Origin: Terriglobia bacterium
Lineage (GTDB): Bacteria; Acidobacteriota; Terriglobia; Bryobacterales; Bryobacteraceae
NCBI GenBank assembly: GCA_010084195.1
Contig: RGPS01000002.1
Coordinates: 40,116-104,115, forward strand
DNA length: 64,000 nt
Direction: 5' to 3'
The position numbers were made by a program, and so were the translations under genes. How positions within the stretch are numbered: position 1 is the first letter of the stretch; each line of letters begins with the position of its first letter. The notes under the pieces are model-generated. The model saw nothing but the letters and a program-made list of their open reading frames with translations, had not been told where the DNA came from and did no database searches. This document shows positions 1 through 64,000 of the stretch, piece after piece.

Positions 1-4
1 CAAT

Positions 5-1000
5 ATGAAACTTGTACTTTGGTTACTGCTCACTGCCCTGTCAGCTCGTGCTCAGGCGCTGCGTATTTATGCAATTGACACCGAAGGCGGCAAAGCCACC
101 CTCTATGTGACGCCCACCGGCGAGTCGATGCTGATCGACACCGGCTATGACGGCAACGACAGCCGCGACGCGAACCGGATCGCTGCGGCAGCTGCGGCAG
201 CAGGCGTGAAGCGAATCAACCACCTGGTGATCACGCATTTTCATTCCGATCATATGGGCGGCCTGCCACAGTTGCTGAAGAAACTTCCTGTGGACCATAT
301 CTACGATCATGGCGAATCCGTCGAAGGCGGCAAGAGCGCCACGGCTGCCTTTCTCGCCTACACCGACGCCAGGTCCACGCTGAAATACACGGTTCTCCGC
401 GCCGGCGATACTGTCCCGATAAAGGGGCTGCGGGTGGAAGTGGTTTCAGCGGATAGCAAAGCCATCACGAAGGCGCTGGCCGCAGGGGGACAGCCCAATC
501 CTCTGTGCACCAGCTATCAGGCGATGGCTGCAGACCCCGGTGAGAACGCACATTCTCTGGCCCTGATGATCACTTTCGGGAAACTCCGCATCTCAGACCT
601 CGGCGATTTGTACTGGAACCAGGAATTCGACCTCGCTTGCCCGGCGAACAAACTGGGGACCGTGGATCTCTACATGACTACGCACCACGGCACGAAGACG
701 TCGGGTCTGCCCCAGATCGTTCACGCCCTCCATCCCCGTGTGGTGCTGATGAATAATGGTGCCACCAAGGGCGGCTCGGTAGAGGCGATGACCACGATTC
801 GAAAATCACCCGGCCTGGTGGACATGTGGCAACTTCACTATTCCAACGCGGGCGGGGCTACCCAGAATTCATCGGAACAGTTCCTCGCAAACCCGACCGA
901 AGCCTGTAAAGGTGAATGGCTGGAAGTAACCGGCCTTACCGATGGCACGCTGACCCTGAAGAACTCCCGGAACGGCTTCTCGAAAACTTACACGCGATGA
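5..1000 (+). CDS. Secreted MBL-fold metallohydrolase (ComEC-like beta-lactamase domain)
   Basis: Signal peptide, LVITHFHSDHMGG metal-binding motif and downstream THHG motif in the translation. Confidence 0.88.
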   Translation: MKLVLWLLLTALSARAQALRIYAIDTEGGKATLYVTPTGESMLIDTGYDGNDSRDANRIAAAAAAAGVKRINHLVITHFHSDHMGGLPQLLKKLPVDHIYDHGESVEGGKSATAAFLAYTDARSTLKYTVLRAGDTVPIKGLRVEVVSADSKAITKALAAGGQPNPLCTSYQAMAADPGENAHSLALMITFGKLRISDLGDLYWNQEFDLACPANKLGTVDLYMTTHHGTKTSGLPQIVHALHPRVVLMNNGATKGGSVEAMTTIRKSPGLVDMWQLHYSNAGGATQNSSEQFLANPTEACKGEWLEVTGLTDGTLTLKNSRNGFSKTYTR

Positions 1001-1010
1001 TTTACAAGCG

Positions 1011-1916
1011 CTAAAAGCGATGGTCCCAGGCGTTTTGCCGAATCTGGCTTAGCTCGGCTTCGCTAAAGCCAAAGCGTGTGCGCGCCAGTTCGTATTCGCC
1101 CCGCAGGTCGCACTGAAAGATCCCGGGGTCGTCCGTGTTCAGGGTAATGATGACGCCCTGGTCGAACAACTTCCTTACAGGGTGAGCGTTAAGGGTTGGC
1201 ACTGCGCCGGTGCAAACATTGCTGGTGATGCAGACTTCCAGGGGAATCTGTTCGGCGACAAGGCGGCGGATCAGTTCCTGATCATCAATCGCCCGGATGC
1301 CGTGCCCGATACGTTCCGCACCAATATCCAGCGCTTGACGAACAGAATCCGCAGGCCCGGTCTCGCCGGCGTGGGCAGTCAGCCGGAGACCTGCGTCCTT
1401 CGCATAAGCGTAGGCCTCGCCGAAGAGATGGGCGGGACCTCGTAATTCATCCCCCCCAATGCCAAAGGAAACAGCACCGTCCCCGACGAAATTTGCCGCG
1501 AGCCTCGCTATTTCCATAACATGCTCCGGCCCAAACTGCCGGATGGCGTCGAGGTTCCAGGCGATCTCCACCGGAGAGCCTTCTTGCGCCTCCCGGATCG
1601 CCACCCAGATATCTGAAAAATCGAACCCACGCCAGAGCGCCACACCGGCGGCCACTGTTACCTCGGCATAGGTAACGCCCTGGGCTGCCAGGTTGTCGAG
1701 CATCCGGCGCGTGATGAGGGCGTAGTCTTCGGGGCTATTCAGGCGTTGCGCAACGAATTTGAAGCAGTCGAGGAAGCCGGTGAAGTCGTGGAAATCCCAG
1801 AGTTGCGCAACCTGCTCCCTCGTGAGGTTCGGGTCCAGCAGAAGAATCGTTTCCTGATCGACAGTGCCTTCCAGATGCAGGTGTATTTCGGCAAGAGGCG
1901 TCACAGTTACAATCAT
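1011..1916 (-). CDS. add: Adenosine deaminase family protein
   Basis: [11 protein letters not shown]-terminal motif, [18 protein letters not shown]. The ORF track starts at 2126, but homology begins at [17 protein letters not shown] (ATG at 1916). Confidence 0.9.
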
Positions 1917-1937
1917 CACACCTATAATGGAGGTGCC

Positions 1938-4130
1938 ATGACTGCCGCCGAAATAGAAGCGATTGCGGGCGGATGCCATGGTGACGCCTTCAGCGTCCTC
2001 GGCCCGCATATCACCGACAGCGCCAAAGGCGCGAAGACCTGGGAAGTCCGGGCATTTCTCCCGCAGGCGAAAGCTGCCCGCGTTGTGCGCAGCGGTGCCG
2101 AGCCCGTCGTCATGACCCGGCAGCACACCGAAGGCTTCTTCGTCGCGTCATTCAAGCTGGAGCCGGGCGCTTACCAACTACAGCTCGAAGACTTCCAGGG
2201 CGGGTCGGCCACCCTCGAAGACCCCTATCGATTTGGCCCCATCATCAGTGAGTTTGACCTCCATCTGCATGCAGAGGGCAACCTCCATGAGACCTGGAAT
2301 ACCCTCGGGGCGCACGTCGCGCAGGTGGGTGATGTTTCCGGGATTCGGTTCGCAGTCTGGGCCCCAACCGCAGCTTACGTCTCAGTGGTGGGTGACTTCA
2401 ACGAGTGGGACACACGTCGGCACCCGATGCGCCTGCGGAATTCCGGCATCTGGGAGATCTTCCTGCCGGATGCCAGACCGGGGCACGCTTACAAGTATCT
2501 TGTGCGGTCAAAGGTGGATGGCCACCAGCAATTGAAGTCAGATCCTTTCGGGTTTGGCAGCGAGGTGCCACCCCGCTCCGCATCAGTAATTCGGGCCGTG
2601 GATACGTACGCGTGGAGTGACGGAGCCTGGCTGGAACGGAGGGCGGCGGCAAATCCCCTAAAGTCCCCCATGTCGATTTACGAACTACACCTGGGTTCGT
2701 GGAAGCGGCATGAAGATGGCACGCCTCTGAGCTACCGGGAACTGGCAGTCGATCTGGTCAGTTATGTGAAGCGGATGGGCTACACCCACATTGAACTGCT
2801 GCCTGTCGTGGAGCATCCGTTCACCGGGTCCTGGGGCTATCAGGTAATTGGGTACTTTGCGCCCACGTCCCGCTTTGGTGATCCCGACGACTTCCGGTAC
2901 TTCGTGGACGCTTGCCACCAGGCTGGGATTGGCGTGATTGTGGACTGGGTGCCAGCCCACTTCCCGCGCGACGCACATGGTCTGGCGAAGTTCGACGGCA
3001 CCGCCCTGTACGAACATGCCGACCCGAGGCAGGGCGAACACACCGAGTGGGGCACGCTGATCTTTAACTTCGGTCGCAATGAGGTCCGGCAGTTCCTGAT
3101 CGCGTCCGCTATTTTCTGGCTGCGTGAGTATCACATTGACGGCCTGCGTGTGGATGCCGTGGCGTCGATGCTCTACCTCGATTACGCACGCGAACCAGGC
3201 GGCTGGATTCCGAACCGTTTTGGCGGACGGGAGAATTTGGAGGCAATCGAGTTCCTGAAGAGGTTCAACGAACTGGCCCACCAGGTACCTGGCGCGTTCA
3301 CGATTGCCGAGGAATCCACCTCATTCCCGGGAGTAACCCGACCTGTCTACGCCGGGGGCCTGGGCTTCACCATGAAGTGGAACATGGGCTGGATGCACGA
3401 CATGTTCCGCTACTTTGCGGCCGACCCTGTCTACCGGAAACATCTGCACAACCACATCACCTTCAGCCTGCTGTACGCCTTCACCGAAAATTTCGTCCTG
3501 CCGATCTCGCATGATGAGGTGGTCTACGGCAAGCGTTCGCTCCTCAACAAAATGCCGGGCGACCAGTGGCAGCGCTTCGCCAATGTCCGGGCCTTCCTGG
3601 GCTATATGTTCACCCATCCTGGCAAGAAACTGCTGTTCATGGGCTGTGATATTGCGGACTGGAACGAGTGGAATCATGACTCGTCCGTGCCATGGAAGAT
3701 CGAGGAATTTGCGGATCACGCGGGCGTCCAGAGCCTCGTTCGGGAGTTGAACAGGCTCGTCACACACGAGAAAGCGCTGCACGAGGTGGATTTTGCGCAC
3801 GCCGGCTTTGAGTGGATCGATTTCCGCGATGTGGAAAGCTCGGTAATTTCGTTCCTGCGGAGAGGCGAGAAACCCGAGGACTGCATGGTGGTGGTATGCA
3901 ATTTCACGCCCCGAATGCGCACGTCTTATTCGGTCGGGGTTCCCGAGGCAGGGTTCTACGAAGAGATGCTGAACACCGACGCCGTGGAGTTTGGCGGCTC
4001 GGGTAAAGGAAATCTCGGCGGGGTCGAGGCATCAACCGAGGCCCGCCATGGTCGCCCCGCCAGTATTACGATCACGCTGCCCCCTCTGGCCGTGGTCGCA
4101 TTCAAGCGCAGACCCTCCGCCACTCAGTAG
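1938..4130 (+). CDS. glgB: 1,4-alpha-glucan branching enzyme
   Basis: CBM48 plus GH13 motifs ([50 protein letters not shown]). Start trimmed to ATG 1938 with GGAGG upstream. Confidence 0.95.
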
Positions 4131-4147
4131 GGCTATTCTGGTAGTCC

Positions 4148-5719
4148 ATGCGCTACGACGCGATTATTGTTGGCGGCGGTCACAACGGGCTCGTCTGCGC
4201 GGCCTATCTGGCAAAGGCCGGAAAACAGGTTTTGGTTCTCGAGCGCCGCGAGATGTTAGGCGGCTGCGCGGTAACCGAAGAACTTTGGCCGGGGTATAAG
4301 GTCTCCACCGGAGCCTACCTCGTCAGCCTCCTGCAGGAGCGGATTGTGCGGGAACTGGAACTGGAGAAGCACGGGTACCATGTCATCCCCAAAGACCCGG
4401 CTTTTTTCTCGGTGTATCCAGACGGGCGGCATCTGTTCTTCTGGCAGGATGAGCGAAAAACGCTGGCAGAAATCGCGAAGTTCAGCAAGCGCGACGCCGA
4501 GCAATTCCCCAAGTATGAAGCCTGGCTGGAAGGTTTGGCCCGCATTGTGGAATCGCTCTTGCTTGTTACGCCGCCCGCTCTCCCCCCGCGTAAGGCCTCC
4601 GATTTCGTGGACTATCTGAAGCTTCTGGCGAAGTTTCGGGGCCTTGGCCCCCGCGAAATCACCGGCCTGGTGAAGATTTTCACTCAGTCTGCAGCGGACC
4701 TGCTCGACGAGTGGTTCGAATCCCCTGAGATCAAAGTCACGCTGGCGACCGACGGCGTAATTGGGGCCAATGGCGGCCCCAGGTCGCAGGGCACGGCCTA
4801 TATCCTGATGCACCACTGTATGGGGGGCGTGAACGGGAAACGGGGTCTGTGGGGCTTCGTGCGCGGCGGCATGGGGGCTGTGTCGGAAGCGATTGCGTCA
4901 GCCGCTCGCGCTGCCGGGGCCGAGATCCGAACCAACGCAGCCGTGCAGAAGTTTCTGGTGCGGGACGGCAGAGCCTGTGGCGTCGTAATGGAGAACGGCG
5001 ACGAATTCCATGCACCCGTCATCGCATCGAATCTGGACCCCAAGCAGACTTTTCTGCAATTGGCAGATCCGCGCGATCTGGAGCCGGAGTTCCTGCAGGC
5101 GATCCGCCACTATCGCGTAGAGGGCACGTCCCTGAAGATGAATCTGGCGCTGGACGGGCTCCCGGATTTCACCGCGCTGCCTGGCACGCCGGGCCCCCAA
5201 CATGGAGCGACCATGCATATTTGCCCCTCCATCGACTACGTGGAACGTGCCTGGGACGATGCCAAGTACGGGCGACCGTCGCAGAATCCTTTGCTGGAAA
5301 TGACGTGTGCCAGCATGTACGACGATTCCATTGCCCCGAAAGGCAAGCACCTGATGGGCATCTTCCTGCAGTACGCGCCCTACACGCTCCGGGATGCCTC
5401 ATGGGATGACCTGCGCGAGCCGTATGGGGACCGGGTTTTGGAAGTGATCTCGGAGTACGCGCCAAACATGCGGGATATAGTGCAGGAACGCCAGGTTCTG
5501 AGCCCTCTGGATCTGGAGCGGCGTTTTGGAATCTCCGGCGGGAACATCTTCCACGGGGAAATGGGTCTGGACCAGATGTTCGTCCTGCGCCCTGTAGCCG
5601 GGTGGGCGAGGTACAAAACACCGATCGACGGCCTGTGGCTCTGTGGGTCAGGAGCGCACCCCGGCGGTGGCGTGATGGGTGCGCCCGGTTACAATGCAGC
5701 TCGGGAGATTCTTCGATGA
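4148..5719 (+). CDS. NAD(P)/FAD-dependent oxidoreductase, phytoene dehydrogenase/PYROXD2-like
   Basis: N-terminal DAIIVGGGHNGLVCAAYLAKAGKQVLVLERR dinucleotide-binding motif; C-terminal GLWLCGSGAHPGGGVMGAPGYNAA. Confidence 0.9.
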   Translation: MRYDAIIVGGGHNGLVCAAYLAKAGKQVLVLERREMLGGCAVTEELWPGYKVSTGAYLVSLLQERIVRELELEKHGYHVIPKDPAFFSVYPDGRHLFFWQDERKTLAEIAKFSKRDAEQFPKYEAWLEGLARIVESLLLVTPPALPPRKASDFVDYLKLLAKFRGLGPREITGLVKIFTQSAADLLDEWFESPEIKVTLATDGVIGANGGPRSQGTAYILMHHCMGGVNGKRGLWGFVRGGMGAVSEAIASAARAAGAEIRTNAAVQKFLVRDGRACGVVMENGDEFHAPVIASNLDPKQTFLQLADPRDLEPEFLQAIRHYRVEGTSLKMNLALDGLPDFTALPGTPGPQHGATMHICPSIDYVERAWDDAKYGRPSQNPLLEMTCASMYDDSIAPKGKHLMGIFLQYAPYTLRDASWDDLREPYGDRVLEVISEYAPNMRDIVQERQVLSPLDLERRFGISGGNIFHGEMGLDQMFVLRPVAGWARYKTPIDGLWLCGSGAHPGGGVMGAPGYNAAREILR

Positions 5720-6855
5720 AATGGCTCGCGGGATTGTTGCTGGGGACCAGCATGTTTGCGGCATCACCGCTGGTGGTGGTTTCGATCGATGGCCTGGACA
5801 ATCGGTACTTGACTGAGGCAGATAAGCTCGGCCTCAAAACGCCGAACCTTCGAAAGCTGATGCGAGAGGGGCAGACTTCCAGGGGCGTGATTGGGTCGGT
5901 GCCGACGGTCACCTGGCCCTCGCACGTGACGATTATCACCGGTGTAGACCCCGTGAAACACGGAATTCTGTCCAATTGGCGTCCGCCGGGAGAGAAATAC
6001 CTCAAATACAGCCAGATCCAGGTCCCAACGCTGCTCGGGGCGGCACACGCGGCGGGGATCACAACTGCGTCGGTCAACTGGCCAACTACGCTGGACTCGC
6101 CCGATATCGACTGGAACCTGCCCGAGGTCTTTGCGAAACGCCGGGGTGGGTTTATGGACTTGAAGTCCATTGAGGCAAAGGCAAAACCCGTGGACCTGGT
6201 GAAGCGGATCGCTGCCGATTATCCCTCCTTTGCGACCGAGTGGATGGATGACCGCACACGAACCCAGGCCGTCGTCTGGCTCCTGAAGAACGCGAAACCC
6301 GGCCTGCTGCTGGTACATCTGGTGGACCTGGACAGTGAGCAGCACGACAACGGTCCGTTCTCGCGCGAGGCCATCGCACAACTGGAACATCTGGATTCGC
6401 TGTTGGGGCAGATTTTGGCGGCTGTACCGAAGGGTGGCAGGCTGGCACTGGTTTCCGACCACGGCTTCGACCGCGTAGACCGGATTACGAATCCGCAGGC
6501 CGGGGCTCCGAATGCGGTGCAAACGCCGGGCCTGGTTGTCGCACGGGACGAGGCGACCGCAGCGCTCCTCCGCAAACAGGATGGAGTGGGCCGAGAGGTG
6601 CCTCTGGCTGAATACGCGAGTTTCCCGTCCAATCTGCCCGCGAAGCCCGACGCTGTCTTCGAGCCGTCACCGGGAGTGATGTTTGGGGCGAAACCCGGCC
6701 CGGCAGAGGAGATCGGCAACCATGGCCATTGGCCGATGAGGTACCGTTCGGTTTACGTTCTGTGGGGGACAGGGCTGCGCCGAGAGAGTCTGCCCGAGTT
6801 CCCTATGAAAGAAATTGCGGGGCGGCTGGCCACGGCAATGGGTCTGAAGTTTTAG
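5716..6855 (+). CDS. Alkaline phosphatase family / nucleotide pyrophosphatase-phosphodiesterase
   Basis: VVVSIDGLDNRYL, PTVTWPSHVTIITGVDPVKHGI, SDHGF, NHGHWP. ATG overlaps the previous stop (ATGA). Confidence 0.88.
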   Translation: MKWLAGLLLGTSMFAASPLVVVSIDGLDNRYLTEADKLGLKTPNLRKLMREGQTSRGVIGSVPTVTWPSHVTIITGVDPVKHGILSNWRPPGEKYLKYSQIQVPTLLGAAHAAGITTASVNWPTTLDSPDIDWNLPEVFAKRRGGFMDLKSIEAKAKPVDLVKRIAADYPSFATEWMDDRTRTQAVVWLLKNAKPGLLLVHLVDLDSEQHDNGPFSREAIAQLEHLDSLLGQILAAVPKGGRLALVSDHGFDRVDRITNPQAGAPNAVQTPGLVVARDEATAALLRKQDGVGREVPLAEYASFPSNLPAKPDAVFEPSPGVMFGAKPGPAEEIGNHGHWPMRYRSVYVLWGTGLRRESLPEFPMKEIAGRLATAMGLKF

Positions 6856-7043
6856 TTTTCGAATCCACATTCGGCTAATGCGGTTTCAAGCTGACAAGTT
6901 GCCTGAAACCAACAACGGAAGCTTGGCTCCCTTCGTGGACGTATCTGTGCAGCACGAGACATTGCTTGTGGGAACTTGCGACGTTACACCATCGCTTCCC
7001 GCCCGCACCGGATGTGATAATCCTTTCAGGCAGGGATTGTGAG

Positions 7044-7343
7044 ATGCAGGCAGCCACTATCATTCGTACCCTTCGCGAACATGAGGGAAAATTGCGCTCC
7101 GTAGGTGTGGAACACCTCTCTCTATTTGGCTCTTGGGCGCGAGGCAGCGCAGACCCGGCTCTCTCCGATATCGATCTCATTGCCGATTTCGACTCCGCCC
7201 GTGAGTATTCGTTGCTGGACCGGGTGCGGCTTGAGAACCGCCTCGCAGACATACTGGGAGCCAAAGTGGACCTGGTTCCCGCGCCGGCGCTGAAGGATGG
7301 CATCCGGGAACGCGCAGTTCGCGAGGCAGTGAGCGCCTTTTAG
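7044..7343 (+). CDS. MntA-type minimal nucleotidyltransferase (antitoxin of HepT/MntA-type systems)
   Basis: LFGSWARGSADPALSDIDLI (GSx10DxD) motif; start trimmed to MQAATIIRTL. Confidence 0.85.
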   Translation: MQAATIIRTLREHEGKLRSVGVEHLSLFGSWARGSADPALSDIDLIADFDSAREYSLLDRVRLENRLADILGAKVDLVPAPALKDGIRERAVREAVSAF

Positions 7344-7900
7344 ATATTTCAGCCGAGCCTTTCGGGACATTGCGGACGCGATCAGCCTGATTCTCTGAAG
7401 ATCCGAGGACCATCGCGGCGGTCGAGCGCAAGCTGCGGGTTATCAGCGAAGCGGCGATTCGACTGGGCCAGGAAGCGGAACTTCGCTGTCCGGGACCACC
7501 CTGGGGAGAGATCAGGGGTATCGGCAATTGGCTGCGCCACCAATATGACGCCGTTGAGTTGCCGGTCATATGGAAGACCGTGCGTGACGATCTTCCGCCT
7601 CTCAAGGCCGCAGTACTCCGCACTCTGGCTAAGCTGGCACCGCCTTCGTCGAGTGTGGGGGGGGAGGCAAAAAGAATATTGTTGAGCTTGGCTGATCCGC
7701 AGTTTGATCTCCTGCTGACGCTCGACAAGAATCTGTCCTACCAGCAGAATCTGGATACCAAACGAACTGCCGTGCTTATCGTTCGGGCACGGTCAAACCG
7801 AATTCAGGACCTGCTCCCGGTCATCCCCGAATGTCTTGCAGCGCTGGAGCGTATTCAATGGCAGCCGGTAGTCCGCGTCGATTCGTTTCCTCCGCAGTAG
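7333..7900 (+). pseudogene. Decayed toxin region: frameshifted HepT-like (DUF86) remnant joined to the C-terminal part of a DUF5615/PIN-like toxin
   Basis: Frame 1 reads FRYFSRAFRDIADAISLIL* (TGA 7396-7398). Frame 2 from about 7397 reads EDPRTIAAVERKLRVISEAAIRLGQEAELRCPGPPWGEIRGIGNWLRHQYDAVELPVIWKTVRDDLPPLKAAVLR and then DPQFDLLLTLDKNLSYQQNL...AVLIVRARSNRIQDLLPVIPECLAAL. Confidence 0.8.
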
Positions 7901-8014
7901 GACCCTGAATTGATGCGAACCGCCACTCCCGGTTCCAGATTGTCCGTGCTTGGGGTTGCAAGCTGAGCGCGTAAGCACTGAGACCAGGCTCTCAGACAGA
8001 TTTTCCAGACTTCC

Positions 8015-8710
8015 CTACCAGGTAAACGGAATTCCCGGCGTCAATTCCAGGATCTTCGTTGCGACTGCCAGGTCCTGCAACGCGGAAGGCCTGCCCACCA
8101 GAGGCGGAAAGGTCCCGAAGTGCATCGGGATCACGGTTTCGGCCTGTAGCAATCGGCAAGCCAGTGCCGCTTCCCGGGGGCCCATCGTATAAAAGTCGCC
8201 AATCGGCAGGAATGCCAGACTGGGCTTGTAGAGTTCGGCAATCAGCGCCATATCGCTGAAAACATTGGTATCGCCAGCGAAGTAGAGGGTTCTGCCTTCC
8301 GGCAGGGTGATCACATACCCAGCTGCTTCGCCTCCATAGACGATGCTGCCGTCATCCTCGCTGATACCGCAACTGTGCACCGCATGGGTCATCGTCACGG
8401 TGACCGAACCAGCCTGTTGAGATCCGCCCTTGTTCATGCCGGAACAGGTTTCCACGCCTTTACGTCCCAGCCAGTGGGCCGTCTCGTAGATGGCAACCAC
8501 TTTTGAACCGAACTTTTTGGCCAAAGGAATCGCATCATGTATATGGTCAAAGTGCCCGTGGGAAATCAGAATTGTGTCACAGCGGGTGATCTCGAAACCC
8601 GCCGGGTACGCCGGATTCCCCGTGAGCCACGGGTCGCAAATGATCGTCTCTCCGTCGGGGAGTACCAACTGAAAGGTGCCGTGTCCGAGCCATGTGATTT
8701 CTATCGCCAT
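8015..8710 (-). CDS. Metal-dependent hydrolase, UPF0173/UlaG-like MBL fold
   Basis: MAIEITWLGHGTFQL, ISHGHFDHIHDA, YFAGDTNVFSDM, GDFYTMGPREAA, PMHFGTFP. Confidence 0.9.
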   Translation of the reverse strand: MAIEITWLGHGTFQLVLPDGETIICDPWLTGNPAYPAGFEITRCDTILISHGHFDHIHDAIPLAKKFGSKVVAIYETAHWLGRKGVETCSGMNKGGSQQAGSVTVTMTHAVHSCGISEDDGSIVYGGEAAGYVITLPEGRTLYFAGDTNVFSDMALIAELYKPSLAFLPIGDFYTMGPREAALACRLLQAETVIPMHFGTFPPLVGRPSALQDLAVATKILELTPGIPFTW

Positions 8711-8813
8711 CGAGGCGATTATGCCACAGCCTTCCGAGCGTGGCTTCCCAACGTGGCTTCCAGACTGACCCCCATCACGCAAGGCAAGCTAAACTGAAGG
8801 AGCCCCCCTAATT

Positions 8814-11645
<2,832 letters not shown>

Positions 11646-11670
11646 TCGAAAGCAGGCAACCAGGCTTGAA

Positions 11671-12930
11671 TCACTCGTAGCGAAGCGCTTCGATCGGATT
11701 CAGCCTGGACGCCTTCAGCGCGGGTAACAGCCCGGCGATCAGGCCTATCAACTCCAGCACCAGCGTGGAGGTAATCACGGCAAACTGCGAGATGTGCAGG
11801 TGGATGTCACCTTGCCCTGTTTCATCCTTAAAGATTGGGCCCAGCAAAGGCAGAGTGCCGATACCGGCAGTGGCCCCCCAGGCGATCAACACGCCGAACA
11901 GACCTCCAACCGTGACGATAACCATCGCTTCAAAGAGGAACTGCAGCAGGATGGCCCCTCTGGTTGCGCCAATCGACTTGAGAACACCGATCTCGCGGGT
12001 TCGCTGTGTCACCGAAACCAGCATGATGTTGGCCAGCCCGACGCCGCCGATAGCCAGAGTCAGCGCACCGATCAACCCCAGCAGAACCTGCAGTCCGATC
12101 GACATCCCGTCGATAACCTTCATGAACTCGTTGAATACGATGACTTCCAGAGCCCTCTCATCGTTGGGGGAGAAATTATGCAACCGCCCCATCGTCGCCC
12201 GGATCTCTTTGACTGCCTGCGCGCGAAAAAGAGGATTTGCCGGAGTCCAGACGAAGTTCTCCGGATACTTGATGTTTCGAAACATCGAAGCCGTGGAGTA
12301 AGGAATAAAGAGACACTGGTTATCGGGCGTGTTGTAGTTCGAGATTTGCGTCTTCGTCCGCAGGATCCCCACCACCTGAAACTGAGTGCCCTTAATGGTG
12401 ATGAACTCACCAACCGGATTGATCTCGCCAAAGAGCTTTTCCGCAGCCTTTGATCCGATTACAGCGACTCTCGCCCGACTGACGTCGTCTTCGGGCGACA
12501 GCCAGCGCCCATCGGACAGTGTCATATTCCGAACCCTGCCGTAAGGTGATTCCACCGCACGAATCGTGATGTTCTGTTGCCGGTAGCCGCGAACCACCAT
12601 GGCATTGCGGACCAGAGCCTCGGGAGAAATGGCCGCAACCATAGGCACTGAGTCCCGAATCGCCGTCACATCATCGTATTCGATACGAACCCGGTGCCCG
12701 GCACGTTCCCCACCAGCCTGCTTGGAGGTTTGGCCTCCAAAAACGAGAACCAGATCCTGCCCGACGGCCTGAAACGAAGACCTGAGCGCAAAGCCAAAAC
12801 CTTCACCGTACGAATAGAGGATGACGAAACAAGACACGCCCCAGCCCAGGCTCAGCATGGTGAGAATGCTGCGCTGACGGTTGAAGCGCAACGCGGCCAT
12901 GGCCTCAGATAAAATCGCACGCAGCGTCAT
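11671..12930 (-). CDS. MacB-like ABC transporter permease
   Basis: FtsX/MacB periplasmic core and SVTQRTREIGVLKSIGATRGAILLQFLFEA; ATG 12930 overlaps the preceding stop at 12927. Confidence 0.9.
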   Translation of the reverse strand: MTLRAILSEAMAALRFNRQRSILTMLSLGWGVSCFVILYSYGEGFGFALRSSFQAVGQDLVLVFGGQTSKQAGGERAGHRVRIEYDDVTAIRDSVPMVAAISPEALVRNAMVVRGYRQQNITIRAVESPYGRVRNMTLSDGRWLSPEDDVSRARVAVIGSKAAEKLFGEINPVGEFITIKGTQFQVVGILRTKTQISNYNTPDNQCLFIPYSTASMFRNIKYPENFVWTPANPLFRAQAVKEIRATMGRLHNFSPNDERALEVIVFNEFMKVIDGMSIGLQVLLGLIGALTLAIGGVGLANIMLVSVTQRTREIGVLKSIGATRGAILLQFLFEAMVIVTVGGLFGVLIAWGATAGIGTLPLLGPIFKDETGQGDIHLHISQFAVITSTLVLELIGLIAGLLPALKASRLNPIEALRYE

Positions 12931-14186
12931 CGTTCGTCCCTCAGGGCTTCCACCGGTGTGAGGGATGCCGCTTTCCAGGCCGGAATCAACGACGAGATGA
13001 CGGCGATCAGAGCCAGAAAGCCGAAGGCGATTGCAGAAGTCTCCATCCGCACCGGCAAACCGGGGAACATCTCCGGCATTTCCACAAGTTTCAGAGAACT
13101 CGACAAGCCAAAAGCAATGCCCCACCCGACAATGCCGCTGGCAAAGGCCAGAACGCAACCTTCCACCAGAAAGTCCATTAAAATCCGCCCCCGGGTGGCA
13201 CCAAGGGCCTTTCTCAAGCCGATCTCCCGGGTGCGCTCTGACACCGTGACCAGCATGATGTTCATGACCCCGACCCCGCCGAGCGACAGCGTTACCAGCC
13301 CAATAAAAGCGAGGAAGACCGTCATAGAGTCAAAGATGCCATCCACTTCCTTCTGGTCCTCAACCGTGTCCCACATTCCCAGCGCGGATTTGTCAGCGGG
13401 ACTGAACTGGTGGGCTCTCGCGATCACGGCCTTCACCTGTCGCTGCGCAGCTTCATACTCATCCAGAGACTTTGGCTGATAGAGAATCTCGTCCAGCATG
13501 CCGGGCGAGTAGTATTTTGCGGGAGGGGGCACATCCCGAGTCATGGTCACGTAGGGAAGGAAGATCTTCTTTTCATCCAGACCGGAATAGCTGCTGTTCT
13601 GCTGTTTGTCGGCCATGATGCCTACAATGCGGTAGGGAAAACCATTGAGCGAGAGCTTCTGGCCATTCACGTTGGGGCGGGTTCCAAACAATTGCTTCTT
13701 CACGGCTGCCCCGATGATGCAGACCCGTTCCCCGCCCTGCTCTTCGTTCTCGGTGAAAAAGCGTCCCTCGCCGATGGGAATATTGCGGATCTGCGGAAAG
13801 TGGGCTTCCACCCCGCTGGTCTCAAAAGACCCGCTGTTGAACGGACTGGTCGCCTTCACGTTGCCCTCAATCTCGGCCGCGACCAACCGCACCAGATAGC
13901 ACTCACGCCGGATGTTCTCAACATCCGAGTACATCAACCGAATCCGACGCCCGGCACGCTCTCCCCCGGCCTGCAGCTCTGTCCTGCCGCTAAACACGAT
14001 GACGAGGTTTTCCCCCAGACCCTTCATATTGTTGTGCTGCCCTGCCTTAAAGCCATCTCCCATTGCCGCTATCAGCACGATTGAGGTGATACCCCAGGCG
14101 ATGCCCGCCATGGTGAGAAAACTGCGCAGCTTGTTCCGAAGCAAACTGCCAGCGACCTGCCGGAAGAGTTCGGCCAGATAGGTCAT
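12927..14186 (-). CDS. MacB-like ABC transporter permease
   Basis: TVSERTREIGLRKALGATRGRILMDFLVEG; N-terminal membrane segment plus periplasmic core. Confidence 0.9.
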   Translation of the reverse strand: MTYLAELFRQVAGSLLRNKLRSFLTMAGIAWGITSIVLIAAMGDGFKAGQHNNMKGLGENLVIVFSGRTELQAGGERAGRRIRLMYSDVENIRRECYLVRLVAAEIEGNVKATSPFNSGSFETSGVEAHFPQIRNIPIGEGRFFTENEEQGGERVCIIGAAVKKQLFGTRPNVNGQKLSLNGFPYRIVGIMADKQQNSSYSGLDEKKIFLPYVTMTRDVPPPAKYYSPGMLDEILYQPKSLDEYEAAQRQVKAVIARAHQFSPADKSALGMWDTVEDQKEVDGIFDSMTVFLAFIGLVTLSLGGVGVMNIMLVTVSERTREIGLRKALGATRGRILMDFLVEGCVLAFASGIVGWGIAFGLSSSLKLVEMPEMFPGLPVRMETSAIAFGFLALIAVISSLIPAWKAASLTPVEALRDER

Positions 14187-14188
14187 GG

Positions 14189-15388
14189 TTACTGCAGGAC
14201 GACCTGCTGACCTTCCTTCAGGCCCTTCAGGATCTCCGTCTTTGCCCCGTTCGAAATGCCTGCGGTGACCGAAACCTTCTTCACGCCTTTTTCGCCCGTC
14301 GGGTCCGGTAACTGCACCGAGGTGGACTTGTCCTTGTTGTAGAGGATGGCCCCCTCGGGGATGGCCAGAACTTGTTTTCGCTCCTCAAGGATGATCTCCG
14401 CATTGGCCGTCATCTGGGCCTTCAGCAGACGTTTTTCATTGGAAATCGAAACCCGTACCTCGAAGGTCGTCACATTGTCCTTCTCCACGCCGAGCGGAGA
14501 GATCTTGGTCACATGCCCGTCGAACTTCTGGTCCTTGAAGGATTCCACGGTGATCCGCGCCGGTTGTCCCAGGTAGATCTTGCCCACGTCACTCTCGTCG
14601 GCCTTGCCCTTCACATAAACCTCATTCAGGTCCCCGATGGTCATGATCAGGGTCGCGCTGGTGCCAACCACCAGGATGGAACTCACGGCCGAACCAACTT
14701 CGCTGTCCCGCGACAAGACGACACCATCAATGGGGGCGATGATGGTGGCGTTTCGAAGATTCTCTTCCGACTGCGCCAGCACCGCCTGCTGTTGCTCCAG
14801 GGCCGCCTTCGCACGACTGATAGACGCGGTGGCCGAGTGCAACATCGCTTTGGAAGATTCCTGCTTCTGAGCGGCTAAGCGGAAAGCCTTGTCGGCATCA
14901 TCCCGGGCATTCTGGGCGATCAGGCCACCCTGAAACATCTTCTGGGCACGCTCAAAATCACTCTTCAGGAACGGAATCTCCGCGCCTGCAGCATCCACCT
15001 TGTAGCGTTCGTAGTCGGCCTCGGCGGTCCGGAGGTTGGCTTCCGACACGTGCAAAGCGGCCTGCTGTTGCCGAACCTGAGGCAGCAGGTCATTCTGATC
15101 CAGTTCGCAGATCACCTGCCCCTTGCGTACGATATCGCCCACGTTCACGGGCAGCTTCAGAATAATGCCGCTGGCCTTACTCTTGATCTCCACCTGGGTG
15201 ACCGGCTGGATACGACCGGTCGCGACAACAGACCTCGCCAGATCGATTCGCTCCACCTTTGCCAGTTTCTCGGCATCAATTTTGATCGGCTTGTTGTTGA
15301 GCGCTTTTACAGAGAAAAATGCGGCGCCGGACAGTACAAGCAGAGTGAGAGTGACCCAGATAAGTGTCCTGCGTTTTTTGGCAGCCAT
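14189..15388 (-). CDS. HlyD/MacA-family periplasmic adaptor subunit
   Basis: N-terminal TM, VEIKSKASGIILKLPVNVGDIVRKGQVI lipoyl-like motif, coiled coil, APIDGVVLSRDSEVGSAV. Start at ATG 15388. Confidence 0.9.
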   Translation of the reverse strand: MAAKKRRTLIWVTLTLLVLSGAAFFSVKALNNKPIKIDAEKLAKVERIDLARSVVATGRIQPVTQVEIKSKASGIILKLPVNVGDIVRKGQVICELDQNDLLPQVRQQQAALHVSEANLRTAEADYERYKVDAAGAEIPFLKSDFERAQKMFQGGLIAQNARDDADKAFRLAAQKQESSKAMLHSATASISRAKAALEQQQAVLAQSEENLRNATIIAPIDGVVLSRDSEVGSAVSSILVVGTSATLIMTIGDLNEVYVKGKADESDVGKIYLGQPARITVESFKDQKFDGHVTKISPLGVEKDNVTTFEVRVSISNEKRLLKAQMTANAEIILEERKQVLAIPEGAILYNKDKSTSVQLPDPTGEKGVKKVSVTAGISNGAKTEILKGLKEGQQVVLQ

Positions 15389-15612
15389 AAAGCTAGTTCT
15401 CCTGGTAGTAAATGTGAAGGCGATCCGGGCCGGGCTGACGGCGGTCCGGCGAGGAAGGCGACGCTCCCTCGCCCAGGCGACTGGCGAGCAGAATGCCGCC
15501 CAAAAAAACAGCGGCAACAAGGGTACTTTCAGCGAGACTCCACATGTTTCTCAAGTTGATTGATACATGCGAGAAACAAAAAAGTTCGCATCAAAGCGGC
15601 AATAAAGACCTG

Positions 15613-15649
15613 GGGATGGTATCCCTATTCAAAGGCGGGATGGTATCCC
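15613..15649. promoter_or_regulatory. Two tandem GGGAT-GGT-ATCCC inverted repeats, 24 bp apart
   Basis: Exact copies at 15613-15625 and 15637-15649, with similar flanks (CTATTCAA / CTATACAA), just upstream of the SD of the DUF1080 gene. Confidence 0.6.
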
Positions 15650-15670
15650 TATACAAGGAAGGTATTGACC

Positions 15671-16480
15671 ATGAAGAAGACCGTTATCACCCTCGCAGCG
15701 TTTGCGTTGGCGGGGACAATGTCTGCCCAGCAGAACCAGGACCATCGTTTGGGGTACGACGACACCCCATCATATGCCGGCTCAAAATGGAAGGTCCACG
15801 ATTCCAAACGCCCGCGCCCAGCCATGGTCGCCGGGACCTGTAACGCAGCCACAGTGAAAGCGGCTTCGGATGCAGAAGTCCTGTTTGACGGCAGAGATAC
15901 CAGCAAGTGGATGACGCCCGAGAAGGACGGCAAAGCGGGTCCCGTTTCCTGGAAGGTGGAGAACGGGTACATGGAAGTCATTCCGGGCAAGGGTGGGCTG
16001 AAAACCAAATCGTCTTTCGGCGACTTCCAGTTGCACGTGGAATGGGCCTCACCCGCCGAAGTAAAGGGCGACAGCCAGAACCGCGGAAACAGCGGCATCA
16101 TGATCATGGGCCAATATGAGGTCCAGGTTCTCGATTCCTGGGATAACCCGACCTACGCCGATGGCCAGGCAACCGCGATCTACGGGCAGTATCCCCCGTA
16201 TGTCAACGCGTCCTGCAAGCCGGGTGAGTGGCAGGCCTACGACATCATTTTCGAGTCGCCCAAATTCGACGGCGAGAAGCTGCTGAAGCCGGCTTACGTG
16301 ACCGTCTTCCACAACGGTGTCATGACTCAGAACCATGAACAGGTGCTGGGCCCGACCCTGCACCGCGCGGTGGGTGTCTACAAGGCGCACGGCGACCTTC
16401 CGTTGGAACTCCAGAACCACAATACGCCGGTTCGCTATCGGTCGCTGTGGCTTCGCCGCCTGAAGGCCCGGGTGGAGTAG
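15671..16480 (+). CDS. Secreted DUF1080 (3-keto-disaccharide hydrolase / LamG-like) protein
   Basis: VLFDGRDTSKWM, FGDFQLHVEWASP, NSGIMIMGQYEVQVLDSW. Signal peptide from ATG 15671; SD AGGAAGG. Confidence 0.85.
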   Translation: MKKTVITLAAFALAGTMSAQQNQDHRLGYDDTPSYAGSKWKVHDSKRPRPAMVAGTCNAATVKAASDAEVLFDGRDTSKWMTPEKDGKAGPVSWKVENGYMEVIPGKGGLKTKSSFGDFQLHVEWASPAEVKGDSQNRGNSGIMIMGQYEVQVLDSWDNPTYADGQATAIYGQYPPYVNASCKPGEWQAYDIIFESPKFDGEKLLKPAYVTVFHNGVMTQNHEQVLGPTLHRAVGVYKAHGDLPLELQNHNTPVRYRSLWLRRLKARVE

Positions 16481-16482
16481 CC

Positions 16483-17133
16483 ATGTCGCGGCCCTGGTTT
16501 CTCTGCGTGGCTCTGGTGCTCTCGCTTGTGCCGATTTCGGCCCAGACCAGCGCCACGCTGGAGGCACACGGTGTCGAGGTCACGGACACGGTGTATCAGG
16601 GCCGCAAAGCAGTCCGGTTGCTGGCACCTCCGGCAGCCCCAAACGGCGAGTCCTGGGCCGTTGTGAAGGGCAGCGCTTTTCACAACGGCGTGCTTTCGGT
16701 GGATGTCGCTGGCAAACCGGCCGCTGGCGCCGGGGAAGGGGCGCGGGGCTTCATCGGCCTCGCTTTTCGCCTGCAGGACGGCCACTATGAATACATCTAT
16801 CTGCGGCCGACCAACGGGCGCGCCGAGGATCAGGTCCGGCGGAACCACTCGACCCAATACGGCTCGCACCCCGGCTTCGATTTTGATACCTTTCGGAAGA
16901 TCGCTCCGGAGAAATACGAAGCCTATGTGGATCTGGAGCCCGGAAAGTGGACCAGCGTCCGGATTACGGTGGTTGGAACCCGGGCGCGACTTTTCGTGCA
17001 TGGTGCCGAACAACCCACCTTGATCGTGAATGACCTGAAAATGGGCGACACGCAGGGTGCGGTAGCCCTTTGGGTCGGCCCGGGTACCGATGGCTACTTC
17101 GCCAACCTGACAATTACCCCCAACAAGCCCTGA
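16483..17133 (+). CDS. Secreted concanavalin A-like/LamG-type domain protein
   Basis: Signal peptide MSRPWFLCVALVLSLVPISAQ; GFIGLAFRLQDGHYEYIYLRPTN, AVALWVGPGTDGYFANLTI. Confidence 0.7.
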   Translation: MSRPWFLCVALVLSLVPISAQTSATLEAHGVEVTDTVYQGRKAVRLLAPPAAPNGESWAVVKGSAFHNGVLSVDVAGKPAAGAGEGARGFIGLAFRLQDGHYEYIYLRPTNGRAEDQVRRNHSTQYGSHPGFDFDTFRKIAPEKYEAYVDLEPGKWTSVRITVVGTRARLFVHGAEQPTLIVNDLKMGDTQGAVALWVGPGTDGYFANLTITPNKP

Positions 17134-17142
17134 CGTGGGCTA

Positions 17143-17853
17143 TCATGGCCGGGGCACCACAATAAAGCCAGTCTCATTGGCACCGTACACAGTATTCCGT
17201 TCCCTGCCCCAGTACCAGAAATGGGCCGCGATATAGGCGCAGATCACTGCGTCGATCTGGTCCTCCACCGGTTTCGTCGGGCCTGTCTCCGGAATCGGCG
17301 GCAGTTCCAAACACAACTGCGGTTCCAATATTGCAAACCTGTCGAGACAGAGCTGCCTCAGGCGACCCAGTTCCGCAGCCTTTTCCGCACGACGTCCCTT
17401 CTTGTATTTGACGATCCGCCCAAGCCCGAACAGGCTGACGGTGGCCGCATGAGGGTAAACTTCCAGTTGATATCGTCCGCTGGCTTGAGCCAACATCCCG
17501 GCACCATGCTGAAACCCGAGATCGCTTATCTCTTTCGAGAACCGGAGAACGTACGGCGCGAAGGGGCGGCTCAGATTCGCCGGATGGCATCCGGCATGAA
17601 AACGGCGAAAATCGGCATTGAGACTTCGCTCACAGGGGCGGATCCCAAGGTCATTGGCAATCACGGTGGGAGCATCAATTGCCACCACTGCGTCGCCGTC
17701 CGAGGCCTGACCCCGAACCCAGGCAAGAATATCCCCGGTCGCCTGAATTCGGGTGACGTGCTTCAGCCGTAAACGGTCGCCCTCAAACACCAGAGACGCA
17801 AGGCCCGTCGGCTTCCCGTACCAACCAAGGTCAATACCCAGAAAAGTCCGCAA
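17143..17853 (-). CDS. DUF429 domain-containing protein
   Basis: FLGIDLGWYGKPTGLASLVFEG, VVAIDAPTVIAN, CERSLNADF. Confidence 0.8.
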   Translation of the reverse strand: MRTFLGIDLGWYGKPTGLASLVFEGDRLRLKHVTRIQATGDILAWVRGQASDGDAVVAIDAPTVIANDLGIRPCERSLNADFRRFHAGCHPANLSRPFAPYVLRFSKEISDLGFQHGAGMLAQASGRYQLEVYPHAATVSLFGLGRIVKYKKGRRAEKAAELGRLRQLCLDRFAILEPQLCLELPPIPETGPTKPVEDQIDAVICAYIAAHFWYWGRERNTVYGANETGFIVVPRP

Positions 17854-20800
17854 CTAAAATGTTAGCCGGAAGCCCAGCTGAATCCTCCGGGGCTCGGCTG
17901 CGGACGTGAATCCCAATGCCTCTGTGGGGCGACGATCTGCACGGCCCGTCACGTTGAACGGCCCCACGAACCCCACGCCAACCGTATTGTTCACACTCTG
18001 GTAATTGAGCTTGTTGAAGAGATTAAACGTCTCAAACATCAGGTCCAGACGAACTTTTTCACGAAGCGGAATGCCGCGCTGGAAACGAGCGTTAAACGTC
18101 CACAGGCTCGGGCCAAGACCAGTATTGCGCCCGGCGTAGGCAGGACGATCCGTGGTGTTGTGGCGGTCGTTGTTGATATCTGCCCCTCCCACCAGAAGAT
18201 TGAACGGCCGCCCGCTCTGATACTGATAAATCGGCGACACAACCCAGTTGCGCAGTAAAGCGTTCTGCGTGGTCGGGGTCTGGATCATCGCATAAGCAAC
18301 AACCTTGTGCCGCTGATCAAATGATGAAGATGCCCGGTCACAGCGGCGGCAGAACTGATTGTTCGGCTGGAAATCGCTGTTGTAGTCGGTACTCTCATCG
18401 GTAGCGTGACTCCAGGTGTAGTTGGCATGGAGTTGAACACTCTTGCCGACCCTTTTACTGCCTTCGAGGATCATGGCCCCGTAGAAGGAATTCGCGGTCG
18501 ACTCGTACAAATTGCTCTGGAAGATGAGCGGATTCACGAAATAGCCACCGGGGCGCGTGGCATCGGCAGCATAGTTCTGCGTACCAATATTCTTATCGAA
18601 AGGTGCGCTCGCCAGCAGGTTATCATCATAGGAATTCGTCAGGTGTGCGCCCCGGACAAAGATGCCATTGATCGCCCCGTTGAAACCGCTCCCGAAATCG
18701 CGCTGGATGCCCAGGCTGGCCTGCTGCGTCTGAGGGCTCCGGTAGTCGGGCGAGGCCTTGAAGATCACCGAAAGGGGAGGGAGAGGACCAGTCTGGCTGA
18801 TGTTGATGCCGAACTGCGTCAAATCGGACGGCGTGATGGAGCGAGACGGGGTGGGAACACCAATCACTCCGCGGGCCCGCAGCGTAGTAAAAATATTGGC
18901 GGCGCTCTGCGCACCAGGGGTCTGGATGGTTGTTAAAACCTGAGCAATCGGGCGGAACCCGGAGGGTGTGACGCCCAGCGCATAAACGCTGTAGTCGATC
19001 TGGAAATCAATGGAGGCGTAATAAATTCCGTAACCGCCCCGGATCACCGTCTTGCTGTCCGGGCTGTAAGCAAACCCGAATCGGGGTGCCAGCTTGTTGT
19101 GGTCGGTGCGGAGCGGGAGCCGACGGTTATCCACCTCATAGCGCAGCCCCATGTTGAGAGTGAGCTTGCTGAAGGGGCGCCACTCGTCATGAACGTAACC
19201 GGCGTAAAGCGGATACGTGGCAGCAACAACGCCGTTGCCGAAGCCCTGCTGGTAGCTTTGCGCCAGCCCCAGGTTGAAGGCCTGCAGCGAGTTAATCGTC
19301 GTCGAGGCCAGCGCAGCATTGACCAAACCCCCAGGCAACGCACCAAACGTGAAGCGACCGCTCATGAAGGTCGCGGAGTCGGTGTGCTGGTTGCGGATCA
19401 ACGCATAGGCACCCGTCTTGAGAGTATGTTTGCCGCGTGTCCACGTCAGGTTGTCATATAACTCCGAACGACGAGCGATGCTGTCGCTGGGCAGGAATCT
19501 GTCGCGGTTGAAGTTCCCGAAGCCGGCGATTTCGAGTGCCGGGCCGAATTTTTCATTGGAGTCGGTCAGCAGATCGTAGTAGTCAAACTGCGCGTGCGCC
19601 TCGTTGATCAGCCGGGGACTGAAGACGTGAAACCAGTTGAGCGTTCCGACAGTATCGAAGACATCCGACACGAACCCACGGGAAATGCCGGTCAGGGCGC
19701 TAACGTTGGGGTTCGTTTCGAAGCCTCGGGTGGTATTAAAGCGCGCCGTGAACTGGTTGTTCTGGTTCATCTGGTGGTCCAGGCGCAGAAGCCCCTGGTG
19801 CTGATCCGCCTGGAAAGGAAAGATTCCGCTGTTCTGCTGGAACAACTGCTGAACCGAAGCCGGCGTGCTCAGCACAGCTGTCAGTTGCGCCGAAGCCGCC
19901 GCCGGAAGCTGCGCCAGAATGGCTCTCTGGGCTGCTGTAGGTCCGAAAACAGACAGGTCGGTAAGAATCGGCACTGCCGCTGATTCACGTTTCCGAAGCT
20001 GTTCATAGTCGAGGAAAAAGAAGGTCTTATCCTTTACGATGGCCCCCCCGATCGTCGCCCCGAACTGTTGGCGCTGCGACTGAGGCTTTACCCGTTTCAG
20101 GACATTGGAAGAGTCCAAAACCAGATTGAAGGGGTTCCTGGCGTCCAGACCCTGGTGCCGAAAGAAACCAAACGCGCTCCCGTGAACATCGTTCGAGCCA
20201 CCCTTGGTCACAATGTTCACAACACCACCCCGCGACCCGCCATACTCGGCGGTGTAGTTAGACCGGTTCACCTGAAATTCGCGGACCGCTTCCTGTCCAA
20301 CCGTGGTGCGAACCCCTCCGCCGCCGTCGTTTGATTCCCCGCCGTCCACATTGATGGTGTTTCCCCGACCATTGCTGCCGTAGAAAGAAAGGCCGGAGTC
20401 CGGAGTCTGCTTCACACGGTAACTGTTCGAATCGGCGTTGGCCCTGGAGTCGGAGACGCCCGGTGCAAGCAGGGAGAAACTCAGATAATCCCGCCGGTCA
20501 ATCGGAAGTTCGGAAATCGCACGCTGATCGATGGTATTCGACTGCTGGGTCCTCTCGGTTTCAATGGCCGGAACTTCTGATATCACCTCCAGGACGGAAC
20601 TGCCGCTGGCAACCTGTAGCTTCAGGTCCAGGGAAATGGCACTGCCTACCGTCAGGCCGAGCCCCTTCTGGACTGACGGGCTGAACCCCACTTTTTCCGC
20701 CCGAAGATCATATGCCCCCGGGGGGAGCAGGTCCAGCCGAAAGGCCCCGTCCGGCCCCGTGGTTACTTTGCGCGTGAACTGTGTCTCCGGATTCACCGCT

Positions 20801-20943
20801 GTAATGACGACATCCGCCACAACCGCCTCGGTGGCATCAACCACAATTCCGCTCAGGGTAGCAGTACTGTTGGACTGCCCCCACAGCAGAGGCGCGGCAA
20901 CGCACGCAAGCAACGTGGCATGGCGAAATAATTTCGAAGTCAT
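17854..20943 (-). CDS. Oar-like TonB-dependent receptor with carboxypeptidase regulatory-like N-terminal domain
   Basis: ATLSGIVVDATEAVVADVVITAVNPET N-domain, plug NVDGGESNDGGGGVRTTVGQEAVREFQV, terminal beta-barrel ending in LGFRLTF. Confidence 0.92.
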   Translation of the reverse strand: MTSKLFRHATLLACVAAPLLWGQSNSTATLSGIVVDATEAVVADVVITAVNPETQFTRKVTTGPDGAFRLDLLPPGAYDLRAEKVGFSPSVQKGLGLTVGSAISLDLKLQVASGSSVLEVISEVPAIETERTQQSNTIDQRAISELPIDRRDYLSFSLLAPGVSDSRANADSNSYRVKQTPDSGLSFYGSNGRGNTINVDGGESNDGGGGVRTTVGQEAVREFQVNRSNYTAEYGGSRGGVVNIVTKGGSNDVHGSAFGFFRHQGLDARNPFNLVLDSSNVLKRVKPQSQRQQFGATIGGAIVKDKTFFFLDYEQLRKRESAAVPILTDLSVFGPTAAQRAILAQLPAAASAQLTAVLSTPASVQQLFQQNSGIFPFQADQHQGLLRLDHQMNQNNQFTARFNTTRGFETNPNVSALTGISRGFVSDVFDTVGTLNWFHVFSPRLINEAHAQFDYYDLLTDSNEKFGPALEIAGFGNFNRDRFLPSDSIARRSELYDNLTWTRGKHTLKTGAYALIRNQHTDSATFMSGRFTFGALPGGLVNAALASTTINSLQAFNLGLAQSYQQGFGNGVVAATYPLYAGYVHDEWRPFSKLTLNMGLRYEVDNRRLPLRTDHNKLAPRFGFAYSPDSKTVIRGGYGIYYASIDFQIDYSVYALGVTPSGFRPIAQVLTTIQTPGAQSAANIFTTLRARGVIGVPTPSRSITPSDLTQFGINISQTGPLPPLSVIFKASPDYRSPQTQQASLGIQRDFGSGFNGAINGIFVRGAHLTNSYDDNLLASAPFDKNIGTQNYAADATRPGGYFVNPLIFQSNLYESTANSFYGAMILEGSKRVGKSVQLHANYTWSHATDESTDYNSDFQPNNQFCRRCDRASSSFDQRHKVVAYAMIQTPTTQNALLRNWVVSPIYQYQSGRPFNLLVGGADINNDRHNTTDRPAYAGRNTGLGPSLWTFNARFQRGIPLREKVRLDLMFETFNLFNKLNYQSVNNTVGVGFVGPFNVTGRADRRPTEALGFTSAAEPRRIQLGFRLTF

Positions 20944-21010
20944 TACGAACAAGAGTTTGGCGCTATCCGGACCTGTTTGTCAAAGGAAATTCGGTCCGAA
21001 GCGGACGCCA

Positions 21011-21784
21011 CTACAGATTCAGCATCTCCCGAAGTCGCCGACTCTGCAGGCGGCTCACCGGAACTTCACTACCCTTCTTGTCCTCCATCTTGAGCTGGTA
21101 GGTGGATTTGAACCAGGGCATCACTTCGCGGATCCTGTTGATGTTGACAACAAATGACCGGTGAGCACGCCAGAAGATCTCGGAATCCAATGCCGCCTGC
21201 AGTTCTTCGAGCGTACGATAGCTGGATTGCCCTTCAAGTTGCGTGGTAACCAGGGTAATCACCCCGCCATCAATGGTCGCGAAAATCAGTTCATGTGGGT
21301 CCACAATCAGATTGCGTGCACCGCATCGGACCAGCAGGCGGTTCGAAACCGGACCCTTCTGTGGAGGCGGAGAGCCAGAAGCTTCGGAGATGCGGTCCGT
21401 AATCAGGCGGCGGACGCGGTCCACGGTTTCTTCCAGGCGCTCCCGCTCCACGGGCTTCAGCAGGTAATCCGTCGCCTCCAGCCGGAAGGCCTCCACCGCA
21501 AACTGATCGTAGGCGGTCGAGAAGACAATATGCGGCGGGTCAATACCCGTTTCCTGCAGACGCCGGACCACGCTGAGACCATCAAGGCCCGGCATCTGAA
21601 TATCCAGGAAGGCGAGAGCCGGGTCCAGTTTACGGATCAGTTCTACCGCTTCCAGTCCATTGGAAGCCTCGCCAACCACCTCAATGTCCCCAATCTCTTC
21701 GAGCAGGTACTTCAATTCGGCGCGGGCGAGGTCTTCATCGTCGGCAATGATCGCACTGATAGGGGAAGTGGCGCGGCGGTGCAT
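21011..21784 (-). CDS. LytR/AlgR-type response regulator (REC plus LytTR DNA-binding domain)
   Basis: SAIIADDEDLARAELKYLL, ALAFLDIQMPGLDGL, WRAHRSFVVNINRIREV. Confidence 0.92.
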   Translation of the reverse strand: MHRRATSPISAIIADDEDLARAELKYLLEEIGDIEVVGEASNGLEAVELIRKLDPALAFLDIQMPGLDGLSVVRRLQETGIDPPHIVFSTAYDQFAVEAFRLEATDYLLKPVERERLEETVDRVRRLITDRISEASGSPPPQKGPVSNRLLVRCGARNLIVDPHELIFATIDGGVITLVTTQLEGQSSYRTLEELQAALDSEIFWRAHRSFVVNINRIREVMPWFKSTYQLKMEDKKGSEVPVSRLQSRRLREMLNL

Positions 21785-21973
21785 CCCTGATATTATAGCG
21801 GCGACTTTACCCCAATGCTTTCATAGGATTGCAGGATGCTCCCGAAAGTGCCTGGAGGGACGCAGGCCTCATCACACACCCAGGTCTGGAATACTACGAC
21901 TAAGAACAGCTGCCGGACGAACGGCGGCGGAAAAACACTTTCCGGGTATACCGGGGACTGAGGGCGAGAGAAG

Positions 21974-22981
21974 ATGCGCGTTCTCGTTATTGGTGGGACG
22001 CTTTTCATAGGCAAACTGCTGGTGAAACGGCTGCTTGGAGAAGGCCACGAGGTGACCCTGCTCCATCGCCGTGCCGAGCAGCCCTTTGGACGTAAAGTTC
22101 GAAGTGTCATGGCAGACCGAAACGATTCGGGCAGCATTCGCGCCGCCCTGTCCGGCCTGCGGTTTGATGCGGTATTTGATATCGCCTATGACTGGGAACG
22201 CGGCACCACGTCGCAGCAGGTAGAGGCTACAGCCAAAGCAATTCCCGGCGACCTGACCCGCTACGTCTTCATGTCCAGCGTAGCGGCTTACGGAGATGGC
22301 CTGAACCATGCCGAGGATGACCCGCTGGCCAGCGACATCAATAAGGACCCCTACGTCCGCAACAAGGCTACCAGCGAACGGGCGCTCTTCCGCATGTACC
22401 ATGAGTCAAAATTTCCGGTTGTCACCATTCGCCCACCCTTCGTGTATGGCCCGGATAATCCGTTCTACCGCGAAGCCTACTTCTGGGACCGACTCCGGGC
22501 AGACCGCCCGATCATCATCCCCGGCGACGGGAACCGCCTGATGCAGTTCGCCTACGTCAACGACCTGGTGGAAGCCTGCTACCGGGCCATGGAGAAACAT
22601 ACGGCACCGGGTCGGGCTTTTAATGTGGCAGACGACAAACCCCTGACGCAGCTGGAAGTGGTAAATGAATTCGCCCGGATTGTTGGCAAGACTCCCGTGC
22701 TGGTGAAGGTCCCGCGCGAACTCATCGCCCGCCAGGGCGGCAATGCGTTTCAGGACCCTCTGTATTTCGGCCAGTACTACGACATGCCGCCGATCACCCA
22801 GACCATAGGCCGGGTACGCAGGGTCCTGGGTATTACGCCAACGCCCTTCACCGCGGGCCTGAAGGAAACGTACAAATGGTACCTGAAACACCATACGCCC
22901 CGTCCGCTGAATATTGCGTTTGAAGACAATCTGATCCGCCTGGCGAAGGAACTGCACCGCCACGCCGGGGCAGGAGCATAA
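21974..22981 (+). CDS. NAD-dependent epimerase/dehydratase (SDR)
   Basis: MRVLVIGGTLFIGKLLVKRLLGEGHEVTLLHR, YVFMSSVAAYG, TIRPPFVYGPDN. Confidence 0.88.
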   Translation: MRVLVIGGTLFIGKLLVKRLLGEGHEVTLLHRRAEQPFGRKVRSVMADRNDSGSIRAALSGLRFDAVFDIAYDWERGTTSQQVEATAKAIPGDLTRYVFMSSVAAYGDGLNHAEDDPLASDINKDPYVRNKATSERALFRMYHESKFPVVTIRPPFVYGPDNPFYREAYFWDRLRADRPIIIPGDGNRLMQFAYVNDLVEACYRAMEKHTAPGRAFNVADDKPLTQLEVVNEFARIVGKTPVLVKVPRELIARQGGNAFQDPLYFGQYYDMPPITQTIGRVRRVLGITPTPFTAGLKETYKWYLKHHTPRPLNIAFEDNLIRLAKELHRHAGAGA

Positions 22982-22991
22982 AGGACATTCG

Positions 22992-24395
22992 ATGCTTCGG
23001 GTTGGGAAATACGCCGCTCTGGCGGGCCTGCTTTGTGTTGCGCCCGCTGCGGCACAAACGGTGGATACAACAGCCTTACAGGGTAATGCGGACAAACTGA
23101 TCCAGGCAGCCCTCCGGGACCAGGCAGGCCTCGACCGCCTCGAATACCTCTGCTACCGCATTGGCAACCGCCTGAGCGGCTCGAAAACCCTGGAGACGGC
23201 AGTTTCCTGGGCCGAAGCGGAGATGCGTCGCATCGGCCTCGACAACGTCCGCCGGGTACCCACGAAGGTCCCGCACTGGGTTCGGGGGAAAGAATCGGCC
23301 AGCCTGGTTCTCCCCGCCGAAAGACCACTTCACATGCTGGGCCTGGGCGGCAGTGTCGCAACACCGAAAGGTGGCATAACGGCTGATGTTGTGGTGGTTT
23401 CGAACTTCGACGAACTGGACAAGATGGGCAAGACAGCCGTGTCCGGCAAGATTGTGGTTTATGATGTCCCGTTCGTTAGTTACGGCCAGACCGTTCCGTA
23501 TCGTGGCAGCGGAGCGTCTCGCGCCGCGAAACTGGGTGCCGTGGCAGCCCTGGTCCGCTCGGTAACGCCCCGCAGCCTCAGAGATCCCCATACGGGGGCC
23601 ATGCGCTACGCAGACGACGCCCCAAAGATCCCGACTGCGGCCATTTCCGTGGAAGATGCCATGTGGCTGCACGGTCTCGCCCGGATGGGTGAAAAGCTCC
23701 GGGTCCATCTGGAAATGGAAGCACACACGGAGCCGGACGCGGACTCTGCGAACGTGATGGGCGAGCTTCGCGGCCGCGAGCTTCCAGACGAAGTAGTTGT
23801 CATCGGCGGACACCTCGATTCCTGGGACGTAGGCCAGGGCGCGCATGATGACGGCAGTGGCGTGATTGCCGCGCTGCAGGCCCTCGCCCTGATGAAGCAA
23901 CTGGGGATCCAGCCACGTCGTACGATTCGCGTGGTGTTTTGGGTGAATGAAGAAAATGGCGGTCGGGGTGGACAAGCTTACCGGCAATGGGTGGGCGAGG
24001 AAATCGGTCACCAATATGCTGCCATTGAAATGGATGGCGGGGCCGAACGCCCGGTTGGCTTTGATCTTGCGAGTGCGCTCTCCCAACGCCGCAGTCCCGC
24101 CTCCGGCGCTCAGCCTCCGCGGATGCCTCCCCTGTTCGAGGCCAGGGTACGGGCCATTGGCCGCATGCTGAAGGGAATCGGGGCCGACCGGGTGGAGCGC
24201 GGCGAGGCAGAAGCAGATATCCAGCCTCTGGTTGCCGCAGGCGTTCCAGGCCTCGGCCTCCGAACCGTCGGGGAACATTACTTCGATTACCACCACACAG
24301 AAGCGGACACGCTCGACAAAATCGTCCCCGATGATTTCCGCAAGTGCCTTGCCGCTATGGCGGTAATGAGTTACGGCCTGGCCGAACTGAATTAA
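22992..24395 (+). CDS. M28-family zinc metallopeptidase
   Basis: VVIGGHLDSWDVGQGAHDDGSGV, VFWVNEENGGRGG, EHYFDYHHTEADTLDKI. Confidence 0.9.
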   Translation: MLRVGKYAALAGLLCVAPAAAQTVDTTALQGNADKLIQAALRDQAGLDRLEYLCYRIGNRLSGSKTLETAVSWAEAEMRRIGLDNVRRVPTKVPHWVRGKESASLVLPAERPLHMLGLGGSVATPKGGITADVVVVSNFDELDKMGKTAVSGKIVVYDVPFVSYGQTVPYRGSGASRAAKLGAVAALVRSVTPRSLRDPHTGAMRYADDAPKIPTAAISVEDAMWLHGLARMGEKLRVHLEMEAHTEPDADSANVMGELRGRELPDEVVVIGGHLDSWDVGQGAHDDGSGVIAALQALALMKQLGIQPRRTIRVVFWVNEENGGRGGQAYRQWVGEEIGHQYAAIEMDGGAERPVGFDLASALSQRRSPASGAQPPRMPPLFEARVRAIGRMLKGIGADRVERGEAEADIQPLVAAGVPGLGLRTVGEHYFDYHHTEADTLDKIVPDDFRKCLAAMAVMSYGLAELN

Positions 24396-25249
24396 CCCGC
24401 CGTTAGTTCCGCGTAAACTTTGGCCCGGAGATTCGCCACACCTGCTGTGTAGCGATCATCGGCGACTGCAAAGGCAACCGCATCCTCCAGCCAGTCGTGC
24501 CAAAGGCCGTCGGGATCGTGCGAGGCCACGGTAATCGTGTAGTCACCAGGGCAGAGTTCGCAAACGAACCGGTACGAGACACTCAAAACGGAGCCCCCGC
24601 TTACTGGCCCCGGATGTAATTGTTCAAGCTCCGTATTGGTGCCGTAAACGTTCAGCCCGGAGCGGGTGCGGATCAGGATCCCGACCACAGGGTTCTCCAC
24701 CGCGGCAAGATACCGGAAGGTCACCCGGACCGACACAGCCTCACCACTTCGCCAGACCGTGGACGCCGCACCAGTACTCCCCGCCAACTCAATGGATACG
24801 AGTTCTGCCCGACCATCCCCCTGACGCCTGACCGGGGCAACCTCGGGGACGCCCGCTTCACCCGACTGCCGAAGCTCCCGTGCCGCATGGTGGCGGTAAG
24901 CGGGAAGAATCTCGGCAGGATGTCCCTGACCAACCAGCTTTCCGTCGCGCAGCCACCAGATCTCATCCGCACATTGCGCCAGAAGCCCTTCGTCATGGCT
25001 GAGAAGTATCACGCTGGAACCGGCCCTGCGGAGAGACTCCACCTGAGAGATGCCGCGAGCAACCGCAACTCTGGACATGGTGGAGAAGTAGTGGTTCAGC
25101 AAAAAGTCCCCGGTTACGGCGGGCAGAGGCTGATCGGAGGTCAGCACCGCGCAGCGAACCAGCTCCGCGAGGCCTGGAAGACCCTCTTCGATCACCCCAA
25201 TCACACTCCCCGGGGGGGCTGTCAGGTTTAGTTCCGGAATTACAATCAT
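24392..25249 (-). CDS. Wzt-like protein: degenerate ABC NBD lacking Walker A and signature, plus Wzt C-terminal carbohydrate-binding-like domain
   Basis: Retains SSVILLSHDEGLLAQCADEIWWLRDGKLVGQGHPAEILPAYR (H-loop/D-loop side). The P-loop position reads GVIEEGLPGLAELV. C-terminal domain has GGSVLSVSYRFVCELCPGDYTITVAS. Confidence 0.72.
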   Translation of the reverse strand: MIVIPELNLTAPPGSVIGVIEEGLPGLAELVRCAVLTSDQPLPAVTGDFLLNHYFSTMSRVAVARGISQVESLRRAGSSVILLSHDEGLLAQCADEIWWLRDGKLVGQGHPAEILPAYRHHAARELRQSGEAGVPEVAPVRRQGDGRAELVSIELAGSTGAASTVWRSGEAVSVRVTFRYLAAVENPVVGILIRTRSGLNVYGTNTELEQLHPGPVSGGSVLSVSYRFVCELCPGDYTITVASHDPDGLWHDWLEDAVAFAVADDRYTAGVANLRAKVYAELTAG

Positions 25250-25806
25250 TCGGTCCGAGGCTCCGCCAGTTCAAAGGACGCCAAATCGTCCCACCGGCCA
25301 ATTGCGACATTTTGGACGAACGAAAGCAGCCGCACGCTGAAGGCTCGGGAGCCAGTCCAGGTTGCCCAGATCCTGCGCGCTGTTTCCGCCAGATGCTGCA
25401 CGGTCTCAGCGTCAAAATCCTGCGCCAGCGTGACGTGAGGATGGAATGGATACGGGCAGATATGTTGCAGCAACCCGGAATTCATGCCGCCATGTAACGC
25501 ACGGACCTGCGATCCCCCCCTCTGAAGCCCCAGATAAATGACATTAGAGACAGGAAACACTTCAATCTCACCCAGCACCACGTCGAATGTCTGCAGAGCC
25601 GAACTCATGCTTCGCAGATCCCGGACCGCATCCTCGACAACACCTGAAAAAGGTCGGGGAGGCAAAACGGTCAGGTGAGCGTGTGGGTTGCAACCAGGAG
25701 TCAACTGGAGGCGGAGATCATCGAGAAATGATGCAAGGGGTTCGGGAATGTAACTGACAAGCGCGTACTGGTTGAGAGTGCGCCCGGTCCCCTGGTGACA
25801 GTCCAT
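25246..25806 (-). CDS. 2H phosphoesterase / 2'-5' RNA ligase family protein
   Basis: CNPHAHLTVLPPRPF and CPYPFHPHVTLAQDF (two HxT-type motifs). Confidence 0.8.
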   Translation of the reverse strand: MDCHQGTGRTLNQYALVSYIPEPLASFLDDLRLQLTPGCNPHAHLTVLPPRPFSGVVEDAVRDLRSMSSALQTFDVVLGEIEVFPVSNVIYLGLQRGGSQVRALHGGMNSGLLQHICPYPFHPHVTLAQDFDAETVQHLAETARRIWATWTGSRAFSVRLLSFVQNVAIGRWDDLASFELAEPRTE

Positions 25807-25833
25807 CGCTGTCTTTAATTGTAAACTGCATCA

Positions 25834-26682
25834 CTACGGCAGGGCAGAAACGCCAGGCCCTGAGGCCCCGCCGGTCGGCGCGGGGGCAGGCGGACGCGCG
25901 GAATTCCGAAGATTGACGGTGCGGTTCAGGATGTCGAACCAGAAGGGGGCCCCCAGCGAAACGGCTACGGTAGTCAGTGCCCAACCCACCACGCGGCTGG
26001 CCCAGCCAAGCGGCCCTACATGAAACGACTCCGGACTCCAGCCAAGCACCGGCCCAAGGTCAAGCAGCGTCCCGGGTCGCATGGCACGAAGGTTCGGCTC
26101 ATTCCAGAAACGCTGCAGAAGGTGAAGGGTGTCGGCGTTGGTTGCAATTGTCACCAGCGAAGCCAGTACCAGATTCCACACCTGCGCCCGGCGTCGATAC
26201 CACCCGGACGCCCGCTCCATGGTGTCGTTGAACCAGTTTTCGATGTTGGCCTGCGCCCGCGCCAGATCCCCCTCCGTGTTCTGTATCAGAGCCAGCAGCA
26301 CCCGTCGCACGGGCCCGCCCGGCAGCCTGGCAATTCCGGCTTCCAGATCGTGAAATCCGACCGAACCCTCAACATGCGACGTCGCCAGATCAATCAGCGC
26401 CGCTGAAAAGGCCCGCGACGGCAGATACGAGAAGTGTTCGCCGGTTCGCTTTTGACCGCTGACAACCGGATGGTGGTAGAAGGCACTGAGCAACTCCGTA
26501 CCCTCCTCAAGCACCTGGCCGCGAAAAATCGAAGCCATCGCCCTTTTGAAATTTTCAGCCCGCGCATCCAGAGCGTGGGCGATCCACTCATTTACTGCAC
26601 TGCAAAAGAGCGCGAGGATCAGATACACCGATGCCGCGCCCACCATCGCTTCCAGAACCGTGGAACCGAATAATCCAACCAT
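25834..26682 (-). CDS. Conserved membrane protein of unknown function
   Basis: LEAMVGAASVYLILALFCSAVNEWIA N-terminal TM, internal TMs, single long ORF. Confidence 0.65.
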   Translation of the reverse strand: MVGLFGSTVLEAMVGAASVYLILALFCSAVNEWIAHALDARAENFKRAMASIFRGQVLEEGTELLSAFYHHPVVSGQKRTGEHFSYLPSRAFSAALIDLATSHVEGSVGFHDLEAGIARLPGGPVRRVLLALIQNTEGDLARAQANIENWFNDTMERASGWYRRRAQVWNLVLASLVTIATNADTLHLLQRFWNEPNLRAMRPGTLLDLGPVLGWSPESFHVGPLGWASRVVGWALTTVAVSLGAPFWFDILNRTVNLRNSARPPAPAPTGGASGPGVSALP

Positions 26683-26855
26683 GAAAGTTCTCCTGCCCCA
26701 GACGTATCACGCAACGCCCAAAATACAGCCCGGAAACGCCGCAACCCAAGCCACGTAACCCGATGATTTATAATCCAGATAGCGAAATTTTCAGCGCGCG
26801 TGACTGGCCCTGCCGGCTCCTTGTGCTAATCTGTAAGTTTCCCGGAAACATCGCC

Positions 26856-27050
26856 ATGCCAAAACTAAAGACCCATAAAGGTGCGTCCAAACGGTTCAAA
26901 AAAACCGGGACGGGAAAGGTTGTGCGCCAGCATGCATTTGCTCGTCACATCCTTACCTCCAAGTCGCGCAAACGCAAGAATAAGCTGCACACCTCAGTCG
27001 TCGCCGATCCTTCTGATCAACGGAAGCTGAAGCGCATGATTCCCTACTAG
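26856..27050 (+). CDS. rpmI: 50S ribosomal protein L35
   Basis: [41 protein letters not shown]. Confidence 0.97.
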
Positions 27051-27200
27051 AGCTCAGGCTTTAGCAGGGAGTGCAGTTCAGGTGAGTGAACGGTGCCACC
27101 GCACGTGCCCGCTTCGCCGCCGAGGGTTCTGAACCTCTTCAAAGGCCAGACCCATAGATGATGTTCACTATCGAACGTCAATTTCATACAGGAGACAAAC

Positions 27201-27566
27201 GTGCCTAGAGTAAAAAGAGGAACAAAGCGCCGCGCGAATCGAAAGAAAACTCTCGAACTCGCCTCCGGCTTTTTTTTAACCAAGAGCAAGCTCTACCGCT
27301 CCGCACAGGAAGCCGTTGAGCGAGCACTGAAGTTCGCCTACACCGGACGCAAACAGAAGAAGCGCACCTACCGCTCCCTTTGGATCGTCCGCATCGGCGC
27401 AGCTTCGCGTGCGGCTGGCCTGTCTTACAGCCAGTTCATGCATGGCCTGAAGGTTGCTGGGATTACCCTCGACCGCAAGGTTTTGGCCGCCACCGCGACA
27501 GCAGATGCCGCCCAGTTCGAACAGTTGGCCGGACTTGCCAAGGCAGCTCTCGCCGGCGCTAACTAA
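27201..27566 (+). CDS. rplT: 50S ribosomal protein L20
   Basis: [55 protein letters not shown]. Confidence 0.98.
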
Positions 27567-27572
27567 ACGCTT

Positions 27573-27899
27573 ATGTTTCCAGAAGAAACCCCAGAACAAA
27601 GCACAGAGCCGCAGGAAGAACAACCCGGAGTTGATTCCACTGCTGTAGCCGAATTGGCGGAACCGGATACCCTCACCCAAATTGAGGAGCGCATTCTTCG
27701 GGCTGTCGAATTGGTTACCTCACTGCGACAGGAACGGGATGCTGCGGTTCGCGAACTCAATGAACTTCGCGAAGAGCAGCGGAACTCTGAAGCTGCGGGC
27801 CGTTCAATGGGCGAAGAGATTGTCTCGCTCAAAGCGGAACGCAAGCAGGTCCGAGGCCGTCTCGAACGGTTGCTGGGCCACATAGATCAGTTGAACTAG
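27573..27899 (+). CDS. Coiled-coil protein of unknown function (ZapB-like by position and coiled coil only)
   Basis: Heptad-rich C-terminal half, located between rplT and zapA. Confidence 0.6.
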   Translation: MFPEETPEQSTEPQEEQPGVDSTAVAELAEPDTLTQIEERILRAVELVTSLRQERDAAVRELNELREEQRNSEAAGRSMGEEIVSLKAERKQVRGRLERLLGHIDQLN

Positions 27900-27914
27900 T
27901 TCGTTTTTCAATTT

Positions 27915-27966
27915 CCGCCGCCCGGCTTCATCGTAGAATGAGGACAGCCGTGCGGCGGTTTTTTTT
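27915..27966 (+). terminator. Intrinsic terminator-like hairpin upstream of zapA
   Basis: CCGCCGC (27915-27921) pairs with GCGGCGG (27952-27958), inner CGGC/GCCG pairs, followed by T8 (27959-27966). Confidence 0.75.
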
Positions 27967-27990
27967 GTACGGCAATATGAAGACTTCCCC

Positions 27991-28266
27991 ATGGCCAAAC
28001 AGCCTGTCCGCGTCCATATCTTCAATCAGGCATACACGCTTCTTACCGATGGCGAAGCCGCCGAAGTGCATCGCGCCGCAGAAGAGATCGATCAACTCAT
28101 GACGTCGCTCGCCGGTCGCGGCAACGCCCCGGACCCAACGCGCATCGCAGTGCTCGCCTGTCTGCATTTGGCGGACCGCCTGCACTCGGCGGAACGAAAG
28201 CTGGAAGGCTTTGAAGATCGCTCCGCCAGGCTGGCCGGGTTGTTGCGCCAGACAATCACCGATTAG
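27991..28266 (+). CDS. zapA: Cell division protein ZapA
   Basis: KQPVRVHIFNQAYTLLTDGEAAEVHRAAEEIDQLMTSLA. Confidence 0.88.
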   Translation: MAKQPVRVHIFNQAYTLLTDGEAAEVHRAAEEIDQLMTSLAGRGNAPDPTRIAVLACLHLADRLHSAERKLEGFEDRSARLAGLLRQTITD

Positions 28267-28332
28267 CCTGCCCGACCTACCTGAGTGCTATGCTCAGGCT
28301 AGCTCCGGGCACGTGATCCCGGCCTGACTTTC

Positions 28333-29091
28333 ATGCGATACGACACTCGGTACCAAAGCCGTTCGTCCTTTGGACTCCCCGGGTTTCCAACAGGCGTGAA
28401 GTTCCTCATCATCGCCAATGTGGCGATTTATCTCCTCGATTTTTTCCTCTCCCTCATCGTCAAAGAACCTGTTTTTCAGTTTTTGTACCTCCACCCGCGA
28501 GAAGTGGTGACTCATTTTGCCGTCTGGCAACTCGTGACCTACATGTTCCTGCACAGCCTCGGCAGCCCCATGCATATCGTGTTCAACATGCTGGCGCTGT
28601 GGATGTTTGGAGCCCCGGTTGAACAAACCTGGGGCAGCGCACGCTTCATACGCTTCTACCTCATTTGCGGCGCGGGTGGCGGCATCACCCAGGTGGTGGC
28701 GAACATGCTGTTCGGCAACCCTGGTCAATTGGTGCTGGGCGCTTCAGGGGCCGTTTATGGTCTGCTGCTCGCCTTCGGCATGCTGTTCCCCAACCAGGAA
28801 GTCCTGTTCTCGATGATCTTCCCGATCAAGGCCAAGTACCTGGTGCTGATCTTTGGGGCGATTGCCTTCCTCGGCTCATTCCAGGGGGATTCCGCCATCA
28901 GCAACCTCGCTCATCTGGGAGGCATGATTTTCGGCTTCCTGTACATCCGAACGGTATTTGCAGCGCGAAGATCCCGTTCCGCCTCAGCGCCTTTCCAACT
29001 GTCCGCATGGTGGCGAAACTACAAGCTGCAGCGAAACAGGAAGAAGTTTGAGGTCTACATGCGGAAGCGCGGGTCAGGCCCCCCGAATTGA
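28333..29091 (+). CDS. Rhomboid family intramembrane serine protease
   Basis: HIVFNMLALWMFG, LVLGASGAVYGLL (catalytic Ser), NLAHLGGMIFGFLY (catalytic His). Confidence 0.93.
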   Translation: MRYDTRYQSRSSFGLPGFPTGVKFLIIANVAIYLLDFFLSLIVKEPVFQFLYLHPREVVTHFAVWQLVTYMFLHSLGSPMHIVFNMLALWMFGAPVEQTWGSARFIRFYLICGAGGGITQVVANMLFGNPGQLVLGASGAVYGLLLAFGMLFPNQEVLFSMIFPIKAKYLVLIFGAIAFLGSFQGDSAISNLAHLGGMIFGFLYIRTVFAARRSRSASAPFQLSAWWRNYKLQRNRKKFEVYMRKRGSGPPN

Positions 29092-29177
29092 CGAAACCAC
29101 GCCACGAAACGCAGACGGGCTGCGATACGTCTGGGCTGTTTGGCCCGATTCAGACAAATCGCGCTCCCGGAAAGCGT

Positions 29178-30356
29178 ATGATCAAAGGCGGAATGATGAA
29201 GAAGACTCTCCTCGCGTGCGCTGCTGCTTTCGGTCTTGTAGCCGGTTTATCCGGCCCCGACCTTCTGGCACAGGAAGGCCCGATCCAGCCCGGCAGTTCC
29301 ACGGTCGCCCGCCCCCGTAAGAAAGCGGACTCCCCCACACAGCCCGTCGAGACCCGGCCGGTTGAAGTCCAGGCTCCGGTCGAGCAGCCCAAAATCCCGT
29401 CCCGTCTCAACAAGAAGAAAGAAGACACAGTTCCGGCCGATGTCACGTTCAAGGCAGAGTCCGAAGTGGTCACCGTGGATGTCTCCGTCCTGGACAATCA
29501 GGGCAATCCTATTCCCAACATCCCCAAAGGGAATTTCCGCATCCTCGAAGACAACGTTCCGCAGACCTTAACGCAGTTCTCCATGACAGAAGCGCCCATG
29601 ACGGTGGCGCTCATCGTTGAATTCAGCAACCGATATCAGTCTTACTGGAGCTACGGTTGGTACGAGACGCTGCAGGCCGCCTATGGTTTCACGCAAACCC
29701 TGCGCCCGGATGACTACATGGCGGTGATCGCCTACGATCTGCGCACCGAGATTCTTGCCGACTTTACCAATGACCGCAACAAGATCGGAGAAGCCTTGCA
29801 GCGCCTCCGGATTCCGGGCTTCTCGGAGAGCAACATGTTCGATGCCATGACCGACACGGCGGACCGCATGTCAAAGATCGAAGGGCGTCGCGCCATTGTC
29901 ATCATCACGTCCGGAATCGACACCTTCAGCAAGCTGACATACGACAAGACGCGGAAACTGCTCCAGGAGTCGGGTGTCCCGGTCTACTCGGTGGGCATCC
30001 TGCAGCTGGTTCGGACCATGGCCGAATCCCGGGGTGCCAGCATGATTGACTTTCTGCAGGGCGACAACATGCTGCGAACGTTCGCCAAAGAGACTGGCGG
30101 GCAGGCCTTCTTCCCCCGTTTCATGGGTGAGATGCCGGGAGCCTTTGCCCAGATCAACAACGCTCTGCGCAACCAGTATTCAATGGGCTACTCCCCTACC
30201 AATCAGGCGCGCGATGGTAAGTTCCGAAAGATCGCTGTTCAGCTGGTAAATCCGGCTACCAACGAACCCCTCCGGGTCACGGACCAGAAGGGCAAACCGA
30301 TCAAGTACACCATCGTTGCCAAGGCTGGCTACAAGGCACCGCTGCCGATCCAGTAG
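29178..30356 (+). CDS. Secreted VWA-domain protein (acidobacterial VWFA-related type)
   Basis: Signal peptide MMKKTLLACAAAFGLVAGLSG; VSVLDNQGNPIPNIPKGNFRILEDNVPQTLTQF; VIITSGIDTFSK. Start trimmed. Confidence 0.85.
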   Translation: MIKGGMMKKTLLACAAAFGLVAGLSGPDLLAQEGPIQPGSSTVARPRKKADSPTQPVETRPVEVQAPVEQPKIPSRLNKKKEDTVPADVTFKAESEVVTVDVSVLDNQGNPIPNIPKGNFRILEDNVPQTLTQFSMTEAPMTVALIVEFSNRYQSYWSYGWYETLQAAYGFTQTLRPDDYMAVIAYDLRTEILADFTNDRNKIGEALQRLRIPGFSESNMFDAMTDTADRMSKIEGRRAIVIITSGIDTFSKLTYDKTRKLLQESGVPVYSVGILQLVRTMAESRGASMIDFLQGDNMLRTFAKETGGQAFFPRFMGEMPGAFAQINNALRNQYSMGYSPTNQARDGKFRKIAVQLVNPATNEPLRVTDQKGKPIKYTIVAKAGYKAPLPIQ

Positions 30357-30440
30357 CGCCCGCTTCAGCAGCTCGATAGTCCTCAGCTCCATCGAAGTCA
30401 AGAACTCAATTTTCTGTTGTTTCAAGCGGATACAGATGCG

Positions 30441-30470
30441 TTGACAACGACGTTGCAGGTCTGATAGATT
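30441..30470 (+). promoter_or_regulatory. Sigma70-like promoter upstream of the response-regulator gene
   Basis: TTGACA (30441-30446), 18-bp spacer, TAGATT (30465-30470), ATG at 30486. Confidence 0.45.
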
Positions 30471-30485
30471 TTGACCAACCCTCAG

Positions 30486-30929
30486 ATGAAAAACTCCCCT
30501 GTGCTTCCCGTACGTATCCTGCTCTCCGACGACAACCAACACGGCCTTTTGGCCCGTAAGATGATACTCCAGGACCAGGGCCACGAAGTAGAAACGGCGC
30601 GCGGCGGTGAAAACGGCTGGCAGATCTTCGAACAGGGTTCGTTCGACATTGTCGTCACCGATTACCGCATGAAGCACATGGATGGGCTGGAGTTTATTCG
30701 GATGATTCGGGAGTCGGGTTCCATGGCGAGGGTAATCATGCTGTCCGGTTTTGCCAGCGCGCTCGGCATGACGCCACAGAGCACCGGGGCAGACGAAGTT
30801 ATCGCCAAGAGCAACAAGGAAGTGCCGGAACTGCTGCGGGCCGTCAGGAAGCTGTCACATCTGCCGGCAAAGCGTGGCCCAGGCTCAGCCGCCTCCACGG
30901 CCGTCCGTAAGAGTCGCAAAGCGGGCTAA
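30486..30929 (+). CDS. Single-domain response regulator
   Basis: RILLSDDNQHGLLARKMI, FDIVVTDYRMKHMDGLEFI, VIMLSGFA. Confidence 0.9.
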   Translation: MKNSPVLPVRILLSDDNQHGLLARKMILQDQGHEVETARGGENGWQIFEQGSFDIVVTDYRMKHMDGLEFIRMIRESGSMARVIMLSGFASALGMTPQSTGADEVIAKSNKEVPELLRAVRKLSHLPAKRGPGSAASTAVRKSRKAG

Positions 30930-32791
30930 TGGCCTCAGCGGCCCACCTTTCGGTGCTTTTCCTGACAGGGATCTCCCTGCTGGCGGCGGTTCCTGTAAAA
31001 CGCAACGTGCGCCCTGCCCCCAGGAAAACCAGCGCGACAAAGCAGAAGCAGGCTGTTGCCCGGCCCAGCCCGGCAAAGCCAATCCCACCCACCCCCGAGC
31101 AGGTGGCGGCCAAATGGATGGCTGATCTTTCCCCACGCGAACGCGCTGCGCAACTCATCGTTGTCCCTTTTAACGGCTTCACCTCAAAGACCCGACCGAA
31201 GGAGTACCGAACCCTGGTCCGGCTGGTGCAAAAAGAGCACATCGGCGGCCTGATCCTGATCAACGTCGTGAACGGGCGCGTCGCCGTAAAGCCGTCCCCC
31301 CGCGACGTGGCGAATTTCGCCAACCGCATGCAGGGTATGGCCAAAGTGCCCCTCCTCATCTCCGGGGATCTGGAACGGGGTGCCTCCATGCGCGTGGAAG
31401 CCACCACCGTCTTTCCCCACGCCATGGCTCTGACGGCTTCCCGCGACCCGGACACCGCCAGACGAGAAGGCGAAATTACTGCCCGCGAAGCCCGCGCCCT
31501 GGGTATCCAGTGGATATTTTTTCCCGATGCCGACGTAAACAACAACCCCGACAACCCGATCATCAATATTCGTTCGTTCGGTGAAAACCCGGACGACGTC
31601 TCCGCCATGGTCTCGGCCTTCATTGAAGGTGCCCACGCGGCTGCCCCGATCATGGTTACGGCGAAGCACTTCCCCGGCCATGGCGATACCGCTACCGACA
31701 CGCACATGAACATGGCGACGCTAAGCGGTGACCGGGCGCGTCTCGAAAAGGTTGAGTGGGCACCCTTCCGGGCCGCCATTCGAAGCGGCGTGGATTCGCT
31801 GATGTCCGCCCATATCTCAGTACCCTCCATCGACCCCTCAGGCAGCCCGGCAACCCTGTCCGCCAAACTGATGTCGGGGGTTCTCCGGGACGAAATGGGC
31901 TTCAAGGGCTTGCTGGTCACCGACGCCCTGGAAATGAAGGGCATCGCCAACGGCTTCTCCACGGGGGAGGCTGCAGTTCGTGCCGTCGAAGCAGGGGTGG
32001 ACGTTCTCCTGATGCCGCCGGACGCCGATGTCGCCCTCGATGCCCTGATGGCAGCAGTCAGAGACGGACGCCTGAAACAGGAGCGCCTCGACGACAGCGC
32101 CAGGCGAATTCTCGAAGCCAAGGCCCGCATTGGACTCGATGCCAACAAAATTGTCGATGTCCGGCGAATCCCCGCTTCGGTGAACACCAAAGAAAACAAC
32201 CTGGCCGCGCAGGAAATCAGCGACCGAAGCGTAACCCTGGTTCGCAATACGGGCAATCTGCTGCCGCTGGCTGACCCAAGGGGCACCACGTTTTTTATCC
32301 TGACGGAGAGTTCCCGCAGTCACGAGGGAAATGCCATGAAGGGCGAGATCAAGCGGCGCGCACCTGGCGCTCAGATCGAACTGTTGCATGCAGGAATGTC
32401 CGACACACAGCTCACGGCAGCCTGGGAACGCGCCCGTAACGCTCGCCAGTTCGTTGTCGCGGCGTTCTCTTCGGTCTCGGCCTACCGGGGGAATGTCGCC
32501 CTCAGCGGCAGCTACCCGCAACTAGTTCAGAACCTGGTGGCCACAAAAAAGCCGGTGGTACTGGTCGCCCTGGGAAACCCCTACCTGTTGCGCAGCTTCC
32601 CGGAGGTAGCAGCGTACCTGACCACCTACAGTACGGTCCCTCCGGCCGAAATCTCGGCTGCCCGCGCCCTGTTTGGGGATATCGCGGTGAACGGCAAGCT
32701 ACCCATAACCATTCCAGGCCAGGCTGCCTACATGGAAGGTATTTCCCTGCCCGGCCCGGCCCTCCGCACCGTAGTCGGCAGCAAGCCCTGA
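30929..32791 (+). CDS. Glycoside hydrolase family 3 / NagZ-like beta-N-acetylhexosaminidase
   Basis: ERGASMRV, GIQWIFFPDADVNNNPDNPIINIRSFGE, VTAKHFPGHGDTATDTH, LLVTDALEMKGI. Confidence 0.93.
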   Translation: MASAAHLSVLFLTGISLLAAVPVKRNVRPAPRKTSATKQKQAVARPSPAKPIPPTPEQVAAKWMADLSPRERAAQLIVVPFNGFTSKTRPKEYRTLVRLVQKEHIGGLILINVVNGRVAVKPSPRDVANFANRMQGMAKVPLLISGDLERGASMRVEATTVFPHAMALTASRDPDTARREGEITAREARALGIQWIFFPDADVNNNPDNPIINIRSFGENPDDVSAMVSAFIEGAHAAAPIMVTAKHFPGHGDTATDTHMNMATLSGDRARLEKVEWAPFRAAIRSGVDSLMSAHISVPSIDPSGSPATLSAKLMSGVLRDEMGFKGLLVTDALEMKGIANGFSTGEAAVRAVEAGVDVLLMPPDADVALDALMAAVRDGRLKQERLDDSARRILEAKARIGLDANKIVDVRRIPASVNTKENNLAAQEISDRSVTLVRNTGNLLPLADPRGTTFFILTESSRSHEGNAMKGEIKRRAPGAQIELLHAGMSDTQLTAAWERARNARQFVVAAFSSVSAYRGNVALSGSYPQLVQNLVATKKPVVLVALGNPYLLRSFPEVAAYLTTYSTVPPAEISAARALFGDIAVNGKLPITIPGQAAYMEGISLPGPALRTVVGSKP

Positions 32792-32829
32792 CAGAACAGT
32801 TCGCAAGCGGTATCTTGTTAAGGACCACC

Positions 32830-35139
32830 ATGTCCCGCAGATCCCTTTTCTTTTTCGCCCTTTTGACGGCTCCCGCCGCCTTCGCACAAGCTCACGACGC
32901 CAATGCCGCCGCGCTGGCTGAGGGGCAGCAAGTCTTCGCCGCCAACTGCGCAGCGTGCCACGGCTGGGACGCCAAAGGTGCACGCGGCCCGGACCTGACC
33001 AGCGGGACCTGGCGGCACGGCAGCACCGCCGCCCAAATCGCAAAGAATATCCACGACGGCATCCCTGGAACAGGTATGCCCGCTTTCCCGCTGAAAGACA
33101 ATCAACCCCGGCTCATCGCCGATTGGCTCATCTCTCAGGTGCGGGGGGTGGACGAAAAAGCCACCGGCGATCCGGTCGCCGGAAAATCGCTCTTCTACGG
33201 TTCTGGTGGCTGCTCGGGCTGCCACGCCATCCAGGGTTCCGGCTCTGGTTTTGCTCCCGATCTCACCGGCATTGGCGACCAGCGTTCCGTGCGCGACCTG
33301 ACCGGACAAATCACCGTGCCCGGGGAGCGACCGCGCGGGGGCAATCGCGGAGCCGAAGTGACCACCCATGATGGCCGGAAAATCAGAGGCCTCATCGTAG
33401 TCGACAACACCTACTCCCTCTTCCTGCGGGATCGCGCCGAGAAACTGCACCTGCTGGCCAAGGCCGACATCAAGTCACGGCAGGACCTGAAAACGCTGAT
33501 GCCTCGCGCCGCCCTGACCGGGGCTCAGATCAACGACCTGGTGGCCTTCCTGAAGGCCCCGGGCGAGATCACCCCGGACCTCTCCAAATGGACCCCGTCT
33601 GCGGACTTCAACGTCACCTGGGAGCGCCTGAAGAACTCGAAGGCCGAACCCCAAAACTGGCTCCACTATTGGGGCGATCTGCAGGGAACCCACGCCACCA
33701 CCCTGAAGAGCATCACGCCCGCCAATGTCAGCAAACTGGCCGCCCAGTGGACCTTCCAGTTCGGCGGCCCCGGCGTGGAGAATACGCCCATCGTGGCGGA
33801 TGGCCTCATGTTTGTAACCGGCCCTCGCGACAACGCGGCGGCGCTGGACGCCCGCACCGGCACCCCTGTCTGGCGCTATCGTCGTCCCCTGCCCGAATAC
33901 CACGCCAACTGCACGGTATCCACCAACAGAGGCTTCGCCCTGCTGGGCGACCGTCTGTATCTGGGTACCCTCGACGCTCATCTCGTGGCCCTGGACGCGA
34001 AGACCGGCCGCGTTATCTATGACATCGCGGTCGATGACTACAAGAAGGGTTTCTCCATCACCCATGCGCCTCTGGTGGTGGGTGACAAGATCATTGTCGG
34101 GGTCACCGCCGGCGAATGCGCGCTCTACGGTTTTCTGGACGCCTATGATGCAAAAACCGGGAAACGCCTGTGGCGGACACATGCCGTAGCGCAACCTGGC
34201 GATCCCAACCGCGCCACCTGGTCCGGCAAGTCCGCCGAAACCGGCGGGGGCCCGACGTGGATGACAGGAACCTACGATCCCGATACCGACACCATCTACT
34301 GGGGCACCGGTAACCCCTCCCCCGACTACGAGGGCGGCACCCGCCTCGGCGACAATCTCTACACCGATTCCATGCTGGCGCTCGACCCCGCCACCGGCAA
34401 GATGAAATGGTACTTCCAGTTCACGCCCCATGACACGCATGACTGGGATTCCAGCGAAACCCCGGTTCTGGTGGATGCCACCTTCCGCGGCAAGCCCCGA
34501 AAACTCATGCTTCATGCCGACCGCAACGGTTTCTACTACGTTCTCGATCGGGTTACCGGCGAGTTTTTGCTGGGTAAGGCCTTCGCGCGCCAGACATGGG
34601 CAAAGGGACTGGACGACAAAGGTCGTCCCCAGGTAATCCCCAACACCGATCCGACCCCGGAAGGTAATTATGTCTGCCCCGACGCGACCGGTGCCACCAA
34701 CTGGAACGCGCCCTCATATGACCCGCTCACGAAACTCTTCTTCGTGGGAGCCCGCGACTCCTGTGCCACCTACAAGAGCGTGGTGAGGACGCCGGACCCG
34801 GGACGACCCTACACGGGGACCGGCGACCAGCAGGATGAGTCGGTGGGGGGCAAGGGCATTATCACCGCAATTGATCCGCTGACCGGCGACATCCGCTGGA
34901 AGTACACTCTCGAGGCTGGCTCCGCGTCAGCCGGCGTGCTGTCCACTGCCAGTGGCGTGCTCTTCTCAGCCTCCAAAGAGGGCTTCCTGCTGGCCCTCGA
35001 TTCCCGCACCGGAAAGCTGCTTTGGAAGTACCAGACCGGCGCTGAAATCCGCAGTTCGCCCATGTCCTTTGCGATCAACGGCAAGCAATATGTGGCCATC
35101 GCCAACGACTCAGCTCTAACGGTCTTCGCCCTGCCCTAA
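32830..35139 (+). CDS. PQQ-dependent dehydrogenase (beta-propeller) with N-terminal cytochrome c domains
   Basis: Two CXXCH motifs (CAACHG, CSGCHA); propeller repeats (ALDARTGTPVWRYRRP, LDPATGKMKWYFQFTPHDTHDWD, DRVTGEFL). Confidence 0.92.
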   Translation: MSRRSLFFFALLTAPAAFAQAHDANAAALAEGQQVFAANCAACHGWDAKGARGPDLTSGTWRHGSTAAQIAKNIHDGIPGTGMPAFPLKDNQPRLIADWLISQVRGVDEKATGDPVAGKSLFYGSGGCSGCHAIQGSGSGFAPDLTGIGDQRSVRDLTGQITVPGERPRGGNRGAEVTTHDGRKIRGLIVVDNTYSLFLRDRAEKLHLLAKADIKSRQDLKTLMPRAALTGAQINDLVAFLKAPGEITPDLSKWTPSADFNVTWERLKNSKAEPQNWLHYWGDLQGTHATTLKSITPANVSKLAAQWTFQFGGPGVENTPIVADGLMFVTGPRDNAAALDARTGTPVWRYRRPLPEYHANCTVSTNRGFALLGDRLYLGTLDAHLVALDAKTGRVIYDIAVDDYKKGFSITHAPLVVGDKIIVGVTAGECALYGFLDAYDAKTGKRLWRTHAVAQPGDPNRATWSGKSAETGGGPTWMTGTYDPDTDTIYWGTGNPSPDYEGGTRLGDNLYTDSMLALDPATGKMKWYFQFTPHDTHDWDSSETPVLVDATFRGKPRKLMLHADRNGFYYVLDRVTGEFLLGKAFARQTWAKGLDDKGRPQVIPNTDPTPEGNYVCPDATGATNWNAPSYDPLTKLFFVGARDSCATYKSVVRTPDPGRPYTGTGDQQDESVGGKGIITAIDPLTGDIRWKYTLEAGSASAGVLSTASGVLFSASKEGFLLALDSRTGKLLWKYQTGAEIRSSPMSFAINGKQYVAIANDSALTVFALP

Positions 35140-35233
35140 CCCGGCACAGCCGCAACCAAACCAGGCGGAAACGAGCAGGCTCCGGAATCGGTAGCGGGAG
35201 AACGGCGAAGACAAAACTGCCCTTTTTAGAACA

Positions 35234-35270
35234 TTTTCACAGTGGGGCAGGTTGGCAACCCGCCTCTTGC
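35234..35270. repeat. REP-like intergenic element, copy A
   Basis: TTTTCACA plus GGCAGGTTGGCAACCCGCCTCTTGC (35246-35270), identical over 25 nt to 51440-51464. Confidence 0.7.
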
Positions 35271-35272
35271 TC

Positions 35273-36709
35273 TCACAGTAGTAGATTCTTCTGTAGCTTG
35301 CCCATCGCGTTCCGGGGGAGTTTCTCCACCACCACAAACTCCCGCGGAACCTTAAACGAAGCCAGTTTCTCACGACAGAGAGCCGCCAGTTCCGCAACTT
35401 CGACCGGAGCCAAAAGCGCCACATAAGCCACAGGCACCTCGCCACGCATCTTATCCGGACGTGCCACAACGGCAGCTTCAGCCACAGCACTGTGTTCCTG
35501 CAAAAACTCCTCAATCTCCCGAGGGTAAATATTGAAGCCCCCTGAGATGATCAGGTCACTTTTCCTGCCACACAGCGTAAAGTAGCCATCTGCTGAAATC
35601 GTGCCCAGGTCGCCGGTACGGAACCATCCCTCCACAAAGGCGTCTTTGGTAGCTTCCGGTCTTCCCCAGTATCCGGCGAAGATGTTCGGCCCCTTCAGAT
35701 AGACCTCGCCCGTCTCGCCCTGTGCCACAGGCTCCAGCGCCGGACCCATCAGCTTGGCCGAGATACCAGGCAAGGGGAAACCAATCGTCCCTGCCCGCCG
35801 CTCCCCCCAATAGGGATTGCTGATGTTCATGATCGTCTCACTCATCCCGTAGCGTTCCAGGATGCGGTGCCCAAACAACGCTTCGAACTCCTCAAAGACC
35901 TGCGCCGGCAAAGGGGCCGAACCCGATACGAATAACCGCATGAACCCACCGATTTCCTGGGCGACATCCTTAGTAAATCCGAGGAGACGAACGTAAACCG
36001 TCGGCACCCCAAAGAACAACGTGGGCCGAAATTCGACGAAGACATCGGCAGCCGTCTGGTGCTCAAACCTCTCCAGCAGGCGCATCCGGCAGCCACTCGC
36101 CAGCCAGCAGTGCAGGCCATTGCCCAGACCATGAACATGGAACAGCGGGAGCGCCAGCAGGAAGCGATCCGACTCCCGAATCTCCCAGCAGGCCAGCAGA
36201 TTCACCGCGTTGGCGGAAAAATTGTTGTGCGTCAGGACTGCTCCCTTGGCAGTCCCCGTGGTCCCTGACGTATAGATGATGCCCGCCGGCGCGTCGCCAT
36301 CCAGAACGACACCGGGTCGCAATTCCGATAGCCCCGCAGCTTCAGCTACAAGGTCGGCAGGTCGCCAAATCTCGGCACTGACCACCAGGTCCGCATCCGT
36401 AACCAGCGCCCGAGGCGCCGCGTCGGCCAGGATATGAGCCATTTCCCGTTCCCGGTAGAGGATATTGATGGGAACGAAAATGACGCCGAGCTTGACGCAG
36501 GCCAGATACAGGTCGATCATCTCGACCGAATTGACCAGGTAAACGCAGAGGCGGTCTCCGGTTCCCATGCCTCGGGCCACCAGAGCGTGCGCCAGGCGAT
36601 TACTGCGCGACTCGATCTCTCCAAACGTGAATTCCCTGCCCTGGAACTCAAGCGCCACCTTGTCCCGGCGGCCGATCAACGATGAATCAAACAGATTGCT
36701 GAGGTTCAA
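35273..36709 (-). CDS. AMP-forming acyl-CoA synthetase (class I adenylate-forming)
   Basis: IIYTSGTTGTAKGAVLTHNN, GYFTLCGRKSDLIISGGFNIYPREIEEFL, LPRNAMGKLQKN. Confidence 0.92.
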   Translation of the reverse strand: MNLSNLFDSSLIGRRDKVALEFQGREFTFGEIESRSNRLAHALVARGMGTGDRLCVYLVNSVEMIDLYLACVKLGVIFVPINILYREREMAHILADAAPRALVTDADLVVSAEIWRPADLVAEAAGLSELRPGVVLDGDAPAGIIYTSGTTGTAKGAVLTHNNFSANAVNLLACWEIRESDRFLLALPLFHVHGLGNGLHCWLASGCRMRLLERFEHQTAADVFVEFRPTLFFGVPTVYVRLLGFTKDVAQEIGGFMRLFVSGSAPLPAQVFEEFEALFGHRILERYGMSETIMNISNPYWGERRAGTIGFPLPGISAKLMGPALEPVAQGETGEVYLKGPNIFAGYWGRPEATKDAFVEGWFRTGDLGTISADGYFTLCGRKSDLIISGGFNIYPREIEEFLQEHSAVAEAAVVARPDKMRGEVPVAYVALLAPVEVAELAALCREKLASFKVPREFVVVEKLPRNAMGKLQKNLLL

Positions 36710-36733
36710 AGCACCACTATAGTACCGGACAGG

Positions 36734-37645
36734 TCAGACAAGGCCCAGAATGCGGTCCAGTTGTTCCGCAACCTTCACGAGGTGCTCAGGCTCCCGCGCC
36801 GCTTCATAACCGATCTCAGGGGACAGGAAGCCCCTGTACCCGGTCTCCACCAGCGCCTTCATCACGGCAGCGAAGTTGACATCCCCCTCCAGCAGCGGAA
36901 CAAAGCGGCCCTGCTCTGAACGCGCAGACAGCTTGTAGTCCTTTACGTGGACACGACGAATCCGGGGCCCCAGAGTCCGGACCCAATCCTCCGGGAACCC
37001 ATACTGCATCACATTGCCCATATCGAAATGAGCAGCCAGCCAGGGATTGGCAAACTGATCCACGAACGTCCGCATCTCCAGAGGACTGACCAGGAACTTG
37101 TTCCAGACATTCTCCACCGTCAGCACGACCTTGTTCGCAGCCGCCGAGGGAAGACACTTCGTCAGTTCCTCCACAAACCGCTTCCAGGTCTCCTCGTACC
37201 CCACGAACTGCCCACCCACCGGACCAACCCGCCCCGGAACCAGCAGCAGCGCCCCACAGTCCAGTCTCGCCGCAATCTCGGTCGCCCGGCGAACGTCGTC
37301 TACACCCTGCCCCCGAACGGTTCCATCGGGGCTGTTCAGCGGATGCTGCCCCAGCGGTTGCGAAACCCAGAGGCTGGTCAGTGCAATTCCCGCACTGTTC
37401 GCCGTGCTTTTGATGTCAGCGAGCGCAGCAGCCGATGCCTCCATAGGAATATCCACCCCCAGGCGCAGTTCCATGGCGTCAAACCGCGCGGCTTTTGCCT
37501 TGCGGAACATGGCAGGCAGGTCCGTGCCTGGAGGAAAGATCACGGAACAGATACTGCGCGTAAACCGTCCGGGGGCCTGTTGGGAAAATGCCGGAGCAGC
37601 CGTGGCAGCGCCCATCGCACAAAGGAGATGTCTTCGGGAAATCAT
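36734..37645 (-). CDS. Secreted sugar phosphate isomerase/epimerase-like TIM-barrel protein
   Basis: Twin-arginine-like MISRRHLLCAMGAATAAPAFS; GALLLVPGRVGPVGG, VVLTVENVWNKFL, HVKDYKL, GYRGFLSPEIGYE. Confidence 0.82.
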   Translation of the reverse strand: MISRRHLLCAMGAATAAPAFSQQAPGRFTRSICSVIFPPGTDLPAMFRKAKAARFDAMELRLGVDIPMEASAAALADIKSTANSAGIALTSLWVSQPLGQHPLNSPDGTVRGQGVDDVRRATEIAARLDCGALLLVPGRVGPVGGQFVGYEETWKRFVEELTKCLPSAAANKVVLTVENVWNKFLVSPLEMRTFVDQFANPWLAAHFDMGNVMQYGFPEDWVRTLGPRIRRVHVKDYKLSARSEQGRFVPLLEGDVNFAAVMKALVETGYRGFLSPEIGYEAAREPEHLVKVAEQLDRILGLV

Positions 37646-37697
37646 CACGCAGTTCAGCATAGCTGGCCGGAGCCCTCGTGCGATACTGCGATTTCCA

Positions 37698-38066
37698 GTG
37701 CTCAGAAATCTCCTTGTCATCATTGCCGCAGTGGCTCTTGCCGGTTGTCAGGAATCGCAGTATCAGGAATCGAAAATCCGGGTCCTGATCGGCGCGACGC
37801 TGATCACCTCCCCCGGTGCCCCACCCAGGGAAGACACCATCCTTGTCATCGTCGGCAACACGATCCGCGGCATAGGCTCCCGCAGTGACATGCCCGTCCC
37901 CCAAAACTCAGAACGTGTCGACCTGCAGGGGAAGTGGGTCGTGTCGGCAGGAGAAACAGCGGTTGCAGAAGGCCAGCCAGCCAGCCTCAACGTTCTGGAC
38001 CACCCTCCCTCCGGCGGCGACGAAAAACCAGTGCGCCGAATGGTGGCCGGCAACTGGCTGCAATAG
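37698..38066 (+). CDS. Lipoprotein resembling an amidohydrolase composite beta-sandwich without the TIM barrel
   Basis: GTG start; lipobox VALAGC; LIGATLITSPGAPPREDTILVIVGNTIRGIGSRSDMPVP...VDLQGKWVV followed directly by a C-terminal-like EGQPASLNVLD...VRRMVAGNWLQ. Confidence 0.6.
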   Translation: MLRNLLVIIAAVALAGCQESQYQESKIRVLIGATLITSPGAPPREDTILVIVGNTIRGIGSRSDMPVPQNSERVDLQGKWVVSAGETAVAEGQPASLNVLDHPPSGGDEKPVRRMVAGNWLQ

Positions 38067-38123
38067 CCAACTATTCGCTGAACCTGTGGCACGGTCCCTG
38101 CGTAATACCCTTGCAAGGAACCT

Positions 38124-39086
38124 ATGCGCCTCACCTCGTTACTTGCCGCCCCGCTCTTTGCCACCTCTCTGTTTCTGACCGGCTGTATCGGAATCGACTT
38201 CGACCACGGCTCGTCTGACAAGTACCAGGAAGACTTCCACTTCAGCTACGATCTGCAGCCGAACGGCCAGCTTGTCGCCGAGACCTTCAATGGCAAGGTG
38301 GAGATCATTGGTTGGGATGAGAATAAAGTCGACATTAGCGGGACGAAATACGGCTCCACCGAACGGCTCCGGGACGCCATCAAAATAGAGACCCACAACT
38401 CCCCCTCTTCAGTGGAAGTCCGCGCCGTCCACCCCTCCGGTTCCACAGGCAACTCGGGTGCGAGGATGACCATCAAGGTCCCCAAACAGGCGGTAGTGGA
38501 ACGCGTCACCTCCAGCAACGGAGCGATTCGGATTGAACATGTGGGCGCTATCTCACACGTGAAGACTTCCAATGGCACCATTCGGGTTACCGACGCCTCC
38601 GGCGATCTCGATGCGCGCACTTCTAATGCCCAAATTGAGGTGGAGCGCTTCAACGGCAGCCTGTCAGCCAGAAGCTCCAACGGCAGGATTCGCGCCGAAG
38701 GAGTCACCGGCAAATGCGACGTGGAAACCTCCAACGCCTCCATTGACGTCCGCATGGACCGCGCTACCGCAGCTCCCATTCGCCTCACCACCGCCAACGG
38801 TGCCATCGAACTCGCCCTCGACAAAGCCCCGAAAAGTGACATCCACGCCCAATCCAGCAACGGCGCTATTACGCTGAAAATGCCTGGCGACACTGCTGCC
38901 CACATAACAGCGGATACCTCCAATTCATCCATTTCGAGCGAGTTCGACATCCTCACCACCACCAACGGCAATCGGGTCAAGAACGACCACCTGAACGGCA
39001 CCCTCGGCAATGGTGGACCGGCCATTGACCTCGAAACCCGCAACGGCAGCATCCGAATCCTGAAGACCACCGGCACCAGTAACTAA
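38124..39086 (+). CDS. DUF4097-family beta-repeat lipoprotein
   Basis: Lipobox LFLTGC; repeated TSNGTIRV/TSNAQIEV/SSNGRIRA/TSNASIDV/SSNGAITL units. Confidence 0.8.
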   Translation: MRLTSLLAAPLFATSLFLTGCIGIDFDHGSSDKYQEDFHFSYDLQPNGQLVAETFNGKVEIIGWDENKVDISGTKYGSTERLRDAIKIETHNSPSSVEVRAVHPSGSTGNSGARMTIKVPKQAVVERVTSSNGAIRIEHVGAISHVKTSNGTIRVTDASGDLDARTSNAQIEVERFNGSLSARSSNGRIRAEGVTGKCDVETSNASIDVRMDRATAAPIRLTTANGAIELALDKAPKSDIHAQSSNGAITLKMPGDTAAHITADTSNSSISSEFDILTTTNGNRVKNDHLNGTLGNGGPAIDLETRNGSIRILKTTGTSN

Positions 39087-39125
39087 ACCGTTTTCACAAG
39101 CTGCATATCCGCTTAACTCAGGTTT

Positions 39126-39169
39126 CACAATTACTGTGGTCCCGGATATGGGGCCAGGCTGGCACCCTG
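39126..39169. repeat. REP-like intergenic element, copy B (divergent)
   Basis: CACAATTACTGT (39126-39137, shared with 52957-52968) followed by CAGGCTGGCACCCTG (39155-39169). Confidence 0.5.
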
Positions 39170-39353
39170 TGGGTCCGGGAGCGTGGTCAGCGCAGCGGAA
39201 AGATGGCCTGACGGACTTCCCCTGGTGCCCGAAAGCAGCGCCACCACGCCCGCCCCTCCCTGCCCACACTGGCCTCGAGCCCTTCCCTTGCGGTATGGTA
39301 TCCGTGAATGGTCCGGTTCTCCAGTTGGATACAAAATTGCTCAGTGAAGCCCA

Positions 39354-40565
39354 ATGCAAAGAGCTTCCGGGCACAAGATTGCCGTACAGGCTGCCATGGG
39401 TGAGCAACGCTTCAGGGAAATTCTCGACGCTGCCCCGGACGCGATCCTGCAAGTGGATCAGGGGGGGCTGATTATTCTCCTGAATCGCGCCACCGAGAAC
39501 ATGTTTGGTTACAACCGTGCCGACCTGCTGGGTAAGCCGGTGGAGGTTCTGATTCCGCAGGACGTCCGTGAGCGCCACCACGGGCACCGGGTGGGTTACC
39601 ACAACAAGGCCTCCGTTCGGCCCATGGGTGTTGGTCTCACCCTCCAGGGCCTCCGTCAGGACGGTACCCGGTTTCCCGTGGAAATAAGCCTCAGCCCCTC
39701 GGAATCCCCCGAGGTTGGGTTCACCACCACCGCCATCATCCGGGATATCACGGACCGAAAAGCGGATGAAGTCCGTTTTCGGAGCGCACAGGAGAAGTAC
39801 ACAGGAGACCTGGTTGAAGCCAACCAGCAACTGGAACTGCAGAACCGGGAAATCGAGCGCGCCAATCGGCTAAAGAGCGAGTTTCTGGCCAGTATGAGCC
39901 ATGAACTCCGAACCCCGCTCCACACCATCATCGGTTTTTCCGAACTGCTCGGCGAGGGCCTCCATGGCCCCCTGACAGAGAAACAGAGGCGCTTTGTCAA
40001 CCACATCCATACCGACTCATTACACCTCCTGGACCTGATCAACGACATCCTGGACCTGAGCAGGATTGAGGCTGGACGTCTGGAACTTCGCCCCGAACCT
40101 TTTGACTTTTCAGCCCTCGTCGAAGAGAGTATGGCCTCCGTTCGGACCGTAACCAGAGCCAAGTCTCTGGCCACGGAGACAAGGCTGCTTTTCGACGGGG
40201 CGGTAGTGGCAGATCGGGTACGAATCAAGCAAATTCTCGTCAACCTCCTGAGCAACGCCGCGAAGTTCACCCCCCAGGGTGGGCAGATTCGCGTGAACGC
40301 CCACACAGAACATGGCATGCTGATCACCTCGATTACGGACACAGGGGTCGGTATTCCCCCCGAGGAACATGAAGCTATTTTCGACGAGTTCTATCAGACC
40401 GGAGTCACCACAAGGGGGGTCCGGGAAGGCACGGGCCTCGGTCTGGCTATCACCAGACGCCTCGTAGAGGGTCACGGCGGCACCATTACGGTGGAGAGTA
40501 CCCCCGGCAAGGGTAGTTGCTTCACTTTCTCTATCCCGTTGAAACCCCTCGTGGAGGGAGCATGA
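39354..40565 (+). CDS. PAS-domain sensor histidine kinase
   Basis: PAS (FREILDAAPDAILQVDQGGLIILLNRATENMFGY), H-box SMSHELRTPLHTIIGFSELL, N/G boxes NLLSNAAKFTPQGG, GTGLGLAITRRLVEGHGG. Confidence 0.95.
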   Translation: MQRASGHKIAVQAAMGEQRFREILDAAPDAILQVDQGGLIILLNRATENMFGYNRADLLGKPVEVLIPQDVRERHHGHRVGYHNKASVRPMGVGLTLQGLRQDGTRFPVEISLSPSESPEVGFTTTAIIRDITDRKADEVRFRSAQEKYTGDLVEANQQLELQNREIERANRLKSEFLASMSHELRTPLHTIIGFSELLGEGLHGPLTEKQRRFVNHIHTDSLHLLDLINDILDLSRIEAGRLELRPEPFDFSALVEESMASVRTVTRAKSLATETRLLFDGAVVADRVRIKQILVNLLSNAAKFTPQGGQIRVNAHTEHGMLITSITDTGVGIPPEEHEAIFDEFYQTGVTTRGVREGTGLGLAITRRLVEGHGGTITVESTPGKGSCFTFSIPLKPLVEGA

Positions 40566-40975
40566 AGAAAGTTCTGGTCGCTGATGACAGAGCGATCAGC
40601 CGGGAGCTTGTAAGGGACGTCCTCGAAAGCTGCGGCTACGAGGTTTTCGAGGCCGCCGATGGCGTGGAAGCCTTGGAGCAGGCCCGCCTCGTACAACCGG
40701 ATGTCATCATCCTCGATTTGCAGATGCCGCGCCTCGATGGCTTCGGCGTCGTAGCCGCACTCAGAACGGACCCGGCGTTCGACAATGTGCCGGTTATGGC
40801 CCTGACCGCCAGCGCCATGGCCGGCGACCGCGAACGTGCTCTTGCCTCAGGCTTCACCGGCTACGTCGCCAAGCCGATCCGGGTGGCCGCGCTGCGGGAT
40901 GAAGTAGATCGAATGCTCGAATGGATCAGACCCCACCCCGTTTCCGACAAGCCCGAAGACCCACTGGTACCATAA
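40562..40975 (+). CDS. Single-domain response regulator
   Basis: KKVLVADDRAISRELVRDVLE, PDVIILDLQMPRLDGFGV, VMALTASAMAGDRERALASGFTGYVAKPI; 4-bp overlap with the kinase. Confidence 0.93.
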   Translation: MKKVLVADDRAISRELVRDVLESCGYEVFEAADGVEALEQARLVQPDVIILDLQMPRLDGFGVVAALRTDPAFDNVPVMALTASAMAGDRERALASGFTGYVAKPIRVAALRDEVDRMLEWIRPHPVSDKPEDPLVP

Positions 40976-40982
40976 GCAGCGA

Positions 40983-42437
40983 ATGGTCGCCCTGAACGCG
41001 CTCTCGATCCTGATCATCGACGATAATCCCGGCAGCCTGGAACTGCTCTCCACAGCGCTGGAACGCCCTGGCCTGGAAATCCTGACTGCTTCCGACCCCG
41101 AGGTGGGCCTGGACCTTGTCTTTTCCCGCCACCCGCAGATTGTCCTCACAGATCTGGTGATGCCGAAACTGACCGGAATTGAAGTGCTGGAACGCGTCAT
41201 GGAGTTTGATCCCTCCATTGATGTCATCCTTATGACGGCGCATTACTCCACAGAGTCCGCTGTCGAGGCTATCCGCAAAGGCGCGTCCGATTACCTGAAC
41301 AAGCCGGTTTCCATCAGCGCCTTACGAGAACGCATCGGTGGCTTTGTGGAAACAGCGCGCAAACGGGGCCGCAATGCGCAACTGGAAGATGAACTCGCCG
41401 CCAATGCTGAATTCGAGGGCATCATCGGCAACAGTTCCGTCATGTGGGAGATGTTCTCCCGGATCCGCCGGATTGCACCCCACTACCGAACGACTCTGCT
41501 CACCGGCCAGACCGGTACCGGCAAAGATTTGGTGGCGCGGGCCCTCCATCGCCTGAGTCCCGTTTCGCAGGGCAGATACGTCGTGCTGAATTGCTCGGCA
41601 GTGGTGGAAACGCTTTTTGAAAGTGAATTGTTCGGCCATGTCCGCGGCTCCTTCACGGGAGCCAACGTCGACAAAGCCGGGCTCTTCGAATACGCCCACG
41701 GCGGCACCCTGTTTCTGGATGAAATTGGGGATATGCCGCTCTCCACCCAGGCCAAATTACTGCGCGTCCTCCAAAACCAGGAAGTCCAGAGGGTGGGGTC
41801 GCTGGTAGCGAAAAAGGTGGATGTGCGGGTCATCGCCGCCACCAATCACGACCTTCGGCTCGCAGTTGCCGAGAAACGCTTCCGCGAAGATCTTTTCTAT
41901 CGGTTATCCATGGTGGAAATAACTCTGCCACCCCTCGCCGACCGAAAAGAGGATCTGCCCTTACTGGAACGACACTTCGTCACAAAGTTCGCCAGCCAGT
42001 TCCACAAGGAAATCCGCGGCCTGACTCACCGCGCCCGGGGCGTGCTGGCGAGCCATACCTGGCCAGGTAACGTCCGGGAACTGGAGAACGTGATCGGCCA
42101 TGCCTGCATGATGGTAATGGGCGATACCGTCGACGTCGGAGACCTGCCGCCTTATCTTCATGGAAGCCATGGGAATGGAACTCATGGGAGCGTCGAGCTT
42201 CTGCACGCCATGCCTTCAATGTCGTCACACAATTACGCGCCATTGGACGCAGCTCACCCCGCCTCATTGAGTGACGCCCCTGCCGAGTTCCACAACGCCC
42301 TCGACGAGCAGGAGAGGACCATTATTCAGAAGGCAATGCAGACAGCCGGTGGCAATCAGTCGCAGGCCGCGCGGTTATTGCGTATCGGCAGGGATGCCCT
42401 GCGGTACAAGTTGAAAAAACATGGCATTGCAGGCTAA
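40983..42437 (+). CDS. NtrC-family sigma54-dependent response regulator
   Basis: REC domain; AAA+ TGQTGTGKDLVARALH and ELFGHVRGSFTGANVDKAGLFEYAHGGTLFLDEIGDM; C-terminal Fis-type HTH. Confidence 0.95.
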   Translation: MVALNALSILIIDDNPGSLELLSTALERPGLEILTASDPEVGLDLVFSRHPQIVLTDLVMPKLTGIEVLERVMEFDPSIDVILMTAHYSTESAVEAIRKGASDYLNKPVSISALRERIGGFVETARKRGRNAQLEDELAANAEFEGIIGNSSVMWEMFSRIRRIAPHYRTTLLTGQTGTGKDLVARALHRLSPVSQGRYVVLNCSAVVETLFESELFGHVRGSFTGANVDKAGLFEYAHGGTLFLDEIGDMPLSTQAKLLRVLQNQEVQRVGSLVAKKVDVRVIAATNHDLRLAVAEKRFREDLFYRLSMVEITLPPLADRKEDLPLLERHFVTKFASQFHKEIRGLTHRARGVLASHTWPGNVRELENVIGHACMMVMGDTVDVGDLPPYLHGSHGNGTHGSVELLHAMPSMSSHNYAPLDAAHPASLSDAPAEFHNALDEQERTIIQKAMQTAGGNQSQAARLLRIGRDALRYKLKKHGIAG

Positions 42438-42489
42438 CCCGCGCAAATGGCACACCACGTGCTCCTCCTCTTCCCGGAGGTTCAATAAC

Positions 42490-42795
42490 ATGCCGAAAGT
42501 AAGAGCTGAGCAGGTTCAAGCTGAGGAAGTCCCGATCCCGGAAGTACCCCTGGGCCGAAACGCCATGGAGAACATGACCGAAGAAATTCGTCTTCGCGCC
42601 TATGCCATTTTCGAGGAACGCGGCGGAACCCCTGGCCAAGAACTGGAAGATTGGACTCGTGCCGAGAACGAAGTCCTCAATCGTGTCTTTGAGGCGAATG
42701 ACACAATTCTAATTCCCGGGCCGGCACCCGGGCCCGGTGTTCCGGCAACCCTGGAAATGGCCGGAATCGCTTCCGGACAGGGAACGCCCCCGTAA
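42490..42795 (+). CDS. DUF2934 domain-containing small protein
   Basis: EEIRLRAYAIFEERGGTPGQELEDWTRAENEV. Confidence 0.82.
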   Translation: MPKVRAEQVQAEEVPIPEVPLGRNAMENMTEEIRLRAYAIFEERGGTPGQELEDWTRAENEVLNRVFEANDTILIPGPAPGPGVPATLEMAGIASGQGTPP

Positions 42796-42797
42796 TA

Positions 42798-42827
42798 AAA
42801 AACCCGCGGCACTTTGCCGCGGGTTTT
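42798..42827. terminator. Bidirectional intrinsic terminator
   Basis: AAAAACCCGCGGCA-CTT-TGCCGCGGGTTTT between convergent genes. Confidence 0.9.
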
Positions 42828-42855
42828 CTTTTTACACCCGTTCGTCGCAGGCTGC

Positions 42856-43179
42856 TTACTTTTTCATCGTGCGGACATGAGCCACAACATCGTCAGCGGC
42901 TGCGCCTGTAACCCCGGCGGAAGCCTTCATCTTGCCCTTGCCATCCGTAATCACTTTTTTCAGATCTGCGTTACTCAGCGCCTGCACTTCCGCCGAGCCC
43001 AAAGCCCGCATTTCCACCTTCATCATTTTTCCGATAACAGCATTCGGTGTCCCATTCGCGCCATGACAGGACTTGCAGGACTTGTCGTAAGCAGCCTGTC
43101 CAGCCTTGGCATCTGCCGCGAGGGAAATCCCCGCACCGGCAAGAAGCACCACCATTACTGTTCCAATTAGTCTTTTCAT
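42856..43179 (-). CDS. Small monohaem cytochrome c
   Basis: Signal peptide MKRLIGTVMVVLLAGAGISLA; YDKSCKSCHGANG. Confidence 0.9.
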   Translation of the reverse strand: MKRLIGTVMVVLLAGAGISLAADAKAGQAAYDKSCKSCHGANGTPNAVIGKMMKVEMRALGSAEVQALSNADLKKVITDGKGKMKASAGVTGAAADDVVAHVRTMKK

Positions 43180-43201
43180 ACCTTCTCCTCTCGTTATCAC
43201 G

Positions 43202-44620
43202 CTACTTCATAGCTGTTCCAATACCAAGATCCTTCAGGACCGCCGGATCCTTCTCATCAACAGCCAAAGTTCGATGGCAGGTTTCACAATCCTGCGAAGC
43301 TGTCTTGCCGTCCGGAGTGGCGTGGTCCCCGTCGTGGCACCGGAAACAGCCCGGGGATGTCATATGACCCAGGTTGGTGGGGTAAGTGCCCCACCTCACT
43401 TTCAATTCAGGGAAAACGTTCTGACGGTAGATAGCCAGCAACGCAGCTCCGGCACGCGTGATTTCTGGTTGCCGGGCGGCGAGCACCTGCGGATACTTCT
43501 GCCGGTAAAAGGCCTCAAACACCACCGGGATCTTACGCCCCGCATCGTCAGCATCGGCATACTTTGCCTGAAGAATCTCCACGGCTATCTTCTTTGCAAA
43601 GGGCAGGGACGGTGCAATTTCGCCAGACGCAAGCACACGATCTACCGCCCGGTCCGGCAGCTCAAACGAGTGCGCCACCCGGTTGTGGCAATCGGCGCAC
43701 TGCATCACGAATGTGGGCAGGCCCTTCGTAGAGGCATCAGTCGAACCCGCTGCCAGAAAGGTCCGCGAAATCCCGGCCTTCGCATTGGTGTACTCCACCC
43801 GGGGCAGCGTTTGCCGCTTATTGTCTGTAGCCGAGTATCGGACCGTGATCCCAGGCGCGAGGTGAGCACCATGGATCCCACCCGTGGCTCCGCCGCCAAC
43901 CCTCATCATCAGAGCGGTTTCCGTGCGGGTATTCGTCTCGTCGTCAGCGAACTTTGTCAGGACCCGAAATCTGGGTCCAAGTATCGTCTCCCGGGCATGA
44001 CACACCTCGCAGGTTTCTGCGGAGGAAGCCGAGCCCTCCTGCCCCGGAATATAGTCAATCGGACGCTCAAACTTGTCAAAAATCGCCCCCATCAGACGCC
44101 GCGTCCCGGCCGTCTTGGCCTTCAGGTACCCTGCCGCGCCCGGAGAGACGTGGCAACTGACGCAGGCAACCCGCAAATGTGGCGGACGGGCATGAGAAAC
44201 GAATTGCGGAGTCATGGCATGGCACGTCTGTCCGCAAAACTGCTGCGTGTCCATGTGTTCCACGGCCCGATACGAGAGTTGCCCGCCAACCAGAACATTT
44301 ATCGCGGTCATGACGCCAAAAAACAGGACCGCCTTTCGCCACGCCGCCTTTCGGTCAACAACGCCGGCCATCACTGCCACGCCCGAACGACGGGCGACGA
44401 TGAGTCCCACCGGAATAATCAGCAGCCCCAGCAGCAACAGGGCCGGAATGATCAGGAAGGCCAGCAGCCCGCTATATGGGTTGGTCACGTGGCCCGACAT
44501 GTGCACGGGGATAAGGAAAAGCAGCACCACACCGGCGAATACTACCAGCGCGGAACCCGTCATGGTGAGCCAGTTTGCCGTCAACAGAATCAGAATGGGG
44601 CGGTACGGTTTGTCGCTCAT
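43202..44620 (-). CDS. Membrane-anchored multihaem cytochrome c (NapC/NirT-like N-terminal region)
   Basis: N-terminal TMs; FCGQTCHAM (CX3CH), CVSCH, CEVCH, CADCH, CFRCH, CETCH. Confidence 0.85.
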   Translation of the reverse strand: MSDKPYRPILILLTANWLTMTGSALVVFAGVVLLFLIPVHMSGHVTNPYSGLLAFLIIPALLLLGLLIIPVGLIVARRSGVAVMAGVVDRKAAWRKAVLFFGVMTAINVLVGGQLSYRAVEHMDTQQFCGQTCHAMTPQFVSHARPPHLRVACVSCHVSPGAAGYLKAKTAGTRRLMGAIFDKFERPIDYIPGQEGSASSAETCEVCHARETILGPRFRVLTKFADDETNTRTETALMMRVGGGATGGIHGAHLAPGITVRYSATDNKRQTLPRVEYTNAKAGISRTFLAAGSTDASTKGLPTFVMQCADCHNRVAHSFELPDRAVDRVLASGEIAPSLPFAKKIAVEILQAKYADADDAGRKIPVVFEAFYRQKYPQVLAARQPEITRAGAALLAIYRQNVFPELKVRWGTYPTNLGHMTSPGCFRCHDGDHATPDGKTASQDCETCHRTLAVDEKDPAVLKDLGIGTAMK

Positions 44621-44790
44621 AATCGCACGGGGTTACGTGCACGCAAGGGGCCAAACTATAGTCGGGTTCTGGCTCAACCTGCACGAGCGAAAAGACGCAT
44701 GGCCCAACCACCCTGCGTTTTATAACCCAAACCGGACTGCTGTGCTTTGGCAGAAGGATTGCACCATGTTTCACCGAAACGAGGTTAACA

Positions 44791-45654
44791 ATGTTCGCCA
44801 TCCGCCACATACTCTTCCCCGTCGACTTTTCGGAACGCAGCCACTCGACGGTTCCTTTTGTCGCCACCAAGGCACGCGATTTTGGGGCAAAGGTCACCAT
44901 GCTCGCCGTGGTCCGCTCTGTAATCATCACAGGCATGGAAGGCGCCAGTGGTGTCTTCGCAGAGCCTGAAGAACTCCGTTTCGCCGTCCAGTCGCGCCTC
45001 GATGAGTTCGCCCCCAATGAATTTGAGGGCGTCACGGTCGAACGCATTGCGGTCGTCGGAGACCCCGCCGATGCAATTGTCGAGTTCGTTCGCCTCCATC
45101 AGGTCGATCTGGTAATGATGCCCACCCACGGGTACGGCCCCTTCCGCCGTCTGCTGCTGGGCTCGGTAACGGCCAAGGTTCTCCATGACGTTGCATGCCC
45201 GGTGTGGACGGACGCTCACATCGAGACCACTGCAAAGCACTACCAATCGCGCCCCTTGGCGATTCTTTGTGCGGTGGATGACTCTCCTCGTGCCCTCGAC
45301 GTGATGAGGTGGGCCGGTGCTCTGGCGCAGCAAGTCGGGGCCAAATTGCATCTTGTCCACACGGTTCCCGGAACCGGAACCTTCCTCGAAGCCGAACTGG
45401 GTGTCGAAGTGGAACTCGCCATGCGCGAGCGTCTGGAACAGAAAGTGGAAGATCTCCGCAAGGAGGCAGGCATCCAGGCCACTATCCACGTCGCCGCCGG
45501 TGATGTAGCCGACAGGGTTCGGGCAGAGGCGGAACGCTTCAATGCTGACCTCCTCGTCATCGGGCGTGGCGTGCTGCATGAGACGCTGGGCCGGCTGCGG
45601 ACGCATGCCCATTCCATCATTCGGCACTCGCCCTGTCCAGTCATCAGTATCTGA
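44791..45654 (+). CDS. Universal stress protein with two UspA domains
   Basis: FAIRHILFPVDFSERS, DLVMMPTHGYGPFRRLLLGSVTAKVLHDVACPVW, second domain ILCAVDDSPRALDVMRWA...LLVIGRGVLHETLGRLRTHAHSIIRHSPCPVI. Confidence 0.92.
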   Translation: MFAIRHILFPVDFSERSHSTVPFVATKARDFGAKVTMLAVVRSVIITGMEGASGVFAEPEELRFAVQSRLDEFAPNEFEGVTVERIAVVGDPADAIVEFVRLHQVDLVMMPTHGYGPFRRLLLGSVTAKVLHDVACPVWTDAHIETTAKHYQSRPLAILCAVDDSPRALDVMRWAGALAQQVGAKLHLVHTVPGTGTFLEAELGVEVELAMRERLEQKVEDLRKEAGIQATIHVAAGDVADRVRAEAERFNADLLVIGRGVLHETLGRLRTHAHSIIRHSPCPVISI

Positions 45655-45688
45655 CCGGCCTGGCCGTCATCCGACGATATATTTTTTC

Positions 45689-45718
45689 TTGACAACTTTT
45701 ATAAACCGGTTGCAAAAT
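45689..45718 (+). promoter_or_regulatory. Sigma70-like promoter with an internal AACCGGTT palindrome
   Basis: TTGACA (45689-45694), CAAAAT (45713-45718), 8-bp palindrome AACCGGTT (45704-45711) in the spacer. Confidence 0.4.
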
Positions 45719-45723
45719 GTTCT

Positions 45724-46338
45724 TTGCCCCTGCCGGTTGCCATTCTCCAGACTTCGGAACAAGCCGCAGTCCTGCTGGACCCGCAGCGTCTCCGGCTCCT
45801 CAACATGCTCCACGAGCCGGACTCCGCTGCGGGCCTCGCCAGACGTCTCCAACTCCCTCGTCAGCAGGTGAACTATCACCTCCGTGCCCTCGAAGCTGCC
45901 CACCTGGTCCATTTGGCCGGAGAGACCCGCAAGGGAAATTGCGTCGAGCGCCTGCTGCAGGCCACCGCAACCTCATACCTGATCAACCCCGAAGTCCTGG
46001 GCGACCTCACCCCCACTGTTGACCAGGACAAATTCAGTGCCGGATACCTCGCCGCCACCGCCGCGCGGGCCATCGCTGATCTGGGAAACCTGCAGGCCGC
46101 CGCAACCAAATCGGGCAAGAAGCTTGCCACCCTCACAATCTCCACAGAAGTCCGCTTTGCATCGCCGCAGATGAGGGCAGAATTCGCGGCCGAGATATCC
46201 GCCGCCCTCGCAGCGGCAGCAGCCCGGTACCACGCCCCCAACGCCCCCGGCGGACGAACGTTCAGGATCATGCTCGGTGCCTACCCCGCCTCAACTGCCC
46301 CGAAGAAGGAACATCAAATTGAACACACGCACGCATGA
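45724..46338 (+). CDS. ArsR-like helix-turn-helix transcriptional regulator
   Basis: LLDPQRLRLLNMLHEPDSAAGLARRLQLPRQQVNYHLRALEAAHLVHLAGETRKGNCVER; TTG start. Confidence 0.82.
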   Translation: MPLPVAILQTSEQAAVLLDPQRLRLLNMLHEPDSAAGLARRLQLPRQQVNYHLRALEAAHLVHLAGETRKGNCVERLLQATATSYLINPEVLGDLTPTVDQDKFSAGYLAATAARAIADLGNLQAAATKSGKKLATLTISTEVRFASPQMRAEFAAEISAALAAAAARYHAPNAPGGRTFRIMLGAYPASTAPKKEHQIEHTHA

Positions 46339-47029
46339 ACTTCAGATTTCCCTCCCGGCCTCCGCAAACGAAGTGTGGGAGGCTGTCTCGACGCCCTCAG
46401 AGATTGTGAAGTGGTTCACCTCAGGAGCCCGAATCGAACCAGGCCCCGACGGCACACCCAGCCAGGGGAAACTCTGGCTTGCCTGGGGCGACAGTCCCGA
46501 GGGCGCGCACCATATTCTCGTCTGGGAACCGGGCAAGCGCCTGGTCCTCGGCTACGGAGGCCAGACGGTCGAGTTCAGTATCGAAGCTGCGGGTGGCACC
46601 ACAACCCTCCATCTGGTTCATTCCGGTTTCAGCGCGGATGCAAAATTCGACGACGAATACGAGGCAACATTCGGCGGCTGGTCCACCTATCTGGCAGTCC
46701 TCAACTACGTCCTCAAAAACAAGCGCGGACAGGATGTGGTCAACGTTACGGTTACCTCCACTGTGGAGCGGCCAGGGCATGAGGTCAAGCCTCTCATGGC
46801 TGACGGCAGCCAGGCCCTCGGTATGCCGGTGAACGTGGTCTCCAGACCGAAAGATGGTTATCTGGTGGTCTCGGTTCCGGCGTTGGATGACTCACCGGTA
46901 GCGCTGTTTTGCGAAGCCTTTGGCGGGAAGTCGTGCGTCACCGTCTCGGCTTATCTGTTTGGTGACGGTCGGAATCACGCAGAAACAATTCGGGAACGAG
47001 CGAGGGTCCTTTTCGCTGAGATAAAGTAG
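46319..47029 (+). CDS. SRPBCC/AHSA1-like domain protein
   Basis: ISLPASANEVWEAVSTPSEIVKWFTSGARIEPGPDG; TTG start overlapping the regulator's end. Confidence 0.82.
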   Translation: MNTRTHELQISLPASANEVWEAVSTPSEIVKWFTSGARIEPGPDGTPSQGKLWLAWGDSPEGAHHILVWEPGKRLVLGYGGQTVEFSIEAAGGTTTLHLVHSGFSADAKFDDEYEATFGGWSTYLAVLNYVLKNKRGQDVVNVTVTSTVERPGHEVKPLMADGSQALGMPVNVVSRPKDGYLVVSVPALDDSPVALFCEAFGGKSCVTVSAYLFGDGRNHAETIRERARVLFAEIK

Positions 47030-47041
47030 ACCCTGTCACCT

Positions 47042-47899
47042 ATGCGCACTCTTACCTTGCCTACGCTGTTGATTTCCGCAGCAGTCCTGCTGTCGGCTGC
47101 CGACCCAACTGTGGTCTACCTCTGGCCAGCTGGAGCCCCGGGCTCAGAGAGCAAAGTCGCAGACGAAACCGTCCGCGTTACCCCGCAGGGTGAGCATGTG
47201 GTCGCTACCGTTCACAAACCGTCAATCACCGTATTCTTACCTTCCAAAGAAACAGCCACCGGGGCCAGCGTCGTGATTGCGCCGGGCGGCGGCCACAGTG
47301 CGCTTTGGATGGACCACGAAGGCTACAATCTGGCCAAATGGCTCAGCGAGCATGGAGTAGCCGGTTTTGTCCTCAAGTACCGGCTCGCCCGCCAGAAGGA
47401 ATCCACCTACACCATCGAGGGCACTTCGCTCGCCGACACCCAACGCGCCATCAAGGTCGTCAAAAGCCGCGCTGCTGAGTTCGGTATCGACCCGGACCGT
47501 ATCGGCGTCATGGGCTTCTCCGCAGGCGGCGAACTGGCCGCCCTCGCCGGCACCCACGTCAGCGAGGCGAAGCCTGACGCTTCCGACCCGCTTGAAAAAC
47601 TAAGTTCGAAAGTCGCCTTCTTCGCCCTGGTGTATCCGGCCATCCCGAAAGACATGCCCCTCAGCAAAGAAATGCCGCCGGCGTTCCTCGCGTGCGGCGA
47701 GAACGACCGGCTGAATATCTCCCAGGGCCTCCCGGAACTCTACCTTGCCATGAAGAAGGCAGGGGCCCAGGCGGAGTTGCATGTCTACACCAAAGTCGGC
47801 CACGGCTTTGGCGTCCGCCCCGACACAAAGGGGCCGGTTGGGCAATGGCCCCAACGTTTCCTGGAGTGGCTCGACGCCCGCGCGCTCTTAAAAAAGTAA
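47042..47899 (+). CDS. Secreted alpha/beta hydrolase (acetyl xylan esterase-like)
   Basis: VIAPGGGHSALWMDHEGYNLAKWL, RIGVMGFSAGGELAAL, HVYTKVGHGFG. Confidence 0.88.
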   Translation: MRTLTLPTLLISAAVLLSAADPTVVYLWPAGAPGSESKVADETVRVTPQGEHVVATVHKPSITVFLPSKETATGASVVIAPGGGHSALWMDHEGYNLAKWLSEHGVAGFVLKYRLARQKESTYTIEGTSLADTQRAIKVVKSRAAEFGIDPDRIGVMGFSAGGELAALAGTHVSEAKPDASDPLEKLSSKVAFFALVYPAIPKDMPLSKEMPPAFLACGENDRLNISQGLPELYLAMKKAGAQAELHVYTKVGHGFGVRPDTKGPVGQWPQRFLEWLDARALLKK

Positions 47900-47900
47900 C

Positions 47901-48626
47901 TTACTTCACGGGGCCGATTCGCTTCGTATCCACCGCAATATCGTCGAAGTAGACGTCGAACGCCTCCGTGGCAGCCCCCCAGAGCCGCACCCCCACCGCC
48001 AGCTGTTTGAATTCACCCACCAGGTGATACTTGCCCAGTTCGCGGAAAGTAAACGACTTCTCGCTTACCTTCTCGCCATCCACCCAAAGCGTAATGCTGT
48101 TGGGGTTGTCGTTGAACTCCCACTCGAGACAAAACCACTTGCCTGCCGGTACTGCAGGACCGTGATCCACAACTTCGCCCCGCCCGGACGTAAAGCGGTT
48201 CTGCTGGTAGGATGGCTGCCACGTGCCGCGATACATACCCACTTCTTCAAATTCCGAAAGGGGATAGTCCCCGTCACCAATGGGCAACAACACCATGTGC
48301 CCGCTCGGTGCCTTCGGTTCCACAAAAATATAGGCTCGCCCAAACAGGTGCTCTTTCAGCGAGCCAGGCAGGCCATCGTGAGTCAGAAAGGCAAGACTGC
48401 TCTTACCCGCCGGATAGTGCACCTGCAGGGCGAACTTTCCGTGGGCCGCCTTATCGGCCTGGATCTTCAGCGTGGCATCACCCTGAACAAGCTCCTTCCA
48501 GACCGTCTTATCAACAGCGCCGGACTCAAAGTCGTCGTGGAAGACAGGGGGCTGTGCCGAAATGCCGGTAGCGACAGCAAAGGTGAGGGCGAGCAAGGAA
48601 AAGGATCGGGACATATCACTCGACAA
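47901..48626 (-). CDS. Secreted concanavalin A-like/polysaccharide lyase-like protein
   Basis: Signal peptide; FHDDFESGAVDKTVWK; WFCLEWEFNDNPNSITLWVDGEKV. Confidence 0.65.
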   Translation of the reverse strand: MSSDMSRSFSLLALTFAVATGISAQPPVFHDDFESGAVDKTVWKELVQGDATLKIQADKAAHGKFALQVHYPAGKSSLAFLTHDGLPGSLKEHLFGRAYIFVEPKAPSGHMVLLPIGDGDYPLSEFEEVGMYRGTWQPSYQQNRFTSGRGEVVDHGPAVPAGKWFCLEWEFNDNPNSITLWVDGEKVSEKSFTFRELGKYHLVGEFKQLAVGVRLWGAATEAFDVYFDDIAVDTKRIGPVK

Positions 48627-48653
48627 TATATACCCCGGCCCGCGACGAGCCGA

Positions 48654-49813
48654 CTAATCCCCCAGAAATCGACCGTACTTCCGAAGGCTCAGAACATGGT
48701 CGCAAACTGCCTTGATGCCGGCCGTGATCGGAATCGCCAGCACCAGCCCGGCCGCATCCCACAGGAAGCCCCAAAACATCAGCGAAAAGGTTACCACCAA
48801 AGGGTTCAGATGCACCCGGGCCCCCACGATCGTCGGGTAGAGGACATTCATCGCGATGAGATGCAACAGGACCGCTATCAGCACCGCCAGCAACAGCACG
48901 GAACTGGGCGCCCCGGTCGCCAGCCCCGCCAGCAGCGGTGGGACGATGGCCAGCAAAAGCCCCGCATAAGGAACCAGACTGAGAATTCCGCTCAACGTAC
49001 CAATCAGGAAGGGATACGGCAGACGAATGGCCGCAAACAGGGCGGAGGTCAATAGCGCCAGCAGAACCCCAATCATAAAATTCCCCACCACAAAGGCTCG
49101 GGCAACACCCGCTATTCCCTGCAAACTCTGCGAGACCGTAGTTCGGGACGGGCCATCGAAAAAGCGCAGGAAGCTCTTGTGTATGTGATCTCGCCAGCTG
49201 AGCATGAAGTACACCAGCAGCGGAACAAAAGACCCCATCAGCACCACCTGATAAAGGGCGTCCAGCCGCGAGAAGATGTAATCCTCAATTGGATTTCGGT
49301 CATCGTGGATGCGAACTTCCGGAATCAAATCCGGGGACTGTTGCAGGAGCGGGCTCACGACCGCTTTCTTCGCATTCTTTCGGTTGTTTTGGACGGCACC
49401 CGGCGGCGGAACCGGCTTATCTGACTTCCGCGACGGAGTGAGCACACGGGCAGCCGAGTCTTCAATCTTCTGAATACGGCTCGACACCGCGTCTACAGCA
49501 CTGGTGATGTTCTCCTTGAGCGCCGGAGCATCCTCAGCAATTCCCGACAGCTGATTCCACGCCGCGAAGGCCGCAAAATACAGAAATGTCACAGCGACCA
49601 GACACACCACCAGACTGGCAACCGCGCGTGGAAACCGAATTCGCGTCAACAGGCCCACAAATGGCTCCAGAATCAGCGCAATCACAACCGCACTGATCGT
49701 CGTAATGAATACCATGCGGGCCCAGTACAGAATGGCGATCACTACTCCCGCAGCAATTATGCCGAGAGAATAGTTTCGCGCGTCACCCAGCGGCCCGCCA
49801 AGGTCTCGATCCA
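48654..49813 (-). CDS. AI-2E family transporter (PerM-like)
   Basis: Multiple TMs; GIAGVARAFVVGNFMIGVLLALLTSALFAAIRLPYPFLIGTLSGILSLVPYAG. Start trimmed to MDRDLGG. Confidence 0.88.
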
Positions 49814-49914
49814 TACGACTTGAGGAGAGCTTCAACACGTATTTCGAGCCTAGCATGTCTGTCCGGAGGCATCTCTGCCGCGTTCCCCCGCAGATCAAAC
49901 CTCGGCGCCATACA

Positions 49915-50421
49915 ATGAAAATGGTGACTGAAACGGGCCGCATTCTGGCGTTAGACCTCGGGAAGAAGCGCATCGGGCTGGCTGTCAGCGATGAATTGCG
50001 CATTGCAGCACGCGGGCTGGAGACGCTGGACCGCAAAGGCCGTCGCCACGATATCGAAATGTTGCGTCGCCTCACTGTGCAACTCGGCGTCAAACAAATT
50101 CTGATGGGCAACCCCCTCCACATGAGCGGCGAGAGCAGCGAGCAGAGTGAATACACCCGCGAGTTCGCCAGTGAACTGGAACGCAAGACCGGCCTGCCCC
50201 TCTTCTTTCGCGATGAGAGGCTCACCAGCTGGGAGGCCGAGGGGAAACTGCGCGGCCGAAACGTTGCACCCGGTGACCGCAGGGCCGCAATTGACCAGTT
50301 CTCCGCTCTCATTCTTCTGCAGGATCATCTGAATTCGGCAGTCCCCGCCTTGCTCCCGGAAGATTTCGCGCAGGATTCTAACGCGGACCAGGTGTGGCAA
50401 GGCCGGAGAAACCGCCAGTGA
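49915..50421 (+). CDS. ruvX: Holliday junction resolvase RuvX/YqgF
   Basis: GRILALDLGKKRIGLAVSDE, LFFRDERLTSWEAE, IDQFSALILLQDHL. Confidence 0.92.
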   Translation: MKMVTETGRILALDLGKKRIGLAVSDELRIAARGLETLDRKGRRHDIEMLRRLTVQLGVKQILMGNPLHMSGESSEQSEYTREFASELERKTGLPLFFRDERLTSWEAEGKLRGRNVAPGDRRAAIDQFSALILLQDHLNSAVPALLPEDFAQDSNADQVWQGRRNRQ

Positions 50422-51413
50422 GAATCTTGTTCAGGGGTGCACTGGCCCTGGGAGTCCTGTTGGTGCTGGCCGGAGCCTACGCCGCCAGTCATCTCCAGTC
50501 CCCTTATCGTGGCTTTTCCGAACCCGTTTTCCTGGAAGTGAAGCGAGGCACCAGCACCGCAGAAATGGCCGGCGAACTCGCACGAACCGGCGTTATTGAG
50601 GCCCCCTGGGTGTTCATGCTGTCTCGCGCTTTGAACCGGTCGGTGCGGTTGCAGGCCGGCGAATACCGCTTCGCCACCCCGGCCTCACCTCTCGAAATCC
50701 TCCACCGCATCCAAAAGGGAGACATCTATTTCACCGAAATCCTCATCCCGGAGGGCCTGAATATTTTTGACATGGCTGCAGCCGTGGAAAAACAATCCAC
50801 CATCAGCGCGTCGGACTTTCTTGCCGCTGCCAGGAACCCCACCCCCATCCGCGACCTGGCCCCGGAGGCAACGTCCCTGGAAGGATATCTGTTCCCCAGT
50901 AAATACCGCATCTACCGGCACACCACTGCACCACAATTGGCGAAGCAAATGGTGGGAGAGTTTCGCACGCAATGGGCGAAGGCAGGCCAGGGCGGCGATC
51001 CACACAGGACCCTTACACTCGCCTCGCTCGTCGAGCGGGAAGCCAGATTGCACGAAGAACAACCCCGCGTTGCCTCGGTGTTCCGCAACCGCCTTCGCCT
51101 GGGCATGAAGCTCGATTGCGACCCCACCACGGTCTACGCCGCCCTGCTGGAGAACCGCTATCGGGGCACCATTCACCAGTCCGACCTGGCCAGTGACAAC
51201 CCGTACAACACCTACCGGCACGTCGGCCTGCCCCCCGGCCCCATCGCCAACCCGGGCTTCGGAGCCATTCGGGCAGCCATCTCACCTGCCGAAACCCCGT
51301 ACCTGTATTTTGTTGCCAGAGCGGATGGAAGCGGCGGACATTACTTCTCTGAGTCCCTCAAAAAACACCTGGAAGCAGTGAGCCAGTACCGCCGCGCCTC
51401 CGCCCAACACTAG
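50418..51413 (+). CDS. mltG: Endolytic murein transglycosylase MltG
   Basis: YridA-like VTG motifs: LTLASLVEREARLHEEQPRVASVFRNRLRLGMKLDCDPTTVYA, NPYNTYRHVGLPPGPIANPGFGAIRAA. GTG start (GTGA) or upstream GTG 50394. Confidence 0.93.
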   Translation: MRILFRGALALGVLLVLAGAYAASHLQSPYRGFSEPVFLEVKRGTSTAEMAGELARTGVIEAPWVFMLSRALNRSVRLQAGEYRFATPASPLEILHRIQKGDIYFTEILIPEGLNIFDMAAAVEKQSTISASDFLAAARNPTPIRDLAPEATSLEGYLFPSKYRIYRHTTAPQLAKQMVGEFRTQWAKAGQGGDPHRTLTLASLVEREARLHEEQPRVASVFRNRLRLGMKLDCDPTTVYAALLENRYRGTIHQSDLASDNPYNTYRHVGLPPGPIANPGFGAIRAAISPAETPYLYFVARADGSGGHYFSESLKKHLEAVSQYRRASAQH

Positions 51414-51417
51414 AGTA

Positions 51418-51464
51418 TTTTCACAATCAATATCTGTGCGGCAGGTTGGCAACCCGCCTCTTGC
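51418..51464. repeat. REP-like intergenic element, copy C
   Basis: TTTTCACAATCAATATCTGTG plus GGCAGGTTGGCAACCCGCCTCTTGC (51440-51464), identical over 25 nt to 35246-35270. Confidence 0.7.
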
Positions 51465-51745
51465 GTCACATCCACGTCGCTGAGCCGGAATCGCGGGAGT
51501 TGCAGGCGGCAATCCCGAATCTCCCGGCGCAGAACCGCAGAAACACCGGCCTGAAGTTCATCCACCCAGGGGCAAAGTCGCGCAACACACCCTCCCGGAC
51601 CTGGAAGTCCCGGCTTCGACAACGCCACACAGTTTCACCCCATATATTTTCTTTATTCAATTCAACAAACCAAAGTAGGCTTTTCGTCCCGATACCGATA
51701 TACTTGAGGCTGCAGATACCTCACCTGGATCCAGGGCCACGGAAC

Positions 51746-52936
51746 TTGTGGACGCTGATCCGAAAGGTCCGGCAACTTGTCACGTTGCAGGGACCAAGTG
51801 GTCCCCGTCGCGGGACTGCGATGCGCGATATTCAGGTAGTAAATGATGCGGCGTTGCTCGTTCACGACGGCGTGGTCCGCGATTCCGGAACCGCGCGCCG
51901 AATAGAGAACCTGGCCGAGGCCCGGCAGGCTTTTGAGGTCGATGCGGGCGGTCGAGTTGCATTGCCTGCCTTCGTTGAGGCTGATACCGTCCTGGTTGGG
52001 CCTGGAACCGAGAGCCAACCGAATCGGCCGGGTGAAGCCCCCCTGGCCACCATCTCAAAAAAAGTGCTGGAGGGCCAGACCCTTCTTGCTGTGGAGGATT
52101 GGGTCCGTCACGGGGTCCTTTCATTGGGGGCCGCAACTCACGGTGCCAAAGAACTTCGCGATGCCCGAAAACTCCTCGCCGTTCAAAAACTCTTCCAGAC
52201 CAGACCCATTCGAATTCGCTCCGTATTCTCCCCATCTGCCCTCGAAATGGAGGCGGCTAAATCCGATATCGTGGTCAAACAATGGGTTAGCAGCATTCTG
52301 GAAAAACGCCTTGCGGGCCTGTTGGAGCTGGAAATTCCCTCAGGCGATTCACCCGAGAGTATGGAGCAACTGGAAAGCGTCATCCAGAAGGCAGTCCCTT
52401 ACGGCTTTATCCTCCGACTGCGCTCTGAAATTCCCTTATCTGAAAGGGCGCAGCGTCTGATTCACGAAACGGGCGCCATCTCCGTCATTGCCCCCGGGAT
52501 CCTGAGCCACCCCAGCCCCGAATTTTCCCGCGCATCCTGCGCCCTGGTCGTGCGAGGCACCGACATCCTGGGGTCCTCACACCCGAGAGATTGCGTGCGT
52601 CGCCTGATTGACGAGGGCTCGGCAATCGCTCTGGGATCAGGCTCCGGCGGAGTCGGATCCGGGGTATTTAGCCCCCAATCCCTCCTGCATCTCGCCTGCG
52701 AGGAACTCGGGATGACAATTGAAGAAGCCATCACCGCAACCACCTGGAATTCGGCCTGCTCGCTCCGGATGTCAACCGTAGCGGGCTCAGTGGAACCCGG
52801 AAAACAGGCAGATTTGGCCATCATGGATGTCAGCGACTACCGCGACCTGGCCAAACGGCAGGGGCATAACGATGTCTACAAGACCCTGCGAGGCGGTCGC
52901 ACGCTCTACCGCCGCGCCGGACTCTTACTCTTCTGA
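51746..52936 (+). CDS. Imidazolonepropionase/amidohydrolase-like protein lacking metal ligands (predicted pseudoenzyme)
   Basis: Homology-like N-terminus LWTLIRKVRQLVTLQGPSGPRRGTAMRDIQVVNDAALLVHDG (TTG start); PAFVEADTVLV replaces the usual PGFVDPHTHLV; TIEEAITATTWNSACSLRMSTVAGSVEPGKQADLAIMDVSDYRDLAKRQGHNDVYKTLRGGRTLYR. Confidence 0.75.
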   Translation: MWTLIRKVRQLVTLQGPSGPRRGTAMRDIQVVNDAALLVHDGVVRDSGTARRIENLAEARQAFEVDAGGRVALPAFVEADTVLVGPGTESQPNRPGEAPLATISKKVLEGQTLLAVEDWVRHGVLSLGAATHGAKELRDARKLLAVQKLFQTRPIRIRSVFSPSALEMEAAKSDIVVKQWVSSILEKRLAGLLELEIPSGDSPESMEQLESVIQKAVPYGFILRLRSEIPLSERAQRLIHETGAISVIAPGILSHPSPEFSRASCALVVRGTDILGSSHPRDCVRRLIDEGSAIALGSGSGGVGSGVFSPQSLLHLACEELGMTIEEAITATTWNSACSLRMSTVAGSVEPGKQADLAIMDVSDYRDLAKRQGHNDVYKTLRGGRTLYRRAGLLLF

Positions 52937-52956
52937 CGACAGCTTTAGCGCCTTTG

Positions 52957-53050
52957 CACAATTACTGTAGGCCGGACTGGTCCTGAGGTGGGGCGCAGGA
53001 TGGAGGTGGGGCGCAGGATGGCATCCTGCGCGCCTGTCGCCGACAGGCGC
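52957..53050. repeat. REP-like element copy D: tandem 18-bp duplication plus two hairpins
   Basis: CACAATTACTGT (52957-52968); GGTGGGGCGCAGGATGG at 52987 and 53005; CGCAGGATGGCATCCTGCG (53012-53030); GCGCCTGTCG-C-CGACAGGCGC (53030-53050). Confidence 0.75.
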
Positions 53051-53052
53051 TG

Positions 53053-53871
53053 CTAGTGATGATGGTGGTGCGCGTGATCATCTCCATGAGCGTGCAACTC
53101 GTGGCAGTTATCTGGTATCACGCAGCCGGTATCCGCGATCGCGCAGCCCACGTGCTCGAACTGCATCGTGTTGTGGTGCAGGTGAAAGCGTTCCCCCAAC
53201 AAACAGTTCAGTTGGTTCAAAATCCCCTGGCTCTGTGAAGGCGGCATGTCGTCAATCAAAACATGACAGCTCAGCGCCCGCGAGGACGAGCCAAGACTCC
53301 ACACGTGGACATCATGAACATCCAGAACGCCCTCCACGCCGCGCATCGCCGAACAAACTTCGTTCAGATCCACCCCGCGGGGCAGGCCCTCCAGCAAAAT
53401 GTTCAGAGATTCCCGGATCACATCCCACGCAGTCCAGACCACCAGAACCGCAATCGCCAGCGAGAGAAGCGGATCAATCCTCGTCCACCCCGTAAAGCGA
53501 ATCGCGAGGGCACCCGCCACAATCGCCACAGCGCCCAACAGATCACCCAACATGTGGACGTAGGCGCCTCTCGTATTCAGGTCATGGTCACCATGCAGCC
53601 CCAGCATAATGCTCCCATTCAGGATGATGGCCGCCCCGGCTACCCACAACATAGCCCCTTCATTTACCGGCTGCGGGTCGAGCATGCGCAACCAGCACTC
53701 ATAAACGACCCAGTCCGTCAGGTTGTGCGCCGAGTCAGAGATCAGAGCCAGACTATGCGAGCGCACGCCCGCCACAAACTCAAAGACCACAAACGCGGCA
53801 GTCGCCACGAACGACCAGATCAGCGTCCGGCCACTCTTTCCTGAGTGGTGCCCGTGATGGTGAGAATGCAA
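53053..53871 (-). CDS. Cation diffusion facilitator (CDF) transporter with His-rich termini
   Basis: LISDSAHNLTD, HMLGDLLGAVAIVAGALAIRFTGWTRIDPLLSLAIAVLVV, N-terminal HSHHHGHH, C-terminal HAHGDDHAHHHHH. TTG 53871 preceded by a GGAGG-like SD (alternative GTG 53907). Confidence 0.93.
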   Translation of the reverse strand: MHSHHHGHHSGKSGRTLIWSFVATAAFVVFEFVAGVRSHSLALISDSAHNLTDWVVYECWLRMLDPQPVNEGAMLWVAGAAIILNGSIMLGLHGDHDLNTRGAYVHMLGDLLGAVAIVAGALAIRFTGWTRIDPLLSLAIAVLVVWTAWDVIRESLNILLEGLPRGVDLNEVCSAMRGVEGVLDVHDVHVWSLGSSSRALSCHVLIDDMPPSQSQGILNQLNCLLGERFHLHHNTMQFEHVGCAIADTGCVIPDNCHELHAHGDDHAHHHHH

Positions 53872-53959
53872 ACTGTCTCCTCCCCTTATCTTACCTGTCG
53901 GAGCCACTCCCCGGACCCAAATGCCCTGCCCGCACTTGTTCTGGAGGATAATTTGAAGT

Positions 53960-56002
53960 ATGCGCAGATCGGCGTTGCTTGCCCTCGCTTTAGCACCAGT
54001 CCTCCTGTTGACCGAAGACCTTCAGGCCCAAAAACAGCCTTTCAATACGGATGCGCTGCTGAAGCTCCGGCGACTCTCCGATCCCCAGCTATCCCCGGAT
54101 GGCAAGACCGTTGCGTTCTCCGTCAGTACGCCGGATGTTGCCGCAAACAGGGCTGTCCGCAGCATCTGGACAGTGCCCCTCGAAGGCGGCAATCCCGTCC
54201 GCCTCGCAGAACCGGCCGAACGCCCCCGGTGGTCTCCCGATGGCAAGAGCCTCTACTACACCGGCACTGAAGGTGGTGCCTCGCAGGTTTGGCGGATGAA
54301 CCCCGATGGCTCCGGTGCCACGCAGATCACCCGCCTCGCAACCGAAGCTTCGGGCCAAACTGTTTCCGGAGATGGCAAGTTCCTCGTTTTCACCAGCGAT
54401 GTGTACCCCGAATGCAGCGCCGCCGGGACCTTTGAGGAAACCTGTAACGCCCGCCGTTCCGCCGAGGAACGCAACAACAAAGTGAAAGCGCATCTGGCGA
54501 CAAGTCTCTTGTACCGCCACTGGAACGCCTGGCTGGGCAAGACACGGACCCACATTCTGTCGTTCTCGCTGGCCGATGGCAAGGTTGTCGATCTTACCCC
54601 CGGCGACCGCATCGTCCCGCCCTTCTCACTGGGTGGCCCCGATGACTATGCCATCTCGCCCGACGGGCGGGAAGTCGCGTTCACCATGAATGTGGACCCC
54701 AACCCCGCCCTTTCCACCAACAGCGATATCTATGGCATCCCCGTCACCGGAGGAACAGCCCAGAAAATCACCTCAGGTGCCGGTGCAGATGCGTCTCCCG
54801 CGTACTCTCCTGACGGTAAGTATCTGGCATTCCGGTCTCAGGCCCGCGCCGGATATGAGAGCGACAAATGGCGCCTCACCGTGGTAGACCGGGCAACCGG
54901 CAAAACCACCATCCCCACCGACGCCATCGACCGGGCCATCAACAGCTTTACCTGGTCTCCCGATTCCTCCCGGCTCTTTTTTATGGCGGTCGATCGCGGC
55001 AGGCAAGCCATCCAGTTCGTTTCGCCGGAGGGCGGCGGAGCCCGAATGGCCCTCGGCGGCAGCAACATGGTGGATGATGTCCAGTTCACGCCCGACGGCA
55101 AGACCATGGTCTTCACCCGCCAGAGTGGGGACAGCCCCGTAGAGATCTGCAAGGTCTCTTCCAACAGCAGCAAAGAGGTCCCGCTCACCCACCTCAATGA
55201 CGCCCTGCTCAGCCAGTACCAGTTGACCGCTTTCGAAGATTTCACCGTCACGGGTGCGGAGAACACCCCCATCCACAGCTTCATTGTGAAACCAGCGGGC
55301 TTCACCCCGACCAGAAAATATCCTGTCCTGATGTTGATCCACGGAGGCCCGCAGGGGGAGTGGGGCGAAAGCTGGACCTACCGCTGGAATGCCCAGATTT
55401 TTGCCGGAGCGGGCTACGTGGTCGTCATGCCAAACCCACGGGGCTCTATTGGTTACGGACAAAAGTTCACTGATGACATCAATAAAGACTGGGGCGGCAA
55501 ACCCTACGAAGACCTGATGGCAGTTACCGACTATGTGGCAAAACTGCCCTATGTGGACGCCGACCGCATGGCCGCGGCCGGAGGCTCCTACGGGGGCTAC
55601 ATGGTCAACTGGATTCTCGGCCACACCGACCGCTTCAAAGCCCTCGTCTCCCATGCCGGAGTGTTTGATCTCCGCGCCAAATCCGAATCCACGGAAGAAC
55701 TCTGGTTTCCCGTCTGGGAGTTCGGTGGCATGCCCTGGGAGAACCCCGAGATCTACGAAAAATGGTCCCCCAGCAAGTTCACTGCACAGTTCAAAACGCC
55801 CACCCTGGTGATTCACGGCGAACTGGACTACCGCATCGCCTATAGCCAGGGCCTGCAATTATTCACAGCGCTCCAGATGCACAAGGTCCCCTCGCAACTG
55901 CTGGTCTACCCCGACGAAGGGCACTGGATCCTCAAGCCCCAGAACAGTCAGCTCTGGTACAAGACCTTCATCGAGTGGATCGATACCTACACAAAGAGAT
56001 AA
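53960..56002 (+). CDS. S9 family prolyl oligopeptidase-like serine peptidase
   Basis: WD40-like PD40 repeats; MLIHGGPQGEWGESWTYRWNAQIFAGAGYVVVMPNPRGSIGYG; AAAGGSYGGYMVNW; DEGHWI. Confidence 0.93.
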   Translation: MRRSALLALALAPVLLLTEDLQAQKQPFNTDALLKLRRLSDPQLSPDGKTVAFSVSTPDVAANRAVRSIWTVPLEGGNPVRLAEPAERPRWSPDGKSLYYTGTEGGASQVWRMNPDGSGATQITRLATEASGQTVSGDGKFLVFTSDVYPECSAAGTFEETCNARRSAEERNNKVKAHLATSLLYRHWNAWLGKTRTHILSFSLADGKVVDLTPGDRIVPPFSLGGPDDYAISPDGREVAFTMNVDPNPALSTNSDIYGIPVTGGTAQKITSGAGADASPAYSPDGKYLAFRSQARAGYESDKWRLTVVDRATGKTTIPTDAIDRAINSFTWSPDSSRLFFMAVDRGRQAIQFVSPEGGGARMALGGSNMVDDVQFTPDGKTMVFTRQSGDSPVEICKVSSNSSKEVPLTHLNDALLSQYQLTAFEDFTVTGAENTPIHSFIVKPAGFTPTRKYPVLMLIHGGPQGEWGESWTYRWNAQIFAGAGYVVVMPNPRGSIGYGQKFTDDINKDWGGKPYEDLMAVTDYVAKLPYVDADRMAAAGGSYGGYMVNWILGHTDRFKALVSHAGVFDLRAKSESTEELWFPVWEFGGMPWENPEIYEKWSPSKFTAQFKTPTLVIHGELDYRIAYSQGLQLFTALQMHKVPSQLLVYPDEGHWILKPQNSQLWYKTFIEWIDTYTKR

Positions 56003-56006
56003 ATCA

Positions 56007-57401
56007 TTGAAAACCCTGCTGGTCGTAGTCTTCGTCCTTCTGTTGTTGTGCGCGGCACCCCTCATCTATCTGGTTTCTTCTAATGAAACCGTTTTGAAGC
56101 TGGAGAACCCACCTAAGGTGATCGCCTTCCAGACCCCGGTAACAGTCCGTGCCGAGAATTCCCACGGCGTCCGCTGGGTCACCCTGGCAATCACACAGGA
56201 CGGGAAGACCACGGAAACCCGTATTGCTCAGGCCAAAGAGCAGTCCATCTTCCCGAAGCGGAACGAGGCACCCGTGATCATTCGGGCCAATGTAGGGAAG
56301 CAATCCACGCCCTCTCTGCATGACGGCAAAGCCAAAATCACCATCACAGCCGTTTCCAACGATTTCCGGGGCAAAAGTACCTCCGTCTCGCTCGACGTGG
56401 ACGTTATGACCGAACCGCCCCGTGTCTCCGCCGATGGCGCACAGCACTATATCAATCAGGGCGGGTCCGAAATGGTCACCTTCACCCCCGGCGGAGCGTG
56501 GACCGAGGCCGGTGTCCAGGTTGGTGACTACAAATTCCGTAGTTTCCCGCTGCCGAATCACCCAGGCCAGTACTTCTCTCTGTTCGCGTATTCGTGGCAG
56601 AATGGCCCGGAGACACCGGCCTTTGTCTATGCCTCCAATCCCGCAGGAACCCTGGCCCGGGCCGACTTTACCCACAAAGTTTTCCCGAAGAAATTCCGCG
56701 CCAGCACCATCCCCCTCGAAGTCATGAATCTCGACCGGATCGTGGGCCAGATTGACCCCAACAACCAGATTAAGGGCGATCTGGTGGAGCGTTTCATCTA
56801 CATCAATAACGAGATGCGCAAGCAGAACAACAAGGTCCTGGCTGATCTGCGGCTCCAGTCCGAGCAGAAGTTTCTTTGGTTCGGAGCCTTCCTCCCCATG
56901 GTCGACTCCACCGTGGAATCGCGCTTTGCCGATGATCGGACCTACACCTGGCAGGGCAAGAAAGTGGACCAGCAGACCCATCTTGGGTTCGATCTTGCCA
57001 AGCTGGCCCACTCCCCCGTCCCGGCTTCCAATGACGGCAGGGTGATCTTTGCCGAAAACCTGGGTATCTACGGCAACTGCATCGTGGTAGACCACGGCTT
57101 CGGGTTACAGACCGTCTATGCCCACCTGAGCGAATTCCTCGTGAAGCAGGGCGACATGGTCACCAAGGGCCAGACATTGGGGAAGACCGGTGCAACCGGC
57201 CTGGCCGGGGGCGATCACCTGCACTTCACCATGTTGATTGATGGCGTCCAGGTGAACCCGGTGGAGTGGTGGGACGCGCACTGGCTGAAAGACCGCATCC
57301 TGAGTCGCATGGACGTGACGCTCGACGAAAAAACGCCCAGCGGCGGCTATCCCGCCCCGAAATCCCGAGCCACCAAAACTAAGAAGTCAAAGCGCCGGTA
57401 A
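56007..57401 (+). CDS. M23 family metallopeptidase
   Basis: N-terminal TM; THLGFDLAKLAHSPVPASNDGRVIFAENLGIYGNCIVVDHGFGLQTVYAHLS, GLAGGDHLHFTM. TTG start. Confidence 0.92.
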   Translation: MKTLLVVVFVLLLLCAAPLIYLVSSNETVLKLENPPKVIAFQTPVTVRAENSHGVRWVTLAITQDGKTTETRIAQAKEQSIFPKRNEAPVIIRANVGKQSTPSLHDGKAKITITAVSNDFRGKSTSVSLDVDVMTEPPRVSADGAQHYINQGGSEMVTFTPGGAWTEAGVQVGDYKFRSFPLPNHPGQYFSLFAYSWQNGPETPAFVYASNPAGTLARADFTHKVFPKKFRASTIPLEVMNLDRIVGQIDPNNQIKGDLVERFIYINNEMRKQNNKVLADLRLQSEQKFLWFGAFLPMVDSTVESRFADDRTYTWQGKKVDQQTHLGFDLAKLAHSPVPASNDGRVIFAENLGIYGNCIVVDHGFGLQTVYAHLSEFLVKQGDMVTKGQTLGKTGATGLAGGDHLHFTMLIDGVQVNPVEWWDAHWLKDRILSRMDVTLDEKTPSGGYPAPKSRATKTKKSKRR

Positions 57402-58293
57402 TCCAGCCCTGAAACCAGGTGGAATACTCAGCAAGCTTTGCCGTAGTTTCCGGGGCTAACGGGCAGGCCAGTTCCCCGCCCTTCTGGCCACGCAGGACCA
57501 AGGCCTGCTTTATACCCACCGGGACCGGAAAACTGTCAATTCGGGCAATAAACTCATCCAGCGTCGCTTGAGCTTTTGCAGCTCCAACCGTATCGCCCGC
57601 CTTCGCCGTCTTATACAGGCGCACCAAAACCTCCGGGATGGCCGAAGCACAACCGGAGAGCACGCCGTCCGCCCCGGCTTCAAGAGCTCTGAGCGCAATC
57701 CGGTCATTGCCCGCAAACAAGGCAAACGCCCGCTGCTCACGAAACGCCAGGAGCTGGGCAAAGTACTCCCAGTTGCCGCTGGAATCCTTTATCCCCGCAA
57801 ATCGCCCGGTGTCCAGCAGGCGCTTCGCCGTGTCGATCTCGAGCGGTGAGGTGAACTGCGGAATGCTGTACAGCAGGATCGGCAACGCATCCCCCACTTC
57901 CTTCGCGAAGGCCAGGCAATACGCCTCCACCTCGCCCTGCTGGTACGGGAAAAAATACGGAGGCATCAGCAACAAACCGCTGGCCCCGCCCCCGATAGCG
58001 TCCTCAGCAAGTTCGATGGACCCTCGAAGCGTGGTGTGACCCACCCCAACCACCAGCGGCACACGGGAACGCTTCGCAGCCAGATAAAGGGCCCTCTGCC
58101 GGTCCGGGTTCGAGTAGTTCACAAACTCGCCCGTTGACCCCATCAGGCAGATACTGTTTACGCCACCTGCTGCCACAAAATCCAGCAGTTCCAGCAGCCC
58201 GGTAAAGTCCGGCTCCAGCGTGCCGACACGATTCGGCGTCACTACCGCCGCCAGCACACCTTCCAGTTTTAGCCCTTCCCGACCCTTCTTCAT
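57379..58293 (-). CDS. Dihydrodipicolinate synthase family protein
   Basis: GVLAAVVTPNRVGTLEPDFTGLLELLDFVAAGGVNSICLMGSTGEF, GIKDSSGNW. Confidence 0.9.
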   Translation of the reverse strand: MKKGREGLKLEGVLAAVVTPNRVGTLEPDFTGLLELLDFVAAGGVNSICLMGSTGEFVNYSNPDRQRALYLAAKRSRVPLVVGVGHTTLRGSIELAEDAIGGGASGLLLMPPYFFPYQQGEVEAYCLAFAKEVGDALPILLYSIPQFTSPLEIDTAKRLLDTGRFAGIKDSSGNWEYFAQLLAFREQRAFALFAGNDRIALRALEAGADGVLSGCASAIPEVLVRLYKTAKAGDTVGAAKAQATLDEFIARIDSFPVPVGIKQALVLRGQKGGELACPLAPETTAKLAEYSTWFQGWITGALTS

Positions 58294-59231
58294 TGCGCAG
58301 TGGGCCGGAACAGGGGAGTCAGCACGATACTGCGAAATTCGACGGCACCATGGTCACCCTGCAGTTCAATCACCCCAGGCAGCCCCTCATAAGGGTCAAT
58401 CGCAATGGCTGTCAGGCCTTCAATCTTCTGCTTAGCAATCAGCGACTTCCCGTTCAGCGTCACCGAAACATCACGCCCCACCAGCCGCACGTCCATAGTT
58501 TGCCATTCACCAGCCTTCTTGCTGGCATTCACCACGGGCGTGAGACGACTGTAAAGCGCGCCATTGCCGTGCGATTGCGCCGGATTGCCGAAGTCATCCA
58601 GAATCTGTACTTCGTAGCGTCCCCGCAGGCCGATACCGCTGTTACTGTGTTCCGCAACCTTGTATTCCACATGAAGCTCGAAGTTCCAGAAACGCTTGGT
58701 GCTGACAAGGTTCCGCGCCTTCCCGGCACTCTTCAGGACACCGTCAGCCACCGTCCAACCCAAATCGTTTGCGTTGCCGAAACCCGTCCAGCCTGCCAGA
58801 TCTTTCCCGTTGAAGAGCTGAATCGCCTCGGACTTCAGCCAGGCAGCGTCGTCCCGATCCCGAATCACCGGAGCCCGATACCCCACAAAAGGAACTGGCC
58901 CACCCGGCCCCGTCATTTGACCCTGGAGTTGACCGTTCACCCACTTCGCCCGATACTCGCGCCGGCCAGCGGTATTTTCAAACGAGAACTGCAGTTCGTC
59001 GCTGACGATCTTCAATTCGTTGATGGCATTCAGATCGCCGCCCGGAAAGCCGATAAAACGGCCCTTCAATTCGGAAGTCCCCGCGCCGGACACTTCAAGC
59101 CACCAGGCTTTGTCAGCATTCGGGTTGGTCAGCAGAAGATCCCACCGACCATTAAAATTCACATCTGCGGCAGCCAAAACACCCGCACACATTGCAAATA
59201 AAAACGTGAACTTGCAGCGAATCAAAGTCAC
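58290..59231 (-). CDS. Secreted DUF1080 (3-keto-disaccharide hydrolase-like) protein
   Basis: LFNGKDLAGWTGFG, WNFELHVEYKVAEHSNSGIGLRGRYEVQILDDFG; GTG start giving a signal peptide. Confidence 0.85.
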   Translation of the reverse strand: MTLIRCKFTFLFAMCAGVLAAADVNFNGRWDLLLTNPNADKAWWLEVSGAGTSELKGRFIGFPGGDLNAINELKIVSDELQFSFENTAGRREYRAKWVNGQLQGQMTGPGGPVPFVGYRAPVIRDRDDAAWLKSEAIQLFNGKDLAGWTGFGNANDLGWTVADGVLKSAGKARNLVSTKRFWNFELHVEYKVAEHSNSGIGLRGRYEVQILDDFGNPAQSHGNGALYSRLTPVVNASKKAGEWQTMDVRLVGRDVSVTLNGKSLIAKQKIEGLTAIAIDPYEGLPGVIELQGDHGAVEFRSIVLTPLFRPTAQ

Positions 59232-59253
59232 AAATCCCCTCCTCGTCAGACTA

Positions 59254-59928
59254 TCAGAGAGCCGCTTCCCGCCAGAGCAACTCAGCGTCGGATCTCCGCA
59301 CATAATTTGCTTCCACCGAAGCTGGTTCGCCCGTGTCGCCGCCCCTCATTCGAGCCACCGCGATCTGCCCAATCACGGCAGCCAAAGCCCGGGAGGCCAC
59401 TGTCACCGGCAGACTGGCCAACCGCGTCCCAACCAGAGCAGGCAGAAAAGGTTCAAAGTGCGGCGAGACCCACTCGAAATCCCGCTCCCCCAGCAATTCC
59501 ATCAAGTGGGGAAACCGGATAACCTGCTCCTCAATCACCAGCTTGCCGTCGTCCGCATACAGGGCTGCAAAGACCTCCCCCCGGCGCGCATCCAGAACAG
59601 TAGCGCGAAGAGGGGCCGTCCCAAACCGGCTGAGGGCCTCCAGATTAGAAATCGGAATCACGGCTTTCCCCAACACCTCCGCCAAACCCTTGGCAGCCGC
59701 CAGCCCGATTCTGACTCCTGTAAACGAGCCCGGACCTGACGCTGCCGCGAACACGTCAATGTCATCAGGCACCAGGCCCTCCCGGGTCAGCAGAGCGTCG
59801 AGGCGTTCAAAAAGCATGCCGCTAAACCCGTCCGGGGCATGCAGCAAAGTTTCCGTCACCACCACTTCATCACGAAGCAGCGCCATACTGCCGAACTCCG
59901 CAGTTGTGTCGAGTGCAAGTGTCAGCAT
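59254..59928 (-). CDS. tsaB: tRNA threonylcarbamoyladenosine biosynthesis protein TsaB
   Basis: MLTLALDTTAEFGSMALL, FAAASGPGSFTGVRIGLAAAKGLAEVLGKAVIPISNLEAL. Confidence 0.93.
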   Translation of the reverse strand: MLTLALDTTAEFGSMALLRDEVVVTETLLHAPDGFSGMLFERLDALLTREGLVPDDIDVFAAASGPGSFTGVRIGLAAAKGLAEVLGKAVIPISNLEALSRFGTAPLRATVLDARRGEVFAALYADDGKLVIEEQVIRFPHLMELLGERDFEWVSPHFEPFLPALVGTRLASLPVTVASRALAAVIGQIAVARMRGGDTGEPASVEANYVRRSDAELLWREAAL

Positions 59929-61662
59929 TTATTTGGTGAGTTGGTAGTTCCGGTCCACAATATAGGCCTTGCCCAGGCCATTCACCGCAGTCAAACGAAT
60001 GTGCAGCGCCGCAGGGTAATCTATCGCGATGTTGGCTGGAATCGTCAACGTTCCCGAAGCTCCCGTCCCGATCACCCGATACCCTCGCTCGGACACATTC
60101 ACTTCGCCGGTCCATTCATACAGCATCGCCTGAAGAGCTTTCGACTGCCGTTTCAGCTTAATCTCAAACTTCACCGGCTGCGAGAGCGAGATGGTGTCTC
60201 CGTCGGGAGCCACAATTTCGAACGGCACTTTCTCCGGATTCCCTTCCAGATCCTGCAACGCCAGGGCGGGCTCGCGGGAGTCGAACTTGTAACTCTTCAG
60301 CATGCCAGTCTTCTTGCCCTCACGCGAAACGTGCAGAATCCAGTCATGGCTGTTGTCGGGAGGACTAAAAGTCAACGCTTCCGTCTTCGTCTTCTCTTTT
60401 ACTTTGGTCCGTTCGCCGTTCAGCGGGTTCACCCACTCCACGTCGTAGGAAGCCTTGTCCACCGTCAGCGTCACTGGCCCTGGCTTCTCCACATACACCA
60501 CGTACTCCACTTCGTCCAGCGAAAGCGCCCGACCGTTCTCCACATCGAAATGCGGTGCCAGTTCCCAATGGCGCGTGGTGGACATAAAGTCGTACCAGAC
60601 CTTCATCTGCGCCGCAGCCTGCTCATTCGGCACTTCGGTCGCCGGATAGTGGCCGTTCATCGTCATGTTCCAAAGGCGCTTCCGGAAGACCTCGGTATCC
60701 TTCAGGCCCACCGCGAAATTATTCACTGCCGGATACTGAAACGCCTGCTGCTCCACCATCGCGATATTGTCATCACTGGTCTGAAACGACCGGTACCGCA
60801 GCCAGCCATCCTCCGACATCGGAGTCGAGGTCACCGACGCCCGGCTCGACCTTGTGTGTTTGTACGGGTCCAGTTCCGTCAGGTACCCGGCAATCTCCTT
60901 CAGCAGCGGCCGCCCGTTATCGTACGATTCCCAACCTTCCAGGCCCTGCCAGGTCACGTCGAAAGGCGCCAGTCGCGGCAGTGCATAGTCAAACCACTTC
61001 CGCCGATCCGCCCGCGACGGCAACAGTCGGTCCATCAGCCCGTTCGGGCCAAAAAACGCAATATCGACGATCAGGCCACGCTCATTGGCATAGCGGATCT
61101 TTTCCTCGGCCGCCCGAAACACATCCGGAGAGCGAAACTTCGAAGCCACCGCCTCATCAATCAGCGTGATCCCAACATGGTTGAAGTGTTGCAACGAACG
61201 CGCGTCAATCAGCGCCTTCCACCTCGCCAGATCCATCCCGTTGAAGTCCGGCACCACCGTCCCCATCCACAAATGCGGCGTCAGATTATTCCCCTCCACC
61301 CACGCAAAATGGTGCAGATTCGCCGCTCGCAGCCACCCTGGCTTGGCATTGTCCGTCGCCAGCAACTGTCCTTCCTTGCCACTAATCGGTCCCGGACCAG
61401 TCAGCCGGAACGTATGGGGCCCGGCTTCGTCAGGCGTGAAGCGAATCACCCATCGCGTGCCCCCGTCCCAGAAACCATTGGCACGAACCGTGTCGTGATG
61501 CGGTGAACGAATCTCTGCATGCAGATCAACCGCGTCGGTTGGCGTAACGCCCGGCAGGTCAAAGACGAGGTCGCAGGGCGAGTATTTCGACGTCGGGGGA
61601 CATACCGTCTGCGCCCACGCCGTAGCGACGAACAAGAAGCCAGTAACTATCCGAGACATCAT
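59929..61662 (-). CDS. Secreted DUF5060/DUF4038-like glycoside hydrolase
   Basis: Signal peptide MMSRIVTGFLFVATAWA; N-terminal DUF5060-like FWDGGTRWVIRFTPDEAGPHTFRLTGPGPISGKEGQLLATD; TIM-barrel-like region with W/H-rich motifs. Confidence 0.78.
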   Translation of the reverse strand: MMSRIVTGFLFVATAWAQTVCPPTSKYSPCDLVFDLPGVTPTDAVDLHAEIRSPHHDTVRANGFWDGGTRWVIRFTPDEAGPHTFRLTGPGPISGKEGQLLATDNAKPGWLRAANLHHFAWVEGNNLTPHLWMGTVVPDFNGMDLARWKALIDARSLQHFNHVGITLIDEAVASKFRSPDVFRAAEEKIRYANERGLIVDIAFFGPNGLMDRLLPSRADRRKWFDYALPRLAPFDVTWQGLEGWESYDNGRPLLKEIAGYLTELDPYKHTRSSRASVTSTPMSEDGWLRYRSFQTSDDNIAMVEQQAFQYPAVNNFAVGLKDTEVFRKRLWNMTMNGHYPATEVPNEQAAAQMKVWYDFMSTTRHWELAPHFDVENGRALSLDEVEYVVYVEKPGPVTLTVDKASYDVEWVNPLNGERTKVKEKTKTEALTFSPPDNSHDWILHVSREGKKTGMLKSYKFDSREPALALQDLEGNPEKVPFEIVAPDGDTISLSQPVKFEIKLKRQSKALQAMLYEWTGEVNVSERGYRVIGTGASGTLTIPANIAIDYPAALHIRLTAVNGLGKAYIVDRNYQLTK

Positions 61663-61702
61663 CCCTACAAGGATAACGGGAAAGCAGTGGTAGCTTGATC
61701 GA

Positions 61703-62947
61703 ATGGCAACCAGACGGACGTTTCTCGCGATGGCCGGGGCCTGCTGCGCGCCGGCCATCGCCGCAGCAGATCCAAGGGTCACGCGCGAAGTCTTTCTGAA
61801 GTCTCCGAAAGAGGGCACCGCCGTCATGGCCGCCGCCTGGTACACAAGCGCCAAGGGGACTTCCCTGCTCTCCGTGGAAACCCGCTACAGCCGGTCCGAT
61901 ACCGTGGACATCGCTTACTACCGGACCTCCAGGGACAACGGCAGAACCTGGAGCCGCCCAACCCGGCACAAGACCGCCGAACGACGCCCTGAAGGGATGC
62001 TCCGTCGCCATCCCCGGACTGGAATAAACGAGCCCACTACGGGCAAATTCATCGAGTTCTTCGTGCAGGGCGTCTTGCCGACCGATGACCCGCTGGAAGG
62101 TATGCGGCGCTGGAACATCTTCTACCGGGTGGACGGCAAAGAGTATCAGGCTATTCAACACGGCCAGGAATTCGGCCCGGACCACCCATTCCCCGGTGTC
62201 CACGCCGGTCGCAGCATGGTGATGTTAGGCGACGTGTCTTCCGTGCCGTTGATCCTCAAAAACGGCACCATCCTGCTGCCGGCCATCACCACGCCTTTGA
62301 CGCCGGAAGGCAAACCTTACAATCCCACCGGAGGCTACACCTACACGGACGCCATAATTCTTCACGCCCGCTGGCAAAATGGCAGGCTGGCGTGGACGTC
62401 TTCGGGACCAGTGAAAGGCGATCCGGCACGGTCCACCCGCGGCATGGACGAACCCACTCTGGCGCAACTTCACGATGGTCGCCTGATGATGATCCTCCGC
62501 GGTTCCAATGACCGGAATCCAGCTCTGCCTGCGTACAAATGGGTTTGTTTTTCCACGGACGGCGGTTTCCACTGGTCCGAACCAAAACCCTGGACCTACA
62601 CCTCCGGAGAAGCCTTCTTTTCACCCTCCGCCAGTTCGCAGCTGGTACCGCACTCCAACGGCAAGCTCTACTGGCTCGGCCACATCTCCGCCACGAACGC
62701 CCGGGGCAATCGCCCCCGCTACCCGGTGTACGTGGGAGAGGTAGACCAGACTTCCGGCCTCCTGCTTCGCGACAGCCTGATCCAAATCGACGACCGTCAG
62801 CCCGATGACGACGAGATCCTGATGCTCTACAGCCTTTGCGCGCGCGAAGATCGCGAGGACCACCGGATCAATCTCCACATGTCCCGCCTGTTCGCCTTCC
62901 CGAATGCCTGGCGCGGCGACGCTCTGCTCTATCGAATCAGAGTGTAA
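61703..62947 (+). CDS. Sialidase/BNR-repeat-like exo-glycosidase family protein
   Basis: SRDNGRTWSRPTRHK, GMDEPTLAQLHDGRLMMILRGSND, FSTDGGFHWSEPKPW (Asp-box-like repeats). Confidence 0.82.
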   Translation: MATRRTFLAMAGACCAPAIAAADPRVTREVFLKSPKEGTAVMAAAWYTSAKGTSLLSVETRYSRSDTVDIAYYRTSRDNGRTWSRPTRHKTAERRPEGMLRRHPRTGINEPTTGKFIEFFVQGVLPTDDPLEGMRRWNIFYRVDGKEYQAIQHGQEFGPDHPFPGVHAGRSMVMLGDVSSVPLILKNGTILLPAITTPLTPEGKPYNPTGGYTYTDAIILHARWQNGRLAWTSSGPVKGDPARSTRGMDEPTLAQLHDGRLMMILRGSNDRNPALPAYKWVCFSTDGGFHWSEPKPWTYTSGEAFFSPSASSQLVPHSNGKLYWLGHISATNARGNRPRYPVYVGEVDQTSGLLLRDSLIQIDDRQPDDDEILMLYSLCAREDREDHRINLHMSRLFAFPNAWRGDALLYRIRV

Positions 62948-63129
62948 ATCACTACGGAAATACGGTATCTGGCCCGGATTACCCCACTGTCCCCGGCACA
63001 CGCCCTCATGCCCGCAAGCCCCCGTTTACCTTGACATCTTCACCGACTTGTGATGAAGTCAACATAATGGTGGGGTGGCGTCTGTTTGCCTTCCTTTTAC
63101 CTCGAATTGAAAAGTAAAGTCGAGAATTC

Positions 63130-64000
63130 ATGCAATTTCCACGTTTGAAAGTCATCCTCTCCGCAGCCATTCTGGCTTCGTTGGCAGCATCCTCACTCTG
63201 GGCCCAGGCGGCCGGCACCGGCACCCTCGTCGGTAATGTCACCGACGCTTCCGGAGCCACCATCGTCGGGGCCAAAGTCGCCGTCGTCAACACCGGCACC
63301 GCCTTTACTTCCGAATCCGTCACCAATTCCGAAGGGGCCTACTACGCCCCCTACCTCGCCCCCGGAACCTACCGCGTCAATGTCGAAAACCCCGGCTTCA
63401 AGCGCCTCGTCCGCGAAGGTATCATCATTCGCACCGGTGAAACCCTCCGCGTTGACGTCCAGCTCGAACTCGGTGCCATTACCGAATCCGTCAGCGTCTC
63501 CGGCTCAGCCCCCCTCCTCGAAACCGAAACCTCCACCTCCGGCCAGGTCCTCGATGGCGACCTCCTCGTCAAGATCCCCGTCAGCCAAAAGCGCGCCATC
63601 CGCATCCTCTTCTATATGCCCGGTGCCAACGCCATCGGCGGCTTCACCGTCCTCGGCCAGCGCGCCCGCGCCATGGGCTACACCGTCGATGGCATCAACG
63701 GCAAAGAGCCTGGCATCGGTGCCACCAACGGTACCGATGCCCAAATTTCCACCACACAGGACGCCTTCGAAGAAGTGAAGCTCTACACCACCGGCGCCCC
63801 CGCCGAACTCGGCCACTCCGCCGGCGGCCTCATGTCCATCGTTTTTAAGTCCGGCACCAATGAACTCCACGGCTCCGTCGAAGACCGCCTGATCGGCAAG
63901 TCCATGATCCACCGTTCTTACCTCGAACAACTCGCCCGCGCCAACCCCTTTACCTACCACGAAACAACGCTCCTCTTCACCGGTCCAGTCGTCATCCCCA
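63130..64000 (+). CDS. TonB-dependent receptor with carboxypeptidase regulatory-like domain (5' part, runs off the window)
   Basis: ATG 63130: MQFPRLKVILSAAILASLAASSLWAQAAGTGTLVGNVTDASGATIVGAKVAVVNTGTAFTSESVTNSEGAYYAPYLAPGTYRV... Open to the window end, so absent from the ORF track. Confidence 0.9.
   Translation, partial: MQFPRLKVILSAAILASLAASSLWAQAAGTGTLVGNVTDASGATIVGAKVAVVNTGTAFTSESVTNSEGAYYAPYLAPGTYRVNVENPGFKRLVREGIIIRTGETLRVDVQLELGAITESVSVSGSAPLLETETSTSGQVLDGDLLVKIPVSQKRAIRILFYMPGANAIGGFTVLGQRARAMGYTVDGINGKEPGIGATNGTDAQISTTQDAFEEVKLYTTGAPAELGHSAGGLMSIVFKSGTNELHGSVEDRLIGKSMIHRSYLEQLARANPFTYHETTLLFTGPVVIP

Follow-up and report, generated by a model that had tools for sequence, protein, structure and literature searches.

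A conserved Wzt paralogue of the Bryobacteraceae lacks the ATPase site and may read methyl-capped glycans

The window (the whole stretch of 64,000 nucleotides analyzed here) encodes a Wzt paralogue, termed pseudo-Wzt, whose sequence suggests that it gave up ATP-driven transport and probably reads methyl-capped glycan ends in the cytoplasm, independently of ATP. The gene is no decaying copy: an old part was put to a new and lasting use, in a single event within a soil acidobacterial lineage. Wzt joins cap reading and ATP burning in one chain, of which pseudo-Wzt appears to keep only the reader, with the pattern of constraint inverted. It is therefore a natural protein for studying cap reading apart from transport, and it makes the role of the carbohydrate-binding domain (CBD) in trans directly testable.

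Domain make-up, predicted structure and cap pocket of the window protein

The pseudo-Wzt ORF is intact, starts with ATG and runs from 25249 to 24392, its first 4 bp (25246–25249) overlapping the stop of the upstream LigT-like gene. An earlier reading of this DNA (the sequence-only reading) had described an intact, 4-bp-coupled ORF without stating its strand, which is minus. Pfam searches identified a Wzt_C domain (PF14524) at residues 141–273 (E = 1.6e-31, 109.7 bits against a cut-off of 30.4), as expected from the Wzt-type C-terminal domain proposed at that stage, and returned no ABC_tran (PF00005) match in the window protein. Curated ABC-ATPase models match only residues of about 50–130, from the Walker B end to the end of the nucleotide-binding domain (NBD), and the top phmmer match in the PDB is full-length Aquifex aeolicus Wzt, over residues 72–261. 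The N-terminal 130 residues of pseudo-Wzt are an ABC NBD remnant, and the peptide earlier quoted as a preserved C-terminal NBD half corresponds to residues 78–119, inside the stretch matched by the ABC-ATPase models.

At the Walker A position the window protein reads G18-VIEEGLPGLAELV, where EEGLPGLAE does not match the motif GxxGxGK[ST]; in orthologues such as L051 the same position reads GIIGENGSGKSRLL. In the Walker B strand, N52 stands in place of the Asp and H53 in place of the catalytic Glu, and alignment shows that the signature and helical-domain region are missing. Alignment with intact Wzts thus agrees with the earlier description of a shortened middle without P-loop, signature or Walker B acids. 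The H-loop His (H85), not singled out before, is present, and the H-loop helix spans residues 87–93. Since this helix and the hinge helix are both retained, the protein still has the NBD surface used for CBD docking. What belonged to the ATP site and the helical domain has been lost or cut down, and the intact NBD that powering Wzm requires is missing.

Features of the pseudo-Wzt locus, in window coordinates
Feature	Residues	Coordinates	Strand	Basis or remark
pseudo-Wzt gene (ATPase-dead Wzt paralogue, P0001)		24392..25249	minus	285 aa ORF, Pfam, orthologues
2'-5' RNA ligase / LigT-like phosphoesterase gene		25246..25806	minus	upstream, 4-bp overlap
Walker A position, degenerate, GVIEEGLPGLAELV	18-31	25157..25198	minus	alignment
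Walker B strand remains, DFLLNHYF	48-55	25085..25108	minus	alignment, model
H-loop (SHDE, His85 kept) and H-loop helix	84-93	24971..25000	minus	PDB match, model, alignment, PMC9445017
Hinge helix	111-129	24863..24919	minus	model, alignment, PMC9445017
Wzt_C carbohydrate-binding jelly roll	141-273	24431..24829	minus	Pfam, alignment

AlphaFold monomer models of the window protein (pLDDT 94.2, pTM 0.83) and of the P-loop-bearing orthologue L051 (pLDDT 93.2, pTM 0.81) both place a jelly roll after a reduced α/β NBD core, so that the NBD fold, whose absence from a predicted structure would have spoken against the sequence-only reading, is there. The top PDB matches in Foldseek are the full-length Wzt chains of Aquifex WzmWzt, and a stretch of 69 columns aligns structurally with true NBDs (CbiO, BtuD) at 1.1–1.3 Å. 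Whole-chain TM-scores are 0.37–0.42, low values that are expected because the helical domain is missing and the relative placement of the domains in the monomer model is uncertain. Taken together, the E-values, the 71 orthologues described below and the 94-pLDDT model exclude chance.

Among the closest known systems is A. aeolicus Wzt (PDB 8dku, 7k2t; CBD with 3-O-methyl-D-mannose, 8dky). In this protein Asn313, His350 and the backbone of Ile299 hold the cap sugar, 3-O-methyl-mannose, and Leu300, Thr346, Ala348 and Trp362 form the methyl pocket (PMC9445017). The CBD dimer straddles the hinge helix, whose Tyr233 touches the glycan and completes the pocket; a CBD loop carrying Arg302 docks on the H-loop helix and the hinge helix of the NBD, the H-loop helix making up half of the CBD docking face (PMC9445017). 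At the contact positions, the aligned residues of the window protein are I191, L192, R194, N205, T240, A242, H244 and W253. Six of these (R194, N205, T240, A242, H244 and W253, at the positions of Arg302, Asn313, Thr346, Ala348, His350 and Trp362) are identical to Aquifex in 71 of 71 orthologues, an invariance that argues strongly, at the level of sequence, for the glycan recognition proposed earlier. The His350 position is His in only four of the 24 intact Wzts compared. Several pocket residues are kept in ordinary Wzts too, and so would point to retained binding rather than to a special ligand. Equivalents of Tyr233 and of the trap-loop His355 are not conserved, the former position being Arg in 49 of the 71 orthologues (Arg119 in the window protein) and the latter Pro (Pro246).

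Pseudo-Wzt thus has in common with Aquifex Wzt the cap-contact residues of the CBD, the linker, the hinge helix, the H-loop helix and the domain order. Unlike it, pseudo-Wzt has no Walker A, Q-loop/helical domain, signature, catalytic Glu or linked Wzm, and carries Arg in place of Tyr233 in the hinge.

The orthologue family and its inverted constraint

Orthologues were sought in 61 near genomes and in the GTDB species collection, nearly all genomes compared being metagenome assemblies. They occur throughout the window's genus, widely in the Bryobacteraceae (Acidobacteriota) and in three genomes of a neighboring family of the same order. Within the order, 130 of 200 genomes carry pseudo-Wzt; in a phylum-wide sample of 297 genomes it was found in the window's family only, which speaks against a wide spread in the phylum. 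The ORF is intact across dozens of genera, with an internal stop in a few relatives (e.g. G155 and G206).

We aligned 71 orthologues with 24 intact Wzts. The orthologues form one clade apart from the intact Wzts (support 100/100, the bootstrap not being fully settled), and pseudo-Wzt may have parted from the sister Wzt that is still intact. This sister, Wzt-A, is an acidobacterial clade comprising the closest intact relatives found, with about 31–44% identity over the shared part. It has the same domain order as pseudo-Wzt and differs from it in having all ATPase motifs intact, a better conserved NBD than CBD, and Gln at the His350 position.

Walker A, the Walker B Asp, the catalytic Glu and the H-loop His are all present in each of the 24 intact Wzts. 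Among the 71 orthologues the catalytic Glu is found in none, the Walker B Asp in 39 and the H-loop His in 58, and the signature/helical region is absent from all. The distance from the Walker A Lys to the Walker B Asp is 105 residues in 24 of 24 intact Wzts, compared with 0–56 (mode 43) in the orthologues. A strict GxxGxGK[ST] survives in 13 orthologues, most of which also have the Walker B Asp, and in one further member this position is cut by a contig end; no P-loop occurs in the window's genus. According to the alignment, the helical domain, signature and catalytic Glu had already gone in the ancestor of the family; the P-loop was lost later, and probably more than once, in lineages that include the window's genus. 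A Trp-Trp pair follows the H-loop helix in 67 of 71 orthologues, where intact Wzts mostly have other residues. Orthologues with intact motifs had been named earlier as a sign that the window gene might be a one-off degraded copy: a P-loop does turn up in 13 members, but none is an intact ATPase, and with all 71 in one clade the gene is not a one-off.

Selection on pseudo-Wzt is purifying. Because dS is saturated among the window's nearest relatives, estimates of omega rest on closer pairs from other lineages. For moderately diverged, unsaturated pairs (dS 0.3–0.9: L051/L053, L052/L055, L058/L072 and L083/L085), omega is 0.14–0.18 in the NBD part and 0.05–0.12 in the CBD; one very close pair (L015/L016), with few changes, gives 0.40 and 0.08. 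CBD identity exceeds that of the NBD remnant in 99.8% of pseudo-Wzt pairs (means 0.66 vs. 0.43), whereas all pairs of the sister Wzt show higher identity in the NBD than in the CBD (means 0.67 vs. 0.49). The same reversal is seen in pairs of genomes that carry both proteins. A varying CBD would fit an exporter that follows variable O antigens, and a constant CBD one fixed ligand.

Genomic context of pseudo-Wzt, Wzt-A and Wzm

The LigT-like gene lies directly upstream of pseudo-Wzt at about a third of the loci checked in the genus and at none of those checked outside it. The 4-bp coupling is real, but a functional tie was rejected since the linkage is confined to part of the genus, and the LigT-like protein is probably not a partner. 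Farther upstream, at 25834–26682 on the minus strand, is a predicted membrane protein that is conserved in close relatives only and has no match in Pfam or NCBIfam.

Outside the window's genus, a SAM methyltransferase gene stands head to head with pseudo-Wzt in 31 of 44 loci (those with at least 1.5 kb upstream) and is usually followed by a right-handed β-helix gene. In these genomes pseudo-Wzt is also often faced, in convergent orientation, by a circularly permuted ATP-grasp type 2 gene (e.g. L054:6895-8259, and similarly in L057, L060, L068, L071 and L091). In the window's genus the methyltransferase does not adjoin pseudo-Wzt, and in the window's genome it lies on another contig, C1. There the methyltransferase and the right-handed β-helix are fused in one open frame of 789 aa (L156:4527-6896, G000 C1), the β-helix half beginning with a signal-peptide-like stretch.

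No wzm gene adjoins pseudo-Wzt, the nearest ABC2_membrane gene being about 34 kb away on the same contig (C2:29501-30130). This contig also encodes a Wzm (C2:1224-2393) with 51% identity to the Wzm linked to Wzt-A in outgroup families, where Wzt-A follows Wzm and a glycosyltransferase in an exporter operon. The window genome's Wzm has an extra N-terminal domain and directly follows a methyltransferase-domain ORF (the two at L157:91-2396, G000 C2), and no Wzt lies beside it.

The window's genome encodes Wzt-A on contig C618 (L106:6607-7836), directly behind phage-tail-like genes. This arrangement, with DUF2460 and Phage-tail_3 genes immediately upstream and the usual Wzm elsewhere, recurs within the family, in the window's genus and in some further genera (L106:1882-7836 on G000 C618, L110, L116, L123 and L124); the upstream genes at L123 include a non-contractile tail sheath TIM-barrel protein. 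Among the 200 order-level genomes, both pseudo-Wzt and Wzt-A occur in 107, pseudo-Wzt alone in 23, Wzt-A alone in 22 and neither in 48, giving an odds ratio of 10 for an association that is confounded by shared descent. The genomes with pseudo-Wzt only, notably those of genus g37 (all of its sampled pseudo-Wzt bearers), rule out a strict need for Wzt-A.

Candidate functions

In Aquifex, Wzt in its apo state binds glycan where CBD and NBD meet and lets it go once ATP is bound; in vivo, CBDs can reportedly function in trans (PMC9445017). In pseudo-Wzt the parts that serve the ATP sandwich and Wzm coupling, namely the catalytic motifs and helical domain, are gone family-wide, and the CBD with its cap pocket is both kept and most constrained. 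The protein would dimerize through strand-swapped CBDs, by analogy with other Wzt CBDs, and its ligand would be the methylated end of an undecaprenyl-linked polysaccharide. With no ATP cycle to eject the glycan, pseudo-Wzt would stay in the glycan-binding, apo-like state, and could read, hold or deliver lipid-linked glycan with a methyl cap. More speculatively, capped chains might be passed to a Wzm exporter in trans or withheld from it, or their cap status might be reported. The divergent methyltransferase at 31 of 44 loci outside the genus and the methyltransferase-domain ORF upstream of the genome's Wzm favor such a reader; the unlinked methyltransferase in the window's genus, the lack of a wzm beside the gene and the unconserved His355 and Tyr233 equivalents count against it. 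A broader version, which we put forward tentatively, is that the family constitutes a long-conserved class of ATP-independent cap readers in which the half NBD serves as a fixed lid of the CBD, licensing or policing cytoplasmic chains that bear a methyl cap, and doing so without Wzt-A in some genera.

Two alternatives would give pseudo-Wzt a place in known machinery. As an accessory subunit of an ABC exporter, it would pair through its CBD with the Wzt-A encoded on C618, mixed dimers widening or restricting the range of substrates and the mini-NBD acting as an adapter. The co-occurrence of the two proteins in the order, the ability of CBDs to act in trans (PMC9445017) and the presence on the window's contig of a Wzm related to the outgroup partner of Wzt-A are consistent with this. 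We nevertheless regard it as rather unlikely, given that genus g37 and others keep pseudo-Wzt without Wzt-A, that shared descent confounds the association, and that the CBDs differ in a cap-contact residue (His350 in pseudo-Wzt, Gln in Wzt-A). Alternatively, the CBD might sense the capped glycan and the mini-NBD signal to, for example, the methyltransferase, setting chain length or cap level. Such a regulator would account for the conserved head-to-head methyltransferase outside the genus, often with the β-helix protein, and for an NBD remnant that has its own Trp-Trp signature and is under purifying selection, but pseudo-Wzt has no effector domain, the window's genus does not encode the supposed partner beside it, and we consider this role unlikely.

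A nucleotide ligand is improbable. It would be bound, as ATP or another nucleotide, by the P-loop-bearing mini-NBDs, of which the window's genus would carry a derived, ATP-free form. The 13 orthologues with GxxGxGK[ST], most of them with the Walker B Asp, and the confidently predicted fold of L051 suggest as much, whereas the catalytic Glu and signature occur nowhere in the family, and with the P-loop lost in most members nucleotide binding cannot be the shared function. Decay, to which the lost catalytic motifs, the fast-diverging NBD and the internal stops of a few relatives might point, is highly improbable in view of an ORF intact over dozens of genera, an invariant CBD pocket and a high-confidence fold; as a one-off event it is ruled out by the orthologue family, its single clade and omega values well below 1, so that the sequence-only reading was justified in not calling the gene a decaying one. 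The reading of pseudo-Wzt as an ATP-independent cap reader is the one we prefer.

No description of such a family, or of Wzt in Acidobacteria, was found in the searchable literature. Mann et al. 2019 (Mann, Kimber and Whitfield; Glycobiology 29:822), reportedly surveying the CBMs associated with ABC transporters, may cover related cases. Degenerate-site ABC exporters retain a complete NBD fold, helical domain included, that forms one half of an ATP sandwich. Pseudo-Wzt resembles these exporters, examples of which are reviewed elsewhere (PMC7756269), in having an ABC NBD without the catalytic Glu, and is unlike them in that half of its NBD is deleted.
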